Source of the DNA: Planotetraspora silvatica
GTDB taxonomy: Bacteria; Actinomycetota; Actinomycetes; Streptosporangiales; Streptosporangiaceae
NCBI RefSeq assembly: GCF_016863315.1
Contig: NZ_BOOQ01000023.1
Location: 1-64,000 of the forward strand
Length of the DNA stretch: 64,000 nucleotides
Reading direction: 5' to 3'
Part shown: one piece after another, positions 1 to 64,000 of the stretch
Numbering within the stretch: position 1 is the first letter of the stretch
How the letters are laid out: every line of letters begins with the position of its first letter
Program-made: the position numbers and the translations under genes
Notes under the pieces: model-generated
Databases searched by the model: none
Told to the model about the DNA's origin: nothing
The model's input: the letters and a program-made list of their open reading frames with translations, nothing else

Positions 1-209
1 GCCCAGAACCCGGAGGTGTGCGAGACGCGCATGCGCCCGCCGGGTGCCTCGCGAGCGGGCGAGGGGGCAGGGCGGGGGACCCGCGCGGTGGTGCTCATCT
101 GTCGCCTTTCAGAACTGAATCCGGTGATCGCCCGGCCGGGACAATCCGGCGGCCGCATCGGGACAACGAGCTCCGCGCGAGAGCTCTTACCAGCTCTGCT
201 GTACCTGGT

Positions 210-228
210 GGAGATGAGTTCCATCTCC
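210..228. promoter_or_regulatory. Inverted repeat upstream of the LysR gene
   Basis: GGAGATG and CATCTCC form a perfect 7-bp inverted repeat around a 5-bp spacer, ending 18 bp before the LysR start codon. LysR regulators usually bind dyads near their own promoter, so this is a plausible autoregulatory site. Bases 1-209 show no convincing gene; they may hold the tail of a gene outside the window. Confidence 0.35.
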
Positions 229-246
229 TGTTGAGATACTCGGCCG

Positions 247-1149
247 ATGGAGCTCCGCCACTTGCGCCACTTCATCGCCCTCGCCGAGGAGCGCAGCTTC
301 ACCCGCGCCGCCGCTCGCGAGCTGATCGTGCAGTCCGGTCTGTCGTCCTCCGTCCGGGCTCTGGAGAAGGAGGTCGGCGCGTTGTTGTTCATCCGGGGGA
401 CCCGTCCGGTCCGGCTGACGGCCGAAGGGGAGGCACTGCTGCCCGCCGCGCGTCACACGCTGGACGCGGCGGCGGCCGCCCACCAGGCCGTCCAGGAGGT
501 CCACGGAGTGCTCTCCGGGCGGCTGCGCATCGGCGCCCTGCAGACGATCGGGCACACGCTGCCCTTCACCACGTGGCTCGCGGAGTTCTCGCGGGCGCAT
601 CCCGGTGTCGACATCGCCGTACGGCAGTTGCCCGCCCTGCGGATGCTCGCGATGGTCACGGCCGGCGAACTCGACTGCGCGCTCGTCACCGTGGTGCCCG
701 ACCACACGGAGGGCCTCGACATCGTGCCTCTCGTCGCGGAGCCCCTCGTGGTGGCCTGCGCCCCCGATCACCCGCTCGCGTCGGCCGAGGTCCTCACGCT
801 CGACCGGCTGGACGGCGAGCAGTTCGTGGAGACCCATCCCGAGTGGGCGATCCGGGTGCTGACCGACTCGGCCTTCCGGGACGCGGGCCTGACCCGCCGC
901 ATCGTGTGCGAGGTCAACGAATGGACGATGGTGCTCGATCTCGTCGCGGCGGGTGTGGGCATCGCGCTCGTGCCCCAGGGGCTGGACTTCTCCCTCCACC
1001 CGCGGCCCACCGGTTCGCTCCGGCTCGTCCCGCTCGCGGGCGTCCGCCTGGAGCGCCGCGTCGACCTCGTCCTGCCCAAGGGGCACGCGGCCAGTCCCGC
1101 CGCCCGCCGCTTCCTGGATCACGTACGGCGTGCGGGTGCGCCGGCGTGA
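247..1149 (+). CDS. LysR family transcriptional regulator
   Basis: A 300-aa protein of normal LysR length. Residues 1-60 carry the winged helix-turn-helix (MELRHLRHFIALAEERSFTR start, then the SVRALEKEVGALLF recognition and wing region). Residues about 87-295 form the periplasmic-binding-like effector domain (GRLRIGALQTIG onward). It acts as a cytoplasmic DNA-binding regulator whose co-inducer cannot be read from sequence. The ATG at 247 opens exactly at the conserved MELRHL start. No divergent partner is visible in the window; the target may lie upstream of position 1, or the gene may regulate itself through the inverted repeat at 210-228. Confidence 0.92.
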   Translation: MELRHLRHFIALAEERSFTRAAARELIVQSGLSSSVRALEKEVGALLFIRGTRPVRLTAEGEALLPAARHTLDAAAAAHQAVQEVHGVLSGRLRIGALQTIGHTLPFTTWLAEFSRAHPGVDIAVRQLPALRMLAMVTAGELDCALVTVVPDHTEGLDIVPLVAEPLVVACAPDHPLASAEVLTLDRLDGEQFVETHPEWAIRVLTDSAFRDAGLTRRIVCEVNEWTMVLDLVAAGVGIALVPQGLDFSLHPRPTGSLRLVPLAGVRLERRVDLVLPKGHAASPAARRFLDHVRRAGAPA

Positions 1150-1189
1150 GCCGGTTTCCGCGGGCGGGAATTGTCGTGCACCGTGACGC

Positions 1190-1666
1190 TCAGAGGCGCC
1201 AGGGCATGTGCTGGAGGGTCCAGGTGTTGCCGTCGGGGTCGGCGAAGGCGGCGTAGAAGACACCGCCCAGGTCCTCGACCGGCCCCATGTCCGCGCCGCG
1301 CTCGATGAACGCCGCCCGGGCCTGTTCGATGTCGCTCACCACCAGGTGCAGGCCGCGCAGTGTCCCGACGGGCATGTCGAGGGACGGGACGCCCTCGCTC
1401 AGGACGATCGAGCAGGCCGAGCCCGGCGGGGTGAGCTGGACGATCCGCACCCCGTCCGCCGGTCGCACGTCCACGTCCGGGTGGAAACCGAGCGCCACAT
1501 AGAAGGCCTTGGCCCGGTCGATGTCCTCGACGGGGACCGGGACGAGTTCGAGCAGGAACATCCCGGGACGTACGGGCGGCATGGTGGGGTCGGCCGGGAT
1601 GTCGGCGACGTCGGCCGGAATCTCGGTCTGCGTGGGATGCAGGTCGACGGGCTGGGAGTCGGTCAT
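1190..1666 (-). CDS. VOC (glyoxalase/bleomycin-resistance) family protein
   Basis: A 158-aa protein. After a 35-residue acidic/proline-rich leader comes one vicinal-oxygen-chelate domain (about residues 36-155). It has the typical VPVEDIDRAKAFYVALGF opening, a GLHLVVSDIEQARAAFIERG central strand-helix, and a FADPDGNTWTLQ end. The family includes glyoxalases, dioxygenases and antibiotic-binding proteins; the substrate here is unknown. It is the last gene of an ArsR-SRPBCC-VOC operon, a common actinobacterial arrangement. Its ATG lies 13 nt after the present SRPBCC stop, but an ancestral ATGA overlap can be reconstructed (see the duplication at 1682-1703). Confidence 0.88.
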   Translation of the reverse strand: MTDSQPVDLHPTQTEIPADVADIPADPTMPPVRPGMFLLELVPVPVEDIDRAKAFYVALGFHPDVDVRPADGVRIVQLTPPGSACSIVLSEGVPSLDMPVGTLRGLHLVVSDIEQARAAFIERGADMGPVEDLGGVFYAAFADPDGNTWTLQHMPWRL

Positions 1667-1679
1667 CGGTGATCGCCCT

Positions 1680-2180
1680 TCAGGGTCGTTTCAGGGTCGT
1701 TTCGCTGAGCACCTCGGCGAGCCGGTCGTAGGCCTCGCCCGCGCCGCGTTTCATGGGGGTACGGAGCACGCTGTCGCGGATCTCCCGCGAGGAGTAGCGC
1801 ACGGTGGTGTTCATCGTGGTCCGGCCGTGCGATTCGTCGAAGACGGTGGTGACGAGTGCCGCACCCTCTTCCCAGCCGGTGTGCGACTCGGTGTGGACCA
1901 GCCGGTACGGCGGTTCGACCTCGTGGTACACCCCGCTGAGGCCCATCTCGGCGCCGTCCGGCCCGCGCGACACGAAGCGCCACGCGCCGCCCGGACGCAG
2001 GTCGATCTCGCAGACGACGAGATGCCAGCCGCGCGCCCCGTGCCATCGCCGGAGCAGTTCCGGCCGGGTGAACGCGTCGAACACGAGCGGGCGGGACGCG
2101 GCGAACGTCCTGGTCAGAACCAGCTCGGTGTCGGACGGGGTCGTCACGGACAGGCCCTCGTCAGGCTCCGGCCGCGACAT
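1680..2180 (-). CDS. SRPBCC/AHSA1 domain protein
   Basis: A 166-aa protein of the AHSA1-like START/SRPBCC fold: RTFAASRPLVFDAFTRPELLRRW at the front, WHLVVCEIDLRPGGAWRF in the middle, and a C-terminal helix. These proteins bind hydrophobic ligands, and pairing with an ArsR gene is frequent. The ATG start overlaps the ArsR stop (TGATG), so translation is coupled. An upstream in-frame extension only reads through the ArsR gene. The stop codon lies inside an exact 11-bp tandem duplication and the last residues (LKRP) look like a product of it. Without the duplication the frame would end in LKGDHR with its stop overlapping the VOC ATG. Confidence 0.88.
   Translation of the reverse strand: MSRPEPDEGLSVTTPSDTELVLTRTFAASRPLVFDAFTRPELLRRWHGARGWHLVVCEIDLRPGGAWRFVSRGPDGAEMGLSGVYHEVEPPYRLVHTESHTGWEEGAALVTTVFDESHGRTTMNTTVRYSSREIRDSVLRTPMKRGAGEAYDRLAEVLSETTLKRP
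1682..1703 (-). repeat. 11-bp tandem duplication at the 3' end of the SRPBCC gene
   Basis: On the minus strand GAAACGACCCT occurs twice head to tail (1703-1693 and 1692-1682). Eleven is not a multiple of three, so the second copy shifts the frame and produces the present TGA stop at 1682-1680. Removing one copy restores a frame that ends with TGA at 1665-1663, overlapping the ATG of the VOC gene at 1666. Confidence 0.85.
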
Positions 2181-2536
2181 CACCGGACCTCCCGCTCGCC
2201 GGCGCCGGACGTGCCGGCCTCGAGTTCGCCGAGCAGGTCGTCGAGCCGCTGGTAGCTCTCCTCCCAGTAGGAGCGGTAGTCCGCCAGCCAGTCCATCGCG
2301 GTCTTGAGCCGGGTGGCCTCCAGCCGGCACGGCCTCCGCTGGGCGTCGCGACCTCGGGAGATCAAGCCGGCGCGCTCCAGCACGCGCAGGTGCTTGGAAA
2401 CGCCCGGCTGGCTCATCGCGAACGGCGCGGCCAACTCCATCACCGTGGCCTCGCCTTGAGCCAGCCGGGCCAGGATCGCCCGTCTGGTCGGGTCGGCCAG
2501 TGCGGCGAACGTCGCGTCGAGAGTGTCGGAAGCCAC
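2180..2536 (-). CDS. ArsR family helix-turn-helix regulator
   Basis: A 118-aa winged-helix repressor. FAALADPTRRAILARLAQGE opens the fold and ELAAPFAMSQPGVSKHLRVLERAGLI (about residues 34-60) is the recognition helix region. It lacks the metal-binding CxC motif of ArsR/SmtB sensors, so it belongs to the SRPBCC-linked subgroup that probably senses through its partner or a small molecule. It is first in a three-gene operon with an SRPBCC and a VOC protein and presumably represses it from the AT-rich stretch at 2537-2580. Confidence 0.9.
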   Translation of the reverse strand: MASDTLDATFAALADPTRRAILARLAQGEATVMELAAPFAMSQPGVSKHLRVLERAGLISRGRDAQRRPCRLEATRLKTAMDWLADYRSYWEESYQRLDDLLGELEAGTSGAGEREVR

Positions 2537-2647
2537 GCTGATTACCTTCCAGTTCTATAACTAGATGGTTTTATACGTGCGTGGCTCCGTCCGTGTCAAG
2601 GGCCGTGCACACGCGGGTGCCTGTCGGGCATAGGGCTCGGGCGGCGA

Positions 2648-2721
2648 CTTGCACGAAGTTCAAGACAGCTCTTGCACTTAGTTCAAGAGTAGGTTTACGC
2701 TTCACTTGAACTTAGTGCAAG
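2648..2721. promoter_or_regulatory. Three copies of a 17-bp operator-like motif
   Basis: CTTGCACNNAGTTCAAG occurs at 2648-2664 and 2671-2687, and in inverted orientation at 2705-2721. Each copy is itself an imperfect palindrome (CTTG...CAAG ends). Centres are 23 and 34 bp apart. The set covers the presumed promoter of the membrane protein starting at 2763. The dyads resemble TetR/MarR-type sites, but no such regulator lies next to them. Confidence 0.7.
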
Positions 2722-2762
2722 TGAATGGGGCGCCGGAGGGCGCCGATGAAAGGAGACCTCCC

Positions 2763-3281
2763 GTGAACGTTTTCGTCGCCGTCATGCAGCTACTGGTCGC
2801 CGCGGCCTTCCTGAGCATCCCGATCGGCCGCCACCGTTACGGAGCCGCCGCGACGGCGAGCGCGGAGGCGGAGCTGGAGCGTCAGGGCGTGCGGCCCACC
2901 GTCCTGGCCGAGAACGGGATGAGGTTCGACGCCGGAGGCCATGAGACGGCGGTCCCCGTGACGGTCGCCGCGGTCATGGCGGCGCTCGCCGGGCTCAACC
3001 TGTACGGCGGCGACCTGGCCCGACCCTTGACCTGGGTCTTCCAGACGATCGTGATCCTCGGCAACTGCCTGATCCTGTACAGCAACCTCACCGCCGCGAA
3101 GTCCGTGCAGGCCGCCTTCCGGCGCAAGGGGGACCCGATGCTGGCCCGCGTCGACGTCCGCGCCCTGCTCAAGGCGGCCGAGGACGGCTTCCCCGCCTGG
3201 ACGTGGATCCTGCAGAACGTCCGCCACGCGGTGGTGTTCGGCGCCTCGATCCTCGCCCTGGCAGTGCCGTTCGCCGTCTGA
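2763..3281 (+). CDS. Small integral membrane protein, family not recognised
   Basis: A 172-aa protein with about four hydrophobic segments (roughly residues 2-20, 62-80, 90-108 and 153-172) and a basic/acidic loop between the third and fourth. The GTG at 2763 is chosen because AGGAGA sits 7 nt upstream; a longer frame opening at 2706 would run through the operator copy at 2705-2721. I do not recognise a catalytic motif. The overall plan is like DoxX-type or other small four-helix membrane proteins, which is only a guess. Three strong operator copies upstream suggest tight repression and induction by a signal. Confidence 0.75.
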   Translation: MNVFVAVMQLLVAAAFLSIPIGRHRYGAAATASAEAELERQGVRPTVLAENGMRFDAGGHETAVPVTVAAVMAALAGLNLYGGDLARPLTWVFQTIVILGNCLILYSNLTAAKSVQAAFRRKGDPMLARVDVRALLKAAEDGFPAWTWILQNVRHAVVFGASILALAVPFAV

Positions 3282-3377
3282 CGTCGCAGATCCCTTCTTC
3301 GGCCCGTCGCGAGTCCGCCGGCTCCGTCGGCAGGCGGCTACTTCAACCAGCTCCCAGGCGTGACCCGGCCCGTACGG

Positions 3378-3418
3378 CGAGAGCCGCTCAGAGGTGAAGA
3401 CCTCGTGAGCGGCTCTCG
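3378..3418. terminator. Bidirectional hairpin terminator between convergent genes
   Basis: A perfect 13-bp stem (CGAGAGCCGCTCA with TGAGCGGCTCTCG) encloses a second stem GAGGT/ACCTC with a GAAG loop. It lies between the membrane protein ending at 3281 and the convergent anti-sigma-like gene ending at 3430. There is no T-tract, as is common in actinomycetes. Confidence 0.75.
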
Positions 3419-3429
3419 ATTGTGCACGC

Positions 3430-4527
3430 CTACTTCGCCGGGGGCGCGTCGTCGCTCCAGGCGGCGCTGACGAGGAGGGAGTAGCTCATGAGCTTGTCCC
3501 GAGCCCCGAGGTACCAGGACTCTTCGGCGAGCGCGTGCCCGGTCCGCGGGTCGATGATCAGCCGGGTCTGGCTGCGGGTGCCCGCGTCTCCGCGCCGGGT
3601 GTACGCCACGGCCACACCTTTACGGCCATGCTGGTCGGTGACCGTATCCAACGTGGTGATGCCTTTCAGACCCGCGATCAGCTTGTACGCCGCCGCACGC
3701 ACCCCCGGCGTCACCGGTAGCTCGAGCACGAGCGCGTCGGCGCTGTTGAACAGGTAGTCGTTCCTGCCTTCGAGGCCGCCGGTGTCCTTGTGCCTGTTCA
3801 CCAAGTAGGCCTTCAGGGCCGCCGGGTCGTCCGGGAGGGCGGACAACGCGGCCGGGGAGATCGGCTGTCCGCCCAGAAGGTAGTCCCTGGGGCCCATGCC
3901 ACCCGGAGTCCTGAGCCGGCGGGGTCCGCCCGCCGCCGCGATGACGACCGGTTTCATGCCCTTCGGCGCCGGCTCGGTCCACTGGGCCGGCGACCCGTCC
4001 CGCTCCCATGCCTCCTTGTCGGCGGTGGTGGCCGGCGCGGCGCCGAGGCTCTGGTAGAACTCCCAGCTCTTGTCCTTCGGGCTGGACGCCGTCCACCTCT
4101 CCGCGGTCATCTTGAGGACGATGTCATACGGCCCGGCCTTCGGGCCGACCTGGCGGGTTTCCCCATGCTCGGTCGTGACGGTCCAGTAGCGACCGGTGGT
4201 GGCCTCGCCGGCGGCGACCTGCTCGGCGGCGACCAGCAGGAACTGCTGCGCCGTCGCGGGCTTGTCCGTCGAGGCGGGCCGCTGCGAGACAGTGGGCCGA
4301 GGCGCCGGGGTGGCCGGATTCTGGGCGATCATCACGGTCACGGCCGCGGCGGCCGCCGCCGTGGGGACGAGTCCGGCGGCCAGCACCAGCCGGCGCGTGT
4401 TCGTCTTACGGGCGGGGGCGTCCTGCGGGAAGGCGGTGATCGTGGCCAGGTCGATCGACGGGCCGCGGTCGAGCTGCGCCGGCCGGGCCTCGGACAACAA
4501 CCGCACCACGTCGCGATGCCGGCTCAT
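3430..4527 (-). CDS. CU044_5270-type membrane partner of an ECF sigma factor
   Basis: A 365-aa protein: a short cytoplasmic head (MSRHRDVVRLLSEARPAQLD), one transmembrane segment at about residues 46-68, then a large extracytoplasmic domain ending in the pattern D-x-x-GRKGVAVAYTRR...LIIDPRTGHALAEE. The same C-terminal pattern recurs in the proteins at 21056 and 42395. These proteins are encoded next to ECF sigma factors in actinobacteria and are thought to work as anti-sigma or signal-input partners. The ATG at 4527 overlaps the sigma stop (ATGA), which fixes the start; the longer upstream frame only reads through the sigma gene. Confidence 0.85.
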   Translation of the reverse strand: MSRHRDVVRLLSEARPAQLDRGPSIDLATITAFPQDAPARKTNTRRLVLAAGLVPTAAAAAAVTVMIAQNPATPAPRPTVSQRPASTDKPATAQQFLLVAAEQVAAGEATTGRYWTVTTEHGETRQVGPKAGPYDIVLKMTAERWTASSPKDKSWEFYQSLGAAPATTADKEAWERDGSPAQWTEPAPKGMKPVVIAAAGGPRRLRTPGGMGPRDYLLGGQPISPAALSALPDDPAALKAYLVNRHKDTGGLEGRNDYLFNSADALVLELPVTPGVRAAAYKLIAGLKGITTLDTVTDQHGRKGVAVAYTRRGDAGTRSQTRLIIDPRTGHALAEESWYLGARDKLMSYSLLVSAAWSDDAPPAK

Positions 4528-5048
4528 CTGCTGAACTCCTTCAGATCGAATGTGGACGGTGCTTCTCCCATGGCCTCTTCCAGGCGTTTTCGAGCTCGGT
4601 GCAGGCGGACGAAGAACGTGGCGACCGAGCAGCCGACCACGTGCGCGGCCTCCCGGTTGGACAGGCCCTGCCACGCCACCAGCGTCAGCAGTTCGCGGTC
4701 GTTTTCGCTCAACCTGGCCAGAGCGGCGAGGACGGCGGAGCGTTCGGCCACTCCGTCGGCCACATCCACGTCCGCTTCGTCGACCCAGGCGCGCAACTCG
4801 GCCGCCAAGGATGCCTGGCGCACCTCGTCCCGGTACCGTCCGTGCACCACGTTCCTGGCCGTCACGAGCAGCCACGGCAACGGTGTCTCGGGGACCGCGG
4901 ACAGTCGCCGCCACGCGACGAGAAAGGTTTCGCTGACCACGTCGTCAGCGAGCTGCCGGCCCGCCCGGCTCACCGCGTACGCGTACACCTGCTCGTGGTG
5001 TGCCGCGTACATCTCGGTGAACCGGGCGCCCGCATCTGGTTCTGTCAC
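4524..5048 (-). CDS. ECF RNA polymerase sigma factor
   Basis: A sigma-70 family protein of about 174 aa. Region 2 is FTEMYAAHHEQVYAYAVSRA...DDVVSETFLVAWRRL; region 4 is LARLSENDRELLTLVAWQGLSNREAAHVVGCSVATFFVRLHRARKRL. The GTG at 5048 is preferred because AGGAGCAGGAGCA lies directly upstream; an ATG 12 codons earlier is possible but has a poorer ribosome site. It is cotranscribed with, and overlaps by 4 nt, the membrane partner gene, the usual layout for an envelope-signal ECF system. Confidence 0.9.
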   Translation of the reverse strand: MTEPDAGARFTEMYAAHHEQVYAYAVSRAGRQLADDVVSETFLVAWRRLSAVPETPLPWLLVTARNVVHGRYRDEVRQASLAAELRAWVDEADVDVADGVAERSAVLAALARLSENDRELLTLVAWQGLSNREAAHVVGCSVATFFVRLHRARKRLEEAMGEAPSTFDLKEFSR

Positions 5049-5211
5049 TGCTCCTGCTCCTTCGTAGGGAAGGTTCGGTGTCACCAGGTAATGCGCGGGG
5101 GGCCGGTGTTCTTACCTCGAGTCCCGATTCGGCATACATGCCACGAGGACGTCGAGCATCATGCGCGTACGCTCACTTACTGCACCTCTTGTTCCGAGAG
5201 GTGGCAGAGAG

Positions 5212-5261
5212 GCGGACCGCCACGCGTACCGGTGTACCGGTAGGAGAACGTGGCGGTCCGC
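5212..5261. terminator. Long hairpin, probable terminator
   Basis: GCGGACCGCCACG (5212-5224) pairs perfectly with CGTGGCGGTCCGC (5249-5261); the loop contains a further ACCGGT...ACCGGT dyad. It is 80 nt downstream of the stop of the TIM-barrel gene on the minus strand and upstream of the sigma gene, so it probably ends the TIM-barrel transcript. Confidence 0.55.
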
Positions 5262-5340
5262 TGGAATCCTCAGGGGGCTTTCTCAGCCGCTCGTGTGCTG
5301 CTCGTCAGCCGTTTCGGAGGGGCCTGGGCGTTTCGTGGGC

Positions 5341-6516
5341 TCAGTGCCTGGGGGCGCGCAGCGCGGCCAGGTTGTCGTAGCTCACCTCGGAGAACTCGAG
5401 CGACTGGTTCGGGTTGGCCGTGCCTCCGGGCGCGTTGTCCTGCTCGTACATCGGGTTGTGGTAGCCCCTCGCCCCCATCTGGGAGAAGAAGGTGGCGTAG
5501 TCGATGTCGCCGGTGCCGAACGGCACCATGTCGTAGCCGTTGCCGGTCGTCGGGTTGGACTTCCCGTCCTTGGCGTGGAAAAGAGGGAACCGCTTGGTCT
5601 GCTTCTGCACGACGCGGAGCGGGTTGAAGACGTCGGTCCGCGTCGAGCCGTCCGGCGCGGTGAAGGTGCGGTACTTGAACTGGGCCACATGCGCCCAGAA
5701 GATGTCCATCTCCAGCCAGACATGCCTGGGGTCGGTGATCTTCAGGAAGTACTCCAGCCGGCGCGTGCCGGACGACCGGGTGGGCCGGCCCTGCTCGTCG
5801 AGCGGACCCTCGTCGAGAAGGAAGCTGTAGGCGACGTCGTGGTTGTGCGTGTACAGCTTGAGCCCGGCCGCCGAGGCGATCCTGCCGAGCGCGTTCCACT
5901 TGTCGGCCGCCACGTCCCAGTCGGCCTTGTAGGCGCTGCCGGTCGGGTCGTTGCCGGTGCCCACGTGACCGAAGCCGAGGATGTTGGCGATCTCCAGGTG
6001 CTGCTTGAACCGGTCGAGGTCGGGCTGGGTGAACGGCCACGAACCAGGAATGAAGCCGTGGTTGCCCTCGGCCTCGAGACCGTTGTCGTCGAGCCAACGG
6101 CGCAGCAGCCGGGCGCCCTCGACGGTCTCCAGGTTGGCGCCGCCCTCGCTGTTCGCGTGCTGGCCGTAGCCGGCGAACTCCACCTGCCTGTAGCCGATCC
6201 GGGAAAGTTCCTCGAGCACTGGCCGGAAACCGGACGCCAGGGTGGTTGACAGAGGGTCCCGCGAAATCGCGTCGCGGACGGTGTAGAGGATGATGCCGCG
6301 CTTGCTCGGCGCCACCAGCGCGCCCTTGGGGCCGTGGTCGTGACCGTGACCGTGGTCGTGACCGGAGGCGGCCTGGGCCGCCGACGCGAGCGGACCGACG
6401 CCCGCCACGGTCGCCGCCGCTGTGAGTCCTGTGGTGGCTGCGAGGAATTGACGCCGGTTGAGGCCTAACCTGCGGTGCAGCGCACCGGACTGGAACTCTT
6501 CTTCGTGTGCAGTCAT
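5341..6516 (-). CDS. Tat-exported sugar phosphate isomerase/epimerase-like TIM-barrel protein
   Basis: A 391-aa protein of the AP-endonuclease-2/xylose-isomerase-like TIM-barrel family. A twin-arginine signal (LNRRQFLAATTGL, RR at residues 21-22) is followed by an AASAAQA-type cleavage region, then a striking His-rich linker (HDHGHGHDHG, about residues 53-62). Barrel metal and substrate residues are recognisable in VEFAGYG, EAEGNHGF, THNHD, WLEMDIFW and FHAKDG. Export by Tat implies folding, and probably metal loading, before secretion. A decayed ROK regulator sits directly upstream on the same strand, consistent with a former sugar-responsive locus. The substrate is unknown. Confidence 0.88.
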   Translation of the reverse strand: MTAHEEEFQSGALHRRLGLNRRQFLAATTGLTAAATVAGVGPLASAAQAASGHDHGHGHDHGPKGALVAPSKRGIILYTVRDAISRDPLSTTLASGFRPVLEELSRIGYRQVEFAGYGQHANSEGGANLETVEGARLLRRWLDDNGLEAEGNHGFIPGSWPFTQPDLDRFKQHLEIANILGFGHVGTGNDPTGSAYKADWDVAADKWNALGRIASAAGLKLYTHNHDVAYSFLLDEGPLDEQGRPTRSSGTRRLEYFLKITDPRHVWLEMDIFWAHVAQFKYRTFTAPDGSTRTDVFNPLRVVQKQTKRFPLFHAKDGKSNPTTGNGYDMVPFGTGDIDYATFFSQMGARGYHNPMYEQDNAPGGTANPNQSLEFSEVSYDNLAALRAPRH

Positions 6517-6699
6517 CGTCTTTCGACTCCATTGGGTGGACGAATCTCTTGATCCCCCGATGACTCGGCCGAGCCGCCATTGCTCCTTTCCGGCGTCGGA
6601 CCGGGCTCGTGCAGCGGCTGTTCCGACGGCCGCCGCAGCCGGCTCGCCGTCGACTCACACCGCTCTTACTGGTCCTGTGTGAAGATCTTGACCTGGAAG

Positions 6700-7165
6700 T
6701 TACGTCACTTTTCGCGCAATTGGAACAAGTTCTGTCCATATTGCTGGAACTTTGGATCGATCGAGGACAAAGTGTCGGCCTGATGTCGACGTCCACCTGT
6801 GCGTCCCGTATTTGATCTTCCAGCTGGTCGATGCGTGGGTACGGTGGTGCCAGACGGACGCGGAGAACCGGTGGTCGCTGATCAGGCCCGCGGCTCCGAC
6901 GACTCCTGCGGTTCCACTCAGCTCGGACGTGGAGATGGGCAGGTTCCGTCACAAGTGGCAGTGACTGCTGGTAGACGACGCTGCGGATCCCCCCGAGCGA
7001 AGTGTGATCGAGCCCGGCCAGGCCACCAGCGATGATCACGAGCCCTGGGTTGAAGAAGCTCACGAGGCCGGCGAGCACCGCACCGACCCGTCGGCCTCCG
7101 TCACGGATCATCTGTACGGCGTCGCCTGTGGCCGCAGCCGCGAGCGGGCGGTCGCCATGCCCCAA
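6700..7165 (-). pseudogene. Remnant of a ROK family protein (C-terminal part, frameshifted)
   Basis: Minus-strand translation from 7165 gives only the end of a ROK protein: GDAVQMIRDGGRRVGAVLAG, then NPGLVIIAGGLAG and VVYQQSLPLVTEPAHLHV. At about 6915 the frame must shift to continue as ELSGTAGVVGAAGLISDH, the conserved ROK ending. The N-terminal three quarters are absent, and an in-frame TAG lies just before 7165 in AT-richer DNA. The gene is therefore both truncated and frameshifted. It abuts the helicase-rich island, so island arrival may have removed the missing part. Confidence 0.8.
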
Positions 7166-7275
7166 GTGAACAGATTTGATGCTCTAGCGGGATTTATCAA
7201 TATCCGCGATCTTGCTTGATGCGCGCCTGCTCGAACAGATGCTAGAAATTCGCGGGAATTGTCGCCGCAGGGTCC

Positions 7276-7289
7276 TATAGTGCCGGCCT
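7276..7289 (+). promoter_or_regulatory. Probable leaderless promoter of the SF2 helicase gene
   Basis: A TATAGT hexamer at 7276-7281 lies 8 nt before the GTG start at 7290, where transcription would begin at the start codon itself. No Shine-Dalgarno sequence is visible, which fits a leaderless mRNA. A good -35 match is lacking. Confidence 0.5.
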
Positions 7290-10200
7290 GTGAGCGATCT
7301 TCAGCCTGGCGTCTATGAGCACCTGGTCACTCGTGAACTCGGCGCGTTGATTCGGGCATTGCCCGACGATGGCCTGATCGACCGGCGTTCCCTCGATCCG
7401 GCGGATGCGCATGAGGCGTTGGCCCGGCACCTTGCCGCGCTGACCAGACGTGCGTTACGCGCCGTTCGAGGCGAGACGGATGCGGCGCAGCTGGCGCAAC
7501 AGGTCGAGATCGCCAACAAGGTCGCCGAGTTGGTCGGGAGTCTGGTTCCTGACGCCGCGGCGCCGGATGAGCTGGTGGAGGCGGCGCAGGAGTTGCTGGG
7601 CGTCGCCCGAGGCCGAGATGCGGCAGGGCTGGTGAGGTTCCCGCCGCGCCCGGTGATCCCGTTGACCAGTAGCGCGTTGCTCGTCGCCGGCCGCGGGCAA
7701 CCGGAGATCGGCCACGAACTCAAGCGCGAGCTGGCCTCTGCCGATCATGTGGATCTGCTGTGTGCGTTCGTGAAGTGGAACGGCGTACGGGTGCTGGCCG
7801 AGGCCATCGAGGAGTTCATCGCCCGTGGTGGGAAACTGCGAGTCATCACCACGACGTATATCGGTGCCACCGATCGTTTGGCGTTGGACCGGCTCGCCGC
7901 GATGGGCGCAGAGATCAAGGTCTCCTATGACACCCGGACGACCCGCCTGCACGCCAAGGCATGGCTCTTCCATCGCGCATCGAAGCTGTCCACCGCGTAT
8001 GTGGGCTCCTCCAACCTCTCCAAGACCGCACTCAGCCACGGCCTTGAATGGAACGTCCGGCTCGCCGAGGCTGAGCAACCGCACCTGATCGACACCTTCG
8101 CGGCGACCTTCGACGATTATTGGAGCGATCCGGCTTTCGAGTCGTACGACTCAGCACGGGACGCGGAGCGGCTGGACCTAGCGCTGGCGAATGAGCGGGG
8201 CGGTTCATCGGACATCGTCATCGACTTCGCTCATGTCGATGTACGGCCCTACTCATACCAGCGCGAAATCTTGGATGAGCTCGCGGCTGAGCGGCAGGTA
8301 CACGACCGGTGGAGCAATCTGGTGGTCATGGCGACCGGTACCGGAAAGACGGTGGTCGCCGGCCTGGACTACCGGCGACTGCGTAGTGCCGGGGAGGCCG
8401 AATCACTGTTGTTCGTCGCGCACAGGGAGGAGATTCTGCGGCAGAGCCTCATGACTTTCCGCCAGGTTCTGCGCGATGAGACGTTCGGTGAGCTGTTCGT
8501 CGGTGGTGCCCGGCCTGAGCGGTGGCGGCATGTGTTCGCCTCGATCCAGTCACTTCACACGCGGCCGCTTCCATCGCCCGAGGCATTCGACATGGTCATC
8601 GTGGACGAGTTCCACCATGCCGAAGCTTCGACGTACCGGCGGCTGTTGTCGGAGGTGAGGCCGAAGGTCCTCCTCGGACTGACCGCCACCCCTGAACGGG
8701 CGGATGGACAGGACATCAAGCATTGGTTCGGTGGCCGCATCGCGGCCGAACTGCGTCTGTGGGAGGCCCTCGAACGAGGCCTGCTCGCTCCATTCCAGTA
8801 TTTCGGCGTCCACGACGGGGTGGACCTGCAAGAGGTCGGCTGGCGACGCGGTCAGGGCTATGACGTGAACCAGCTCTCGGGTGTCTACACCGGCAATGAC
8901 CGTCGCGTCGCTGTCGTGTTGGAGACTCTCAACCGCAAGATCGGCGATGTCGGCGGTATGCGCGCCATCGGCTTCTGTGTGGGCATTGAGCACGCTCGAT
9001 TCATGGCCGACCGATTCACTCGTGCCGGGATCCCCTCGATTGCGATCACGGCGAGCAGCCCGCCCGCTGAGCGCTCGCAGGCTTTGAAGGACCTGCGAGC
9101 CCGGAAGATCAATACGATCTTCACTGTCGACTTGTTCAACGAGGGTGTCGACGTCCCAGAGATCGACACTGTCCTGTTCCTGCGTCCCACTGACAGCGCC
9201 ACGATCTTCCTTCAGCAGCTTGGTCGTGGCCTGCGTCTTGCAGACGACAAGCCATGCCTGACTGTGCTGGACTTCGTCGGTCACCAGCACAAGCAGTTCC
9301 GCTTCGACCGCAAGTATCGCGCCCTGACCGGCGCCAGCCGCACCGGCATCGCCCGCGAGGTCGACGAGGGCTTCCCCACCTTGCCGGCCGGCTGCGTCAT
9401 CGATCTCGACCGCGACGTGCGCCGACTGGTGCTGGACAACGTACGGCAGGCACTCAGCCTCAACTGGAAGGACCTGGCCCGCGAACTGCGCGAGCTGGGA
9501 GATCTGGCTCTGCCGCAGTTCTTGGAAGAGACCGGCCTCGACTTGGAGGACCTCTACCGGCGTCGCGAAGGCTGGACCGCACTGCGCCGAAGCGCCGGCC
9601 TGGAGGGCGAGGCGTCTGATCAGCGGATCGACAAGCAACTGGGACGGGCCTTCGGACGCATGCTGCACATCGACGACGTTGAACGGCTGAGCTACATGCT
9701 CAAGGTGCTGGACGGTCATCTGCCCGAATCACCACGCGAACGGCGACTGCTTGCCATGCTGGACGCTGCGGTGTGGGGCGGCACCGCCTCCTTCGCCGAG
9801 ATGGAGTCGCGGCTGCAGCAGTTGCACGGCGCACGTGGTGCCGAACTGAAGGCCCTAGCCGGCGTGCTGCACTCTGGGATCCATCGTGTGGCTCCACCAG
9901 TTGACGACCTGGTGCCCCTCCACGTCCACGCCCGCTATACCAAGAACGAGGCGCTTGCGGCGTTCGGCGTCGACAAGCCTGCCCATATGCGCGAAGGCGT
10001 GAAGTACGTAGAAGAACATAAGGCCGACCTGTTCTTCGTGACCATCGACAAGTCGGAGGACCACTTTTCCCCAACGACGCTGTACCACGACCGCGCCATC
10101 ACCGAAGAACTGTTTCAGTGGGAATCCCAGAGCGGGCTACGCTCCAGCACGGCCACTGCTCGTCGCTACATATCCGGCGAGTCCACTGTTCACCTGATGA

Positions 10201-10367
10201 TTCGCCAAACCAAACGCGATGAAGGCCTGGGCGCTCCCGCTTATATTTACGCCGGGCCGATGCGCTACGTCAGACACGAGAACGAACAACCGATCCGTTT
10301 CGTGTGGCGCCTGGACCACCCGCCTCCACCAGCGGTCTTCCACTACGCCAAGGCCACCGCAGGCTAA
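7290..10367 (+). CDS. SF2 DEAD/DEAH helicase with PLD domain and DUF3427 region
   Basis: A 1025-aa multidomain protein. The N-terminal half holds a phospholipase D-type nuclease domain: HAKAWLFH at about residues 219-226, then VGSSNLS (the HxK and GS parts of HKD; the Asp is not obvious). Next is a ResIII/SF2 helicase: MATGTGKT at about 346, VDEFHHAE at about 437, GLTATPER, FNEGVDVPEID and QQLGRGLRL. The last third matches the DUF3427 layout. Such proteins are often found in defence or mobile regions and could degrade or remodel foreign nucleic acid. It faces the Dna2-like operon convergently with 66 bp between stop codons; membership of the same system is an inference. Base composition is less GC-rich than its neighbours. 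Confidence 0.88.
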   Translation: MSDLQPGVYEHLVTRELGALIRALPDDGLIDRRSLDPADAHEALARHLAALTRRALRAVRGETDAAQLAQQVEIANKVAELVGSLVPDAAAPDELVEAAQELLGVARGRDAAGLVRFPPRPVIPLTSSALLVAGRGQPEIGHELKRELASADHVDLLCAFVKWNGVRVLAEAIEEFIARGGKLRVITTTYIGATDRLALDRLAAMGAEIKVSYDTRTTRLHAKAWLFHRASKLSTAYVGSSNLSKTALSHGLEWNVRLAEAEQPHLIDTFAATFDDYWSDPAFESYDSARDAERLDLALANERGGSSDIVIDFAHVDVRPYSYQREILDELAAERQVHDRWSNLVVMATGTGKTVVAGLDYRRLRSAGEAESLLFVAHREEILRQSLMTFRQVLRDETFGELFVGGARPERWRHVFASIQSLHTRPLPSPEAFDMVIVDEFHHAEASTYRRLLSEVRPKVLLGLTATPERADGQDIKHWFGGRIAAELRLWEALERGLLAPFQYFGVHDGVDLQEVGWRRGQGYDVNQLSGVYTGNDRRVAVVLETLNRKIGDVGGMRAIGFCVGIEHARFMADRFTRAGIPSIAITASSPPAERSQALKDLRARKINTIFTVDLFNEGVDVPEIDTVLFLRPTDSATIFLQQLGRGLRLADDKPCLTVLDFVGHQHKQFRFDRKYRALTGASRTGIAREVDEGFPTLPAGCVIDLDRDVRRLVLDNVRQALSLNWKDLARELRELGDLALPQFLEETGLDLEDLYRRREGWTALRRSAGLEGEASDQRIDKQLGRAFGRMLHIDDVERLSYMLKVLDGHLPESPRERRLLAMLDAAVWGGTASFAEMESRLQQLHGARGAELKALAGVLHSGIHRVAPPVDDLVPLHVHARYTKNEALAAFGVDKPAHMREGVKYVEEHKADLFFVTIDKSEDHFSPTTLYHDRAITEELFQWESQSGLRSSTATARRYISGESTVHLMIRQTKRDEGLGAPAYIYAGPMRYVRHENEQPIRFVWRLDHPPPPAVFHYAKATAG

Positions 10368-10433
10368 AAAGTTCTGTTACGTGATCAAGGTGTAGCGGGA
10401 CGCTCGGGATGGCGTCAGTCATGCCGATGCCGC

Positions 10434-11735
10434 TCAGGCCTGAACACGGTGGTCGGACAGGTGGGCGAGGACGGCGTGGTTGGCCTCCCAGCCATCGGGA
10501 AATTTGACGGGCACGTTGAGCTGGACGCGTCCCGTGGACGGTTGGTTGTCGAGCAGTTCGGCGATTCCCGCGCGGGCGACGACGATGCAGGCATGGCGGT
10601 GGCGTGAGGTGAGCACGCAGAGGCGGCCGGATTCGAGGTGGAACGCGGTGGCGTCGCGCCGTCCGGACAGCGGGTGCAGGACGATCGTGACGTCGTATTC
10701 GCGGCCCTGGAGCCGGTTGGCGGTGTCGACGGTGATCCCGGCCGGCACACCGGCGGCGCGGATGGCGGCGACCTGGTCGTTGTGGGCGCAGCCGATGGCG
10801 ATGCGATCGGGGCCCACATCATGGGAGCCGTTCTCGTCGTGGGCGACGGCTCCCCGTTGGAGCAGGCGGACGGCCAGACCGGCGCAGGCCTGCACGGCGT
10901 CGGCGTCGGTGCGGATCGTGTGCCGATTGGGCAGTTCGTGGAGCGCCCACCCGGTGGCGGCGGCCTCGTTGAGCGTGCGGTCCCAGGCAACGGGGAATCC
11001 GGCGGTGGTGAGCTGAAGTTCGCGGTCGGCTGCTGCCGTACCGGATCGGAACGGCGCGAAGGGATAGAACGCCTCGGAGACGAGCGGGGCCGCACTCGCG
11101 GGCAGCCGCCAGGAGACGGGCAGCCGGTGTACGGGCAGGTTGTTGAGACGCCCGATGACGGCGACCGCGCTCTGCATCGGGTCCCAGGCGAGGCCGGCCC
11201 AGCGTTCGGTGTCCACGACGGAGAAGGGGTCGAGCTGTCCGGGGTCGCCGACGAACAGGGCCCGGTCGAACAGGGCGGCGATGGCCAGCAGCTTGTCGGA
11301 GCGCATCTGGTAGGCCTCGTCGACGATCGCCCACGTCCAGGTGTGGCCGGACACGTAGGCCCACTTGTCGGCTGTGGCGACCACGACCGCGCAGGCTTCG
11401 ACCTGGTCGATCTTGTTGGAGGCTGTGACGCCGGGGTGTCGCGTCACGCGGGACGGGACGGAGAATCCGTCGCTGTGCAGGCGGCCGATGGAGAGCGTGG
11501 GGGCTTTGGCGGCGAGTTTGTCCGTCAGGTCGTCGACCTGCTCGTTGGTCTGCGCCACGATCATGAGCCGTTCACCCGAGCCTGCGAGCGTCATGGCCGC
11601 GGTGACGACCAGGGTCGTCTTGCCCGCTCCGGGCGGGGAGTCCACGATGACGCCCCGGTGCGGGCCGCCGGTGAAGTCGGCCAGGATGGCTTCGGTGGCC
11701 TCGGCGGCCGCCTGCTCAGGAGTCAGTGTGATCAA
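10434..11735 (-). CDS. SF1B helicase of the Upf1/Dna2 type
   Basis: A 433-aa compact helicase. Motif I is SPPGAGKTT (residues 33-41), motif II VDEAYQ (138-143), motif III VGDPGQLDP (162-170), motif IV/Va region VSWRLP, motif V ITVDTANRLQGREYDV (334-349), and motif VI LCVLTSRHRHACIVV (372-386). DEAxQ, GDxxQLxP and LQGREYD are hallmarks of the Upf1/Dna2 branch. It has no nuclease or barrel domain of its own; these are encoded by the two genes just upstream. The start is TTG at 11735, overlapping the preceding stop (TTGA). It is the last gene of a four-gene operon and probably moves 5' to 3' on nucleic acid as a subunit of a complex. Confidence 0.88.
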   Translation of the reverse strand: MITLTPEQAAAEATEAILADFTGGPHRGVIVDSPPGAGKTTLVVTAAMTLAGSGERLMIVAQTNEQVDDLTDKLAAKAPTLSIGRLHSDGFSVPSRVTRHPGVTASNKIDQVEACAVVVATADKWAYVSGHTWTWAIVDEAYQMRSDKLLAIAALFDRALFVGDPGQLDPFSVVDTERWAGLAWDPMQSAVAVIGRLNNLPVHRLPVSWRLPASAAPLVSEAFYPFAPFRSGTAAADRELQLTTAGFPVAWDRTLNEAAATGWALHELPNRHTIRTDADAVQACAGLAVRLLQRGAVAHDENGSHDVGPDRIAIGCAHNDQVAAIRAAGVPAGITVDTANRLQGREYDVTIVLHPLSGRRDATAFHLESGRLCVLTSRHRHACIVVARAGIAELLDNQPSTGRVQLNVPVKFPDGWEANHAVLAHLSDHRVQA

Positions 11736-13192
11736 GACCAGGCCTCCTGGGCGTCTTCGTCTGTGGGGACATAGGGGGCCGGAGGCCCGCCGTGGGTCCA
11801 GGGGGTGTCTTCTCCGCTGGGCAGGCGTGGGCGTTGTCCGCCGCCGGGGTCGAGTTCGGCGTAGCAGACGATCTCGCCGACCTCGGGAACGCTGCCGGGG
11901 GCCGGGGTGGAACCACGCCCCATCTGGTCGTTGATCTGGATGACGACGAGGTCGCCGGCGATGCTGACGATCTCGGTCTTCTGCTTGCGATTACGGCTGG
12001 AGAAGAGCCTCTTGCCGGGCGAGAGCCGTACGGGATCGCTGGTGCGGATCGTGACGAGCGGGCGAGGGGCGGGCCGCGTCTTGCCGGGAGGGACGATCCG
12101 CCTGGTCGCGTCCACGGCGACGACCTCGCCGGAGAAGGCCTTTCCGGCCACGCGGTGCTCGGTCATGACGAGCGGGTCGTCGAAGGCCCGCTGCGCTTCA
12201 TAGGTCTGCAGGGCCGATTCCAGGTCGGCCAGGCGGATGGCCGCGCTGACGGCGCCGTCGACGCGTCCACGGGGGAAGCCGCCGTCGGCGAGGCGAGCGG
12301 TCTCACGGGTGAACTGATCACGATCCTTGGCCCACCGGGCGTCGACGGTCGCCGCTTCGGGAAGTCCGCGGAGCAGTCGGACGGCCTGCCACATCAGCGC
12401 CCAGGTCGGTTCCAGCTGGGTGCGTAGAGCTTCGCGGACCTGAGCCGGGGAGCCCGAGCTCTCGTAGGCGCGGATCGCGTGGTCCAGGACCTGACCGTCG
12501 AAGTCGGGATGTGTCTCAGGTCCGGCGGGCGGTGAGGTGAGTGGGTCTTCCGCCGCCAGGGCCGCCTCTGGGCCGTTCTGCCCTTCAGGTGGAGCGATCC
12601 AGGCGAGCTGTGTGGCGAGGTTGGCGTCCTCCATCGGGCTCTGCCCGGTGGCCCAGTGGAGGGCGAGTGCCTCGGTCAGGGCGACCAACGCCGACGATCC
12701 CGCGTATTCGGCTCGTTCGGCGAGGAAGGTCAGCCATTGGCCGAGGACCGGTACGGAAGGGTGCACCGGGTAGGGGCCGTCGGCGCGACGGAAGCGGGTG
12801 GAGCGGCCGAGCAGTTTGGTGAAGGCGACCCCGCCGCGGTTGGGCACCAGAAGTTGCGGGGCGTCGGAGGACCGTTCGTACGGAGTCTTCGCCTCGACGG
12901 TCTCGGTGACCGCGGCGAAGCCTTCGATGTAGGGCAGCATGACGTCGGCGAGTTCGGCCATGAAGGCGAAGCGCAGGTCGCGGTTGCGAGGTTGGGGGAC
13001 GACCAGGAGCCGCGGGTTCGCCGGGTCCGTGCCGACCAGCGCCGCCAGCGGCGCCGCGGCCTCACCGGCGAGCTTCAACGGAATGAACACCATGGGTGTG
13101 GCCGACAGATGCACGTGCCGGACGGTCGCGACGGGCTGAGCCCGTCCGGTTTGTACGGCTAACGCGCGCGCGTAGGAGCTGATGACGCTCAT
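11732..13192 (-). CDS. Hypothetical protein with Dna2/Upf1-like beta-barrel C-terminus
   Basis: A 486-aa protein not recognised as a whole. Residues 1-340 are mainly helical, without catalytic motifs I can name. Residues about 348-449 (SGEVVAVDATRR...RPLVTIRTSDPVRLSPGKRLF...EIVSIAGDLVVIQIND...GEIVCYAELDP) read as the small beta-barrel that precedes the helicase core in Dna2 and related SF1B enzymes. The tail is proline- and acid-rich. The ATG at 13192 overlaps the nuclease stop (ATGA) and its own stop overlaps the helicase TTG start. I infer that it bridges nuclease and helicase. The barrel call rests on pattern only and needs a structure prediction. Confidence 0.7.
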   Translation of the reverse strand: MSVISSYARALAVQTGRAQPVATVRHVHLSATPMVFIPLKLAGEAAAPLAALVGTDPANPRLLVVPQPRNRDLRFAFMAELADVMLPYIEGFAAVTETVEAKTPYERSSDAPQLLVPNRGGVAFTKLLGRSTRFRRADGPYPVHPSVPVLGQWLTFLAERAEYAGSSALVALTEALALHWATGQSPMEDANLATQLAWIAPPEGQNGPEAALAAEDPLTSPPAGPETHPDFDGQVLDHAIRAYESSGSPAQVREALRTQLEPTWALMWQAVRLLRGLPEAATVDARWAKDRDQFTRETARLADGGFPRGRVDGAVSAAIRLADLESALQTYEAQRAFDDPLVMTEHRVAGKAFSGEVVAVDATRRIVPPGKTRPAPRPLVTIRTSDPVRLSPGKRLFSSRNRKQKTEIVSIAGDLVVIQINDQMGRGSTPAPGSVPEVGEIVCYAELDPGGGQRPRLPSGEDTPWTHGGPPAPYVPTDEDAQEAWS

Positions 13193-14280
13193 GCGACGGC
13201 CTCGATGTAGATCCGCCGGACGTACCGCAACTGTTCGGCGATCTCGGTCTGCTCGGGAGAGGGCAGCCGACTGTCGTCGGCGAGACCGAGCGCGGTGGGG
13301 ATGGACTCGACGCCGCCCAACTCGTCCCGTGCGGTCCGCCCCAGCATGTCCGTCGACCCGCTGTCCCGAGCCTCGGCACGGCAGAACAGCGCCATCTCGC
13401 AACTGGAGAGACATTCGGGCGCGAACCGCGCGTCGACGGTGCTGACCGCCTTGGCGGCCTCGTCCGGGGACTGCGCCTCGATGTCGAAGGTGATCCCGAC
13501 GGGCAGTTCGTCGAGGATCCGGTCGATGCGGGTCAGGCGGGACAGCTGCCGGTCGAGCGCGGCCAGTTGCTGGCGGACGTCGAGCAGCGTCGCGGTCGGA
13601 TGGTTGGCGAAGTCCTTGGGGCAGACCAGCACGACATCGTGGGAGACGCGGTCGGGATCGAGGCCCTCGGACGCGAACAACGCACGCAGCGCGTACACGT
13701 AGACCGCGGATTGGCGGGCCGCCGCCGCGACCTGTCCGGCGTCGGCCTGGTCGTCGATGACGGCGAAGGATTTGATCTCCACGACGTGGAAGCGGCCTTC
13801 GATCTGGAAGGCGATGATGGCCGGCTCGAGGTAGACCTGATGGCCCGCGACACCGAGTTTCAGCAGCGGGTGGTCGAAGAGGGTGCCGGCTCCCTCGCCG
13901 TCGGAGGCGGCACGCTTGAGCAGCGCGCGCGTGCGGGTGTGCCGTACCTGATGGTTGTCGCTGCCGCCCACGTCGGAGATGTCGGAGTAGGACGCTTCGG
14001 AGATCGACAGGTCGAGCGTGTCGCGCAGCAGACGCAGCAGGTGGGCGCACCCGTTCGCCTTGACCAGGGCGTCGAAGGACGCGGCCCGGGTGATGGCGAA
14101 CGGAGACTGCCCGAATGGAGCGGGGTAGCCGAGGTGGGTCGCCGTTCTCTGCTTGTCGATCCCCGCGGCGTCCAGGAGGGCACGCCGGTCGCAGCCGGGG
14201 TTGACGGCGAGGGCGGCGATGGTGCGGGCGTTGTGGTCGAGGGGCGCGGCGGGACCGCGGAGCGTGTCGAGACGGGTCAC
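13189..14280 (-). CDS. Cas4/RecB-like PD-(D/E)XK nuclease with probable Fe-S cluster
   Basis: A 363-aa protein. The nuclease core shows E152, then E168-I-K170 (FHVVEIKSF) and the RecB-type QxxxY motif at Q190-Y194. Four cysteines are placed as in Cas4, AddB and Dna2: Cys30 in NPGCDRRALL before the core, and Cys290, Cys294 and Cys300 (CLSSCEMALFC) after it, which would hold a 4Fe-4S cluster. Spacing is Cx3Cx5C rather than the more usual Cx2Cx5C. The GTG at 14280 overlaps the previous stop (GTGA) and fixes the start. I infer a single-strand-directed nuclease working with the barrel and helicase proteins encoded next. Confidence 0.82.
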   Translation of the reverse strand: MTRLDTLRGPAAPLDHNARTIAALAVNPGCDRRALLDAAGIDKQRTATHLGYPAPFGQSPFAITRAASFDALVKANGCAHLLRLLRDTLDLSISEASYSDISDVGGSDNHQVRHTRTRALLKRAASDGEGAGTLFDHPLLKLGVAGHQVYLEPAIIAFQIEGRFHVVEIKSFAVIDDQADAGQVAAAARQSAVYVYALRALFASEGLDPDRVSHDVVLVCPKDFANHPTATLLDVRQQLAALDRQLSRLTRIDRILDELPVGITFDIEAQSPDEAAKAVSTVDARFAPECLSSCEMALFCRAEARDSGSTDMLGRTARDELGGVESIPTALGLADDSRLPSPEQTEIAEQLRYVRRIYIEAVA

Positions 14281-15044
14281 GCGGTCCTCGCTGTCTTCAG
14301 TCCCGCGCCGAACAGCCGGGTGACCTCGTTGAGCTGTTGTTCGGCGCGTCGGGCGGCCTCGCCGCGCTCGTCGGTGTCGCTCTCCTCGTGGACGGCGAGT
14401 TCGGCGCCCGCGGCGGCGATCACTTGGGCGGGATCGGCCTGGTCGAAGCCGTCCACGGCTCCCGGGATGTTCTGTGCCATCCGGGTCAGCAGGCGGTAGG
14501 CCGACGGTGAGGCGTCCTCGCCCGCACCGGTGAGCCGCATGATGTGCTCCGCGATGCGGGTGGCCGAGGTCAGGAAGTCCGCACGAGGGCTGAGCGGCCC
14601 GATGATGCGGCTCGGCAGGGGCCACGTGCTGACGGCCAGCAGCCCCCGTGCCGGGGACAGCAACTCGGAGGTCAGCGCGGCGCACAGATAGTACGGCCGG
14701 GCATACGGCGAGGTGCGGAAGGACTTCTCCTCGTCCCTGCGCAGGCTGGTCAGCTGGCTGGTGGTGATGTGACCGGCGAAGAACGCCTCGTTGACCGTCA
14801 CGATCATTTTGGCGGCCGTCGGCACGCCGAGCAGTGTGAGCGCCTGATGGACCTGCTCGCGTACGGGGAGCAGCGGGGCCTTGGCCGGCTCAGGCTCGGG
14901 CTCCAGCGCGTCGTCCCAGGCCCGCTCGGTCTTGCGGAGCTCGGCACGCAACGACCGGACGGTCGCGTGATCCCCGGCCGCCTTGGCGGCCCGTATCTCC
15001 GAGCGAAGCCCGGCGATGCGTTTTTCCAGAGCGTCTAGTTCCAC
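14277..15044 (-). CDS. Coiled-coil/winged-helix-like protein, first gene of the Dna2-like operon
   Basis: A protein of about 255 aa of unknown family. Residues 1-48 form a charged coiled coil (LDALEKRIAGLRSEIRAAKA, then VRSLRAELRKTERAW). Residues about 65-170 look like a DNA-binding winged-helix region: VHQALTLLGVPTAAKMI, TSQLTSLRRDEEKSF and PYYLCAALTSE. The GTG at 15044 is preferred: a GTG at 15101 would place the TTCCA repeat array inside the coding region and has no ribosome site. It is translationally coupled to the nuclease gene. It could be the operon regulator acting on the repeats upstream, or the target-recognition subunit. Confidence 0.7.
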   Translation of the reverse strand: MELDALEKRIAGLRSEIRAAKAAGDHATVRSLRAELRKTERAWDDALEPEPEPAKAPLLPVREQVHQALTLLGVPTAAKMIVTVNEAFFAGHITTSQLTSLRRDEEKSFRTSPYARPYYLCAALTSELLSPARGLLAVSTWPLPSRIIGPLSPRADFLTSATRIAEHIMRLTGAGEDASPSAYRLLTRMAQNIPGAVDGFDQADPAQVIAAAGAELAVHEESDTDERGEAARRAEQQLNEVTRLFGAGLKTARTA

Positions 15045-15085
15045 GGTCCCGCAGAGTATCAGAGGTCCCACGGGAAACCTAGAGA

Positions 15086-15110
15086 TTCCACTTGCTTCCA
15101 CGGATTTCCA
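15086..15110. promoter_or_regulatory. Three TTCCA direct repeats with 10-bp phasing
   Basis: TTCCA occurs at 15086-15090, 15096-15100 and 15106-15110, each preceded by an A/C/T-rich dinucleotide, so the copies fall on one face of the helix. They lie between the divergent operon start (15044) and the NYN gene start (15154) and could control both. Direct repeats with helical spacing are typical of cooperative regulator binding. Confidence 0.55.
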
Positions 15111-15153
15111 GCATTACTGTTTCATGGCACAACGCTGGTGATGGGAGTGAGCG

Positions 15154-15612
15154 ATGCGATCTCTGCGACAGGGACGTGCCATCCATCTTTTGGACATCGA
15201 GAACCTGGCGGGCTCCGCCCGTCCCGGCACGGCCGAGGCCGAGCAGGTCATGGCCGCCTATCGGCGGCTGGTGCCGATCGGGGAGATGGACCAGTTCGTC
15301 GTGGCGGTCAATCACAACGCGGTCGTCGGGGTCGGCCTCGCGTTCCACGGCGTGCAGTTGCTGATGCGTTCCGGCCCCGACGGGGCCGACAGTGCGCTGT
15401 CCGAGGCGGCACGGGCCGACCGGGTGGATCTGCGGTTCGAACGCGTCGTCATCGGATCGGGTGACGGCTACTTCACGGACCTGGCGCGGTGGCTCGCTGA
15501 CCACGGTGTGCGGGTGACCGTGGTCGCCAGGACCCGCAGCATCAGCTGGCGCCTGTACGTGGCCGTCAGCGACGTCGCCTACCTCGACCCCGTCACCGAT
15601 CAGGCCGCCTGA
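15154..15612 (+). CDS. NYN domain (PIN-like) putative ribonuclease
   Basis: A 152-aa protein made of one NYN domain. LLDIENLAG carries Asp14 and Asn17, DGADSALSEAA carries Asp76/Asp79, and IGSGDGYFTDLARWLADHG carries Asp104 and Asp109; these match the acidic metal-binding centre of NYN/PIN nucleases. It therefore probably cuts RNA in a metal-dependent way, although some NYN proteins only bind. GGGAG lies 8 nt before the ATG. It is transcribed away from the Dna2-like operon and shares its 110-bp control region, which suggests it belongs to the same system. Confidence 0.85.
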   Translation: MRSLRQGRAIHLLDIENLAGSARPGTAEAEQVMAAYRRLVPIGEMDQFVVAVNHNAVVGVGLAFHGVQLLMRSGPDGADSALSEAARADRVDLRFERVVIGSGDGYFTDLARWLADHGVRVTVVARTRSISWRLYVAVSDVAYLDPVTDQAA

Positions 15613-15628
15613 CCCATCCCCGCGGCCG

Positions 15629-16447
15629 CTATGCGGGGCGGGTGACGGCTTCCTGCAGTTCGGTCACCCAGGTCGCGGGGTCGCCGTCGCCGTACTTGAG
15701 GTAGACCTCGCGGGCGACGCCGGAGCTGCGATGGCCGTTGTCCTCCATCCACCTGGCGAGCTGCCCGTAAGTGCTGCTCACATCGTCCATCGGCCCGTGG
15801 TGGATGATCGTGGCCGCCTGCTCGATGGCGGGCAGGTCGACGACGTCGAAGTCATAGGACTTGCCCGGCTCCATGTTCACCGGGGCTCCGGCATGCACCC
15901 GCACGCCTTCGGGGACCGGCTCATAGTGGGCGACCGCCGGGCCAGTGATGACGAGTCCGGCTTCCCCCAGCCGTTTGGTCAGGTCCGCGTACAGAGCCTG
16001 GACCACGGGGCCGATCTTGCTGGACTCGTAGCTCTCCGCCGTATCGCTGAGCTCGGCGAGGCGGATCGCGGGGACACTCTTGATCACGACGTCTGCGGGC
16101 ATGACGCCCTCCGTTTCGATCATCCGGAGCCTCGCCTCGACCCTGGCCAGCCGCGCCGTGTCGTCGGCCACCTGAGCCTCCAGTTCCGCCTGGCGGAGCC
16201 GCAACATGCCGCGCAACTCGTCCAAGCCGACCTTCTCCTCGAGGATCTGCCCCACCTCATGGAGGCTGAGGCCGAGGTCCTTGAGCGCGAGCAGCCGGTT
16301 GAGCCGGGACAGCTGCCCCGCCTCGTAGTAGCGGTAGCCGGTGGCCTGGTCGACCCGGGCGGGCCGCAGCAGTCCGAGCGCGTCGTAGTGCCGCAACATG
16401 CGCACGGACACGCGGCCGAGGCGGGCGAAGTCTCCGATACTGAACAT
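15629..16447 (-). CDS. MerR family regulator with GyrI-like effector domain
   Basis: A 272-aa protein. Residues 1-70 form the MerR winged helix (MFSIGDFARLGRVSVRMLRHYDALGLL, then GYRYYEAGQLSRLNRL). A coiled-coil dimer helix spans about 75-115, followed by a GyrI/SOUL-like small-molecule-binding domain (about 120-270). This is the BmrR-type plan for sensing lipophilic drugs. A typical MerR operator lies in its own promoter (16467-16483), indicating autoregulation. A separate stand-alone GyrI-like protein lies 2 kb away at 18165. Confidence 0.92.
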   Translation of the reverse strand: MFSIGDFARLGRVSVRMLRHYDALGLLRPARVDQATGYRYYEAGQLSRLNRLLALKDLGLSLHEVGQILEEKVGLDELRGMLRLRQAELEAQVADDTARLARVEARLRMIETEGVMPADVVIKSVPAIRLAELSDTAESYESSKIGPVVQALYADLTKRLGEAGLVITGPAVAHYEPVPEGVRVHAGAPVNMEPGKSYDFDVVDLPAIEQAATIIHHGPMDDVSSTYGQLARWMEDNGHRSSGVAREVYLKYGDGDPATWVTELQEAVTRPA

Positions 16448-16457
16448 GACGCCTCCC

Positions 16458-16488
16458 GGTCTATGGCCTCACACTGTGTCAGGGTCAA
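16458..16488 (-). promoter_or_regulatory. MerR-type promoter and operator
   Basis: On the minus strand TTGACC (16488-16483) is the -35 element. CCTGACACAGTGTGAGG is a near-perfect 17-bp palindrome filling the spacer (16483-16467). A CATAGA (17-bp spacing) or TAGACC (19-bp spacing) -10 follows. Long spacers with an embedded dyad are the signature of MerR-activated promoters. Confidence 0.75.
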
Positions 16489-16572
16489 CCACGCCAGGAG
16501 CGACCTCCCGCCGCGGTCCACCGCGACCGGTCGGTACCGGGATCGGTTCGAGCGTCGCCCCGACTTCATGTC

Positions 16573-17886
16573 TCAGCCGCTGTGATCAGGCTTCCAGACC
16601 CCGTCGGGGCAGGTCCAGGACGCGGCGACGTCCGAGCCGGGAGACGACCTGAGGGCGACCGCCTCCAGGAACAGGCGTGCGCGTTCCGCGGCGGGAAGCC
16701 CGACGTGATCACGTGTTCTCACGGGGGGAGGGTCGTCGAGGAATCGCAGTATTCCGTCGCCGAACTCCGCGGGCTCACGGAACCCCGCCTCCATGTCTTC
16801 GAAGACACCGGGTGTCTCGCCGCGCAGAGAGCCGTCTCTCGCGACGACGGGAAGCCCCGCGAGGGACGCCTCCCACGCCGCGATCCCCTGGGTCTCCGTC
16901 ACCGAAGCGGTCGCGAACACGTTCACCCGGCGATAGAGGTCCATCAGGGCCCTGCGGCTCACGCCGCCCGTGATGACGAGGTTGGAGCCGAGGCGTTCCT
17001 TGGCGGCGTCCAGCCGGATTCCGGTGGCGCGATCCTTGCAGGGGCCGATGAGGATCAGCGTCGCGTCGCCACGCCGGGCCACCACGTGGTGAAACGCGTC
17101 CAGGAGGAAGTCGAGCCCCTTCTCCCGGCTCATGCGTCCGACATAGACGATGCGCGATCCCTGTGGACGACCTTCGACGGACGACCGGACGTCCTCCGGC
17201 AGCGTCTCCCCGCTGATCTCCGACGCCTCGACGCCCGTCGGCAGGATGAACACCGGGGATTCGATGCCCAGCAGGTCGGTGTACTGGGCCGTCTTCGCCG
17301 ACGGGACGATCAGCAGATCGGCCGCGCCGGCCCCTCTCGCGAGGATCTTCCGGAACGCATGAGGTTCCCGCCGGGCGCTCGCGGACAGGATCTCCCGCCG
17401 CGACGGGCGGTCCTGGTCGTTGTCCACGCTGAGAGCGGCCGGCAGGGCGAACAGCCACCCGAGCGGATACTTCTCGACGTAGGCCTCGAAATCGGTGTGC
17501 CAGGACAGAGCGGCGGGGATCCGGGTCCGGCGAGCTGCGCGGAGTGCCGCGACTCCCAGAGGGCCGATGGTCTGAATGGAGAGCACATCAGGGCGGAACT
17601 CCCGGATCCTCCGGGCGATCCACGCCACGGAGACCAGGGACAGCGGGTAGCCGTCCACTGGGGTCGGAAACGATCGCACATCCCAACGGACGACACCGCG
17701 TGTGTCCGTTCCGCTGGTGTTGCGCCGGCCAGGTGCGATGAGTGCGACGGCGCATTTCTCCTCGACGAGGCCACGGATCATCGAGTCGGTCGAGGAGGCT
17801 ATCCCGTCGGCGCGGGGGGCGACGGAATCCGTCACCACGAGAACGCGGCGCCTGGAATCGGCCAAATGGTCATCGCCGTCGGTCAC
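16573..17886 (-). CDS. Family 4-type (GT-B) glycosyltransferase
   Basis: About 437 aa from the GTG at 17886. The N-terminal Rossmann half starts with RRVLVVTDSVAPRADGIASS; the C-terminal half has SRIVYVGRMSREKGLDFLLDAF and TETQGIAAWEASLAGLPVVA, the nucleotide-sugar-binding EX7E-like region of GT4 enzymes (E in the TETQG and EAS motifs). It resembles mannosyltransferases or phosphatidylinositol mannosyltransferases that act on membrane lipids or envelope polymers; acceptor unknown. A frame from 18180 is open but would include the 33-bp repeat array. The GTG at 17886, preceded by GAGGG, is the better start. Confidence 0.82.
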   Translation of the reverse strand: MTDGDDHLADSRRRVLVVTDSVAPRADGIASSTDSMIRGLVEEKCAVALIAPGRRNTSGTDTRGVVRWDVRSFPTPVDGYPLSLVSVAWIARRIREFRPDVLSIQTIGPLGVAALRAARRTRIPAALSWHTDFEAYVEKYPLGWLFALPAALSVDNDQDRPSRREILSASARREPHAFRKILARGAGAADLLIVPSAKTAQYTDLLGIESPVFILPTGVEASEISGETLPEDVRSSVEGRPQGSRIVYVGRMSREKGLDFLLDAFHHVVARRGDATLILIGPCKDRATGIRLDAAKERLGSNLVITGGVSRRALMDLYRRVNVFATASVTETQGIAAWEASLAGLPVVARDGSLRGETPGVFEDMEAGFREPAEFGDGILRFLDDPPPVRTRDHVGLPAAERARLFLEAVALRSSPGSDVAASWTCPDGVWKPDHSG

Positions 17887-18000
17887 GGTGACTACATCCC
17901 TCGATCGGGGGCGGATGTTGTCAGATCGAACGATCAACTCCCTGGGATCGTAGCCGTTCGCCCGTCGCCACGAAGGCGGCCGCGGCGTCGTCCGGGGTTC

Positions 18001-18095
18001 GCTGACGGCATCAAGAGTTTTCCCGCGGGGACGGCTGACGGCATCAGGAGTTTTCCCGCGGGGCCGGCTGACGGCATCGGGAGTTTCCCGGCCGG
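18001..18095. repeat. 33-bp tandem repeat, three copies
   Basis: Units begin GCTGACGGCATC at 18001, 18034 and 18067; the third unit is slightly shorter and diverged. The period is a multiple of three and the units stay open on the minus strand (reading TPDAVSRPRGK), but they lie upstream of the likely glycosyltransferase start, in its 5' leader. Confidence 0.85.
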
Positions 18096-18164
18096 ATCCG
18101 GGGCATCGGTGGCATTCTGACCGAAGCCCCGGAGATCCTTCGGGCGTGAGCCGGGAGGACGCGG

Positions 18165-18656
18165 ATGTCGCAACCCACACTCGTTGCCCGTGCCGAGCAG
18201 CCGTACGTGGCGATCAGGCGCCAGGTCACCATGGACACCATCGCCGAGATCGCCGACCGTTTTCCTGAGATCTTCGGCTGGATGGCCGCACGCGGGCTCG
18301 CGCCGGCAGGAGCTCCCTTCTTCAGGTTCAACGTCATCGACATGGACGGGATCCTGGAGATGGAGGCGGGCGTGCCCGTGACGGACGTCGTGCCGGGCGA
18401 CGGCGTGATCCTTTCGGGGGTGCTGCCCGCGGGACGTTATGTCAGCGTCACCCATGTCGGCCACCCCGACGACCTGATGGACGTCACCGCGGAACTACTG
18501 CGATGGGCCGCGGAGCGCGACCTGCGGTGGGACATGGCGCCGACCTCCGAGGGCGAGCGGTGGGGGTGCAGGCTCGAGCTGTACAAGACCGATCCCGCGG
18601 TGGAGCCCGACATGGGCAAGTGGGAGACCGAGCTCGCCTTCCGGCTGGACGACTGA
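18165..18656 (+). CDS. GyrI-like small-molecule-binding domain protein
   Basis: A 163-aa stand-alone GyrI-like/effector-binding protein: YVAIRRQVTMDTIAEIADRFPEIFGWMA at the front, AGAPFFRFNVIDMDGILEMEAGVPV in the middle and LPAGRYVSVTHVGHPDDL later. Such proteins bind hydrophobic drugs or gyrase-directed toxins. It is flanked by two tandem repeat arrays (18001-18095 and 18674-18745). GGGAGGACGCGG upstream of the ATG is a reasonable ribosome site. Confidence 0.85.
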   Translation: MSQPTLVARAEQPYVAIRRQVTMDTIAEIADRFPEIFGWMAARGLAPAGAPFFRFNVIDMDGILEMEAGVPVTDVVPGDGVILSGVLPAGRYVSVTHVGHPDDLMDVTAELLRWAAERDLRWDMAPTSEGERWGCRLELYKTDPAVEPDMGKWETELAFRLDD

Positions 18657-18673
18657 CCGCGTCTTCCGCCGTG

Positions 18674-18745
18674 CCGGTCCAGACGCCGGTTCAGGCGTCA
18701 GTCCAGACATCGGTCCAGGCGTCGGTCCAGACGCCGGTTCAGGCC
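18674..18745. repeat. 12-bp tandem repeat, six copies
   Basis: Six head-to-tail units of consensus YCGGTYCAGRCG start 17 nt after the stop codon of the GyrI-like gene. Adjacent units differ by one to three bases, so the array is old or drifting. It lies in the spacer before the ECF sigma gene. Confidence 0.85.
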
Positions 18746-18868
18746 ATGCGGGCTTTCGGCGTGCCGAGATTCTGCGGGGTCTGCGAGAAATGATGGGTTC
18801 GGTCCGCACATAGGGAGGGTGTCCGCATTTCGCGCTGACACAAGGGAGACCTCTCGTGGGAACCGCCC

Positions 18869-19417
18869 ATGGATGACGAACGGCCGGCCAGATTCGAGGC
18901 CGTTTACAAAGGGGCGTACGGCCAGATCACGGCCTACGCCGCGCGCCGCTGCGATTCGCCGCAGGACGCGGCGGACGTGGTGGCGGAGACCTTCGCCATC
19001 GCCTGGCGGCGGATCGACGAAATGCCGCGGGGACAAGAGGCCACACTCTGGCTGTACGGCGTCGCTCGAAACGTGCTGTCCAACCACCGGCGCGGTGAGG
19101 TGCGCCGCCAGGCGCGCAGTGCCGAACTCGACGCCGAGATGGCCGACCTCTACGGGAACTCCCCGGACAGCGGACTAGAGCTGGCGGCGATCGCCCAGGT
19201 GTTCCGCACCCTGCCTGATGACGACCGTGAGCTGCTGTCACTGGTCGCGTGGGAGGGCCTGGACCGTCAGGAGATCGCCACGGCTCTCGGGCTGTCCCGC
19301 AACGCCGTACGCATCAGGCTCCATCGCGCCCGCGGGCGCTTCTCACGCGCGCTCACCGAGGCGGGCGTGTGCGTCACCTCCGAGAGCCGGCTGGTCCCGG
19401 CGGAGAGGCCACTGTGA
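18869..19417 (+). CDS. ECF RNA polymerase sigma factor
   Basis: A 182-aa sigma factor. Region 2: FEAVYKGAYGQITAYAARRC, then AADVVAETFAIAWRRI. Region 4: FRTLPDDDRELLSLVAWEGLDRQEIATALGLSRNAVRIRLHRARGRF. It is coupled by a GTGA overlap to the following membrane protein, which is its likely controller. GTCCGCA is repeated upstream (near 18803 and 18832) and might be part of an autoregulated promoter. Confidence 0.9.
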   Translation: MDDERPARFEAVYKGAYGQITAYAARRCDSPQDAADVVAETFAIAWRRIDEMPRGQEATLWLYGVARNVLSNHRRGEVRRQARSAELDAEMADLYGNSPDSGLELAAIAQVFRTLPDDDRELLSLVAWEGLDRQEIATALGLSRNAVRIRLHRARGRFSRALTEAGVCVTSESRLVPAERPL

Positions 19418-20328
19418 CAGACATCGAAATCCTGATGAGATCGCTGCCCCGGGTTCAGCCCGGAAGGCCGGGAGGCCGCCCGTCCGACGCGGGGGCGCGG
19501 ACGTTGCTGGCCTCGATCATGGAGGAGGAGCCCGTCGCGGCCGTCGTGGAGCCGCGGCGCCGGTACGGCTTCCGCCGCCTGGCCGTGAGCCTGGCCGCCG
19601 CCGCACTGCTCGCCACGGGCATCGTCGTCGGTCCGAGCCTGTTGCAGGACGGCGGCGGGGCTGCGAGTTCCTACGCCAGCTCGGAGATCGAGATCCAGCG
19701 GGAGGGGGACGAGTACGTCGCCCGCATCAAGGATCCCTTCGCCGACCACCAGAAGTTCAGCAAGGCGTTCCAGGCGGTCGGCCTGGATGTGGAACTGCTC
19801 ATCGTCCCCGTCCCCCCAAGCCAGGTGGGGTTGGTCGTCTCGGCGGGCTTCGAGACCGAAGCCGGGGTGACGACGAAGACGACCTCGGCGATGGTGGACC
19901 GGGACGAGCAGGTGTGCAAGGCAGGGGAGAAGGGCTGCTATCTGCTGCTCCGGCTTCCGGCCGACCTGACGGGGAGGTCATGGTTCAAGCTGGGACGCCA
20001 GGCTCGGCCGGGTGAGACCTACGACAACCCGGGGCGTGCCACAGCCGCGGGGGAGGATCTCGCCGGAGCCGAGGTGCACGGACGCCCGGTCGGCCAGGTC
20101 ATGACCGAGGTGCGTAAGCGGGGTCTGACCGTCGCGTTCGCTCTCGTGGAACCTGTCGGACCCGGCAAGGGCTACTCGCTGGCGCCCCTGGCGGCCGACC
20201 AGGTGGGAGATGACTGGACCGTCTGGGAGGCCGAGTCGTTCAGCGCGGGGGCGGTGCGGTTGCTGGTCACCCGCGAACATCTGAACTACAACCCGATCTA
20301 TGGCACGGACGTCCAGCCGGAATCCTGA
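19414..20328 (+). CDS. Single-pass membrane partner of the ECF sigma factor
   Basis: A 304-aa protein: about 45 cytoplasmic residues, one transmembrane helix (LAVSLAAAALLATGIVVGPSL, about residues 50-70), then an extracytoplasmic domain without a recognised fold, with a short CKAGEKGC cysteine pair. The GTG at 19414 overlaps the sigma stop. Position and topology suggest an anti-sigma or sensor role, although it lacks a zinc-finger anti-sigma motif and is less like the three CU044_5270-type partners in this window. Confidence 0.78.
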   Translation: MTDIEILMRSLPRVQPGRPGGRPSDAGARTLLASIMEEEPVAAVVEPRRRYGFRRLAVSLAAAALLATGIVVGPSLLQDGGGAASSYASSEIEIQREGDEYVARIKDPFADHQKFSKAFQAVGLDVELLIVPVPPSQVGLVVSAGFETEAGVTTKTTSAMVDRDEQVCKAGEKGCYLLLRLPADLTGRSWFKLGRQARPGETYDNPGRATAAGEDLAGAEVHGRPVGQVMTEVRKRGLTVAFALVEPVGPGKGYSLAPLAADQVGDDWTVWEAESFSAGAVRLLVTREHLNYNPIYGTDVQPES

Positions 20329-20345
20329 CGCCGGGGGCCTCACAT

Positions 20346-20387
20346 CTCGCCGTGTCCCGTACGGCAGGCCGTACGGGACACGGCGAG
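20346..20387. terminator. Perfect 20-bp stem hairpin between convergent genes
   Basis: A 20-bp arm beginning CTCGCCGTGTCC (20346-20365) is exactly complementary to 20368-20387, leaving only AG between the arms. It follows the stop at 20328 on the plus strand and is 70 nt past the stop of the phosphatase gene on the minus strand, so it can serve both transcripts. Confidence 0.8.
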
Positions 20388-20457
20388 GTCGCGGGTGTCA
20401 GCGCCGTTGCCACGACAGGTCGGTGGTGGACCGTCCGGCGTCGGCGGCCGGTTCAGG

Positions 20458-20904
20458 TCAGGACGCGGCGGAGGTGGAGAACCACGCCACCCAGCGACGT
20501 TGCCAGGGCGTTTCGACCGCCCGGTGGTGGTAGTTCGCCCGGGTCCACCTGACCGCATCACGGGGTGAAAGACCTGTGCGGGTGGCCAGGCAGGCGATGG
20601 CGGTGCCGGTCCGGCCGATGCCTCCGTTGCAGGCGACTTCGACGCCGAGGCCGGATCGTGCGCGGTCGTGCAGCCCGATGATGGAACGGGCGGCGGCGTC
20701 CCGGTCCAGGGGGAGCAGGAAGTCCGGCCAGGAGACCCACTCGTGCGGCCAGGTCAAGGCCGCCTCGTGGCGCCGCCGGAGGATGGCGGCGCCGAGGTAG
20801 AGGCCGAAGTCGGGTACGGGGCCGTCGGGCTGGGGATCGCGTAGTCCGCGACCGCGGATCCAGACGCCGTCGGGCAACTGGACCGAACCTGGGAGCGATG
20901 CCAT
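20458..20904 (-). CDS. Protein-tyrosine/dual-specificity phosphatase-like protein
   Basis: A 148-aa protein. The P-loop VACNGGIGRTGTAIACL contains the CX5R(T) catalytic motif of cysteine-dependent phosphatases (C, GIGR, T). A WPDF segment about 25 residues before the P-loop region may supply the general acid. Bacterial proteins of this size often act as small tyrosine phosphatases or phosphatase-like regulators. The ATG at 20904 is used because it has GGAG upstream; a frame from 20982 has no ribosome site. Confidence 0.82.
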   Translation of the reverse strand: MASLPGSVQLPDGVWIRGRGLRDPQPDGPVPDFGLYLGAAILRRRHEAALTWPHEWVSWPDFLLPLDRDAAARSIIGLHDRARSGLGVEVACNGGIGRTGTAIACLATRTGLSPRDAVRWTRANYHHRAVETPWQRRWVAWFSTSAAS

Positions 20905-21055
20905 GCGCTTACGGCTCCGTCCTTCTACGGTCGTTCGCGACGTCCGGTCGTCCCCGGCGCCGTCGTCCGCCGAGACCCGCAAGTATCCCGATCGTCTCAG
21001 CCCGCGTCCACGCGACGGGGAGGCACGGATCCGTCGCAGTGCCGGATCCGGATCC

Positions 21056-22072
21056 TCAGGAGGTCTGGCCTGCCCGGTCCACGATCGCGATCTTGAGGAC
21101 CGCGGTGGAGTCGAGCACCTGACCGGCCTTGAGCCCGTCCTGGTTCCGAACCTGGGTCGAGCGCTCGCCGAGGAAGGCGTGGGTGCGCGCGTCGAAGATC
21201 AGCTCGGTCCTGGATCCCTGCACCTGGGTCAGCGCCACCGCGACCCCGGTACGGCCCGCCTCGTCCGTCACCTCGCCGACCACCGTCACCCCCGGAATCC
21301 TCGCCACCGCGTCGAACACCGCGGCCAGCGAGGCGGGAGCGATGTACGCCTCGCGGATCAGGTCGCCTGCCGCGTTGAACGCGTCCTGGTCCCGGGGATT
21401 CCTGGTGTCGCCGCCGGCCCGGCGGAGTTCGGCCAGCATGCCGTCCGCGTCCGTCGGCAGATCCCTCCTGTAGTGGGCCTCCGGCTCGCAGGGCTGGGTG
21501 CCCACCTTCCCGCCCTTGTCCCAGACGCGGATCCCGTCGCGGCAACCCGGCATCTCCATGACCTTCGCCGTGCCGCCGCCGGACCCCGGCCGCTCACGGA
21601 TCATTCCGTCCTGCGTGCCGTCGACCGACAACCAGGCCTGGCGCCGCTGGGAGATGACGGTCATGTCTCCCGGGCCGCTGCCCTGCCCCTGGGACATCCC
21701 GATCGCCGTGGTGATCGACTCCGCGTAGACGAACTGGTCGCCCCGGACCGCCACCGCCGGCCGGTTCCGCGCCTCCGACGCGGCGCCCTGCAGGATCCGC
21801 ACCGCCGCCGAGGCGGTCGACGCCGGCGGGTTCCCGCCGACGTTCACCACCTGGGTCGTCAGCACACCGGCCGTCAGTGCAGCGGCCAGGCCACCCGCCG
21901 CGGCGATCCGCCAGCCCATCGTGGGCATCGTCAACCGCGGCAGCCGGAACCCGGCGCGGCCCGTCTCCCGGGCCGTCTCGGCCAGCACCCGCCGCCTGAG
22001 CCGCTCGGGCGGGGAGGCGGAGGCCGGATCCAGTGCCGTGCCCAGGTCGTCCAGAGTCTTCAGCTCGTTCAT
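21056..22072 (-). CDS. CU044_5270-type membrane partner of an ECF sigma factor
   Basis: A 338-aa protein starting MNELKTLDDLGTALDP, with a transmembrane helix (about residues 55-75, GWRIAAAGGLAAALTAGVLTT). A large outer domain ends in VTDEAGRTGVAVALTQ...TELIFDARTHAFLGE, the same C-terminal pattern seen at 3430 and 42395. Start and coupling are fixed by the ATGA overlap with the sigma gene. Its role is inferred as signal reception and control of the paired sigma factor. Confidence 0.85.
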   Translation of the reverse strand: MNELKTLDDLGTALDPASASPPERLRRRVLAETARETGRAGFRLPRLTMPTMGWRIAAAGGLAAALTAGVLTTQVVNVGGNPPASTASAAVRILQGAASEARNRPAVAVRGDQFVYAESITTAIGMSQGQGSGPGDMTVISQRRQAWLSVDGTQDGMIRERPGSGGGTAKVMEMPGCRDGIRVWDKGGKVGTQPCEPEAHYRRDLPTDADGMLAELRRAGGDTRNPRDQDAFNAAGDLIREAYIAPASLAAVFDAVARIPGVTVVGEVTDEAGRTGVAVALTQVQGSRTELIFDARTHAFLGERSTQVRNQDGLKAGQVLDSTAVLKIAIVDRAGQTS

Positions 22073-22653
22073 CGAACCTCCTCGATCGCTGTGGTGGGGT
22101 TGCTTCCGCCGAGTGCTTCCCGGACCCGCCGCCGCGCCCGGTGCAGTCGTGAGCGGACCGTGCCGATCTTGATCTGCAACGTCTCGGCGACCTCCTCGTA
22201 CGTGAACTGACTCCAGGCGACGAGCAGCAGCACGTCGCGGTCGGCGGGGGACAGCCGTCCCACGGCCTGGGCCAGCGGGCCGCGCAGCGCCTGGGCGGTC
22301 ACGGCGGCGGCGACCTGGTCGGCGAATCCGTCCACGACCTCGCCGGAGCCGGACCGGGCCAGCGTCCGGTAACGGGCCTCCTCGGCCCGCCGCCGCCGGG
22401 CGATCTCCCTGGTGACGATGCCGAACAGCCACGGCCGGGCGTCCGGCCTGCTGAGGTCGTACTTCCGGCGTTGCCGGAACGCCGCGAGGAAGGTCTCGGC
22501 GACGACGTCCTCGGCATGCTCAGGGCCGACCCGGCGATAGGCGTACCGGTAGAGCTGGGCCGAATACCGGTCGTACAGCACGGCGAACTTCTCGGTGTCC
22601 CGCCAGGACGCCTCGATGACGGCGGCGTCATCCGCGTCCCGCGTCACCGCCAT
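22069..22653 (-). CDS. ECF RNA polymerase sigma factor
   Basis: A 194-aa sigma factor from the ATG at 22653. Region 2: FAVLYDRYSAQLYRYAYRRVG, then AEDVVAETFLAAFRQR. Region 4: VGRLSPADRDVLLLVAWSQFTYEEVAETLQIKIGTVRSRLHRARRRV. A longer frame to 22887 or an ATG at 22716 is open but has no ribosome site. The ATG at 22653 sits 2 nt after the stop of a short leader ORF that has a strong GGAGG, so translation probably depends on coupling. It overlaps the membrane partner gene by 4 nt. Confidence 0.87.
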   Translation of the reverse strand: MAVTRDADDAAVIEASWRDTEKFAVLYDRYSAQLYRYAYRRVGPEHAEDVVAETFLAAFRQRRKYDLSRPDARPWLFGIVTREIARRRRAEEARYRTLARSGSGEVVDGFADQVAAAVTAQALRGPLAQAVGRLSPADRDVLLLVAWSQFTYEEVAETLQIKIGTVRSRLHRARRRVREALGGSNPTTAIEEVR

Positions 22654-22655
22654 CG

Positions 22656-22691
22656 TCACCACAGCGGAGCGGCCTGATGTAACCGGTTCAT
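22656..22691 (-). CDS. Possible 11-codon leader peptide before the sigma gene
   Basis: ATG at 22691 is preceded by GGAGG with a 6-nt spacer, the best ribosome site in this region, and encodes MNRLHQAAPLW before a TGA at 22658-22656. The sigma gene ATG begins 2 nt later in another frame. This arrangement fits a translated leader that couples or controls sigma synthesis. It is short, so chance cannot be ruled out. Confidence 0.45.
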   Translation of the reverse strand: MNRLHQAAPLW

Positions 22692-22947
22692 TGACTTCCT
22701 CCCGTCGTCGCGACATCGGACACCCATGTCTCTGCGGCAGGGCGGTTTCGAGTTCACGCGGATCGTCTGCTCGGCAGCGGGCCGGAGATCCGCGTCGCGG
22801 CGCGAGGAAGGACGACGACCGGGCCGGACGTGAGCGTGCCGTGGGCGTGGATTCGTGGAGATGACCCGGTCCACGGTCGTCCCGCATGGCACGGGGGAGT
22901 TCGGGCAGGCTCAGCCGTACGGCCCGGGGCCAGCCGTCCAGGCGGGC

Positions 22948-23580
22948 TCAGCCGAGGATGCCCCGCTCGTAGGCGACCGCGACGGCCGCGGCCCGGTCCT
23001 TGACCCCCAGCTTCCCGTAGAGATGGGTGAGATGGGTCTTGACGGTCGCCTCGCTGATGAACAGCACAGCGGCGATCTCACGGTTGGACGTGCCCTTGGC
23101 GACGAGGATGAGCACCTCACGTTCGCGGGTGCTCAGGGGCTCGTTGCCCGGGGCTCTCACGCGCGAGACCAGGCGTGAGGCGATGGCCGGCGACAACACC
23201 GTCTTGCCTTCCGCGGCCGCCCGCACGGCGGTGAACAGCTCGTCGCGCGGCGCGTCCTTGAGCAGGTAGCCGGTGGCGCCCGCCTCGATCGCGGGAAGAG
23301 TGTCGGAGTCCGTGTCGTACGTGGTGAGCACGAGCACCTCGCAGCGCAGGCCGCGGCGGGTCAGCTCGGCGATGGCGTCGACACCGCCGCCGCCCGGCAT
23401 CCGCAGGTCCATCAGGACCACGTCGGGGTCGAGCATCGCGGCGAGCGCGACCGCTTCGGCTCCGTCGGAGGCCTCGCCGAGGACCTCGAAGTCGGGAGAT
23501 GCGGCGAACATGCCGCGCAGCCCGTTACGCACGACGGGATGGTCGTCGACGATCAGGAGGGTGATGGTGCGCTCAGCCAT
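22948..23580 (-). CDS. NarL/LuxR family response regulator
   Basis: A 210-aa response regulator. The receiver domain has the acidic pocket IVDDH (12-14), phospho-acceptor Asp58 (VVLMDLRMP) and Lys in YLLKDA. The output domain is a LuxR-type helix-turn-helix (LSTREREVLILVAKGTSNREIAAVLFISEATVKTHL). Its start overlaps the histidine kinase stop by 8 nt. As the last gene of an ABC exporter/kinase/regulator operon it most likely controls that operon in response to a membrane-active compound. Confidence 0.93.
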   Translation of the reverse strand: MAERTITLLIVDDHPVVRNGLRGMFAASPDFEVLGEASDGAEAVALAAMLDPDVVLMDLRMPGGGGVDAIAELTRRGLRCEVLVLTTYDTDSDTLPAIEAGATGYLLKDAPRDELFTAVRAAAEGKTVLSPAIASRLVSRVRAPGNEPLSTREREVLILVAKGTSNREIAAVLFISEATVKTHLTHLYGKLGVKDRAAAVAVAYERGILG

Positions 23581-24820
23581 GGCGCACCAACGGTACGCGA
23601 GCCGAGATGGCCGTGCCATGCCCCGGCTCGGACTCGATGTCGACGGTCCCGGCGATGCGTTCCGCGCGGGCGCGCATGCCGCCGAGGCCGAAGCCGCGGG
23701 CGGTCTCACGCCGGGGCAGCGCGTGCGGGTCGAAGCCGCGCCCGTCGTCGCGGACGTCCAGGCTGACCTCGTCGTCCATGTACGACAGGGTGACGCCGAC
23801 CCGTGTGGCGTCGGCGTGCCTGCCGGCGTTGGCGAGTGTCTCCTGGGCGATGCGGAGCACGGTGGCCTCGACCTCGTCGTGCAGCGCCTCGACGGTGCCG
23901 GTGACGGTGAACTCGGCCCGTACGCCCGTCGAGGCCGACCATGTCGCGACGATGTTCTTCAGTGCCTCGGGGAGCGTGTCGTGCTCCAGTGCTTCCGGGC
24001 CGAGGTCCTGGACCGAGCGGCGGGCCTCTCCCAGGCTGTGGCGTGCGAGGGCCGCGGCGCGCTCGACGTGGTCGCGGGCGACCGCGGGGTCGGCGCTGTC
24101 GGTGGCCGCCTGGAGCTGGGTGATGATGCCGGCCAGGCCCTGCGCGATGGTGTCGTGGATCTCGGCGGCCAGCCGCCGGCGTTCGTCGTTGACGCCCGCC
24201 TCGCGGGCCTGGACGAGCAGTTGGGCGTGCAGCCCGGCGTTCTCCTCCAGGGCCTGCTCAAGACGGGCGTTGGTGCGCTCCAGCTCCGTGATGGTGGCCG
24301 CCTTGGCGTTGGCGTTCTCAAGCTCTTTGGCCCCGAGCTTGCCGAAGAGGATGACGAGCGAGGCGTTGAGCAGGTAGAGCGCGCCGAAGGCGATCCACTG
24401 CAGGCCACTGGGAGGAGGCAGCCCGCCGGACTGGGAACCCGCCATGGTCACGGCCGTGGCGAGCAGCCCGACGCGTACTGCCCGGCGCGGCAACAGGCGG
24501 TCGGCGTCGAAGTACCCGACCACCGCGTACACGGCGAAGAACGGGTTCAGCCAGGTGAGCGCGAAGCTGAGCGCGAACCGGACCCAGTAGTAGGTCCCGC
24601 TCGCCAGGCCGCGGAGTGGCAGGCCCGGGCTGATCCTGCTCCAGGCCAGCTGCAGAGCGAAGGCCGCCGCGGTGAGCACAGCCGTCGGGTACATCTCACC
24701 GCGGGTCATCACCGCGTCGCCGGAGGCGAGCGCGATCAGCGCCCCCAGGCTCAGCAGGGCGTACGGTCCCCAACGGGAGTAGCTGGCCCACCACTCTTCG
24801 ATCACTCGGTCGCCTGACAC
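23573..24820 (-). CDS. NarL-type sensor histidine kinase
   Basis: A 415-aa membrane kinase: six or so hydrophobic segments in residues 15-165, a coiled-coil linker (ELENANAKAATITELERTNA), a HisKA_3 dimerisation helix with phospho-acceptor His in RRRLAAEIHDTIAQGL, and an HATPase domain with QETLANAGRHADAT (N box), RDDGRGFD and GFGLGGMRARAER. The GTG at 24820 has GGGAGA 12 nt upstream. It is the cognate kinase of the following response regulator. Confidence 0.93.
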   Translation of the reverse strand: MSGDRVIEEWWASYSRWGPYALLSLGALIALASGDAVMTRGEMYPTAVLTAAAFALQLAWSRISPGLPLRGLASGTYYWVRFALSFALTWLNPFFAVYAVVGYFDADRLLPRRAVRVGLLATAVTMAGSQSGGLPPPSGLQWIAFGALYLLNASLVILFGKLGAKELENANAKAATITELERTNARLEQALEENAGLHAQLLVQAREAGVNDERRRLAAEIHDTIAQGLAGIITQLQAATDSADPAVARDHVERAAALARHSLGEARRSVQDLGPEALEHDTLPEALKNIVATWSASTGVRAEFTVTGTVEALHDEVEATVLRIAQETLANAGRHADATRVGVTLSYMDDEVSLDVRDDGRGFDPHALPRRETARGFGLGGMRARAERIAGTVDIESEPGHGTAISARVPLVRHG

Positions 24821-24841
24821 GTCGTTCAGTCTCCCTTTTCG

Positions 24842-25582
24842 TCACTCCCAGCGGAACCAGCGTGCCGCGGCGGCGACCAGCACCACAGTCCACAGTGCCG
24901 TGACGCCGAGGTGCGACCAGCTGGGCCAGTCGCCCGCCGCCGCCTCGTTCAGCGCCTGCGAGGCGGCACCGAACGGGGTGAGCTCGACGATGCGCCGCAA
25001 GGTGTCCGGCATGACCTGGACCGGGAACCAGACGCCCGCCGTGAACATCGCCGGGAAGAAGACGGCCGTGCCGACGGCGGTAGTGATCTTCGTGGTGCGC
25101 GAGACCGCGGCGATCGTCGCGCCCGCCGCGAGCGCGCCGAGCGTGGCGAGGACCAGCGCCAGCGCGTAGCCGAAGAGCTGCTTGGGGAGCATCACGTCGT
25201 AGACGAGACGGCCCACGGCCATCGCGATGACCGCCGAGCACAGGGCGGCCGCGGCGTGCAGGACGATCTGCGTCGTCAGCAACGACACGGGCCGTACCGG
25301 AGTGGTCGACATGCGGCGCAGGATGCCGCGCTCCCGGTAGCCGGCGAGGACGGGCGGCATGGCCTGCAGCCCGGCCATGATCAGGGAGAGAAGCACGACG
25401 ATGGGGACGTACAGGTCGATGGTCCGCAGGCCTGCCATCGCCGGGTCGGGGTCCCGGAAGGACGGGATCAGGCCGAGGATCACCAGCAGCACCGTGGGGA
25501 AGGCGCCGATCCAGAACAGGCTTCCCGGCTCGCGGCTGAAGAGCCGTGCCTCGGACTTCAACACTGCGGTGGATGCGGACAT
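24842..25582 (-). CDS. ABC-2 type transporter permease
   Basis: A 246-aa permease with six predicted transmembrane segments and the ABC-2 pattern (REPGSLFWIGAFPTVLLVILGL at the front, ERGILRRMSTTPVRPVSLL in the cytoplasmic loop, GVWFPVQVMPDTLRRIVELTPF near the end). It pairs with the ATPase encoded 1 nt upstream. The family exports drugs, lipids or polysaccharides; with the adjacent two-component system a drug- or peptide-efflux role is likely. Confidence 0.92.
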   Translation of the reverse strand: MSASTAVLKSEARLFSREPGSLFWIGAFPTVLLVILGLIPSFRDPDPAMAGLRTIDLYVPIVVLLSLIMAGLQAMPPVLAGYRERGILRRMSTTPVRPVSLLTTQIVLHAAAALCSAVIAMAVGRLVYDVMLPKQLFGYALALVLATLGALAAGATIAAVSRTTKITTAVGTAVFFPAMFTAGVWFPVQVMPDTLRRIVELTPFGAASQALNEAAAGDWPSWSHLGVTALWTVVLVAAAARWFRWE

Positions 25583-25583
25583 G

Positions 25584-26576
25584 TCAGGCCTCCTGCTTGG
25601 TGAGATCCGCGGCGCGGCCCATCGTCGGGTCCGTCGGGTCCGTCGGGTCCGTCGGGTCCGTCGGGTCCGTCGGGTCCGTCGGGTCGGTCGTGAGGTCGAG
25701 GAACGCGTCGTCCAGCGTGGCGTCGGCGACGCGCAGCCGCTCGGCGGTGATCCGGTGCCGGGCGAGCAGTGAGATCACCGCGTTGACGGTCTCGTCGGTC
25801 CCGTTGATGACCAGGCGCCCGTCCTTCTGCTCCACGGACGCGACCGCGGGCAGCGCGGTGAGATCGGCGTCGTCGAGCGGCCGCGAGGGCGTGAACGAGA
25901 TGACGGTCGACGACGCGGTGCGGCTGATGAGACCCGTCGGGGTGTCCAGGGCGGCGACCCGGCCCGCGTTGATCACGGCGACGCGGTCGCACAGGTGCTG
26001 GGCCTCCTCCATGAAGTGGGTGACCAGCAGGACGGTCACACCCGAGTCTCGTACGTCCTCGATCAACTTCCAGGTGTCGCGGCGGGCGCGCGGGTCGAGA
26101 CCGGTGGTGAGCTCGTCGAGCACCACGATCCTGGGGTTGCCGATGAGGGCCAGCGCGATGAACAGCCGCTGCTTCTGGCCGCCGGAGAGCTTGCCGAAGC
26201 GGGTGGTGAGACGGTCGGTGAGGCCGAGCCGTTCGGCCAGGGATCCCCAGTCGGCCGGCTTCGGGTAGAAGGCGCTGTAGAGCTCCAGCGCCTCGCGTAC
26301 CGTGAGCTTCGCCTGCAGGTCGCTCTCCTGCAACTGCGCACCGAGGATCCTGGTCACCTGTGCGTGGTCGGAGACCGGGTGGAGACCGGCCACCTTGACG
26401 GTGCCGGCGTCAGGGACCCGCAGCCCCTCGACGCATTCGACGGTCGTCGTCTTGCCTGCGCCGTTCGGGCCGAGAATTCCGAAGATCTCACCTTCTTCCA
26501 CGGCGAAGGACACCCCGTCCACGACGGGTCTGCCCCCGTAGAACTTTCTGAGGCTGTTCACTTCGATAATCGCCAT
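25584..26576 (-). CDS. ABC transporter ATP-binding protein (drug-export type)
   Basis: A 330-aa ATPase: Walker A GPNGAGKTT, Q-loop GAQLQESDL, signature LSGGQKQRLFIALALIGNP, Walker B IVVLDELTTGLDP, H-loop VTHFMEEAQHL, and a DrrA-like C-terminal domain. The extreme C-terminus is unusual: seven DPT-type triplets encoded by a 9-bp repeat before MGRAADLTKQEA. The ATG at 26576 opens at MAIIEVNSLRKFYGG; the longer frame is not homologous. It heads the exporter/kinase/regulator operon. Confidence 0.92.
   Translation of the reverse strand: MAIIEVNSLRKFYGGRPVVDGVSFAVEEGEIFGILGPNGAGKTTTVECVEGLRVPDAGTVKVAGLHPVSDHAQVTRILGAQLQESDLQAKLTVREALELYSAFYPKPADWGSLAERLGLTDRLTTRFGKLSGGQKQRLFIALALIGNPRIVVLDELTTGLDPRARRDTWKLIEDVRDSGVTVLLVTHFMEEAQHLCDRVAVINAGRVAALDTPTGLISRTASSTVISFTPSRPLDDADLTALPAVASVEQKDGRLVINGTDETVNAVISLLARHRITAERLRVADATLDDAFLDLTTDPTDPTDPTDPTDPTDPTDPTMGRAADLTKQEA
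25624..25686. repeat. 9-bp tandem repeat, seven copies, inside the ABC ATPase gene
   Basis: GTCGGGTCC is repeated seven times (last copy one mismatch). Read on the minus strand it encodes a run of Asp-Pro-Thr near the ATPase C-terminus. Copy-number changes would alter length without shifting the frame. Confidence 0.9.
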
Positions 26577-26757
26577 GTTCCCGATGATCCCGGCGGGCGG
26601 CGCTCGAGTACATCGCCTATCACGTCGAGACCGCCTCATCCGATCGGTTGATACGGGCCTACGACCGAACCCGACCGCCCCGCCGCGAAAGGTTCTCATC
26701 GGGGACGAAAAGGGAACACGAGAAACGAATTCGAAATAGTCTGGCGGGGGCGATTCG

Positions 26758-27621
26758 ATGCCGTATTCTTCGCCGTTTCAGGGGTTTCGGCTGGCCTACG
26801 ACCGGTACGGTGCCGGCCGGCCTGTGGTTCTTCTCCATGGGTGGCCGGGAGACCGGACGGATTACGACGAGCTCATTCCGCTTCTGGCGGATCACGCCGA
26901 TCTCATCGTCCCGGATCTCCGTGGATTCGGGGAATCGGACAAGCATCCGGCCGATCCCGAGGATTTCTATTCCGGTGCGGGCCAGGCGGCGGGTGTCAGC
27001 GCGCTTCTCGACGAACTCGGCGTCACCGGCGCGGTGCTGGCCGGATACGACATCGGCAGTTTCATCGCGCAGACGACCGCCCGGAATCGCCCTGACCTGG
27101 TGCGCGCTCTGGTGGTGTCCCCGCCGCTCCCCGGCGCGGGCGAACGCGTTCTCGGCCTGACGGCGGTCAAGGAATTCTGGTACACGTCATTCCACCAACT
27201 GCCCCTCGCGGAGAATCTGATCGACGGTGATCCGGCCGCCGTGCGTTCTTACCTCGAGCATTTCTGGAACCATTGGTCCGGGCCGGGATACACAGTGGAC
27301 GATTCGCGAATCGACCATTTGACGGACGTCTACTCCGCGCCGGGAGCGTTCATCGCGTCGATCATGTGGTATCGCTCATCGGGAAATCCGGTCACGAGCT
27401 ATGCGCGGGAGGAGACGCCGGAGAGGAGCGACCGGCTCGCGACCCCCATCAAGGTTCTCTGGCAGGAACACGATCCGATCTTCCCCATCGCCTGGGCGGA
27501 CAGGCTCGACGATTTCTTCACCGATCATCGCTTCGAGTCGCTGCCGGGCGTCGGCCATTTCACCCCGCTGGAGGCGGCCGGCGGATTCGCCGCCGCGATC
27601 AGGGAGTTCCTCGCCGGCTGA
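26758..27621 (+). CDS. Alpha/beta hydrolase, epoxide hydrolase-like
   Basis: A 287-aa alpha/beta hydrolase. HGWPGD is the oxyanion HGxP motif, and the nucleophile elbow is AGYDIGS, so the nucleophile is Asp as in epoxide hydrolases and haloalkane dehalogenases rather than Ser. Acid and base follow in WQEHDPIFP and GVGHFTPLEA. The substrate is unknown. It is transcribed divergently from the ABC exporter operon; the 181-bp spacer (26577-26757) is AT-rich by local standards and should hold both promoters. Confidence 0.9.
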   Translation: MPYSSPFQGFRLAYDRYGAGRPVVLLHGWPGDRTDYDELIPLLADHADLIVPDLRGFGESDKHPADPEDFYSGAGQAAGVSALLDELGVTGAVLAGYDIGSFIAQTTARNRPDLVRALVVSPPLPGAGERVLGLTAVKEFWYTSFHQLPLAENLIDGDPAAVRSYLEHFWNHWSGPGYTVDDSRIDHLTDVYSAPGAFIASIMWYRSSGNPVTSYAREETPERSDRLATPIKVLWQEHDPIFPIAWADRLDDFFTDHRFESLPGVGHFTPLEAAGGFAAAIREFLAG

Positions 27622-27801
27622 ACAAGACCTGCCCACCGGGCGGATGCAGAGTCGCCGCGGGTGACGTGCGGGGCCGTCGGCGTACGTGGCGACTTGACTG
27701 CATTCGCAACAGGCTTGTAACGCTCGGGGGTTGACCTCGGCCGAAGGTGCGTAGATAACTGTCCCGGGGGGGTCCAGCACACCCGATCCTTGGAGCGGTC
27801 G

Positions 27802-30618
27802 ATGAGCAGCGTGCCCTCCCCCGCACTGGTCGGACGCATCTCCGAGCTGCGGATCCTGACCGATGCCATGACCCACCCTCCGGCGGCCGTGCTGGTGGAG
27901 GGCGAGGCGGGCATCGGGAAGACCCGGCTCGTCCGTGCCGCGCTCGGCCGGCTCCCCGCAGGTGACAGAGCCGTGCTCCTCGGTTACTGCCATCAGATCC
28001 GCGAACCCTTCCCGTACGGGCCCGTCTTCGAGGCGCTGCGCGACGTCGCGGGCCGGTTGCCCTCGGCCCAGGCGCTCAACCCGGTGACCGGGGCGCTCCG
28101 CGGCCACCTTCCCGAACTGGCCGACGTGTTGCCGCCCTCCCCACAACCCCTGGACGACCCGCGGGCCGAACGGCACCGGCTCTTCCGCGCGATACGGGCG
28201 CTGCTGGGCGCCGTCGGGGCGGCCGTACTGGTCATCGAAGACCTGCACTGGGCCGACGACGGCACCCGCGATCTGCTGAGATTCCTGACCGGGCAGCCGC
28301 CCGAGGGGCTGGCGGTCGTGGCGACGCACCGGCGGGAGAGCCAGGGCACGGCCCGCTCGCCCCTGGGACGCGCCTACCGGCACCAGCCGGACACGACCAG
28401 CGTGGTGGTGTCGCTCGCCCCTCTGGACATGACCGATGTCGGGAACCTCGCCTGCGCACTGCTGGACCGCCCCGACCTGCCGCACGAGTTCGTCGCCCGC
28501 CTGCACGAACGCACGGCGGGCATCCCGTTCGTGGTCGAGGAGATGGTCAGGTCCCTGCCCGACGCGGAGGAGCCCGACGCCCTCGACCGCGTCGGGGTTC
28601 CGCTGCTTCTGCGCGAGGCGATGGCCGAGCGGATGGCGGGACTGTCCGCCGCCGCGGCGGGTGCCGTCCAGGCGTCGGCGGTCCTCCGGCTCCCCGCGGG
28701 CGAGCAGCTGATCACCGCGGTCGCCGGTCATTCCGCCGGACTGGGCGAGGCGCTGCGGGCGGGAGTCCTGCACGAGCATCCCGGCGGCCGGTACGGCTTT
28801 CGCCACGCGCTCGCACAGCAGGCCGTGTACGACGCCATCCCCGGCCCCGATCGCCGTTCGGCGCACGAGCGCGCGATGACCGCCCTCGGCGCCATGGACT
28901 CGCCGCCGCTGGTGCAGCTCGCGTTCCACGCCCGGCAGGCCGAGGACACCGAGGCCTGGTTGCGCCACGGAGCGGCCGCGGCCAGGCACGCCGCCGCGCT
29001 CGGCGACACCGCGCTCGCCGTCGAGGTCATCGAGGGCATGCTCGGCGATCCGGACCTGCCCGCGTCCCACCGGGTGCCCCTCGCGCTGATGCTGAGCCGC
29101 TTCGCGGCCACCGGACTGTCCCACCAGCGGGTGGTGCGGCTGCTGCGGCACGTCCTGCGCGACGACTTCCTGTCCCGCGACGCCCGCGGCGAGGTGCGGC
29201 TCAACCTCGGAGTGGTGCTGTCCAACCAGGCGGGGGACACCGCCGCCGGACGTGCGGAGATCATGGTCGCCCTCGACGAGCTGAGCGAACGGCCGACGCT
29301 CGCCGCCCGCGGCTGGGCGTTGCTCGCCATGCCGGCGTGGGGGACCGAGTCGCTCGCGACGCACGAGGAGTGGATGTCACGCGCGGAGGCGCTCGTCGCC
29401 ACGGCCGACAGCCCCGAGCTCGCGGCGGCGGTGCTGGCCAACCGTGCCTCCTTCGAGATGCGGATCGGTTCGCCCCGCGCGTTCGCCGTGGCCGCCACGC
29501 TGCCCGTCGCCGACGCCCGCACGGCCGTACGGCGGCAGGTCGCGCGCGCCTACTGCAACATCCACGACTCGCTGATCACCCTGGGCCTGTACGCCGAGGC
29601 CGCACGGTTCGCGCAGGAGGGCAGGCGGCTCGCCGTGGAGACGGGCGCGCAGTACCCGGCCTACCTCCTCGACGTGTCGGCGATCCGCGGAGACTGGCTG
29701 ACCGGGAGGTGGGACGGTCTGCGCGACCGGGCCGCGTCCCTGGGGGAGCTGGCCACAGAGACCCCGCTGATCGCGGTGGACGTCTGGCTGGTGCTGGGCC
29801 TGCTCGCCCTGGCGAGGGGCGAATGGGACGAGGCGACCGAGCACTTCCACACCGCCGGGCTCGACGCGCCCGACGCCCGGTACGTGCCGATCGTGACGGC
29901 CGCCTCCGGAGGGCTCATCGACCTGCGCCTCGCCCGTGGCGAGTTCGACGCCGCACTCGCGGAGGCCGAGGCCGCCGTCGCGCGGTTGCGCCGCAAGGGC
30001 GTCTGGGTCTGGGGCGCCTACCTGGTCCCCTCCGCCGTGACCGCGTTCGCCTGCGCCGGACGTGTGAAGGCGGCGGCGGATCTGGTCGCCGAATACGCCC
30101 ACGGGATCGCGGGCAGGGTCGCGCCCGCCGCGCACGCCGCCCTTCACATGGCCCGTGGCGCGCTCGCCGCCGCGGAACGCAGGCACGGCGACGCCGCCGG
30201 CTGCTACGCGCGTGCTCAGCAGGCCTACGCCGTCCTGCCCCAGCCGTACGCGGCGGCGCGCGCGGGCGAAGGCGAGGCGCGTGCCAGGCTGGCACTCGGG
30301 GACGGCGGCGCCGCGGCGGCCATCATGGAGTTGGCGGAGCGGTTCGCCCGGCTCGGCGCGACGCATGACGCCGCCCGCTGCAGGCGTGCGCTGAGGGACA
30401 TCGGCGCCGAGGTCCCGCTCCCGCGCGGCAGGAGGGGGAACGCCGGCGCCCTCTCCGAGCGGGAGAAGGAAGTGGCCAGGCTCGTCGCGCTCGGCCGTAC
30501 CAACAGGGAGATCGCCGATGTGCTCTTCCTGTCGACGCGCACGGTGGAGAGCCACGTGGCCACCGTGCTGCGCAAGCTCGGTCTACGTTCGCGGACGCAG
30601 GTCGCCCCGCCCGCATGA
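27802..30618 (+). CDS. Large ATP-binding LuxR-family (LAL) regulator
   Basis: A 938-aa STAND-type regulator. The AAA domain near the N-terminus has Walker [10 protein letters not shown] and Walker [15 protein letters not shown]. The middle is TPR-like helical repeats (about 350-830). The C-terminus holds a LuxR helix-turn-helix ([44 protein letters not shown]). LAL proteins are often cluster-situated activators. The ATG at 27802 is used because GGAG lies 6 nt before it. The protein ends at RTQVAPPA, shorter than the usual HTH ending, and the stop codon is the first TGA of a 13-bp repeat series. Confidence 0.92.
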
Positions 30619-30673
30619 ACGGTGCGCTTGAACGGCGCGCTTGAACGGTGCACATAACGGCGCGCATGAATGG
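30616..30673. repeat. 13-bp tandem repeat series beginning at the LAL stop codon
   Basis: Units TGAACGGYGCGCW run head to tail from the stop codon of the LAL gene (30616) for four to five increasingly degenerate copies, ending near 30673. The first unit supplies the stop codon itself. Confidence 0.7.
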
Positions 30674-30735
30674 CCTTGAACTGCTGATCGGCTCCTGGAA
30701 CCGTCCTCGGGTCGAAGCGGCCCGGCATGGCGAAA

Positions 30736-30760
30736 CCCCCGGGACGGGTGGTCCCGGGGG
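30736..30760. terminator. Hairpin terminator between convergent genes
   Basis: CCCCCGGGAC and GTCCCGGGGG form a 10-bp GC stem around a GGGTG loop. On the minus strand it is followed by TTTC, so it can terminate the protease transcript; it also follows the LAL gene on the plus strand. Confidence 0.75.
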
Positions 30761-30853
30761 CCTGGCGCCGTTCTGTCGGCGCCGTTTCGCAGCGCCGTTC
30801 TGTCAGCGCGGTTCTGCCGATACCGATCTGTCCGTGCGGTTCTGTCGGCCGCG

Positions 30854-33070
30854 CTAGACGGTGATGCTCCAGGTGTCGAGGACACCGGTGTCGAGGCGGT
30901 ACTCGTCGGTCACCTCGAGGACCCACTGTCCGGACGCCTGCTGTGAGACAGGCGCCGAGTAGGTCCTGGTGCCGTACTGCGTGCAGCTGGAGCCGCCGCT
31001 GGTGTCGAGCGTGTAGTACGTGCCGTTCGGGCCGCGGAGCCGGATCCGCAGGTCCTCGGCGCAGGTGTGCGAGATGGTCACGCTCACCCGGACCGGGGAG
31101 ACCGCGGTGCCCGTCGCCGTGGACGTGACCGGGCTGGTGATGGTCGTGAGGTCATTGATCGTGAAGTCGGTTCCGTTGGTGAACGTCCTGGCGCCGCCGG
31201 AGCCCTGCACGGTCAGCGAGAACGCCGCGGTGTGAGTGCCGGTCGATCCGGAACCCGTGACGGTGACGGTGTAGGTCCCCGCGGGCGTCGACGTGCCGGT
31301 GCTGATCCTCAGGGTGGAGGAGGCTCCCGACGTCACCGACGTGGGGGTGAAGGTCGCCGTGGCTCCCGAGGGGAGGCCGGAGGCGCTGAAGGAGACCGTC
31401 TGCGCGCTGCCCGCGGTGGTCTGCGTGCCGACGGTGGCGGTGGCCGCCCCGCCGGGCGCCACGGAGCCGGACGTCGGGTTCAGCGACAGGGAGAAGTCGT
31501 TGCTCGACGAACTGCAGGTGGGCTCGCCCGACTGCGTCGGGACGCTGACCGCGTTCCAGGCCGCCTTGGTGGCGGCGCACTCGGGGCTGCTCGCGCCGTA
31601 CAGTTCGACCGCCGCGGCGAGGGACGCCGACCTGACGTTGGCGTACTTCCAGGTCGAGGTCTTGCGCTGCAGGGCGCCCATGTAGATCTTGCCGGCCTTC
31701 TGGATGGAGATGCCGGTGACCGACGAGGGGCCGCCCGAGCAGATCGGGCTGTTCGGCTTGCCGCCGCCGGGGGAGGAGCCCTCGGCGAGCAGGTAGAACC
31801 AGTGGTTCAGCGGACCGGCCGCGGAGTGCACCTCGGTGGAGGGGATCGACGTCGACCAGCAGTTGGGGTCACCGGCGAGCGACGGGTTGTACATGTACCG
31901 GATCGGCCCGTCGCCGACCAGGTCGACCTCCTCGCCCACCTGGTAGTCCGGGGGGTCGTTCGGGTTGTTGGCGTAGGCCTCGGTGAGCGCGCCGAAGACG
32001 TCGCCCGTTGCCTCGTTCAGGCCGCCATTCTCGTTGCCCGATCCCGCACCGCCCGGTGTGGTCTGGAAGATGGCGTGGCCGAACTCGTGCGCCACCACGT
32101 CGATCTGCGTGGCCTGGCGGGCGTTGTCCTGCGAGTGGCCGAAGTTGGTGTAGCTGCCGTTCCAGTATGCGTTGACGTCGGCCAGGCCCACGCGGGCGGG
32201 GAAGCCGCCGCCGTTGCCGTTGATGCCGTTGCGGCCGAGCCAGGAGCTCAGCATGTCCCATTCCCGCTGCACGGCGTAGAGCGTGTCCACGCAGGCGGTC
32301 TCCAGGTTGGTGCCCGAGCCGTTGCCCCACGCGTTGTCGGTTCCCGTGTAGGCCGAGCCGTTCTGGCCGCCGCAGCGCAGGCCGCTGCGGGTGGGATCGG
32401 TCATCGAGTACGACGTGCCGGAGCCGCTCGTGTCGAGGGTGACCTGGCCGTAGTAATAGCCGTTGCCGGTGCCCGCGCGCACCTCGTCGTAGCTGTCCGC
32501 GACCTCGCCCGTGCTCGCGTCGACGAAGACGTGCTGCTTGCTCGGCTTGCCGTCCGAGATGCCGGACACGAGGCTCTCCCACGCCAGTCGCGGCCCCGCG
32601 CCCCAGGCGAGGACCACCAGGCGCGGCGCGGCGCTGTCGTCGACCCGGGACAGTTTCGTCTTCGCCGCCTCCAGCGCCTGGTCGGCGGTGATCGTCGGAG
32701 AGGTCGTCACGGCCTTGGTGGTGGAGGCCGCCGCCGCGGTGTCGCGGACGTGCCCGCCGGAGTCGGTGACGACGACCGCGTCGCCGCCCACGACCGGCAG
32801 GCCCTTGTACGAGCGCTCGTAGGTGACGTAGTACATGCCGCCGCCGCTCGGAGTCACGGCGGTGCGGCGGTAGCTCTCGTCCGACCTCTTGCGCAGCTTG
32901 TCGAAGCCGCTCGCCACGGCCTGGTCGGCGGCGGCCGTCGCGAGTTGCCGGGGATCGGACAGGCGGGCGGTGCTCGCGGCCGGGGCCTTCGCCGCCGCGG
33001 GAGTGGTGGGTGCCGCAACGGCGACCGTGGCCAGGGCCGCGGTCACCGCGAGGAGGACTCTGCGCCTCAT
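30854..33070 (-). CDS. Secreted M4 (thermolysin-like) metalloprotease with P-domain
   Basis: A 738-aa preproprotein. A signal peptide (MRRRVLLAVTAALATVAVAA) is followed by an FTP/PepSY-type inhibitory propeptide to about residue 200. The catalytic domain has VAHEFGHAIF (HExxH zinc site), GGLNEATGDVFGA (third ligand Glu) and the late His segment around AAGPLNHWFYLLAEG. After it come an Ig-like domain (about 530-625) and a C-terminal proprotein-convertase P-domain (FTNGTDFTIND to DTWSITV). The ATG at 33070 follows AAGGAAGA. It would be secreted, self-processed and used to degrade external protein. Confidence 0.93.
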   Translation of the reverse strand: MRRRVLLAVTAALATVAVAAPTTPAAAKAPAASTARLSDPRQLATAAADQAVASGFDKLRKRSDESYRRTAVTPSGGGMYYVTYERSYKGLPVVGGDAVVVTDSGGHVRDTAAAASTTKAVTTSPTITADQALEAAKTKLSRVDDSAAPRLVVLAWGAGPRLAWESLVSGISDGKPSKQHVFVDASTGEVADSYDEVRAGTGNGYYYGQVTLDTSGSGTSYSMTDPTRSGLRCGGQNGSAYTGTDNAWGNGSGTNLETACVDTLYAVQREWDMLSSWLGRNGINGNGGGFPARVGLADVNAYWNGSYTNFGHSQDNARQATQIDVVAHEFGHAIFQTTPGGAGSGNENGGLNEATGDVFGALTEAYANNPNDPPDYQVGEEVDLVGDGPIRYMYNPSLAGDPNCWSTSIPSTEVHSAAGPLNHWFYLLAEGSSPGGGKPNSPICSGGPSSVTGISIQKAGKIYMGALQRKTSTWKYANVRSASLAAAVELYGASSPECAATKAAWNAVSVPTQSGEPTCSSSSNDFSLSLNPTSGSVAPGGAATATVGTQTTAGSAQTVSFSASGLPSGATATFTPTSVTSGASSTLRISTGTSTPAGTYTVTVTGSGSTGTHTAAFSLTVQGSGGARTFTNGTDFTINDLTTITSPVTSTATGTAVSPVRVSVTISHTCAEDLRIRLRGPNGTYYTLDTSGGSSCTQYGTRTYSAPVSQQASGQWVLEVTDEYRLDTGVLDTWSITV

Positions 33071-33653
33071 GGGCGTCTTCCTTTCTCTGCCTCCCACGCC
33101 GCGTTCCGCTTGTGAGCGGGCTCGGCGGGTCTCGCCGCCGGATGGCACCCGGCCGCGGACGGTGGGAGTCGGGGGGTGATGAGAGAAATGGACGGGGTTC
33201 TCGCCGGTGCCGGGCACGGCCGTCTCATCCGGCGGGCATGTCTCCCATGGCGGGAGCGGCGGCTACGGGGGCAGGCGGGGGGAGGTCACGGCACTCCTTC
33301 TGCGGAGGGGCCGGGCGAACCGGTCTGGGCGCGACGCTAGGTCCACTGCCAGGAGTTGAATATCCGTAGTGAGATCCGTATATATACGGAAAAAGTGTTG
33401 AACCAGCGTCAACCGCACGGCTCTGTCGTGAACGCGGCGCCCTGCGCAGCGAGAACGCCCCGAACCGCGCCTGCCGTTCTAGCGGCCGGGGCGTTCCGGT
33501 CACCCGGCCTTCGTGCCTCGATCCGGGGTCGGGGTGGATCTACAGTCGGCCGATCCGCCCTTGGCCTCCCCTTTGACCTGCATGTCAACGATCGAGGGGT
33601 GCTTGACCGGGCCCTTGGTAGCGTGACCGTTACCGTACGGAAAGGGGCCGCCG
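33071..33653. other. 583-bp intergenic region with a 16-bp palindrome and a structured segment
   Basis: No convincing gene. It contains the perfect palindrome TCCGTATATATACGGA (33375-33390), preceded by a further ATCCGTA copy at 33362, an AT-rich island unlike its surroundings and a likely operator/promoter for the protease. A long hairpin follows: GAACGCCCCG (33453-33462) pairs with CGGGGCGTTC (33487-33496) and CCGC/GCGG pair inside it. Confidence 0.6.
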
Positions 33654-34088
33654 GTGTCTGTTGTGCGTGAGGTCACGGATCGTCTGCTGGCTGCCCTGAA
33701 CTCTCACGACCTGGACGCCGTGGTCCGATGTTTCGGCCCCGAGGCGGTGTACTTCAACGCCGCCGGCATGGCGGAGGGTCATGAGCAGATCCGCTCGTAC
33801 TACGACTACCTGCTCACCGCGTATCCGGACCTGTGCTTCACGTCCTTGACCAAGGTCACCGGCGACGACCTCGCCATGACCGAATGGCGGATGACGGGCA
33901 CGCAGAGGGGCATGCTCCTGGCGCCCGACGGGGAGCCCATCGAGCCGACCCATCGCCGCGTCACCCTCCATGGATGCAGCGCGAGCATGGTCGAGGACGG
34001 TCTGATCGTCAGCTACCGCGTCTATTTCAACGAGCTGGAGCACTACGCGCAGCTGGGCCTGTTCCTCCGCTCCGCTCAGGCGTCCTGA
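33654..34088 (+). CDS. SnoaL-like (NTF2-fold) polyketide cyclase/ester-binding family protein
   Basis: A 144-aa protein of the SnoaL/NTF2-like fold: VREVTDRLLAALNSHDLDAVVRCFGPEAVYF at the start, RSYYDYLLTAYPDLCF in the middle and a final RVYFNELEHYAQLGL segment. Members are cyclases, isomerases or ligand carriers; the reaction cannot be assigned. The GTG at 33654 has GGGG upstream. It stands alone between the protease promoter region and a glycosyltransferase. Confidence 0.82.
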   Translation: MSVVREVTDRLLAALNSHDLDAVVRCFGPEAVYFNAAGMAEGHEQIRSYYDYLLTAYPDLCFTSLTKVTGDDLAMTEWRMTGTQRGMLLAPDGEPIEPTHRRVTLHGCSASMVEDGLIVSYRVYFNELEHYAQLGLFLRSAQAS

Positions 34089-34210
34089 TCCGTCTCTCGG
34101 CCGCGCGATGGCGATAGCCGTACGAACCAGGCGTAAAGGGGTGTGGCCTCGGACGGCCGGCGGGCGGAAGCGGCTCGGGCATGGTCTCGCTGGTCACATA
34201 ATGGTTTCCG

Positions 34211-36031
34211 ATGGAGACGGAGAGTGACCACCAGGTCGATGTCAGCGTGCTCGTGCTCGCGCGAAACTGCCGCGCGCATCTCGACCGGTGCCTGACGTCC
34301 CTGCTCGTCCAGCGGGTCGACAAGGAGATCGTCGTCGTGGACGACGGCTCGTCCGACGGCACCCGGGATCTCCTCGACCTCTACGCCGCGCACCATCCCG
34401 GTGTGATCCGGGTGATCCATCGGGACCGCCGGGGCGTGCCCGCCCGCTTACGCAACCGCGCCCTGGCCGAGGCCAGGGGACGGTACGTCTTCTTCTGCGA
34501 CGGAGGCGACCATCTCGGGCCCGACGCCCTCCGCCGGATGGTCGCGACGGCCGACGCGAACACCTCGGACATCGTCCTCGGCAAGATCGTCCGCCGGGGA
34601 AGGGGCGCCGGTCATCTCGTCCGCCTCCCCGAGTTCGCCTTCCGCGACGACGCCGACGTGGTCGGCCTGCTCGACGGCGCCTACGAGAGCCTGTCCTGCT
34701 TCAAGCTGTTTCGCCGTTCGTCGCTCGAACGGCACAGGATCCGCTTCGACGAGACCCTGACGACGGGGGACGACCTGGCCTTCTCCGTCCACGCGTACTG
34801 CCATGCCGGCGTCATCTCCGTCGTCGCCGATCACGACTGCTACCACCTGGTCCGCCGGCGGGACGGCGGCGTCCCCATGGCCGAGACGGCCGGCCGCGAC
34901 CCGCTCGCCTGGCTGCGGATGATCCGTACGCCTCTCGAACTGATGGCCGGGCACATCCCCCCCGGCCCGCTCCGCGACCATCTGCTGCTCCGGCACTTCA
35001 AGCTCGACGTGCTGGCCCAGCTCGGCGCGCCCTTCCTGGCCGCATGCGAGGCGGCGCGCGAGAAGATCGTCATGGAGGTCGCCGACATCTGCGCGGAATG
35101 GCTGACCGACGGCGTCCGCGACCTGTTCGGCGACCTGGAGCGGCTGCGCGTCGCGTCGTTGGACGACGTCGACCGGCTCGTACGGCTGGCCCGCGTCGAG
35201 ACGGCCCCGATGCGACACCGGCTCCTGGGGCTGGACTGGATCGGAGGTCGGCTGGAGGTCTCGGGGAGCGTCTCGCTCGCGGGGTTCGACGGGGAGGTGT
35301 GCCTCGTCCTTCGTGAGCGGACCGCACAGGGGGAGCGGCGTGTTCCCGTGACCCGGATCGCCGACAGGTTCGGCGCCATGATCGAGGTGACCTCGCTCCC
35401 TTCCGGCATATGGGACGTCCACGTGGCCGTTGAGTGTGAGGGGGTCCGCAGGCTCGCCCGGCTGCGGGCCGACCGCGACCCCGTCATGGTCGCACCGGCC
35501 GCCCGGTTCTCCTCAGGAGTCGTGGCGGTGCCCTTCCTCACCCGTTCGCAGGGCTATCTCGGTCTCGACGTCGGCGGCCATCTCCTGCGGGTCCCCGGCG
35601 CCGTACGGCTGGCGCGCGCCGAATGGGCGGGCCGGCGGCTGCGGGTCGAAGGCCAGGTGCACGTGGGCAGCACACCGGGGGCCGTGGCCGTACGGCATCT
35701 GGTCTGGCGTGAGCGGGCCTCGGGACGGGAGCGGCGCCAGCCTGTCGTGGCGACCGGCTCGCACACCTTCGTGGCGAGCGCGGGAGGCTTCTCCGCCGGG
35801 ACGTGGGACGCCTATCTCGAACTCGACGTGGGCGGTCCGCCGGCCCGGTTCCCCGTCAAGGTCGACAGGCCGGAGGAACTCGACGGGACCATGCGCTGGT
35901 GGTCCGGCCTCATGAGGTGGACCGTCCGTCCGTACGCCACCTCGGTCAACCGGCGTCTCAGCACCTCGGTGCACGTTTCCACGCCGTTCACCCTGCTCGG
36001 TTCCGCGATGCGAAAGTTAGGGCCGAGTTAA
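34211..36031 (+). CDS. Family 2 (GT-A) glycosyltransferase with extended C-terminus
   Basis: A 606-aa protein. The first 230 residues are a GT2 domain (VSVLVLARNCRAHLDRCLTS, VVVDDGSSDGT, ARGRYVFFCDGGD, TGDDLAFSVHA). The metal-binding DxD position reads DGGD, a variant. Residues about 230-350 are helical. The remaining 250 residues hold two similar beta-rich modules, one from about 340 (LDWIGGRLEVSGSVSLAG) and one from about 470 (AEWAGRRLRVEGQVHVGS), like the accessory domains of teichoic-acid-type glycosyltransferases. It may build a wall polymer. No membrane span or signal is seen. Confidence 0.87.
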   Translation: METESDHQVDVSVLVLARNCRAHLDRCLTSLLVQRVDKEIVVVDDGSSDGTRDLLDLYAAHHPGVIRVIHRDRRGVPARLRNRALAEARGRYVFFCDGGDHLGPDALRRMVATADANTSDIVLGKIVRRGRGAGHLVRLPEFAFRDDADVVGLLDGAYESLSCFKLFRRSSLERHRIRFDETLTTGDDLAFSVHAYCHAGVISVVADHDCYHLVRRRDGGVPMAETAGRDPLAWLRMIRTPLELMAGHIPPGPLRDHLLLRHFKLDVLAQLGAPFLAACEAAREKIVMEVADICAEWLTDGVRDLFGDLERLRVASLDDVDRLVRLARVETAPMRHRLLGLDWIGGRLEVSGSVSLAGFDGEVCLVLRERTAQGERRVPVTRIADRFGAMIEVTSLPSGIWDVHVAVECEGVRRLARLRADRDPVMVAPAARFSSGVVAVPFLTRSQGYLGLDVGGHLLRVPGAVRLARAEWAGRRLRVEGQVHVGSTPGAVAVRHLVWRERASGRERRQPVVATGSHTFVASAGGFSAGTWDAYLELDVGGPPARFPVKVDRPEELDGTMRWWSGLMRWTVRPYATSVNRRLSTSVHVSTPFTLLGSAMRKLGPS

Positions 36032-36070
36032 CTGCAACTTATTTGCAACTGCGACTGGCTCCTCTAGGGT
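36032..36070 (+). promoter_or_regulatory. Nur-box-like operator overlapping the nikMN promoter
   Basis: CTGCAA-N5-TTGCAA at 36032-36048 fits the nickel-responsive Nur consensus tTGCaa-N5-ttGCAA described in Streptomyces. Its right half TTGCAA doubles as a -35 element, with TAGGGT at 36065-36070 as -10 after a 16-bp spacer. The box begins right after the upstream stop codon. Repression when nickel is plentiful is the expected behaviour. Confidence 0.65.
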
Positions 36071-36106
36071 GAGGGCGTATTCCTGCCGTCTTGGAGGGGC
36101 TTGTCG

Positions 36107-37135
36107 ATGCACGTGCCTGATGGGTTCTTCGACGTTCCCGTGTCCGCCGGAGCCGGAGTGGTCGCGGCCGCCGGTGTCGCGGTCTGCCTGCGGCGGGCCC
36201 GCCGGGAACTGGACGACCGCACCGCCCCGATGGCCGGTCTCGTGGCCGCCTTCATCTTCGCCGTCCAGATGCTCAACTTCCCCGTCGCGGCCGGCACCAG
36301 CGGTCATCTGCTGGGAGGGGCGCTGGCCGCCATACTCGTCGGCCCGGCCACGGCCGTCCTGTGCGTGGCCGTGGTCCTGCTCGTCCAGGGCTTCTTCTTC
36401 GCCGACGGCGGCCTGACGGCGCTCGGCGTCAACATCACCCTGATGGCGATCGTCACCTCGGTCGTGGGCTGGGCCGTCTTCCGGCTGGTGAGCAGGAGCG
36501 CCCCGCGGAGCCGTACCGCGGTGATCGTGGGGTCGTTCCTGGCGGCGCTGGTCTCCGTGCCCACGTCCGCGCTCGTCTTCACCGCCCTGTTCTGGCTCGG
36601 CGGCACCGCGCCGATCGAGTTGTCGTCCGTCGCCGCCGCGATGGGCGGCGTCCACGTGCTGATCGGTCTGGGCGAGGCGCTGATCACCGCCCTCACAGTG
36701 AGCAGCGTGCTGGCCGTGCGGCCCGACCTGGTGTACGGCGCCCGCGGCCTGGCGGCGCCCCTCGTGCTCCGCACGGCCGACGGCGAGGTCGCGGTGGAGG
36801 AGCCCGCGACCCTGCCCGCGCCGAAGCGTGGCCTCCGGCCGGTCCTGCTCGGCGGCGGACTCGTCGCCCTTCTGCTCGCCGGGGTCGTGTCGTTCTACGC
36901 CTCGAGCGCACCCGACGGCCTGAACAAGGTGGCCGCCGACAAGGGGTTCAACGCCTACGAGAGGCCCCACGACCTGGAGAACGGGCCACTGGCCGGATAC
37001 GGCGTCAGCGGCGTCGAGGACGAGCGGCTGTCCGGCGGCCTCGCCGGGATCGCCGGCGTCGGGATCACCGTGCTCGTCGGCGGTGCGATCTTCTTCACGG
37101 TCCGGCGCAGGCGTCAGGACAAGGCCGTCGCGTGA
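36107..37135 (+). CDS. nikMN: ECF transporter substrate-binding component, fused M-N type (nickel/cobalt)
   Basis: A 342-aa integral membrane protein. The first 225 residues are a CbiM/NikM S-component with the essential MHVPDGF N-terminus; in this family the Met1 amine and His2 bind the metal, so the ATG at 36107 must be the true start (GGAGGGG precedes it). Residues about 245-342 are the N component: a helix, an outside loop ASSAPDGLNKVAADKGF, and a second helix with an RRRRQDK end. The fused MN layout and the Nur box favour nickel over cobalt; this is an inference. Confidence 0.87.
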   Translation: MHVPDGFFDVPVSAGAGVVAAAGVAVCLRRARRELDDRTAPMAGLVAAFIFAVQMLNFPVAAGTSGHLLGGALAAILVGPATAVLCVAVVLLVQGFFFADGGLTALGVNITLMAIVTSVVGWAVFRLVSRSAPRSRTAVIVGSFLAALVSVPTSALVFTALFWLGGTAPIELSSVAAAMGGVHVLIGLGEALITALTVSSVLAVRPDLVYGARGLAAPLVLRTADGEVAVEEPATLPAPKRGLRPVLLGGGLVALLLAGVVSFYASSAPDGLNKVAADKGFNAYERPHDLENGPLAGYGVSGVEDERLSGGLAGIAGVGITVLVGGAIFFTVRRRRQDKAVA

Positions 37136-37187
37136 GCGTTGAACGTCGCCGCGGAGTTCCCCGTAGGCGGGGCCGGGGGAGTCGCGG

Positions 37188-37952
37188 GTGAGCGCGGGTC
37201 ATCATCACGCCCTCTACCTGCCAGGTGACACGCCGGTGCATCGTCTGCCGCCGCAGTGCAAGCTGATCGCGGCGGTGGGATTCGCCGTGGCGGTGGTGGC
37301 GACTCCCCGCGAGGCCTGGGGGGCGTTCGGCGTCGACGTGCTGCTGCTGGCGGCGGTCGCGGCGGTCGCGCGGATTCCCCCCGCCCTCGTCCTGCGCCGC
37401 ATGGTCGTCGAGGTGCCGTTCGTGTTGTTCGCCGTCGCGATCCCGTTCATCGGCCTCGGGGAGCGGACCGAGGTGCTGGGAGTCTCCCTGAGCCTGCCGG
37501 GCCTCTGGGCGGCCTGGAACATCCTGGCCAAGGCCACGCTCGGGGTGGTCGCCTCGATCCTGCTGGCGGCGACCACCGAGCCGCGCATGATGCTTCTCGG
37601 GGCGGAGCGGCTCCGGCTGCCGGCGCTGCTCGTGCAGATCGCCATGTTCATGCTTCGCTACATGAGCGTGATCCTCGACCAGGCCCGGCGGATGCGGATC
37701 GCGAGGGAGTCGCGGGGGTTCGTCGCCAGGGACATCCGCCAGGCGCCCGTCCTGGCCAGGTCGGCGGGCGCGCTGTTCATCAGGTCGTACGAAAGGGGAG
37801 AGCGGGTGCACCTCGCCATGCTGAGCCGCGGCTACACCGGTCAGATGCCCGTCATCCATGATCTGCCGGCGTCGTGGCGGCAGTGGAGCGCCGCCGCCGT
37901 CCTCCCGGCGCTGGCCCTCACGACGGCCGTGGTCGCGCGGAGCCTGGCATGA
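37188..37952 (+). CDS. nikQ: ECF transporter T component (NikQ/CbiQ)
   Basis: A 254-aa transmembrane protein of the CbiQ family: LPPQCKLIAAVGFAVAVVAT near the start, about five to six membrane helices, and the two Ala-Arg-Gly-type coupling motifs that contact the ATPases (RESRGFVARD and LAMLSRGYTG). An N-terminal HHH lies just after the start. The GTG at 37188 is preceded by GGGGGAG. It is second in the MN-Q-O operon and overlaps the ATPase start by 4 nt. Confidence 0.88.
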   Translation: MSAGHHHALYLPGDTPVHRLPPQCKLIAAVGFAVAVVATPREAWGAFGVDVLLLAAVAAVARIPPALVLRRMVVEVPFVLFAVAIPFIGLGERTEVLGVSLSLPGLWAAWNILAKATLGVVASILLAATTEPRMMLLGAERLRLPALLVQIAMFMLRYMSVILDQARRMRIARESRGFVARDIRQAPVLARSAGALFIRSYERGERVHLAMLSRGYTGQMPVIHDLPASWRQWSAAAVLPALALTTAVVARSLA

Positions 37953-38716
37953 CACCGGGAAGCGGCTTGGGAACCGCCGCATCGCTCCAGGTGAGCGGTC
38001 TCGCGTATGCCTATCCGGACGGAACCCAGGCGCTGTTCGGCGTCGACCTGACCATCACGCGAGGTGAGCGCGTCGCGCTGCTCGGGCCCAACGGCGCGGG
38101 CAAGACCACGCTGGTCATGCATCTCAACGGCATCCTCACCGCGGGCCACGGGACGGTCGAGGTGGCCGGGCTCCTCGTCCGTGCCGACACGCTCCGGGAG
38201 ATCCGCCGCCGGGTCGGGCTGGTCTTCCAGGATCCCGACGACCAGTTGTTCATGCCGACCGTGCGTGAGGACGTCGCGTTCGGGCCGGCCAACCTGGGCG
38301 TCCGGGGGGCCGAACTGGAGCGGAGGGTGGCGGACGCGCTGGACCGGGTCGGCATGCTGGAGGCGGCGGACCGGCCGCCGCACCATCTGTCGTTCGGCCA
38401 GCGGCGTCGGGTGGCGGTGGCCACCGTGCTGGCGATGGAGCCGGAGATCCTCGTGCTGGACGAGCCGTCGTCGAACCTCGATCCCGCCTCACGTCGCGAG
38501 CTCGCCCAGATCCTGAAAAATCTGGATGTGACGGTGCTGATGGTCACGCACGATCTTCCGTACGCGCTGGAACTGTGCGAGCGCTCCCTCATCCTCTCCC
38601 GGGGGGTGATCGCCGCGGACGGGGCCACGCGGTCCCTGCTCGCCGACGACGAATTGCTGGCCGCCCACCGGCTCGAGTTGCCGTACGGCTTCGCGCCGTC
38701 TGCTCACCCACGGTGA
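37949..38716 (+). CDS. nikO: ECF transporter ATPase (NikO/CbiO)
   Basis: A 255-aa ABC ATPase: Walker A GPNGAGKTT, Q-loop LVFQDPDDQLFMPTVREDVAFGP (typical CbiO wording), signature LSFGQRRRVAVATVLAME, Walker B ILVLDEPSSNLDP, H-loop VTHDLPYALE. The signature starts LSFGQ rather than LSGGQ. The ATG at 37949 overlaps the nikQ stop. One O subunit is encoded, so the ATPase is presumably a homodimer energising metal uptake. Confidence 0.92.
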   Translation: MTPGSGLGTAASLQVSGLAYAYPDGTQALFGVDLTITRGERVALLGPNGAGKTTLVMHLNGILTAGHGTVEVAGLLVRADTLREIRRRVGLVFQDPDDQLFMPTVREDVAFGPANLGVRGAELERRVADALDRVGMLEAADRPPHHLSFGQRRRVAVATVLAMEPEILVLDEPSSNLDPASRRELAQILKNLDVTVLMVTHDLPYALELCERSLILSRGVIAADGATRSLLADDELLAAHRLELPYGFAPSAHPR

Positions 38717-38754
38717 TGCGCAAGTAAAGTGGGCCTCGCGGAGGAGGTTCAACG

Positions 38755-39099
38755 ATGAAGCTGCGACTCGCGCGCCGGTCGGCCTCGGGCGCCGTCGTCG
38801 TGGCGGTGGAAGGTGAGCTCGATCTGTTCACGGCTCCGTTTCTGCGGGACGAGGTGCGTGATGCGATCAAGCAGGACGGGCCCACGCTCGTGCTCGACCT
38901 CGCCGCCCTGTCATTCATGGACTCGAGCGGGCTCAGCGTGCTGATCGAGGCGTACCGCCTGGCCGCGAGCGAGGGCGGCGGCGTCTGCCTGGCCGCTCCT
39001 CAGGCCCCGGTGGCCCGCATCCTGCGGACCACCGGCCTTGACCGGCGCATCAAGGTCTACCCGGATGTCGACACCGCGATTTTGCGCCATCCCGAGTAG
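38755..39099 (+). CDS. STAS domain anti-sigma factor antagonist
   Basis: A 114-aa single STAS domain: VVVAVEGELDLFTAPFLRDEVRD, then LVLDLAALSFMDSSGLSVLIEAYR. Ser in the DSSGL loop is the usual phosphorylation site that switches binding to an anti-sigma kinase. AGGAGG lies 8 nt before the ATG. No RsbW-type kinase is adjacent; the SpoIIE-type phosphatase at 48347 could be the dephosphorylating partner, which is speculative. Confidence 0.92.
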   Translation: MKLRLARRSASGAVVVAVEGELDLFTAPFLRDEVRDAIKQDGPTLVLDLAALSFMDSSGLSVLIEAYRLAASEGGGVCLAAPQAPVARILRTTGLDRRIKVYPDVDTAILRHPE

Positions 39100-39132
39100 A
39101 ACTTCATTCGGTTCTCGCGTTAAGGTCCGGCT

Positions 39133-39912
39133 ATGGACCTGAACGGAGCAGCAGTCATCATTTCGGGCGGTGCCAGTGGCCTCGGTGAGGCCACGGCCCG
39201 CGAGCTGGCGAGCCTCGGCGCGACCGCGGTCATCGCCGACCTGAACGCCGAGCGCGGCAAGGCGCTCGCCGACGAGCTGGGCGGCGTGTTCGCCCAGACC
39301 GACGTCTCGGACGAGGCCTCGGTGCAGGCCGCCGTCGACGTCGCGGTCGCCACCGGCAAGCCGCTGCGCGCCGTCGTCAGCAGCGCCGGCATCGGCTGGG
39401 CGTCCAGGACCGTCGGCCGTGACGGCTCCCCCCACGACCTCGCCACCTACCGCAAGGTGATCGACGTCAACCTGATCGGCACCTTCAACCTCATGCGCAT
39501 CGGCGCGGCCGCCATGGCGAAGACCGAGCCCGTCGACGCCGACGGCGCGCGCGGAGTCGTCATCAACACCGCGTCGGTGGCCGGCATCGAGGGCCAGACC
39601 GGTCAGGTGGCGTACTCGGCCTCCAAGGGCGGGATCATCGGCATGACCCTTCCCGCCGCCCGCGACCTGGCGGCGATCGGCGTCCGCGTCCTGACCATCG
39701 CTCCCGGCATCATCGACACCCCGATCTACGGCACGATCGGCGACAAGAACGCCGAGGAGTTCAAGGCCAAGCTCATCGGGCCGGTGGCCTTCCCCAAGCG
39801 GCTCGGCCGGGCGTCGGAGTTCGGGCACCTCGTCCGTGCGCTGATCGAGAACGACTACATGAACGGCGAAGTCATCCGCTTCGACGGCGGCATCCGCTTC
39901 CAGCCCAAGTAA
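39133..39912 (+). CDS. SDR family dehydrogenase, 3-hydroxyacyl-CoA dehydrogenase type
   Basis: A 259-aa short-chain dehydrogenase: nucleotide-binding GGASGLGEATA, acidic ADLNAERG that selects NAD, SSAGIG, and catalytic NTASVAGIEGQTGQVAYSASKGG (Ser, YxxxK). The overall pattern is like human type-10 hydroxysteroid/3-hydroxyacyl-CoA dehydrogenase. With the crotonase encoded 41 nt downstream on the same strand it could carry out consecutive steps of fatty or branched-chain acyl-CoA oxidation. Confidence 0.9.
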   Translation: MDLNGAAVIISGGASGLGEATARELASLGATAVIADLNAERGKALADELGGVFAQTDVSDEASVQAAVDVAVATGKPLRAVVSSAGIGWASRTVGRDGSPHDLATYRKVIDVNLIGTFNLMRIGAAAMAKTEPVDADGARGVVINTASVAGIEGQTGQVAYSASKGGIIGMTLPAARDLAAIGVRVLTIAPGIIDTPIYGTIGDKNAEEFKAKLIGPVAFPKRLGRASEFGHLVRALIENDYMNGEVIRFDGGIRFQPK

Positions 39913-39952
39913 GTTCTCGTTGCTCGCCGTAACTCCCGACTCTGGAGACTCC

Positions 39953-40717
39953 ATGTCTGACGAGGTTCTGCTAGAGGTCGACGGCGGGGTCGCCGTCATC
40001 ACGATCAACCGGCCGAAGGCCAGGAACGCGGTCAACGGAGCCGTGGCTCGCGGCATCGCGTCGGCCGTCGACGAACTGGACGAGCGCAAGGACGTCGCCG
40101 TCATCGTCCTCACGGGCGCCGGCGGCACGTTCTCCGCGGGCATGGACCTCAAGGGGTTCCTGACCGGCGACCTCCCCGTGGTCGAGGGGCGCGGCTTCGG
40201 CGGCCTCACCGAAGCGCCTCCGCGCAAGCCCGTCATCGCCGCGGTGGAGGGCTACGCGCTCGCCGGCGGTTTCGAGCTGGCTCTGGCGTGCGACATCGTC
40301 GTCGCCTCCGAGGCGGCCACGTTCGGCCTGCCCGAGCCCAAGCGCGGGCTGGTGGCGGGCGCGGGCGGGATCATGCGGCTCCCGCGTCGCATCCCGTACC
40401 ACGTCGCCATGGAGATCGCCCTGACGGGCGACCACTATCCGGCGTCCCGGCTCTACGAGCTCGGGCTGGTCAACCGGCTCACGCCGGCGGGCGAGGCGCT
40501 GGCCGGCGCACGCGAGCTGGCCGCCAAGATCGCGGCCAACGCGCCGCTGGCCCTGGCCGCGACGAAGCAGGTGATCGTCGAGTCGGCGGACTGGTCGCGC
40601 GAGGAGATGTTCAAGAAGCAGGGCGCGATCATCAGCCCCGTGTTCAGCTCCAAGGACGCGATGGAGGGCGCCGCCGCCTTCGCCGAGAAGCGGCCGCCGG
40701 CCTGGAAGGGCGAATAG
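39953..40717 (+). CDS. Enoyl-CoA hydratase/isomerase (crotonase) family
   Basis: A 254-aa crotonase: AVITINRPKARNAVNGAV, FSAGMDLKGF (oxyanion region), AAVEGYALAGGFELALACDIVVA and FGLPEPKRGLVAGAGG, where the Glu is one of the catalytic acids. The first catalytic Glu position is not clearly conserved, so hydratase versus isomerase cannot be decided. The ATG at 39953 has GGAGA upstream. It lies downstream of the SDR gene and probably shares its transcript; a strong hairpin ends the unit. Confidence 0.9.
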   Translation: MSDEVLLEVDGGVAVITINRPKARNAVNGAVARGIASAVDELDERKDVAVIVLTGAGGTFSAGMDLKGFLTGDLPVVEGRGFGGLTEAPPRKPVIAAVEGYALAGGFELALACDIVVASEAATFGLPEPKRGLVAGAGGIMRLPRRIPYHVAMEIALTGDHYPASRLYELGLVNRLTPAGEALAGARELAAKIAANAPLALAATKQVIVESADWSREEMFKKQGAIISPVFSSKDAMEGAAAFAEKRPPAWKGE

Positions 40718-40719
40718 GC

Positions 40720-40767
40720 GAACTGCCCGGTCCCCGCGTGAATGATCATGCGGCGACCGGGCAGTTC
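40720..40767 (+). terminator. Hairpin after the crotonase gene
   Basis: GAACTGCCCGGTC pairs perfectly with GACCGGGCAGTTC, with an inner CCCGC/GCGG pair and a loop of about 12 nt. It begins 3 nt after the stop codon and separates the SDR-crotonase unit from the rhomboid gene. Confidence 0.75.
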
Positions 40768-40802
40768 TCCCACTCGTGGGCAGAACAAATTACGGTAAAG
40801 AC

Positions 40803-41429
40803 ATGAGCGATTCCGGGAGCGGCCTTTCCCCAGCCGGCGGATCGATGAAGGACCGTACGGCAAGGCTCCTCACCGGAGCGCTCGGCAGCGCGATCGTGAT
40901 GATCGTGCTCCTGTCCGTCATGTGGGCCGTGGAGATCGTCGACTACGTCCAGAACGGCAGCCTCGACCGCTACGGGATCATCGCGCACGAGCCGGACGGG
41001 TTGCCGGGCATCCTGTTCGCCCCGTTCCTGCACGCCGGTTTCGCCCATCTCATGGCCAACTCGGTGCCGCTGCTCATCCTGGGCTTCCTGGCGGCCATCC
41101 GGGGGATCAGCCGCTTCCTCACCGCCAGTCTCGTGATCATCCTCGTCAGCGGTTCGGGCGTGTGGCTCACCAGCCCGCCGAACACGCTGACGCTCGGCGC
41201 GAGCGGCCTCGTTTTCGGATATTTCGGCTATGTGGTGGCCCGCGGGTTGTTCGATCGCCGGGCCCTGGACATCGTCCTCGGCGTGATCGTCGCCGTCCTC
41301 TACTACTCGATCCTGTGGGGCGCGCTGCCGAGCCAGCCCGGCATCTCCTGGCAGGGCCATCTCTTCGGCCTCATCGGCGGCATCGTCGCCGCCTGGTTCC
41401 TGCGCCGCCGCCGCCGCGGCGTCGTCTGA
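40803..41429 (+). CDS. Rhomboid family intramembrane serine protease
   Basis: A 208-aa membrane protein with six hydrophobic helices. The catalytic Ser is in TLGASGLVFGYFGY (GxSG) on helix 4 and the catalytic His in SWQGHLFGLIGG on helix 6; HAGFAHLMANS is the conserved loop/helix 2 feature. It cleaves transmembrane substrates within the membrane. The start is the ATG at 40803. The C-terminus is a run of arginines and the stop codon begins a series of TGAGCCG repeats. Confidence 0.92.
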   Translation: MSDSGSGLSPAGGSMKDRTARLLTGALGSAIVMIVLLSVMWAVEIVDYVQNGSLDRYGIIAHEPDGLPGILFAPFLHAGFAHLMANSVPLLILGFLAAIRGISRFLTASLVIILVSGSGVWLTSPPNTLTLGASGLVFGYFGYVVARGLFDRRALDIVLGVIVAVLYYSILWGALPSQPGISWQGHLFGLIGGIVAAWFLRRRRRGVV

Positions 41430-41551
41430 GCCGCACCCAGAGTGTCCTGAGCCGCAGCGTCCTGAGCCGTCACCGAGTGTCCTGAGCCGCCCACCGAGTC
41501 TTCCCGCGCCGCCGACCGGGCCCCTGAGCCCGGCGGCCGCCCCCTGAGCCG
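41427..41551. repeat. Irregular TGAGCCG repeat series from the rhomboid stop codon
   Basis: TGAGCC(G/C) occurs at 41427, 41448, 41463, 41483, 41525 and 41545 with spacings of 21, 15, 20, 42 and 20 bp, each preceded by CC or GTC. The first copy contains the rhomboid stop codon. The rest of the spacer to 41720 shows no gene. Confidence 0.7.
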
Positions 41552-41720
41552 CCCGCCGGGCGGGCGCGCACCGCCTCCTGTACGGCCCCTGACCTGCTCA
41601 GGGTTAGTGTGGGACGTCTCCTGGAGCGGCGCGGGGTGGTCCTCGCGCCCGCCGCCATCGTCCGCTCGTGTGATCGGCCGTGAGGTCCTCGACGGGGCGC
41701 GCGCTCCGGTGTGAGCGACT

Positions 41721-42398
41721 GTGAGCGACGTCATAGGAACCGGCGGTGCGCGGTTGGCAGAACTAGATATGGATCCTGGGTTCCGCGCCCGTGTTCGGGC
41801 GGGTGACGAGACCTCGTTCGTCGTCCTTTTCCGGGAGCACGGGACGGCGGTGTACAACCACTGCTTCCGGCTCACCGGAGATTGGTCGGTGGCCGAGGAC
41901 TGCACCTCACTGGTGTTCCTGGAAGCCTGGCGCCTACGGGAAAAGGTCGAGCCGGAAGGCTCCAGCCTGTTGCCGTGGCTGCTGGGGATCGCCACGAACG
42001 TGGTGCACCGCCGGCGCCGGGTGGCCCGCCGCCACCAGGCGTTGATGGAACGGATGCCGGCTCCTGAGCTTCTGCCGGACTTCGCCGATGAGGTGGTGGG
42101 TCGCCTGGAGGACCAGGAGAAGATCGCCGCCGTGCGCCAGGTCCTGGAGCGCCTGCCCAAGGCCGATCGCGATGTGCTGGCCTTGTGCGCGTGGGCGGGG
42201 CTCGACTACGCCGCCGCCGCTCAGGCGCTGGGAGTCCCCGTCGGCACGGTCCGCTCCCGCCTGTCACGGGCCCGCCGTCGCCTGGAGAAGCTCGCCGAGA
42301 AAAATCTCCGCCAGAACGTGGAACCCTCGCCCGGGGCCAGGCAGCTAACAGGTGACCGCGACAGTGCGGTCCGGCCGGATGAAAGGAAGCACCGATGA
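41721..42398 (+). CDS. ECF-type RNA polymerase sigma factor
   Basis: A 225-aa sigma factor. Region 2: FVVLFREHGTAVYNHCFRLTG, then VAEDCTSLVFLEAWRL. Region 4: VLERLPKADRDVLALCAWAGLDYAAAAQALGVPVGTVRSRLSRARRRL. A basic/acidic tail of about 30 residues is extra. Start uncertain: GTG at 41721 or ATG at 41769, where region 2 begins. It is coupled by ATGA to a CU044_5270-type membrane partner. Confidence 0.87.
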   Translation: MSDVIGTGGARLAELDMDPGFRARVRAGDETSFVVLFREHGTAVYNHCFRLTGDWSVAEDCTSLVFLEAWRLREKVEPEGSSLLPWLLGIATNVVHRRRRVARRHQALMERMPAPELLPDFADEVVGRLEDQEKIAAVRQVLERLPKADRDVLALCAWAGLDYAAAAQALGVPVGTVRSRLSRARRRLEKLAEKNLRQNVEPSPGARQLTGDRDSAVRPDERKHR

Positions 42399-43477
42399 CG
42401 CCAGGTCCAGACGACGACCTGCGGGTACTGCGTCGGATGTTGCCGGTGCCCGTCGAGCGGGACTTCCCGCCTGGCCGACGACACCAGCGTGAGGAACACC
42501 TGATGAGCACCTTGTCGCAAGCGGGCGAAAGCACCGCCGCCGGGGCGCCGGCCGGCCGCGGGGCGCCGGCCCGGATATTCCGCCGACGGGGACTGGCGTT
42601 GGCCGGAACCGTCGCCGCGGTCGGAGCACTCACCCTCAGCCTGACCCTGGTCGTGTCCGGGACCGGCGGTGCGCCCACCCCTGCCGCGGCCGCCGTCGCC
42701 ACGCCCAAGCTGCTGACCTACGTCCAGGACGCTCCCGGCCAGGACGCCCCCGAGATCCTCGGCCGGCTCGCGGACACCGCCGCCCACCGGCCGGACACCG
42801 TCATCACCGGCACCGAGCACCTCAAGAATCGCGGCTGGTACCTCAACAGCAGCGTCGACGACGGCAAGACCACCTCCGCGGTGGTTCCGACCGAACGCGA
42901 GTCGTGGATCAACCCGGACGGCTCCGCACACTCCATCACGCGCACCGGCGCGCCGGAGTTCCCCACGGACAAGGCCCGCGCCTACTGGAAGAAGCAGGGC
43001 TGGTCCACCGAGCCCGGCAAGCCCGAGGTGAAGGACACGCAGGCCGGAGTCGAAGGCCGGATGTGGAAGGACCGGCCCCCCACCGACCCCGAGGCCCTGA
43101 AGACCTGGCTCGAAAAGGATCACCCGGCGGAGAACGGTCCGGCGGAAACAGTGGTCGCCATCACCGACCTGATCGGGGAACGGGTCCTCAGCGCTCCGGA
43201 ACGCGCCGCGGTCCTGCGCGTGCTGGCCACGGTTCCCGGCCTCAGGTACGAGGGCACCACCACCGACCGGGCCGGCCGTACCGGCAAGGCGTTCTCGCTG
43301 GACAGCGACCACGGCGGCCTGCCGAACCGGAAGACCTTGATCGTCGATCCCGCCACCGGGCGCATCATCGACGACGAGGAGACGCTCACCGAGACCGCGG
43401 GCAAGCTGGGCGTGCCCATCCCGTCGGTCATCTCCTACACCGTCTACCTCGCAGCCGACACCGCTCCCAGGCAGTAG
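42395..43477 (+). CDS. CU044_5270-type membrane partner of an ECF sigma factor
   Basis: A 360-aa protein: cytoplasmic head with PDDDLRVLRRMLPVPVERD, a transmembrane helix (GLALAGTVAAVGALTLSLTLV, about residues 65-85), an Ala/Pro-rich linker, and an outer domain ending in TTDRAGRTGKAFSL...LIVDPATGRIIDDEE, the ending shared with the proteins at 3430 and 21056. The ATG overlaps the sigma stop. It is likely the signal-receiving controller of the paired sigma factor. Confidence 0.85.
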   Translation: MTPGPDDDLRVLRRMLPVPVERDFPPGRRHQREEHLMSTLSQAGESTAAGAPAGRGAPARIFRRRGLALAGTVAAVGALTLSLTLVVSGTGGAPTPAAAAVATPKLLTYVQDAPGQDAPEILGRLADTAAHRPDTVITGTEHLKNRGWYLNSSVDDGKTTSAVVPTERESWINPDGSAHSITRTGAPEFPTDKARAYWKKQGWSTEPGKPEVKDTQAGVEGRMWKDRPPTDPEALKTWLEKDHPAENGPAETVVAITDLIGERVLSAPERAAVLRVLATVPGLRYEGTTTDRAGRTGKAFSLDSDHGGLPNRKTLIVDPATGRIIDDEETLTETAGKLGVPIPSVISYTVYLAADTAPRQ

Positions 43478-43517
43478 CCGGCGACGACGAGCCGCCCACC
43501 GGCGGCTCTCCTTCTCA

Positions 43518-43558
43518 GCGCGGGAGGCCGCACCCTGTCCGGGTGCGGCCTCCCGCGC
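43518..43558. terminator. Perfect 18-bp stem terminator
   Basis: An 18-bp arm at 43518-43535 (starting GCGCGGGAGGCC) is exactly complementary to 43541-43558 with a TGTCC loop. It lies 40 nt after the membrane partner gene. Confidence 0.85.
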
Positions 43559-43582
43559 GTGAACCCGTAGGAAGGGCTCAAG

Positions 43583-43618
43583 GGCCGTACGGCCCAGCCT
43601 GGGCCGGGCCGTACGGCC
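43583..43618. terminator. Paired GGCCGTACGGCC palindromes after serC
   Basis: The 12-bp palindrome GGCCGTACGGCC occurs at 43583-43594 and 43607-43618, so the two copies can pair with each other or fold singly. It begins 10 nt beyond the serC stop on the minus strand and is a likely serC terminator. Confidence 0.6.
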
Positions 43619-43628
43619 GGATGTGCGA

Positions 43629-44741
<1,113 letters not shown>

Positions 44742-44849
44742 CTAACCAAGGGTAGTTAGCCGGCCTCGCGCTCGTTCCTCGGGTCCGCGATGTGAGAAAT
44801 GCGCGATCTACAGCCGATAGGGGAGCCCGGATGAGGCTCTGATCCTTTC

Positions 44850-45124
44850 CGCTGGGACCCACCCCCGCGATCCGCTCCGAGAGAGGCGTTCCAGCGCACG
44901 GTGTCCTGCACGATCCCGTCTACTACGGCGTCCAGGGAGGAGGGATCTCCAAGGCGGCCCTGGACGCCCGTCAGGAGCGACCCGACGTTCCACTACTACG
45001 CGGGACGGGCGCCGAGTTCCTCGACTTCCTCAGGGCGCTAGAGGGCAAGTCCTGCGGGCCCGGGGCGGTGGAGGTCATCGCCGGCTGGGGGCCGGGGCTC
45101 CTCACGAAGATGGCCCGCTCGTGA
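44850..45124 (+). pseudogene. Unidentified gene remnant lacking its start
   Basis: The frame ending with TGA at 45122-45124 reads HGVLHDPVYYGVQGGGIS, then FLDFLRALEGKSCGPGAVEV, with GC-rich third positions like real genes here. No ATG or GTG start is available upstream and a TGA in frame lies near 44840, so the N-terminus is missing. The family is not recognised; a faint likeness to the end of DUF397 proteins is not reliable. The rest of the 420-bp gap between serC and the citrate synthase gene shows nothing else apart from the serC promoter. Confidence 0.45.
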
Positions 45125-45137
45125 GGAGCGGGCCATC
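45109..45137. terminator. Perfect 12-bp stem hairpin before the citrate synthase stop
   Basis: GATGGCCCGCTC pairs with GAGCGGGCCATC around a GTGAG loop. On the minus strand it follows the citrate synthase stop by 24 nt; on the plus strand it contains the stop codon of the gene remnant. Confidence 0.75.
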
Positions 45138-45160
45138 GATCATGCGTCAGATGTATGCGG

Positions 45161-46267
45161 TCAGACTCTGCCGACCACGTCGGCGGCGCCGGAGACGTCG
45201 TTGACCGAACGCTGCGGCGGACCCACGTAGGTGGCGCTGGGGCGGACCAGCCTGCCCGTGCGCTTCTGCTCCAGGACGTGCGCGGCCCAACCGGCCGTGC
45301 GCGCGCAGGTGAACATGGACGTGAACATGTGCGAGGGAACCTGGGCGAAGTCGAGGATGATCGCCGCCCAGAACTCGACGTTGGTCGCGAGGACCCGGTC
45401 GGGCTTGCGGGCGTGCAACTCCTCCAGCGCCGCCGTCTCCAGCGCGGCCGCCACCTCGTAACGCGGCGCGTCCAGTTCCTTGGCGGTACGGCGGAGCACC
45501 CGGGCCCGCGGGTCTTCGGCGCGGTAGACCCGGTGGCCGAAGCCCATGAGCCGCTCGCCCTTGTCCAACTGGCTCTGGACGTACTTCTTGGCGTCGCCGG
45601 TCTGCTCGACGCCTTCGATCATGTGGAGCACCCGGGCGGGAGCGCCACCGTGCAGCGGGCCGGACATGGCGCCCACCGCACCCGACAAGGCCGCGGCCAC
45701 GTCCGCGCCGGTGGAGGCGATCACCCGCGCGGTGAACGTCGAGGCGTTCATCCCGTGCTCGGCGGCCGAGGTCCAGTAGGCGTCGATGGCCTTGACGTGC
45801 TTGGGATCGGGCTCGCCGCGCCAGCGGATCATGAACCGCTCGACGATGCTCTCCGCCTCGTCGACGCGCTTTTGGGGGACCATGGGAAGGCCCAGACCGC
45901 GAGCGGACTGGGCCACGAAGGAAAGGGCGGTTACAGAGGCCCTGGCGAGATCGTCGCGGGCCTGATCGTCATCGATGTCGAGGAGCGGGCGGAATCCGAA
46001 GGCGGGAGCGAGCATGGCCAGCGCGCTCTGCACATCGACACGGATGTCGCCTGAGTGGACGGGAACGGGGTACGGCTCCGCCGGGGGGAGACCCGGCTGG
46101 AATTCGTTGTCGACGAGCAGGCCCCAGACATGTCCGTAAGAGACATGGCCCACGAGCTCTTCGATGTCGACGCCCCGATAACGCAGGGCGCCCCCTTCTT
46201 TGTCCGGTTCCGCGATCTCGGTCTCGAACGCCACCACGCCCTCGAGACCGGGTTTGAAGTCGGACAT
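45161..46267 (-). CDS. Citrate synthase (CitA/type-2 form)
   Basis: A 368-aa citrate synthase of the short bacterial form: ALRYRGVDIEELVGHVSYGHVWGLL at the front, LDAYW-like AIDAYWTSAAEHGMNAST with its catalytic-site His, AMSGPLHGGAPARVL (His), LMGFGHRVYRAEDPRARVLR, NVEFWAAII (Asp replaced by Glu in this subfamily position) and CARTAGWAAHVLEQ. It condenses acetyl-CoA, or possibly propionyl-CoA, with oxaloacetate. The ATG at 46267 gives MSDFKPGLEGVVAFETEIAE. It is divergent from pdxH, as in other actinobacteria. Confidence 0.93.
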   Translation of the reverse strand: MSDFKPGLEGVVAFETEIAEPDKEGGALRYRGVDIEELVGHVSYGHVWGLLVDNEFQPGLPPAEPYPVPVHSGDIRVDVQSALAMLAPAFGFRPLLDIDDDQARDDLARASVTALSFVAQSARGLGLPMVPQKRVDEAESIVERFMIRWRGEPDPKHVKAIDAYWTSAAEHGMNASTFTARVIASTGADVAAALSGAVGAMSGPLHGGAPARVLHMIEGVEQTGDAKKYVQSQLDKGERLMGFGHRVYRAEDPRARVLRRTAKELDAPRYEVAAALETAALEELHARKPDRVLATNVEFWAAIILDFAQVPSHMFTSMFTCARTAGWAAHVLEQKRTGRLVRPSATYVGPPQRSVNDVSGAADVVGRV

Positions 46268-46400
46268 TCTCGGCTCCCTCTCTCTTGTGAAGTCCAAAGC
46301 CTTGATGTCGAGATACCGGCGGGTCAATTTAACCCTCAGGGCGTCACTGGTCTGCCCCGGGCCCTCTCAAACGCCGTTGTCCCAGGTAGGGGGTGCTGCG

Positions 46401-46435
46401 TTCGACACCAGCCAAGCGCGCAACAATATCGTTCC
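46401..46435 (+). promoter_or_regulatory. Leaderless promoter of pdxH
   Basis: TTCGAC (46401-46406) and CAATAT (46424-46429) are separated by 17 bp, and the GTG start lies 6 nt after the -10. Transcription should begin at the start codon, and no ribosome site is present. Confidence 0.6.
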
Positions 46436-47095
46436 GTGGACAGCGCATCGCAACTCCCCGGTCTCCGGCGCAGCTATGAGGGCCGGCCGCTGATCGAGGC
46501 CGACCTCGCGGACGACCCCCTGGTGCAGTTCACCCTGTGGTTCGCCGACGCCGTCTCCGCGGGTCTCCCCGAGCCGAACGCGATGATCCTCGCCACCTCG
46601 TCGGCGGGGGGCCGTCCCTCCGCGCGGACGGTCCTCCTCAAGGGCTTCGACGAGCGGGGCTTCACCTTCTTCACCAACTACGAATCCCGCAAGGGCCGCG
46701 ACCTGGCCGAGAACCCCCGCGCCTGCCTCCTCTTCCCCTGGCACCCGATCCGGCGCCAGGTTCGCGTCGAAGGCCGGGCCGTACGGCTGTCGCGCGAGGA
46801 GACCGCCGCCTATTTCAACAGCCGCCCGTACGGCTCCCGCATCGGCGCGTGGGCGTCGAGGCAGTCGGCCGTCGTCCCGTCGCGAGAGGAACTCGACGCC
46901 CGCTATCGGGAACTCGCGGAACGCTGGCCCACCGATCCGCCGGTGCCGGAGTTCTGGGGCGGCTACCGTGTGCTGCCCGCGGAGATCGAGTTCTGGCAGG
47001 GTCAGACCGACCGCATGCACGACCGCATCCGCTACCGGCTCACCGGAGGGACCGGATCGAGCGCCGTCTGGCTTCGCGAGCGACTGGCCCCCTGA
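46436..47095 (+). CDS. pdxH: Pyridoxine/pyridoxamine 5'-phosphate oxidase
   Basis: A 219-aa FMN enzyme that oxidises PNP or PMP to pyridoxal 5'-phosphate. Marks in order: GLRRSYEGRPLIEADL, FTLWFADAVSAGLPEPNAMILAT, GRPSARTVLLKGFDERGFTFFTNYESRKGRDL, FPWHPIRRQVRVEGRA, FNSRPYGSRIGAWAS and the C-terminal WQGQTDRMHDRIRYRL. The GTG at 46436 follows a -10 element directly, so the mRNA is probably leaderless. Longer frames upstream read through the divergent citrate synthase gene. Confidence 0.95.
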   Translation: MDSASQLPGLRRSYEGRPLIEADLADDPLVQFTLWFADAVSAGLPEPNAMILATSSAGGRPSARTVLLKGFDERGFTFFTNYESRKGRDLAENPRACLLFPWHPIRRQVRVEGRAVRLSREETAAYFNSRPYGSRIGAWASRQSAVVPSREELDARYRELAERWPTDPPVPEFWGGYRVLPAEIEFWQGQTDRMHDRIRYRLTGGTGSSAVWLRERLAP

Positions 47096-47139
47096 GGGAG
47101 TGTCCGCCACACAGCATGATTTTCCCGACATGCCCATGG

Positions 47140-47442
47140 TCATGACAGGCCGTCACGCGGGTTCGGGTGGCGCCGTCGCCCCGAGCGCCGCGGCGGCGTC
47201 CCCGCTTCCTCCAGGCCCCTGTCGAGTATCCGGCCCGCCGGTCCGACGAATGGCGCTGCCCGGCGATCCTTCTGATCACCGGGCTGCTCACCCACGATCA
47301 TGTACGCGGCGCCTTGCCGGCCCGCCCAGAAGACCGTCTGCGTGGCGTTCCGGAACAAATCGCAGCCCTCACGGGACCGGGCCGCCGGCGCCGGCAGGCC
47401 GGGCCGGGCCGGAAGGAATCGCTCTGCTCCGATGTTTGTCAC
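47140..47442 (-). pseudogene. Truncated uracil-DNA glycosylase (UdgX/family 4-5-like)
   Basis: From the GTG at 47442 the first 80 or so residues read as a uracil-DNA glycosylase of the Fe-S/UdgX type: ERFLPARPGLPA, CDLFRNATQTVFWAG and MIVGEQPGDQKDRRAAPFVGPAGRILD with the catalytic GEQPGDQ motif. Homology stops after GLEEAG; the last 20 residues are unrelated and arginine-rich, and everything downstream (including the His-containing late motifs) is missing. The usual protein is over 190 aa. The promoter and start region survive next to the ideR-type gene. Confidence 0.72.
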
Positions 47443-47519
47443 CCTAGGATCGCTTCCCAGACACAGTCGGCTGCGAACGCTTCGGGAGGTCGTAGCATCG
47501 ATACAGAACTGGAGGAACC

Positions 47520-48224
47520 GTGACGGCACATGGCCTGATCGACACGACGGAGATGTATCTCCGTACGATCTTCGAGCTGGAAGAAGAGGGAATCGTTCCG
47601 TTGCGCGCGCGCATCGCGGAACGGTTGACGCAGAGCGGGCCCACGGTGAGCCAGACGGTCGCGAGGATGGAACGTGACGGCCTGGTCAAGGTCGAGGGCG
47701 ATCGCCATCTGAGCCTGACCGATCTCGGCCGCAAGCTCGCCATCAGGGTCATGCGCAAACACCGCCTGGCCGAGTGCCTGCTGATCCAGGTGATCGGGCT
47801 CCCCTGGGAAGAGGTCCACGTCGAGGCCTGCCGCTGGGAGCACGTCATGTCGGAGTCCGTCGAGACCCGGCTCCTCCAGTTGCTCGACCACCCGACCGTC
47901 TGCCCGCACGGCAATCCCATTCCCGGTCTCAGCGAGCTGGGCGAATCACAGTCCGGTTTGACCAAGGATGAGGTCGTGTCTCCCATGGCCGATCTCGCAG
48001 GTCCGGCGATGGTTCCGGTTGTCGTTCGCCGAATTAGCGAACAAGTGCAAAGCGACCCCGCCCTGATGCTTAAACTCAAGCAAGTTGGGATACAACCCGG
48101 ACGCGAGGTGACGCTCGCGGCTAGCGACGACGGTGTGCGGGTGACAGGGGACTGCGATGCGGACAGCACTTCCGCGGAACTTCCGCGCGATGTCGCGTCG
48201 CATGTTTTCGTCACCAGACGATGA
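47520..48224 (+). CDS. ideR: IdeR/DtxR-type iron-dependent repressor
   Basis: A 234-aa metalloregulator very close to DtxR/IdeR: LIDTTEMYLRTIFELEEEGIVPLRARIAERLTQSGPTVSQTVARMERDGL (winged helix), the dimer/metal domain RKHRLAECLLIQVIGLPWEEVHVEACRWEHVMS with Met, Cys, Glu and His ligands, CPHGNPIPG, and an SH3-like third domain from about 150. With Fe(II) bound it represses iron uptake and activates storage genes. The GTG at 47520 has GGAGG 5 nt upstream. The symbol reflects family; the Streptomyces equivalent is dmdR. Confidence 0.93.
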   Translation: MTAHGLIDTTEMYLRTIFELEEEGIVPLRARIAERLTQSGPTVSQTVARMERDGLVKVEGDRHLSLTDLGRKLAIRVMRKHRLAECLLIQVIGLPWEEVHVEACRWEHVMSESVETRLLQLLDHPTVCPHGNPIPGLSELGESQSGLTKDEVVSPMADLAGPAMVPVVVRRISEQVQSDPALMLKLKQVGIQPGREVTLAASDDGVRVTGDCDADSTSAELPRDVASHVFVTRR

Positions 48225-48346
48225 CGGAAAGAGTCGAGACTGGTTGAATCCCCATCGGGAGCCCCTCCTCTCCCGCGACACCCCACCCCCCCAGGAGCGC
48301 CCGTGGCCGGCTTGACGAACGTCCCACTCCCAAGGGTGGTGCTGGG

Positions 48347-50572
48347 ATGAAACGTTGGGGGGATCTGACGCAGGACACCGCGGACCATCTGACCGCGGCC
48401 TCCGTCCTGGACCAGGCGGAGATGGCGGTGGTCGTCACCGACCGTTTCAGCAACGTCCTCTACTGGAATCCCTTCGCCGAGCAGTTGTTCGGCACCCCCG
48501 GATCCACCTCCGGCCGGGAGTCCCTCCTGTCCCTCGGCATCATGAAGAAGGACCACCCGCTCGCCGTCGAGCTCGCCAAGCACGTGTTGCGGGGCGGTGT
48601 CTGGGAGGGGACCTTCGACGTCGTCCGCGGCGACGGCACCATGATCTACGTCCGCGCCCAAGCCGTGCCGCTGCGGCACCAGTCCGGGTCCGTCACCGGG
48701 ATCGTGATCACCGCGCGCGAGGCGATGCGGAGCAACGAGCGGGAAAAAGATCGTTTCGGCCTGCTGGAGCGCATCGGCGAACGGCTCGCGGGCTCGCTGT
48801 ACGTCGAGGAGACGCTGAACCGGGTCGCAGAGATGCTGGTTCCCCAGTTCGCCGATCACTGCTTCATCGAGCTGGTGGAGAACGACCGGCTCATCCGCAA
48901 GGTCTCCACCCACGTCAACGGCTGGACGCCGCCCGCCGGCACGTGGAAGCCGGTCGGCGAGGAGATCAAGTATCCGCCCGGCCACTACGCGGAGACCGCG
49001 CAGAGCCGCCAGGAGACCATCCTGGTCGAGGACTTCTCCCAGGTCAGCTACCCGTCTCCCAGCGAGGGGGCGGCCCGGATCTGTGGCGAGGTCGGAATGA
49101 CCTCCGCCATCGTGGCGCCGCTGTGCGCACGCGGCGAGATGCTCGGCCTCATGTACCTCGGCCTGTCCAACCTCACCGACCGGCGCTCGCCCCACTACGA
49201 CGCCTTCGACCGCGACTTCGTGGGCGCGATCGCGACCCGGGTAGCGGTGGCCGTCGACAACGCCCTGCTGTTCGAGGAGGAGCGGCACACGGCCGAGTCG
49301 TTCCAGAAGCATCTGCTGCCCCGCGAGCTTCCGCGGCTGGACGGGCTGGAGATCGCCGTCCGGTACTTCCCCGCGGCGCCGCTGGCCTCGCACGGCCAGG
49401 GCATCCAGACGCAGGTCGGCGGCGACTGGTACGACGTGATCCCGCTGTCGGCGGGCCGCGTCGGCATCGTGATAGGCGACGTCGAAGGCAGGGGAGCCAA
49501 GGCCGCGGCGGTCATGGGCCAGCTCAGGGCCGCGTTGCGCGCCTTCGCGCAGGATGACAAGCCGCCGGCGGACATCCTCGCCCGTCTCGACGAGTGGACC
49601 AGGGTCGTCGCCCATCCCGAGCGCGACGACTTCGGCGCCGACATCACCAACCCTCCGCTGGTCACCTGTCAGTACCTCGTGTACGACGCGTGGTCGCGTC
49701 AGCTGTCGTTCGCCAACGCCGGTCACGCGCCGCCGCTGCTGATCGTCGACGGCAACGTCGCCGAGCTGGACATCACCGAGGTCGGCCAGCCGCTCGGCGT
49801 CCGCGCCAAGGGCGTGCACGCCGACCTGGTCTACAAGGAGGAGACGCGGACGCTCCCGCCGGGCGCGACCCTGTTGCTCTACACCGACGGACTCGTCGAC
49901 CGGCGGCCGGCCCGCGGCTCCGAGGCCCCGTCGCTCAGCGACGACGAGGCGCTGCGGATCCTGTCCGAGAAGGTCGCCAAGCTCTCCGGGGAGCCCGTCG
50001 AGCGGATCGCCGACGCGGCGACCGTGGCCGTCCCCGGCGAGATCGACGACGACATGGCGATCCTGGTCGTCCGGTCGGTCGCGATGGAGCTCGAGGTCGA
50101 GGAGCGCACGTTCCCCGCGCAGCCGATCATGGTGAGCGAGGCGCGCCGGATGGCGTCCGAGGCATTCTCCGACTGGCAGGTGCCGGACGAGCGGGCCGAC
50201 CTCGCCTGCCTGCTCGTGTCCGAGGTCGTCACCAACGTGGTGCTCCACGCCGCCAGCGCGAGCATTCCCCGCAGGGAACTGGTGCTCGACGGGCCGCCGC
50301 TGCCGTTCGACGAGTCCTGGGAGGTTCCGGGCTTCGAGGAGGAGATCGCCGGCGACAAGGAGTTCACCCTCCGCCTGCGCCGCGGCAAGGATTCGATCTG
50401 GGTCGAGGTCTTCGACCAGGATCTCCGCCTGCCCCGGATCCGCAGCGCGGGAGAGAACGACGAGGGCGGGCGCGGTCTCTACCTGGTCGACCAGTTGGCC
50501 AAGCGCTGGGGCTCCCGTCCCACCCGGGAGGGCAAGGCCGTCTGGTTCGAGATCCCCATCGGGGGTCGCTGA
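48347..50572 (+). CDS. SpoIIE-type PP2C phosphatase with PAS, GAF and HATPase domains
   Basis: A 741-aa signalling protein. PAS domain about residues 20-130 (VVVTDRFSNVLYWNPFAEQLFG); GAF about 150-310 (LVPQFADHCFIELVE to AVAVDNALLFEEE); PP2C/SpoIIE about 325-565 with GGDWYDVI, GDVEGRGAKAAAVMGQLRAALRA, FANAGHAPPLL, LLYTDGLVDRR and DDDMAILVV; then an RsbW-like HATPase about 585-741 (LVSEVVTNVVLHAAS, GGRGLYLVDQLAKRWG). It both dephosphorylates antagonists and may act as an anti-sigma kinase. The STAS protein at 38755 is a possible substrate. Confidence 0.93.
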   Translation: MKRWGDLTQDTADHLTAASVLDQAEMAVVVTDRFSNVLYWNPFAEQLFGTPGSTSGRESLLSLGIMKKDHPLAVELAKHVLRGGVWEGTFDVVRGDGTMIYVRAQAVPLRHQSGSVTGIVITAREAMRSNEREKDRFGLLERIGERLAGSLYVEETLNRVAEMLVPQFADHCFIELVENDRLIRKVSTHVNGWTPPAGTWKPVGEEIKYPPGHYAETAQSRQETILVEDFSQVSYPSPSEGAARICGEVGMTSAIVAPLCARGEMLGLMYLGLSNLTDRRSPHYDAFDRDFVGAIATRVAVAVDNALLFEEERHTAESFQKHLLPRELPRLDGLEIAVRYFPAAPLASHGQGIQTQVGGDWYDVIPLSAGRVGIVIGDVEGRGAKAAAVMGQLRAALRAFAQDDKPPADILARLDEWTRVVAHPERDDFGADITNPPLVTCQYLVYDAWSRQLSFANAGHAPPLLIVDGNVAELDITEVGQPLGVRAKGVHADLVYKEETRTLPPGATLLLYTDGLVDRRPARGSEAPSLSDDEALRILSEKVAKLSGEPVERIADAATVAVPGEIDDDMAILVVRSVAMELEVEERTFPAQPIMVSEARRMASEAFSDWQVPDERADLACLLVSEVVTNVVLHAASASIPRRELVLDGPPLPFDESWEVPGFEEEIAGDKEFTLRLRRGKDSIWVEVFDQDLRLPRIRSAGENDEGGRGLYLVDQLAKRWGSRPTREGKAVWFEIPIGGR

Positions 50573-50756
50573 ACCGGTCCGGATACCGGCCGTGACGGCG
50601 GTCCGTGATGCCGGGTCGCGGGCGCCGTCAGCGCGGCCGGGGCGGGTGCCGGACCACGGACGTATCCGTCGTCGCAGGTCATCGTGGCTGATCAGTGCGC
50701 CCATCAATGTGCCCGCCTACTGGTTCCGCGCGGCTTCGGGTGCTTGACTCGCAGGT

Positions 50757-51533
50757 ATGGAGCTTGCCTACGACCGGCGCGGCAGCGGATCTCCGCTGGT
50801 GTTGATGCACGGCATCGGGCATCACCGGCAGGGATGGCAGCCCGTCCTCGAGTTGCTGGCCGAGCGGCACGACGTCATCGCCGTCGACTTCCCCGGGTTC
50901 GGGGAGTCGCCGCCGTTGCCCGCCGGCCTGCCGTACACCACGGAGACGCTCGGCACGGCGGTCGAGGAGTTCTGGACGTGGCTCGGTGTGAAGGATCCAC
51001 ATGTCGCCGGCAACTCGCTCGGCGGATACATCGCGTTGGACATGGCCTCGCGCGGGGTGGTCTGCACGGCCGCCGCACTCTCGCCCGCCGGATTCTGGTC
51101 CCGGACGGAGCACCTGTACGCGCGGACGGTCCTGCGGCTGTTGCGAACCACGGCGGAGGCCACCCGCGGACAGGGCGCCGCCGCACTCGTCTCCTCGAAG
51201 GCGGGTAAGGCGGTCGCACTGGGTCTTCTGATGGCCAAACCGTCCCGGGTGCCCGCCGACGCGATGCTCGCGGCGGTCGAGGCCCTGCGCGGGTGCGTGG
51301 GTTTCGACGCCACCCTCGACGCGTGTGCCTGGATGGGGCCGCCTCCTCCGCCCAAGGTGCCGATCACCATCGCCTGGGGTGAGCACGACCGCCTGCTGCC
51401 GCGCCGCCAGGCGGTGCGGGCGGCGCGGTGGTCGCAGGAACGCGTCATGTTGCTGTCGGGGTGCGGTCACCTGCCGATGAGCGACGATCCCGCCCTCGTC
51501 GCGCGGGTCATCCTCGATAGCAGTCGCGACTAG
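50757..51533 (+). CDS. Alpha/beta hydrolase
   Basis: A 258-aa serine hydrolase: MHGIGHHRQGWQPVLELL (oxyanion HG), AVDFPGFGESPPLP, nucleophile elbow VAGNSLGGYIAL (Ser at about residue 85), late Asp in WGEHDRLLP and His in SGCGHLPMSDDP. The family hydrolyses esters, lactones or C-C bonds; the substrate is not evident. It is followed by a tiny membrane protein gene 39 nt downstream, possibly cotranscribed. Confidence 0.9.
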   Translation: MELAYDRRGSGSPLVLMHGIGHHRQGWQPVLELLAERHDVIAVDFPGFGESPPLPAGLPYTTETLGTAVEEFWTWLGVKDPHVAGNSLGGYIALDMASRGVVCTAAALSPAGFWSRTEHLYARTVLRLLRTTAEATRGQGAAALVSSKAGKAVALGLLMAKPSRVPADAMLAAVEALRGCVGFDATLDACAWMGPPPPPKVPITIAWGEHDRLLPRRQAVRAARWSQERVMLLSGCGHLPMSDDPALVARVILDSSRD

Positions 51534-51572
51534 GGTCCGCGATCGAGCAGGAACCAACGCATACTGATCAGC

Positions 51573-51734
51573 ATGGACTCCGGACTCATCCTTCTGATCT
51601 TCCTGGCGTTCCTGTTCGCGTGGTTACTGAACAAGGTCCGCAAGTTCTTCCGGCTGAGCCCGGTCGCCTACGCGGGCGTGATGATCGTCTTCGTGCTCGT
51701 CATGCTGGCCGTCTGGGGTCAGCAGTTCCGTTGA
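51573..51734 (+). CDS. Small two-helix membrane protein (53 aa)
   Basis: ATG at 51573 opens a 53-aa frame: MDSGLILLIFLAFLFAWLLNK, a basic turn (KVRKFFRLSP), and a second hydrophobic stretch (GVMIVFVLVMLAVWGQ). Two membrane spans with a positively charged loop and good GC3 support a real gene. Function unknown. It lies between the hydrolase and the convergent acyl-CoA dehydrogenase, whose stop is 22 nt away. Confidence 0.7.
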   Translation: MDSGLILLIFLAFLFAWLLNKVRKFFRLSPVAYAGVMIVFVLVMLAVWGQQFR

Positions 51735-51755
51735 GCGGGAGCCGTACCGGCTGGT

Positions 51756-52901
51756 CTAGAAGCCGAACGACCTGCCGATGATCTCCTTCATGATCTCTGT
51801 GGTCCCTCCGTAGATCGTCTGGACGCGGCTGTCCAGCCATGCCTTGGCCACCGGGTACTCCAGCATGTAGCCGTAGCCGCCGTGCAGTTGGAGGCAGCGG
51901 TCGATCAGCTTCGTCTGCAGCTCGGTGGTCCACCACTTCGCCTTGGCGGCGTCGACGGCGGTGAGCTCTCCGGCGTTCAGCGCGACGATGCACCTGTCCA
52001 CGTAGTGGCGGGCGATCTCCGCCTCCGTGGCCAGTTCGGCCAGCAGGAACCTCGTGTTCTGGAACTGGCCGATGCTCTTGCCGAACGCCTTGCGGTTCTT
52101 GCAGTACTCGATGGTCGTCTCGAGGACGGACTCGGCGGCGGCCACCGCACCGACCGCGATCGACAGGCGCTCCTGCGGGAGGTTGTGCATCAACTGCACG
52201 AAGCCCTGGCCGTCCTCGTCGCCGAGCCGGTTGGCGACGGGCACGTGGACGTTCTCGAAGAACAACTCGGCGGTGTCCTGGGCGTGCATGCCGATCTTCT
52301 CGAGGTTCCGTCCCCGGCTGAAACCCGCCATCCCGCGCTCGACGACGAGCAGCGTCGTGCCCCGCGCGCCGGCCGACGGGTCGGTCTTGGCCACGACCAC
52401 CACGAGGTCGGAGTTGATGCCGTTCGTGATGAACGTCTTCTGGCCGTTCACCACATAGTGGTCGCCCTCGCGCAGGGCCGTGGTCCTGATGCCCTGCAGG
52501 TCGCTCCCGGCCCCCGGCTCGGTCATGGCGATGGCCGTGATCAGTTCTCCGGACGCGAACCCGGGCAGCCAGCGCTGCTTCTGCTCCTCGTTCGTCAGAT
52601 CCACGAAATAGGGCGCCATCACGTCGTTGTGCAGGGAGAAGCCCAGGCCGGTCGCGCCGATGCGGGTGATCTCCTCCAGGACGACCGCGTTGTACCGGAA
52701 GTCGGTGATGCCGGCTCCGCCGAACTCCTCGGGCACGGAGAAGCCGAACATCCCCAGTTCGCCGGCCTTCTTCCAGACCTCGCGGGGGACGATGCCGTCC
52801 TTCTCCCACTGGTCGTGGTGGGGGACCACTTCGCGCGTCAGGAACTCACGAACGGTCTCGCGGAAGAGCAGGTGCTCCTCGTCGAAGAGGTCTCGCCGCA
52901 T
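51756..52901 (-). CDS. Acyl-CoA dehydrogenase family protein
   Basis: A 381-aa flavoprotein oxidising acyl-CoA to enoyl-CoA. FDEEHLLFRETVREFLTREV at the front, TAIAMTEPGAGSDLQGIRTTA (FAD/substrate), FITNGINSDLVVVVAKTD, and the C-terminal LHGGYGYMLEYPVAKAWLDSRVQTIYGGTTEIMKEII. The usual YEGT catalytic Glu reads YGGT, so the base must come from elsewhere, as in isovaleryl- and long-chain-type enzymes. The start ATG is at 52901. A CAGAAT-N3-ATTCTG palindrome lies 37-51 bp upstream and is a likely operator. Confidence 0.92.
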   Translation of the reverse strand: MRRDLFDEEHLLFRETVREFLTREVVPHHDQWEKDGIVPREVWKKAGELGMFGFSVPEEFGGAGITDFRYNAVVLEEITRIGATGLGFSLHNDVMAPYFVDLTNEEQKQRWLPGFASGELITAIAMTEPGAGSDLQGIRTTALREGDHYVVNGQKTFITNGINSDLVVVVAKTDPSAGARGTTLLVVERGMAGFSRGRNLEKIGMHAQDTAELFFENVHVPVANRLGDEDGQGFVQLMHNLPQERLSIAVGAVAAAESVLETTIEYCKNRKAFGKSIGQFQNTRFLLAELATEAEIARHYVDRCIVALNAGELTAVDAAKAKWWTTELQTKLIDRCLQLHGGYGYMLEYPVAKAWLDSRVQTIYGGTTEIMKEIIGRSFGF

Positions 52902-52937
52902 CGGTACGCCTTCCGGCTCGGGGTGTCATTCCGTGAC

Positions 52938-52952
52938 CAGAATACGATTCTG
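52938..52952. promoter_or_regulatory. Palindromic operator upstream of the acyl-CoA dehydrogenase
   Basis: CAGAAT-ACG-ATTCTG is a perfect 6-bp dyad with a 3-bp centre, flanked by GTGAC and GTTAC that extend it imperfectly. Dyads of this form are typical of TetR-type regulators of lipid catabolism. It also sits near the end of the convergent envelope gene (stop at 52979). Confidence 0.55.
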
Positions 52953-52978
52953 TTACCGGCGGGTCGATTGCCGCGTCG

Positions 52979-53767
52979 TCATTCCCTGCCGATGGAGATC
53001 GCGTCTGCGGCCTCCTCCGCGGCGCCTTCCCGGGAGCCGGTTTCCGTCTGGCCTGGCTGTACCCGTGCCTGGACCACACGCTGGACGAGGAGCGTCGCGC
53101 CGACGGCCAGCACGGCCGTGACGACCAGCAGGTACGGCGAGGACCAGCCCCCGCCGCCGGATGCGGTGGCCGCCGTCTTCGGAGCCGTGGGTGCCGCAGG
53201 GGCGGTGACGGGCTGCTGGGGCGCGTCCGCCGGCTGTGCGACGGTGGCGGGAGGAGCGGGCGGTTGGGACGAGGTGACCGTGCCGTCCCACGGGAAGCCC
53301 GGAGGCTTGATCGATCCCCAGTAGTCGACGACCTCGGTGCCGACGCCTATCACGAACTGCGGCGGGGCAAGGGTCAGCCCGCCTGGGATGTTCATGGTTC
53401 CGATGTCGTACGGCATGAAGATCCCCTGGACGCCCTGCACCCGCCACTCACCGGCCGGGACCTTGATCGTCACCGCGTAGTGGGCGGGTTCGCTCAGTGC
53501 TGTGCCCAAGAAGTCCAAGGTCTTGCCGTCGGCGCCGGTCAGGCGCAGACCGGTCGAGCCGAGCTCGTTTCCGGCGACGTCGAACGGATGGGTCCCGTGC
53601 TGGAGGACCCAGTATCCGATCGTGTAGGCCTTGCCGGGCACGAGCTTGTCGGGGAGTGGATCGAGCTCGGTCGTCGCCCAGCCGCCCGCACGGGTCTGCG
53701 CGTGGGCGGGAAGGGTCAGGGCGAACATCATCGCCATCGCGCCGAGTGCCATCAGTAGTCGTCTCAT
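52979..53767 (-). CDS. Secreted, membrane-anchored protein of unknown function
   Basis: A 262-aa envelope protein: signal peptide (MRRLLMALGAMAMMFALTLPAHA), a beta-rich outer domain with LVPGKAYTIGYWVLQHGTHPF and GEWRVQGVQGIFMPYDIGT, a Pro/Ala/Gln linker (about 175-215), a transmembrane helix (SPYLLVVTAVLAVGATLLV) and an acidic tail inside. The QHGTHPF histidines could bind metal, but this is not established. It is divergent from the sortase-substrate gene and may belong to the same envelope module. The ATG at 53767 follows GGAGGTGCTC. Confidence 0.8.
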   Translation of the reverse strand: MRRLLMALGAMAMMFALTLPAHAQTRAGGWATTELDPLPDKLVPGKAYTIGYWVLQHGTHPFDVAGNELGSTGLRLTGADGKTLDFLGTALSEPAHYAVTIKVPAGEWRVQGVQGIFMPYDIGTMNIPGGLTLAPPQFVIGVGTEVVDYWGSIKPPGFPWDGTVTSSQPPAPPATVAQPADAPQQPVTAPAAPTAPKTAATASGGGGWSSPYLLVVTAVLAVGATLLVQRVVQARVQPGQTETGSREGAAEEAADAISIGRE

Positions 53768-53970
53768 CTGAGCACCTCCGGTCCTGATACACCGGGGGCG
53801 TCGCGAAGGTTCCCCCGCGAACACAAGTGGGCGGAGTTGACCAGATCGTGAGGAAATGAGAGCCGGATTTGCCGTGTGGGGCGGCGATCCGGGGTCGCAG
53901 TACATAGGATCTCTACCGGGTCATGACCGTACGGTGAAATCTCGGTGCGGCTGTCGATGCGGGGCACTGG

Positions 53971-54786
53971 ATGGGAGACGGGTCGGTGCGGAGATCGCAG
54001 GCACGACGTCGAACGGTCATCGGAGCGTCCGCGGCCGCAATGGCCGGCGCGGTCGCCCTCATCGGAGGTCTGTCCGCGATCGGCGCCAGCGCCGACACCA
54101 GGACCGTGGCCTATGTCTGCCTTCCGTCGGCCCCGGCCACGGCGACGGCCTCACCCGGTCTCACCGCCGCGCTGAGCGGGCCGGTCGGCGCGACGCCGTC
54201 GCAGGCGGTCACGCTGACCTGGACGAACCAGCAGCCGTCCGGCACCGAGGAGATCATCACGGCGCCCACGGAGATCGCCACCACGGACCGCATCGTCATC
54301 GTCGGCGACCTTGTGATCTCCGGACCGGGTTCGAGCGCGAAGAAGACGATTCAGGCGACCGCGACGGGAACTCCGGGCACGGCCGTCCCCAGTGGGTCTG
54401 CCGTCCCCTTGCCGACGCTGACGGCGGTGATCACGCCGACCGCGACCGGCACGGTCGGCGTCAAGGCCGACGCGTTCACGCTGAAGGTGGGCCCGGCCGA
54501 CGGCACCCCGGCGACCTGGTACGACTGCTCGATATCGACGACGGCGACGGCGAACACCAGCCCCGCGTCCCTGTCGATCAAGGTGACCCCGCAGGCGACG
54601 CGGACCGTCTACGAGACGGTGACCGCCCAGGTGAGTGAGACGCCGGAAGGCGGGGCCGCCACGGGCGGTGGCGCCGAGGCGGGGCCTGACGGGCGCGTCC
54701 TCGTCCTCACCGGCTCGGTGCTCGTCCTGGCCGCCGCGGGTGGGGGGCTCCTGCTCCGCACCCGTCGCCGTGCCGTACGGCACTAG
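53971..54786 (+). CDS. Secreted protein with sortase-like C-terminal sorting signal
   Basis: A 271-aa protein: an N-terminal RRRTVIGASAAAMAGAVALIGGL signal segment, two beta-sandwich-like outer regions rich in Thr, Ala and Gly, and a C-terminal signal made of LVLTG, a hydrophobic stretch (SVLVLAAAGGGLLL) and RTRRRAVRH. This matches the plan of a cell-wall sorting signal with a non-standard LxxTG box. A class F sortase gene begins 27 nt after its stop, so anchoring by that enzyme is likely. Confidence 0.78.
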   Translation: MGDGSVRRSQARRRTVIGASAAAMAGAVALIGGLSAIGASADTRTVAYVCLPSAPATATASPGLTAALSGPVGATPSQAVTLTWTNQQPSGTEEIITAPTEIATTDRIVIVGDLVISGPGSSAKKTIQATATGTPGTAVPSGSAVPLPTLTAVITPTATGTVGVKADAFTLKVGPADGTPATWYDCSISTTATANTSPASLSIKVTPQATRTVYETVTAQVSETPEGGAATGGGAEAGPDGRVLVLTGSVLVLAAAGGGLLLRTRRRAVRH

Positions 54787-54812
54787 CGGCAGACGACGTC
54801 GGGGACGGAGCC

Positions 54813-55703
54813 GTGAGCGGGCGGGAAGGACGACGCGAGGGCCCGGCCGGGCAGCCGGGACCGCCGGTCGATCCGTGGATGACGGCGGATCATCCACACC
54901 TTGTGTACGGCCCGCCGCCGCAGTTCTTCCAGCCCGTCATTCTGCCCCAGCAGGAGCCCTGGCCCGGGGCGGAAGGGCCGTCGGGCGGCGGTTCGACGGT
55001 GCTGCGCGGGATGCTTCTCCTCGCCGCCGTGGCGGGTGTGGTGATCATCGTCTTCGGGCTCGTCCTCATCCTGAGGTCGCCTGAGGAGTACGAGTCCCCG
55101 GCGCGCTCGGCACTGAAGGTGCAGGCGCTGGCTCCGACGGTCGGGCCCGGCGGTGCGGCACCGCTGAGTCAGGCGGACCCCACTGCGCCGCCGCCGCGCC
55201 CGGCCGATCCCGCGGCCGCGCCGATGCAGCCGTCGACGCCGAAGCGGCTGATCATTCCCCGATTGGGCGTCAACGCTCCGGTCGAATCGGTCGGCACGGA
55301 CAAGAGCGGTGCCATCGAGACGCCGTCGATCAACGATTCCAACCTGGTCGGGTGGTATCGGGGTGGTCCCACCGCGGGAGAGGCCGGCCCCGCCGTGATG
55401 CTCGGGCACAAGGACACCGTCACGCGGGCGGCCGTGTTCACCCGTCTCCATGAGATCCGCAACGGCGACAAGATCGAGGTGGTCCGTCTCGACGGGACGA
55501 CGGCGATCTTCACGGTGGGCGGCGTCGAGCAGGCGAACAAGCAGACCTTTCCCACCGACCGGGTGTACGGGCCGAGGGACGACGCGGAGTTGCGACTCAT
55601 CACGTGCGGCGGCTCGTATAACCAGACGACTGGTCACTATGTGGATAACATCATCGTTTATGCGTTGATGACCGGCACGCGCCCTGCTGTTGGGAAGCCC
55701 TGA
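54813..55703 (+). CDS. Class F sortase
   Basis: A 296-aa transpeptidase: proline-rich cytoplasmic head, one transmembrane helix (about residues 66-87, MLLLAAVAGVVIIVFGLVLIL), a linker rich in Pro and Ala, then the sortase beta-barrel from about 145 (RLIIPRLGVNAPVESVG). Catalytic His is in AVMLGHKDT, catalytic Cys in LRLITCGGSYN, and the ending GHYVDNIIVYA is typical of class F. It would join LxxTG-type proteins to peptidoglycan; the adjacent protein is the likely substrate. Start GTG at 54813. Confidence 0.9.
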   Translation: MSGREGRREGPAGQPGPPVDPWMTADHPHLVYGPPPQFFQPVILPQQEPWPGAEGPSGGGSTVLRGMLLLAAVAGVVIIVFGLVLILRSPEEYESPARSALKVQALAPTVGPGGAAPLSQADPTAPPPRPADPAAAPMQPSTPKRLIIPRLGVNAPVESVGTDKSGAIETPSINDSNLVGWYRGGPTAGEAGPAVMLGHKDTVTRAAVFTRLHEIRNGDKIEVVRLDGTTAIFTVGGVEQANKQTFPTDRVYGPRDDAELRLITCGGSYNQTTGHYVDNIIVYALMTGTRPAVGKP

Positions 55704-55785
55704 GCGCTGGCCGGTTCCGGTAAGGGCCCGTGGGACATGATTCCCGGGGGCTATCGTCTCTTCGAATCTTCACGAGGAGGGCCCT

Positions 55786-56973
55786 GTGGGCTGGTTGACG
55801 AATCTTCTGTTGCCGGGCCGGTTGCGTACGGGACCTACGGCGCTGCTGCCCGAAAAGCCGGATCCCAAGACCTTGCTGGCGATCGCCCAGCTGGCGGATC
55901 CGGACGCGCGTTTCGACGGCGACGACATCCTGGCGGGCGGATCGCGGATTCTTGCCGCGATCGAACTGGACGGTGAGACCTCGGGCAAGCTCGGGGTGAC
56001 GGGCGAGGAGCAGGTGTGGGCCTGCCGGCTGTCCGCCGAGACCCAGCTGCCGATGGACTACTTCGACAAGAGCCTGGCCGAGGGCATCGCCTATCGCCTC
56101 GGCGGATGGTCCATGTGCCGTGGGGAGCCGACCGACCTCGCCGACAGCGACCTCCGCACCGTGCGCGTCTACCTGCCGGCGGCGCCGTCTCCCGAAGAGG
56201 TCGCCTCGCTCCTCGGCGAGGTGCTACGCCCGGCGGCGGACACCGGCGGGCGGCCGGACGGGGAGCCGGCCGACGGCATCGTCCACGTCACGGTGGACGG
56301 CGGGGTGGTGACCGACGTCTACGCGGGCGCCGACATGATGCTCACCGTCGAGGAGGGCAACAGGATCCCGCCGGCCGCCAAGGCGCACTGGCCGTATCTG
56401 ACGGAGATCGTGATCATGCGGGTGTCCGCGATCGACGAGGCGGCTCTGGCCGCATTCGGCGGCCGGACCTCGACAGTCGAGGCGACCACGGCAGACGAGG
56501 CCACCGCGGCAGCCGAGGGAGCGTCCGGAGCCGCAGACGCCGAGGGGACCGCCACAGCCGGGACCGGTGAAGAGAACGCGGCCGAGCCCGAGGCGGAGAC
56601 CCCGTCAGAGAACCCGACGACCACGGGCGCCCCCGAGGCCGACGTCGAGGTCGCGGACCTGGTGAGCGCAGACGTCGAGACGGGAGACGTCGAGACGGGA
56701 GACGCCGAGACCGTGGCCGGTGACACGGCCGGTGACGGCGCGGCGGATGCGGCCGCTGATGACACAGCAGCTGACGAGACGGTCGGCGAAGACACGGACG
56801 AGGGCGCCGATGGCGGTGTCGATGACGGTGCCGACGACACGGCACTGGTGGAGCGGGCCGCTGTGGCCCTCGTCCTGGCGAGCCGCCTCCAGGGAATCGC
56901 CACCGACCAGGGCGGCTTCCAGCTCGTCGAGGCGGAGGACGTCCTCCCTGGGCGCTACGCCGGGCAGCGGTGA
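55786..56973 (+). CDS. Hypothetical acidic protein with low-complexity insert
   Basis: A 395-aa cytoplasmic-looking protein of unknown family. Residues 1-225 form a folded region (MGWLTNLLLPGRLRTGPTAL, VWACRLSAETQLPMDYFDKSL, YAGADMMLTVEEGNRIPPAA). Residues about 226-355 are an Ala/Glu/Asp/Thr-rich disordered stretch with repeated VETGD units, and the last 35 residues are ordered again. The GTG at 55786 has GAGGAGGG upstream. No motif tells its function; the neighbours are a sortase and a thiolase. Confidence 0.75.
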   Translation: MGWLTNLLLPGRLRTGPTALLPEKPDPKTLLAIAQLADPDARFDGDDILAGGSRILAAIELDGETSGKLGVTGEEQVWACRLSAETQLPMDYFDKSLAEGIAYRLGGWSMCRGEPTDLADSDLRTVRVYLPAAPSPEEVASLLGEVLRPAADTGGRPDGEPADGIVHVTVDGGVVTDVYAGADMMLTVEEGNRIPPAAKAHWPYLTEIVIMRVSAIDEAALAAFGGRTSTVEATTADEATAAAEGASGAADAEGTATAGTGEENAAEPEAETPSENPTTTGAPEADVEVADLVSADVETGDVETGDAETVAGDTAGDGAADAAADDTAADETVGEDTDEGADGGVDDGADDTALVERAAVALVLASRLQGIATDQGGFQLVEAEDVLPGRYAGQR

Positions 56974-57067
56974 CTCCTGCGAGCGCTGCGCCCAAACCAT
57001 CCTTATCCGACCGAAACGTGGTGTAGCCAGACACCCGTCGATGGAGGTTCTGGGGTAATCTCTCACT

Positions 57068-57086
57068 AACCGAACAATGCTCGGTT
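57068..57086. promoter_or_regulatory. 19-bp palindromic operator upstream of the thiolase
   Basis: AACCGAACA-A-TGCTCGGTT is a palindrome with one mismatch. TAATCT at 57056-57061 may be the -10, which would put the dyad at about +1 to +19, a position suited to repression. It differs from the dyads of the two acyl-CoA dehydrogenase genes, so a different regulator is implied. Confidence 0.55.
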
Positions 57087-57102
57087 TCTTCTGGAGGGCA
57101 CT

Positions 57103-58248
<1,146 letters not shown>

Positions 58249-58284
58249 TCTCCGTGCGGCTGTAGCGTGGCCGTATCCCAGTAC

Positions 58285-58324
58285 GTGAAGGGCACCCAGG
58301 TCGGCGGGTGCCCTTCACTTTTTT
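58285..58324 (+). terminator. Intrinsic terminator after the thiolase
   Basis: GTGAAGGGCACCC and GGGTGCCCTTCAC form a perfect 13-bp stem with an 8-nt loop followed by six T residues. It is the clearest rho-independent terminator in the window. Confidence 0.92.
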
Positions 58325-58341
58325 CCCGGGGCGGTCCATGT

Positions 58342-58375
58342 CGCGGGCACCCGTGGCGATCCACGGGTGCCCGCG
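58342..58375. terminator. Second perfect hairpin, 15-bp stem
   Basis: CGCGGGCACCCGTGG and CCACGGGTGCCCGCG pair perfectly around CGAT. It shares the GGGCACCC core with the preceding terminator. On the minus strand it follows the small basic ORF ending at 58407, so it may serve that transcript. Confidence 0.7.
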
Positions 58376-58406
58376 TCTTCACTTGTGGTGCGTCACCTGT
58401 GGCGTA

Positions 58407-58559
58407 TCACTTGGACCGCGGCAGCCGGCGCGGTTGTCGCATGGGTCGGACGGGCTGCCGGGGCGGCGTTGTGCGGCTCGGCATCGCCGGCCGGCTGCGC
58501 TGCGGCTGAGGGATGCCGGGCAGGCTCTTGTCCTGCTTGCCGGATGGTCGGGTTCGCAT
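58407..58559 (-). CDS. Small basic Pro/Arg-rich protein (50 aa)
   Basis: ATG at 58559 with GGAG 7 nt upstream opens a 50-aa frame (MRTRPSGKQDKSLPGIPQ, then PVRPMRQPRRLPRSK). It has strongly GC-rich third positions, no cysteine, and is highly basic and proline-rich, so it is probably unstructured and could bind RNA, DNA or a protein surface. Family unknown. A hairpin TGATCAGCC/GGCTGATCA (58655-58678) lies upstream. The rest of the gap to 58810 shows no other gene. Confidence 0.5.
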   Translation of the reverse strand: MRTRPSGKQDKSLPGIPQPQRSRPAMPSRTTPPRQPVRPMRQPRRLPRSK

Positions 58560-58809
58560 GTGGGATCTCCTCGGACGACGAGAACGCGGCACCGAGGTGC
58601 CGTTCACTCAGCTGCCGCGTCAGGAAGGACAGGGCCAGAGAGCTGAGTCGCGCGTGATCAGCCGACTCGGGCTGATCAGCGGTCGCGGTACAGAATCCAC
58701 ATGGGTCCGACCGTAACAAGGCGGACGGATCCCACCAACAGGTTTTCGACGTACGGCAGGGCCGCCCCGCGACCATGAGGCGGCCACCCCGGTCATCTGG
58801 TGCCGGACG

Positions 58810-60684
58810 TCAGCGGACGTGCCGGTGGACGTCCTCGGCCTCGGTGGGCCCCGGCGTGGCCGGGGCGATCCAGGGGCCGTCAAGCGAGGGGTCGAGGATG
58901 CCGTCCTCCACGAACGTGTAGCGCCCGTCCAGGACGAGCCTGGCCAGCCGTACGTCCCGGGAGTCGGAGTTGTCCCACAGTCGGGCGAACAGGCCCTCGG
59001 CCCGCAGCCGCGCCTGGTCGCAGAAGGTGTCCGCGATCTCGTACGGCCGTCGGCCGAGGCGGGCGGCGTCCTCCTGGGCGCGGACGCAGACCGCCGTCAT
59101 GGCGAACAGTTCGGCGCCGATGTCGACGATCCGGGACAGGAAGCCCTGCTTGTGCTCGAGCTTCCCCTGCCAGCGGGACATGCCGTAGAAGGTGGCCCGC
59201 GCCAGCTTGCGGCTGGTCCGCTCGACGTACCGCAGATGGTGGGCGAGCGCGCCGAACTCGGAGTAGGACGTCGGCAGCTGTCCCGGCCCGGCGAGCAGGC
59301 TCGGCAGCCATTTGGCGTAGAAGCCGCCCGCCTTGGTGGCCGCCCGCCCCTTGGCCCGGAGGTCGGCCTTCGGATCGATCAGCCCGCCCGCGACCGACAG
59401 GTGCGCGTCCACGGCCTCCCGGGCGATGAGCAGGTGCATGATCTCGGTTGAGCCCTCGAAGATGCGGTTGATCCGCAGGTCACGCAGCATCTGCTCGGCG
59501 GGGACACCGCGCTCGCCGCGGGCGTGGAGCGACTCGGCGGTCTCGTACCCCCGCCCTCCCCGGATCTGCACCAGCTCGTCGGCGACCCGCCAGGCCATCT
59601 CCGAGCCGTACAGCTTGGCCAGGGCGGCCTCGATGCGGATGTCGTTGCGCTCGTCGTCGGCCATCCTCCCAGCCAGTTCGACGACCGCTTCGAGGGCGTA
59701 AGCCGTACACGTGATGAAGGAGATCTTGTGGGCGACCGCCTCGTGCTCGCCGATCGGGCGGCCCCACTGCACGCGTTCCGACGCCCACTCCCTGGCGATC
59801 TTCGTGGCCCACTTCGCGGTGCCGGCGCACGTGGCCGGGAGTGAGAGGCGGCCGGTGTTCAGCGTGGTCAGGGCGATCTTCAGGCCCTGGCCCTCACGGC
59901 CGATGAGATTGTCGGCCGGCACGCGGACCTGGTGGAACCTCGTGACGCCGTTCTCGATGCCGCGCAGGCCCATGAAGGAGTTGCGGCGCTCCACGGTGAT
60001 GCCCGGAGAGTCGGCCTCGACCACGAATGCGGAGATCTTCGAACCCGTCCTGGCCATCACGACGAGCAGGTCGGCCACGACGCCGTTGGTCGTCCACAAC
60101 TTGACGCCGTCGATGACGTAGGTGTCGCCCTCGCGCACCGCGGTCGTGGCCAGCCGCGCCGGGTCGGAGCCCACGTCGGGTTCCGTCAGCAGGAACGCGG
60201 AGATCTCGCCGCGGGCGCATCGAGGCAGGAACCGCCGCTTCTGCTCGGGCGTCCCGAACAGGCGCACCGGCTGGGGCACGCCGATGGACTGGTGCGCGGA
60301 CAGCAGTGCGCTGAGCGCGGGGGAGTACGACGCGGTGAGCTGCAGCGCCCGCGTGTAGTAGGTGTGGCTCAGCCCGAGCCCGCCGTACTCCTCGTCGATC
60401 GTCATCCCGAATGTGCCGAGCGCGACCAGGCCCTTGATCACCTCGTCCGGTATGACGGCGGTCCGCTCGATGAGCGCCGGATCGACCTTGTCCTGAAGGA
60501 AGCTCCGCAGCGCGCGGAGGAATTCCTCGCCCTTCTCGGTCTCCTGCTCGCTCAGCCGGGGTGCCGGATGAACGAGATCGAGTCTGAAGTCACCGAGGAA
60601 AAGCTGCTTCCCGAAGCTCGGCCTGGCCCATTCCTTCTCACGGGCCTGCTCGGCGACTTCCCGTGCCTTGGCGTAATCGGTCAT
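58810..60684 (-). CDS. Long acyl-CoA dehydrogenase (VLCAD-like)
   Basis: A 624-aa protein, about 240 residues longer than a standard acyl-CoA dehydrogenase. The first 400 residues carry the canonical fold: EYGGLGLSHTYYTRALQL, FLLTEPDVGSDPARLATTA, YVIDGVKLWTTNGVVADLLVV, IRGGRGYETAESLHARGE, and RINRIFEGSTEIMHLLIAREAV with the catalytic FEGS Glu. The C-terminal 200 residues form a helical extension like that of very-long-chain enzymes, which binds membranes in some relatives. A TACT-N7-AGTA dyad sits upstream (60729-60743). Confidence 0.93.
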   Translation of the reverse strand: MTDYAKAREVAEQAREKEWARPSFGKQLFLGDFRLDLVHPAPRLSEQETEKGEEFLRALRSFLQDKVDPALIERTAVIPDEVIKGLVALGTFGMTIDEEYGGLGLSHTYYTRALQLTASYSPALSALLSAHQSIGVPQPVRLFGTPEQKRRFLPRCARGEISAFLLTEPDVGSDPARLATTAVREGDTYVIDGVKLWTTNGVVADLLVVMARTGSKISAFVVEADSPGITVERRNSFMGLRGIENGVTRFHQVRVPADNLIGREGQGLKIALTTLNTGRLSLPATCAGTAKWATKIAREWASERVQWGRPIGEHEAVAHKISFITCTAYALEAVVELAGRMADDERNDIRIEAALAKLYGSEMAWRVADELVQIRGGRGYETAESLHARGERGVPAEQMLRDLRINRIFEGSTEIMHLLIAREAVDAHLSVAGGLIDPKADLRAKGRAATKAGGFYAKWLPSLLAGPGQLPTSYSEFGALAHHLRYVERTSRKLARATFYGMSRWQGKLEHKQGFLSRIVDIGAELFAMTAVCVRAQEDAARLGRRPYEIADTFCDQARLRAEGLFARLWDNSDSRDVRLARLVLDGRYTFVEDGILDPSLDGPWIAPATPGPTEAEDVHRHVR

Positions 60685-60728
60685 CGCGGCCTCCAGAGGC
60701 GGTCGATGACTATGACGTTACGCCTGGT

Positions 60729-60743
60729 TACTACTAGTGAGTA
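60729..60743. promoter_or_regulatory. Possible operator upstream of the long acyl-CoA dehydrogenase
   Basis: TACT-ACTAGTG-AGTA is a short dyad about 45-60 bp upstream of the start codon at 60684. It is weaker than the other two dyads near beta-oxidation genes and could be coincidental. Confidence 0.3.
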
Positions 60744-60765
60744 GCCGACTCTGGTATAGGCCGGA

Positions 60766-61497
60766 TTACCGCGGGACGCGGGCGACGCAGAAGACGGTCT
60801 GGCCGAACGGAGGCCGGATCAGGCGCTCGATGAAACGCGTGGCGGGCACGACGGTCCGGTCGTAGATCTTGACGAGCCGCGGGTCCGGGTAACCCACACC
60901 GCCACGGCGCACGGCGGCCCACCAGGCGATGCCGCCCAGGAAGTTGATCGGCTTGAGCACCTCGGCTTCGAGGCCCGCTCCGGCGACCGTGGCCCCGAGA
61001 GTCTTGGGCGTGTAGCGCTGGACGTGGCCGACCTTGCGGTCGAAGTCCCCGTACAGCTGCATGTATCCGGGCACCCAGATGATGATCCGGCCGCCGGGCG
61101 CGGTGACCTTGGCGAGTGACCTGAGCGCCTCGACGTCCTCCTCGATGTGCTCGAGGACGTTCATCATGACGACGGTGTCCACGGGGTCGGTCAGCGGAAT
61201 CTCGGTCGGCAGGCCGAACTGCAGCACGGAGATGTCGTCACGGCCCTCGAATCGCTTTCCGAGCTGCTCGACGCAGTAGGGATCGAAGTCGCTCACGACG
61301 AGCCGGTCGAGCCTCGGGAGGAACTGCTCGGCGAAGTGGCCGAGGCCCGAGCCGATCTCCAGCATCGACCGTCCGACATGGGGGGCGACCATGTCGAACT
61401 CGTACTGCCGGTAATTCTTGGCCTCATCCCCACCCAGGTGGTTCTCCAGGGCCTCGTCTCCGGCGGCGGGTTGGACTACGCGGTCGTACCCAGACAT
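60766..61497 (-). CDS. Class I SAM-dependent methyltransferase
   Basis: A 243-aa methyltransferase with motif I MLEIGSGLGHFAEQF, the ribose-binding acid in LVVSDFDPYC, motif IV VDTVVMMNVLEHIEED, and motif VI PGGRIIIWVPGYMQLYG. It is of the UbiE/type-11 form that often modifies small molecules or sugar lipids; the substrate is unknown. A late tryptophan-rich segment (FLGGIAWWAAVRRGG) may lie at the membrane. It is upstream of the long acyl-CoA dehydrogenase on the minus strand but appears separate from it only in reading direction order (it ends at 60766, 22 bp beyond the dyad). Confidence 0.87.
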   Translation of the reverse strand: MSGYDRVVQPAAGDEALENHLGGDEAKNYRQYEFDMVAPHVGRSMLEIGSGLGHFAEQFLPRLDRLVVSDFDPYCVEQLGKRFEGRDDISVLQFGLPTEIPLTDPVDTVVMMNVLEHIEEDVEALRSLAKVTAPGGRIIIWVPGYMQLYGDFDRKVGHVQRYTPKTLGATVAGAGLEAEVLKPINFLGGIAWWAAVRRGGVGYPDPRLVKIYDRTVVPATRFIERLIRPPFGQTVFCVARVPR

Positions 61498-61610
61498 TCG
61501 ATCCTCGTTTACGCGGTCTGACGGAGTTCTGGAAAGTGTAGTGCCCTCCCATTAGCCATAGTTCGATTCGTCGTACTAGGCTTCACCGTCATTTCGCGAA
61601 CGTTGATCCG

Positions 61611-62153
61611 ATGGATGACGACGAGGCCGTAACCCGAGCGCTGGCCGGCGACCTGGACGCCTACGAGGTGCTGGTCGCCCGTTACAGCGCGGCCGCACAC
61701 CGTACGGCGGGCCTGCTCGGCGCGGGGGACGAGGCCGAGGACGTCGTCCAGGAGGCGTTCGTCAAGGCGTTCCGCCACCTGCGGAGTTTCCGGCGTGAGG
61801 CGGCCTTCCGGCCGTGGCTGCTGCGCATCGTCGCGAACGAGACCCACAATCTCACCCGGTCCCGCGGCCGCCGGGCCGACCTGACGGTCCGCCTCGGCCA
61901 GGAACGGGAACAGGAGGGGCCGCAGACCCCGGAGGGGATCGTGGTCACCGCCGACGGCGGCGGCCGCCTCCTCGAGGCGGTGCGCAACCTGCCTGATCGG
62001 GAACGTGAGGCGGTGGTCTGCCGGTATTTCTTACAGCTGTCCGAGGCGGAGACCGCCGAGGTCCTCGGAGTACGGCTGGGCACGGTGAAGTCGCGGACGT
62101 TCCGCGGACTTCGGCGCCTGCGAGAGGAGGTGGGCCGTGAGCTCCTCCCCTGA
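61611..62153 (+). CDS. ECF RNA polymerase sigma factor
   Basis: A 180-aa sigma factor. Region 2: YEVLVARYSAAAHRTAGLLGAGDEAEDVVQEAFVKAFRHL; region 4: VRNLPDREREAVVCRYFLQLSEAETAEVLGVRLGTVKSRTFRGLRRL. Its region 4 ends with the more classical LGVRLGTVKSRT form, unlike the other four ECF factors here. It overlaps the downstream membrane gene by 17 nt. Confidence 0.92.
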   Translation: MDDDEAVTRALAGDLDAYEVLVARYSAAAHRTAGLLGAGDEAEDVVQEAFVKAFRHLRSFRREAAFRPWLLRIVANETHNLTRSRGRRADLTVRLGQEREQEGPQTPEGIVVTADGGGRLLEAVRNLPDREREAVVCRYFLQLSEAETAEVLGVRLGTVKSRTFRGLRRLREEVGRELLP

Positions 62154-62907
62154 CCGTCCAGGCGACAGCTCGGACGATCGTTTCGACGAGCTGGAGGCCG
62201 ACCTTCGTGCGCTCGGCGAGACGCTGCACGCTCCCGAGCCGCCGCCCGACGCCGTCGCCCGTGCCGTACGCGCTCGATTGGAGGCCCCGTCAGAGCAGGG
62301 CGCCCGCTCACGCCGGCCGGGTCTGTTCCCGCGGGTACGGCTGTCGCCGCGCAAGGCCGTCACGGCCGTGGCGGTGTTCCTCGCCGTGCTGATCGGGGCC
62401 ACGCCCCAGGGCCGGGCCGCCGTCGTGTCCGTCCTCAGGTTCGCCGGGGTCGAGATCCGGGTCGGCGAGCCCGGACCGCTGCCGACCGGCGTCGCGAGCC
62501 CCCTGCCGTCCGAGAGGCGGGTCACGCTCGACGAGGCCCGGCAGGCGGTCGAGTTCCCCGTCGCCGTGCCCGCCGCGCTGGGCGACCCGGCGGACGTCCG
62601 GGTGTCCGACGGCGGCAGGGTGGTGACGCTGCTGTGGCCGGGCATCCGGCTGGACGAGTACAACGGGACGCTGGACGTGGTGTACCGCAAGGATCTCGGC
62701 GAGCCGTGGCCCGAGCAGATCCCGGCCGTTCGCGGATGGTGGATCCAGCAGCCGCACGGCGTCTCCTATCTGCCCAAGACAGGCGGCCCGCCCAGCGAGG
62801 AGCGGGTCGCGGGACCCACGCTCATCTGGCAGCGCGGCTCCGTCGGGTTCCGCCTGGAGGGCGCGGACAGGGAAGAGGCCATACGAATCGCGGACTCCAC
62901 CCCGTGA
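62137..62907 (+). CDS. Membrane partner (putative anti-sigma) of the ECF sigma factor
   Basis: A 256-aa protein: acidic N-terminal segment (DRFDELEADLRALGETLHAPE), one membrane helix (KAVTAVAVFLAVLIGATP, about residues 76-93) and an outer domain with RRVTLDEARQAVEFPVAVPAALG and a long beta-rich ending (GWWIQQPHGVSYLPKTGG, TLIWQRGSVGFRLEG). It lacks a zinc-finger anti-sigma motif. The GTG at 62137 lies inside the sigma gene. Its job as sigma controller is inferred from position and topology. Confidence 0.82.
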   Translation: MSSSPDRPGDSSDDRFDELEADLRALGETLHAPEPPPDAVARAVRARLEAPSEQGARSRRPGLFPRVRLSPRKAVTAVAVFLAVLIGATPQGRAAVVSVLRFAGVEIRVGEPGPLPTGVASPLPSERRVTLDEARQAVEFPVAVPAALGDPADVRVSDGGRVVTLLWPGIRLDEYNGTLDVVYRKDLGEPWPEQIPAVRGWWIQQPHGVSYLPKTGGPPSEERVAGPTLIWQRGSVGFRLEGADREEAIRIADSTP

Positions 62908-62937
62908 CCTCCCGGGCGATCCGCCCGCTCGGGCGGG

Positions 62938-63990
62938 TCAGTCCGCCGGTGCGGCGAGCCACGCGTCGATCTCGCCGGAGAGCTCCTTCTTCGTCGGCTC
63001 AGGGGCGGCCGACGAACGGATCGACTGCCGTGCCAGCTCCGCGAGCTCCGCGTCGCTGAAGCCGTAGGTCTCGCGGGCGAGCTCGTACTGCGGCACCAGC
63101 CGCGCCCCGAACAGCAGCGGGTCGTCGGCGCCCAGGGCGATCGGCACTCCGGCGTCGAACAGCCGGCGCACGGGCACGTCCTCCGGTCGCTCGGCGACGC
63201 CGAGGCCGACGTTCGACAGTGGGCAGACCTCACAGGCGACCTGACGGTCGGCCAGCCGTTCCATCAGGCGCGGCGACTCCGCCGCGCGCACGCCGTGACC
63301 GACGCGATCCGCCTCGAGATCGTCTACGCATTCGGCGACGCTGGCCGCCCCCAGGAGCTCACCACCGTGCGGTACGGCCAGCAGCCCCGCCCGCTTGGCG
63401 ATGCGGAACGCGCCGTCGAAATCCCTGGCGCGGCCGCGGCGCTCGTCGTTGGACAACCCGAAGCCCACCACGCCCTTCCCCGTGTACTGCGAGGCCAGGC
63501 GCGCGAGGGTGCGGGCGTCGAGGGGATGGCGCGTGCGGTTGGCCGCCACGATCACCGCGATGCCGAGATCCGAGGTCGCGGCCGCCCTGTCGGCGGCGTC
63601 GAGGAAGAGCTCCAGGGTCGAGGTCAGCCCGCCGAACCGATGGGCGTATCCGGACGGGTCGACCTGGATCTCGAGCCAGCGTGAGCCCTCTCTGGCCTCG
63701 TCCTGCGCCGCCTCCCGCAACAACCGGTAGACGTCCTCCGGCCGTCTGAGGACCGATCTGGCGATGTCGTAGAGCCGCTGGAAGCGGAACCAGCCCCGCT
63801 CGTCGGTCGCCCGCAGTTGAGGAGGCCAGTCCTGCTCGAGGGCGTCGGGCAGATGGACGCCATGCTCGCGCGCGAGCTCGATGAGCGTGGAATGCCGCAT
63901 CGAGCCGGTGAAGTGCAGGTGCAGGTGAGCCTTGGGGAGCTTGTCGAGTGGGCGCGGCATCTCCACATCCTGCCGTATCCGCTTGTCCAC
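62938..63990 (-). CDS. Adenosine deaminase family protein
   Basis: A 350-aa zinc hydrolase: KAHLHLHFTGS (two zinc His), AVPHGGELLG (His, Glu proton donor), RVGHGVRAAE, CEVCPLSNVGLGV and GVPIALGADDPLLFG (Asp zinc ligand and neighbour). It converts adenosine, or a related purine or modified base, to the deaminated product; members of this branch in actinomycetes vary in substrate. Either GTG at 63990 or ATG at 63960 could be the start, since GGAG lies close to both. It is complete in the window but its promoter lies at or beyond the end. Confidence 0.9.
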   Translation of the reverse strand: MDKRIRQDVEMPRPLDKLPKAHLHLHFTGSMRHSTLIELAREHGVHLPDALEQDWPPQLRATDERGWFRFQRLYDIARSVLRRPEDVYRLLREAAQDEAREGSRWLEIQVDPSGYAHRFGGLTSTLELFLDAADRAAATSDLGIAVIVAANRTRHPLDARTLARLASQYTGKGVVGFGLSNDERRGRARDFDGAFRIAKRAGLLAVPHGGELLGAASVAECVDDLEADRVGHGVRAAESPRLMERLADRQVACEVCPLSNVGLGVAERPEDVPVRRLFDAGVPIALGADDPLLFGARLVPQYELARETYGFSDAELAELARQSIRSSAAPEPTKKELSGEIDAWLAAPAD

Positions 63991-64000
63991 CTCGTGCCTG

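Follow-up and report, generated by a model that had tools for sequence, protein, structure and literature searches.

A putative Dna2-like helicase-nuclease encoded by three co-inherited genes in Planotetraspora silvatica and nearly all sampled Streptomyces

Organization of the locus

The window, the stretch of 64,000 nucleotides of Planotetraspora silvatica DNA that was analysed, contains four overlapping minus-strand genes between positions 10434 and 15044, in the order COIL, NUC, BAR, HEL. COIL (14277..15044) encodes a protein of 255 aa whose N-terminal stretch looks coiled-coil-like, NUC (13189..14280) a 363-aa predicted 4Fe-4S PD-(D/E)XK nuclease of RecB/Cas4 fold, BAR (11732..13192) a 486-aa protein of two domains, and HEL (10434..11735) a 433-aa SF1B helicase core. 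Outside this core lie two plus-strand neighbours, a PLD, DEAD helicase and DUF3427 protein (7290..10367; PADLOC mREase_IV, E 1.6e-261) and a divergent NYN-domain protein (15154..15612). The gene positions and the 4-base overlaps GTGA, ATGA and TTGA of the preliminary description were all present. The fixed stoichiometry that it had deduced from these overlaps was unsupported, because the overlaps are not conserved across loci; all three junctions had a 4-base overlap in just 5 of 23.

The nuclease, barrel and helicase proteins

Every motif previously assigned to NUC was found. The predicted Fe-S ligands Cys30 (14191..14193, minus strand) and Cys290-x3-Cys294-x5-Cys300 (13381..13413, minus strand) were invariant in all 35 rows of relatives in alignment A6. 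In a larger alignment all four were present in 117 of 120 rows, the other three being gapped at Cys30 and belonging to sequences with a short called start or a contig edge. The signature spans the PD-(D/E)XK domain, as in DNA2 and the bacterial enzyme Bad, the cluster itself being predicted. The catalytic motif E168-I-K170 (13771..13779, minus strand) is preceded by E152 and followed by Q190xxxY194. E152, E168 and K170 occurred together in 104 of 120 rows; residue 152 was E or D in 107 and aligned to I in the two most distant.

The nuclease residues were not universal. E190 was found in 10 of the 15 NUC rows that lacked E168 and in none of the 117 that retained it, so that the acidic ligand looks as if it had migrated from 168 to 190 under selection for catalysis; for the clade concerned, this was preferred to plain decay. 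The exchange of E168 and Q190 may represent a single event, since it was confined to that one clade. L168/R170 in all four pPIWI-linked copies and V168 in locus L141 continued to be read as decay.

Structure comparison of the NUC model gave Cas4 (Z 9.9), AddA, RecB, Exo5 and MGME1 as best matches. The model also aligned to residues 125-412 of the solved Dna2 chain (Z 6.5, 194 aligned), although Dna2 ranked 40th of the 50 fold matches listed, with Cas4, RecB and others scoring higher. The argument for NUC and BAR was carried by folds because sequence profiles against the PDB were unhelpful for both: the top row for NUC was a designed repeat protein (E 1.8e-05), which was taken for chance, and BAR had no match.

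The earlier reading of BAR residues 348-449 as a beta-barrel was borne out by a confident AlphaFold2 model (mean pLDDT 90.9) in which the Dna2 barrel was matched. The predicted domain, an SF1B 1B-type barrel at residues 345-450 (11843..12160, minus strand), is preceded by a long helix (314-338), and its gene lies between those of NUC and HEL, the place that the barrel holds between nuclease and helicase in enzymes of the DNA2/Bad kind. Structure comparison matched this region to the barrels of Ighmbp2, Sen1, Setx and Dna2 and also to unrelated barrels. Ighmbp2 was best among the matches listed (Z 9.3), and Dna2 aligned over its residues 462-567 (Z 7.5, 89 aligned). As unrelated barrels reached Z 6.7-8.2, the Dna2 score does not stand out and only that of Ighmbp2 does; the fold is common, and the barrel thus supports kinship with Dna2 and does not prove it. 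In a Foldseek search with BAR nothing fell below E 0.001, the best match being Dna2 at 0.0066.

A second domain of BAR, residues 30-340 (12173..13105, minus strand), had been missed in the earlier reading. Structure matches and alignment suggest that it resembles DnaQ-type exonucleases, which have an RNase H-type fold, without their first-strand catalytic residues. DnaQ-like proteins accounted for 7 of 50 VIA rows (five different proteins, with T7 polymerase in three rows) at Z 7.1-9.2 over 162-200 aligned residues, a tentative fold match in which values below 8 may reflect a common arrangement. The first-strand DxE site, its position estimated from the range offset to T7 polymerase, would fall at about I37 and L39; none of the 37 rows of alignment A5 had D or E at positions 34-43, and E44 was acidic in 36 of the 37.

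HEL contained the three motifs ascribed to it: DEAYQ (139-143), GDPGQLDP (163-170) and LQGREYD (342-348). Its profile (A7) matched DNA2 best in the PDB (E 1.2e-14), followed by SMUBP-2 (5.3e-13); a putative deoxyribonuclease (9kwf) ranked after SMUBP-2, and UPF1 reached 1.2e-07. On the Dna2 chain the profile covered residues 643-807 and, more weakly, 934-982. Walker A starts at residue 31, and with just 30 residues before it HEL has no 1B domain upstream of RecA1. The matches of the three proteins are thus collinear along solved Dna2: NUC 125-412, BAR 462-567, HEL 643-807 (weaker to 982). The proposal that the parts of Dna2 occur here in Dna2 order as separate proteins was therefore supported by fold, by profile and by the survey of relatives.

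Conservation and neighbourhoods

NUC, BAR and HEL were adjacent and codirectional in 93 of 101 loci, and the full set with COIL in 81 of 101. The distance matrices of the three proteins agreed closely (r 0.93-0.95; 0.934-0.939 over 111 loci, with 0 of 500 permutations as high). Two genomes kept HEL 36 and 49 kb away. Of 101 genomes of a genus taken to be Streptomyces, 99 carried BAR, most of them in one copy, and both genomes that lacked BAR also lacked NUC and HEL. The genus was assigned from the 16S of G216, which shares 97.1% identity with a Streptomyces record (91.9% for the next best row), and from an accessory cluster in a sister genome that matched Streptomyces plasmids. The trio is inherited as one unit. 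It belongs to the chromosomes of nearly all Streptomyces sampled and is not chiefly an element of defence islands, a point missing from the preliminary description.

COIL is optional to this unit. It had been presented as a core member; at E 0.01 none was found beside the Streptomyces core copy in nine of nine loci. Its residues 3-49 matched a coiled-coil protein weakly (E 0.004), and no Pfam, NCBIfam or PADLOC family scored above cut-off. The neighbourhood survey proposed in the preliminary description found the trio conserved together, so that this refuting condition, like that of the barrel match, did not go against the Dna2 reading. Defence neighbours were a minority: SbcD in 11, pPIWI in 4 and type I Jet in 3 of 129 loci, a sample in which accessory copies had been deliberately sought out. 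As for the two neighbours in the window, a homologue or fragment of mREase_IV lay near the operon in 4 of 129 loci, and a homologue of the NYN-domain protein in 9 of 129, repeat loci included.

Some copies of the trio adjoin SbcCD and Wadjet (type I or type II) and others pPIWI-RE islands. The SbcCD/Wadjet link was seen just in one clade of accessory copies, where SbcD flanked the operon divergently in 11 of 12 leaves. The Streptomyces core copy showed conserved synteny with flanking genes that, judged from sequence alone, do not look like defence genes. A defence island as the main home, as a general rule, was rejected because flanks differ between the loci of different genera and defence neighbours are few. 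Against PADLOC-DB 2.0, COIL, NUC and BAR matched no model, and the hits of HEL were limited to partial ones with helicases, MkoA among them (E 2.1e-12). A phage origin was likewise rejected: BAR had no match in 50,697 phage records and no relative of NUC was confirmed in viral contigs, a single contig (L285) being weakly HEL-like.

Fused and single-chain relatives

A rare variant carries a NUC-like region (profile-profile E 4.2e-07) fused to a long C-terminal part, and the fused gene adjoined a HEL relative in seven of seven loci (HEL profile E 2e-24 to 2e-39). The C-terminal part is probably the barrel protein. Its global comparison with BAR gave E 4.5e-05, where the COIL control reached 0.042; local profile-profile comparison gave E 0.0038-0.0067 at a probability below 10%, and a HMMER search of the variant with the BAR profile (E 0.001) found nothing. 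A two-gene relative on a Rhodococcus plasmid adjoins a DNA methyltransferase and a DEAD helicase. The family of genome G202 was read as Mycobacteriaceae in the wide sense, from P0007, 97-98% identical to Rhodococcus plasmids, and from the 16S of G944, nearest to Tsukamurella at 95.5%.

Single-chain proteins of the TM0106 type (1112-1394 aa; Pfam and NCBIfam, two proteins) combine a RecB-like nuclease, RNase_H_2 and an SF1B helicase. They were rejected as detectable homologues of NUC and BAR, hhalign giving E 0.27 and 0.58, which is no similarity. The distant locus L201 encodes a separate TM0106 protein beside the trio, so the two coexist.

Discussion

The best explanation of these data, and in our judgement a probable one, is that NUC, BAR and HEL form one Dna2-like three-subunit helicase-nuclease with a resident repair function, of which extra copies act against foreign DNA. 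HEL would serve as the core of the SF1B motor, with RecA domains 1A and 2A. The 1B stalk and beta-barrel, part of the helicase polypeptide itself in other SF1B helicases, would come in trans from BAR, where they sit on a DnaQ-like scaffold that is probably inactive. The 4Fe-4S nuclease subunit would be NUC. If the assembly behaves like DNA2 and Bad, it would engage a 5'-ended single strand at a junction and move 5' to 3', cutting the strand it travels on, so that 5' flaps are trimmed or DNA ends resected. It would be resident on the chromosome of Streptomyces and of many mycelial actinomycetes related to it, with the repair of breaks or forks as its most likely role, and the additional copies linked with SbcCD and Wadjet, or with pPIWI-RE islands, would probably be directed against foreign DNA. 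A housekeeping enzyme of the chromosome that processes 5'-ended DNA and is used secondarily in defence is the most likely reading. What the data show is gene content, predicted folds, gene order, conservation and co-inheritance; the complex, its polarity, its substrate and its cellular role are inferred. Streptomyces has other end-processing enzymes (AdnAB), and the role of the trio may therefore be narrower than resection.

Were the complex primarily an anti-phage or anti-plasmid system that degrades invading DNA ends, the Streptomyces chromosomal copy would be a fixed defence locus. The SbcCD, Wadjet type I or II and pPIWI-RE neighbours and the type IV-like restriction helicase in the window would fit such a role, as would the methyltransferase and DEAD helicase beside the Rhodococcus-plasmid relative, which recall the type III-like methyltransferase that adjoins Bad (PMC7430649). 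We nevertheless consider it rather unlikely, given a mostly single copy in 99 of 101 genomes taken to be Streptomyces, conserved synteny among genes without a defence look, the minority of defence neighbours and the PADLOC results. The idea that three unrelated small DNA enzymes merely share an operon, their resemblance to Dna2 being a sum of common folds, draws on the wide distribution of every fold and the unspecific barrel match. It was judged quite improbable in view of the Dna2 order and collinearity, a HEL that lacks an upstream 1B domain, the fused protein, NUC-like in one part and probably BAR-like in the other, that precedes a HEL relative, and the joint absence of all three genes from two genomes.

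That the trio is a split form of the mycobacterial TM0106 RecB/RNase_H_2/IGHMBP2-type protein and not of DNA2/Bad would account for an identical list and order of parts, and for the DnaQ-like N-terminal domain of BAR with its RNase H-type fold. The want of profile similarity between that family and NUC or BAR, and the separate TM0106 protein beside the trio in L201, make this descent unlikely. A bolder extension of the Dna2-like reading can be offered only tentatively. Streptomyces and allied mycelial actinomycetes may run a bacterial counterpart of the Mre11-Rad50/DNA2 route for processing DNA ends, with a heterotrimeric Dna2 that takes its 1B barrel from a dead-exonuclease partner as a fixed chromosomal repair machine. 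Copies on plasmids or near chromosome ends might form one degradation pipeline with SbcCD and Wadjet: circular DNA would be opened by Wadjet, and its ends prepared by SbcCD and then resected or destroyed by the trimer.

Streptomyces have linear chromosomes and recombine heavily. The trio looks like an overlooked repair machine of these bacteria, as it is found in nearly all Streptomyces sampled and yet none of the family libraries searched, Pfam, NCBIfam and PADLOC included, names it; plasmids and defence islands look to have borrowed it as well. Bacterial DNA2-like function thereby becomes testable in a tractable genus, the three separable subunits offer a way to probe the functions of the barrel and of the central domain, and the association with SbcCD, Wadjet and pPIWI-RE illustrates how defence can reuse a module of repair. 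Of these, SbcCD and Wadjet are separate systems, physically linked to the trio in one clade.

Among other known systems, AddAB, AdnAB and RecBCD likewise pair a nuclease of the RecB-family fold with SF1 motors; their nuclease-linked motors are UvrD-like SF1A and differ from HEL, which is nearest to DNA2, SMUBP-2 and UPF1. The TM0106 proteins share the kinds and order of parts but are single chains without detectable sequence similarity to NUC or BAR. Eukaryotic DNA2, to which the nuclease, barrel and helicase matches are collinear, is also a single chain, whereas the parts here lie in three genes, with at most a NUC-BAR fusion in relatives. It has no room for a DnaQ-like domain, since its nuclease match ends at 412 and its barrel match starts at 462, some 50 residues on. 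A literature search of open-licence papers gave Bad and, among the entries listed, nothing on a NUC-BAR-HEL set. The closest known enzyme is this bacterial DNA2-like helicase-nuclease of Geobacillus, described in PMC7430649 as one polypeptide, rare and sporadic, with an Fe-S "iron-staple" nuclease, a central region and an SF1B helicase in the order of the trio, and with a methyltransferase neighbour like that of the two-gene relative. The likeness to Bad is one of part order, and against that rare single chain (PMC7430649) stand three genes in 99 of 101 genomes taken to be Streptomyces. The trio is probably a split, three-subunit variant of the known DNA2-type enzyme, and a type that is rare in bacteria as Bad (PMC7430649) would in its split form mark nearly every Streptomyces sampled.

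An operon of four overlapping genes

The genes for COIL (a coiled-coil-like protein, 255 aa), NUC (a predicted 4Fe-4S nuclease, 363 aa), BAR (a two-domain barrel protein, 486 aa) and HEL (an SF1B helicase, 433 aa) lie at 10434-15044 on the minus strand and are transcribed in that order. The overlaps reported in the preliminary description were borne out, every junction being a 4-base overlap, and all motifs quoted there (C30/C290/C294/C300, E168-I-K170 and QxxxY of NUC; DEAYQ, GDPGQLDP and LQGREYD of HEL) were found in the window's proteins. Only HEL matched named families (AAA_30, AAA_11 and AAA_12); COIL, NUC and BAR had zero matches above cut-off in Pfam, NCBIfam and PADLOC.

A neighbouring gene at 7290-10367 encodes a PLD, DEAD and DUF3427 protein matching PADLOC mREase_IV (type IV-like restriction helicase). 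Homologues also lie close to the operon in a relative from the same genus (locus L033) and at L113 of Micromonospora qiuiae, in which the gene is divergent and upstream of COIL. An NYN-domain gene (15154-15612) is divergent and adjoins COIL; of 129 loci, 9 had a homologue close to the operon, not in every case next to it. Elsewhere in this genome (G000:C8:9117-9785), a second BAR C-terminus and HEL persist as broken fragments of a decayed accessory copy.

Conservation and distribution

The joint conservation of NUC, BAR and HEL that had been anticipated was indeed observed: the three were codirectional and adjacent in 93 of the 101 BAR-containing loci (including repeat loci from a single genome), and all four genes in 81. 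Among the other loci are some with contig edges, insertions, a separated helicase, or a coil gene that is absent or was missed. Pairwise distances of NUC, BAR and HEL were correlated (r 0.934-0.939, n=111 loci with all three), a level reached in 0 of 500 permutations; for COIL against the others the values were 0.84-0.89 (n=88 loci).

Of 200 genomes sampled within the window's order, 109 carried NUC; every one of these belongs to the window's family, and 4 hold two full-length copies. Of 296 genomes of the class, 50 carried BAR, as did 99 of 101 in one genus (that of G216); its 16S is 97.1% identical to a Streptomyces record, against 91.9% for the next best, and the genus is therefore taken as Streptomyces. 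NUC and HEL were likewise not found in the two BAR-less genomes of that genus, one of which is only 82% complete. NUC-BAR-HEL was also kept in two distant genomes of the phylum at 20-34% identity.

In genomes G289 and G380 NUC adjoins BAR, and HEL lies ~36 and ~49 kb off on the same strand. Four loci (L151, L163, L187 and L197) have NUC-BAR without adjacent HEL and a GGDEF-EAL-like protein downstream; HEL was present elsewhere in the two genomes checked (L187 and L197). At L118 and L121 a ~780-aa protein, presumably DUF262-like, separates BAR from HEL, and the gene for an SMC-like ATPase lies upstream in divergent orientation.

Matches of the predicted structures to Dna2

In the BAR model (mean pLDDT 90.9, pTM 0.88), residues 345-450 matched the 1B stalk/barrel region of Ighmbp2 (Z 9.3, rmsd 2.2, 83 aligned), Sen1 (Z 7.7) and Setx (Z 7.5), and also Dna2 residues 462-567 (Z 7.5, 89 aligned). 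Because unrelated barrels in the same match list reached Z 6.7-8.2, only Ighmbp2 stands out. The earlier reading of BAR 348-449 as a Dna2-type barrel agrees with these matches, the score for Dna2 itself not being distinctive; Foldseek ranked Dna2 as the best BAR match, though with an E of only 0.0066. Residues 30-340 matched chains that carry 3'-5' exonuclease domains in 7 of 50 structure-comparison rows (Z 7.1-9.2): two B-family-type polymerases, T7 polymerase (three times), Rhodococcus diDNase and Nibbler. An acidic residue at 34-43, where the first-strand DxE site is expected, was found in 0 of 37 BAR rows, and position E44 was acidic in 36 of 37.

The NUC model (pLDDT 90.1) matched Cas4 (Z 9.9, 189 aligned), AddA, RecB, Exo5 and MGME1, and Dna2 residues 125-412 at rank 40 of 50 (Z 6.5, 194 aligned). 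Against PDB, the HEL profile placed DNA2 first (E 1.2e-14), SMUBP-2 next and UPF1 lower, covering DNA2 643-807 and, weakly, 934-982. Since the Walker A motif of HEL begins at residue 31, the upstream 1B barrel is missing in HEL and is found instead at the C-terminal end of BAR. NUC, the BAR C-terminus and HEL are therefore collinear on Dna2 (125-412, 462-567 and 643-982, the end part weak), as expected from the proposal that Dna2 parts occur in Dna2 order as separate genes.

Variation at the NUC active site

Among 132 NUC rows (120, query and repeat loci included, and 12 further), E168 was kept in 117, with E190 in none of these, and lost in 15, with E190 in 10. In a tree of 62 loci the E190 rows formed a single clade of 8 leaves, of which 7 had been tagged beforehand; the eighth (L283) also carried E190. 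The alignment suggests that the acidic ligand migrated to the neighbouring helix, perhaps in a single event; such migration is known in other PD-(D/E)XK enzymes. NUC of locus L141 has V168 with Q190, and the two most distant rows align I at residue 152 and have an aspartate close by.

At L191, L200, L278 and L279 the operon is divergent beside a pPIWI-RE island (Y-REase, DinG-type helicase and PprPDDEXK), and NUC has lost both E168 and K170. All four copies carry L168/R170 and are probably dead nucleases.

A fused relative

An 836-954-aa protein is encoded upstream of a HEL relative in 5 of 296 class genomes (the query's source among them), in genome G944 and on two Rhodococcus plasmids. The HEL profile confirmed the HEL relative in 7 of 7 such loci tested (E 2e-24 to 2e-39). 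The N-terminus matched NUC in profile-profile comparison (E 4.2e-07, D-x-K and clustered Cys aligned), and the NUC HMMER profile found the protein in 4 of 7 loci. The remainder matched BAR (local E 0.0067, global 4.5e-05; swapped pairings 0.35-0.59, COIL 0.042-0.67), and the BAR HMMER profile gave zero matches on these loci. From these scores, a NUC-like N-terminal part is well supported, and the remainder is only probably BAR-like.

Genomic contexts and proposed role

The Streptomyces core copy keeps its synteny (PAP2 phosphatase, histidine phosphatase and GGDEF-EAL; names judged from sequence), and a search at E 0.01 placed COIL beside it in none of 9 loci. In one clade SbcD, accompanied by an SbcC-like ATPase, is upstream and divergent in 11 of 12 leaves (a fragment only in L054); the twelfth, L275, had no SbcCD within the stretch fetched. 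Six of the 12 leaves have Wadjet directly downstream: type I at L053, L054 and L276, type II at L198, and homologues of the latter at L274 and L275. Because some leaves are near-identical, neither the SbcD nor the Wadjet count is one of independent cases. Within this clade, L053 and L054 are plasmid-borne, the L273 copy is separated from the end of an 8.27-Mb contig by 6.8 kb, and the L280 copy is present near both ends of a 10.68-Mb contig, 21 kb inward in each case.

We consider it likely that NUC, BAR and HEL constitute a heterotrimeric Dna2 acting on single strands with 5' ends, a confidence lowered slightly because the BAR HMMER profile misses the fused variant. HEL would be the motor, NUC the predicted Fe-S nuclease subunit, and BAR would lend HEL its 1B barrel, carried on an inactive exonuclease-like scaffold. 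Rival explanations are that the genes are an unrelated trio or that they descended from the single-chain TM0106-helicase proteins, which have a part list in common with the trio but no detected sequence similarity to it. Loci L246-L265, family taken as Mycobacteriaceae, encode proteins of 1112-1394 aa. As to the role of a heterotrimeric Dna2, its near-universal occurrence among the Streptomyces sampled speaks for housekeeping repair, and the copies linked to SbcCD/Wadjet and pPIWI speak for a secondary use in defence; the rival here is a purely defensive role.

Comparison with known systems

No description of the three-gene set was found in the open-licence literature searched. On Rhodococcus plasmid pDF02, genes for a DNA methyltransferase and a DEAD helicase come after those for the fused protein and HEL relative; this is reminiscent of the methyltransferase neighbouring the Geobacillus gene for Bad, a bacterial DNA2-like helicase-nuclease (PMC7430649). 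Bad is the closest described enzyme, a single chain with its parts in the order of NUC-BAR-HEL and with a structurally uncharacterised central domain (PMC7430649). Compared with Bad, the trio consists of three genes and has another distribution and other linkages.
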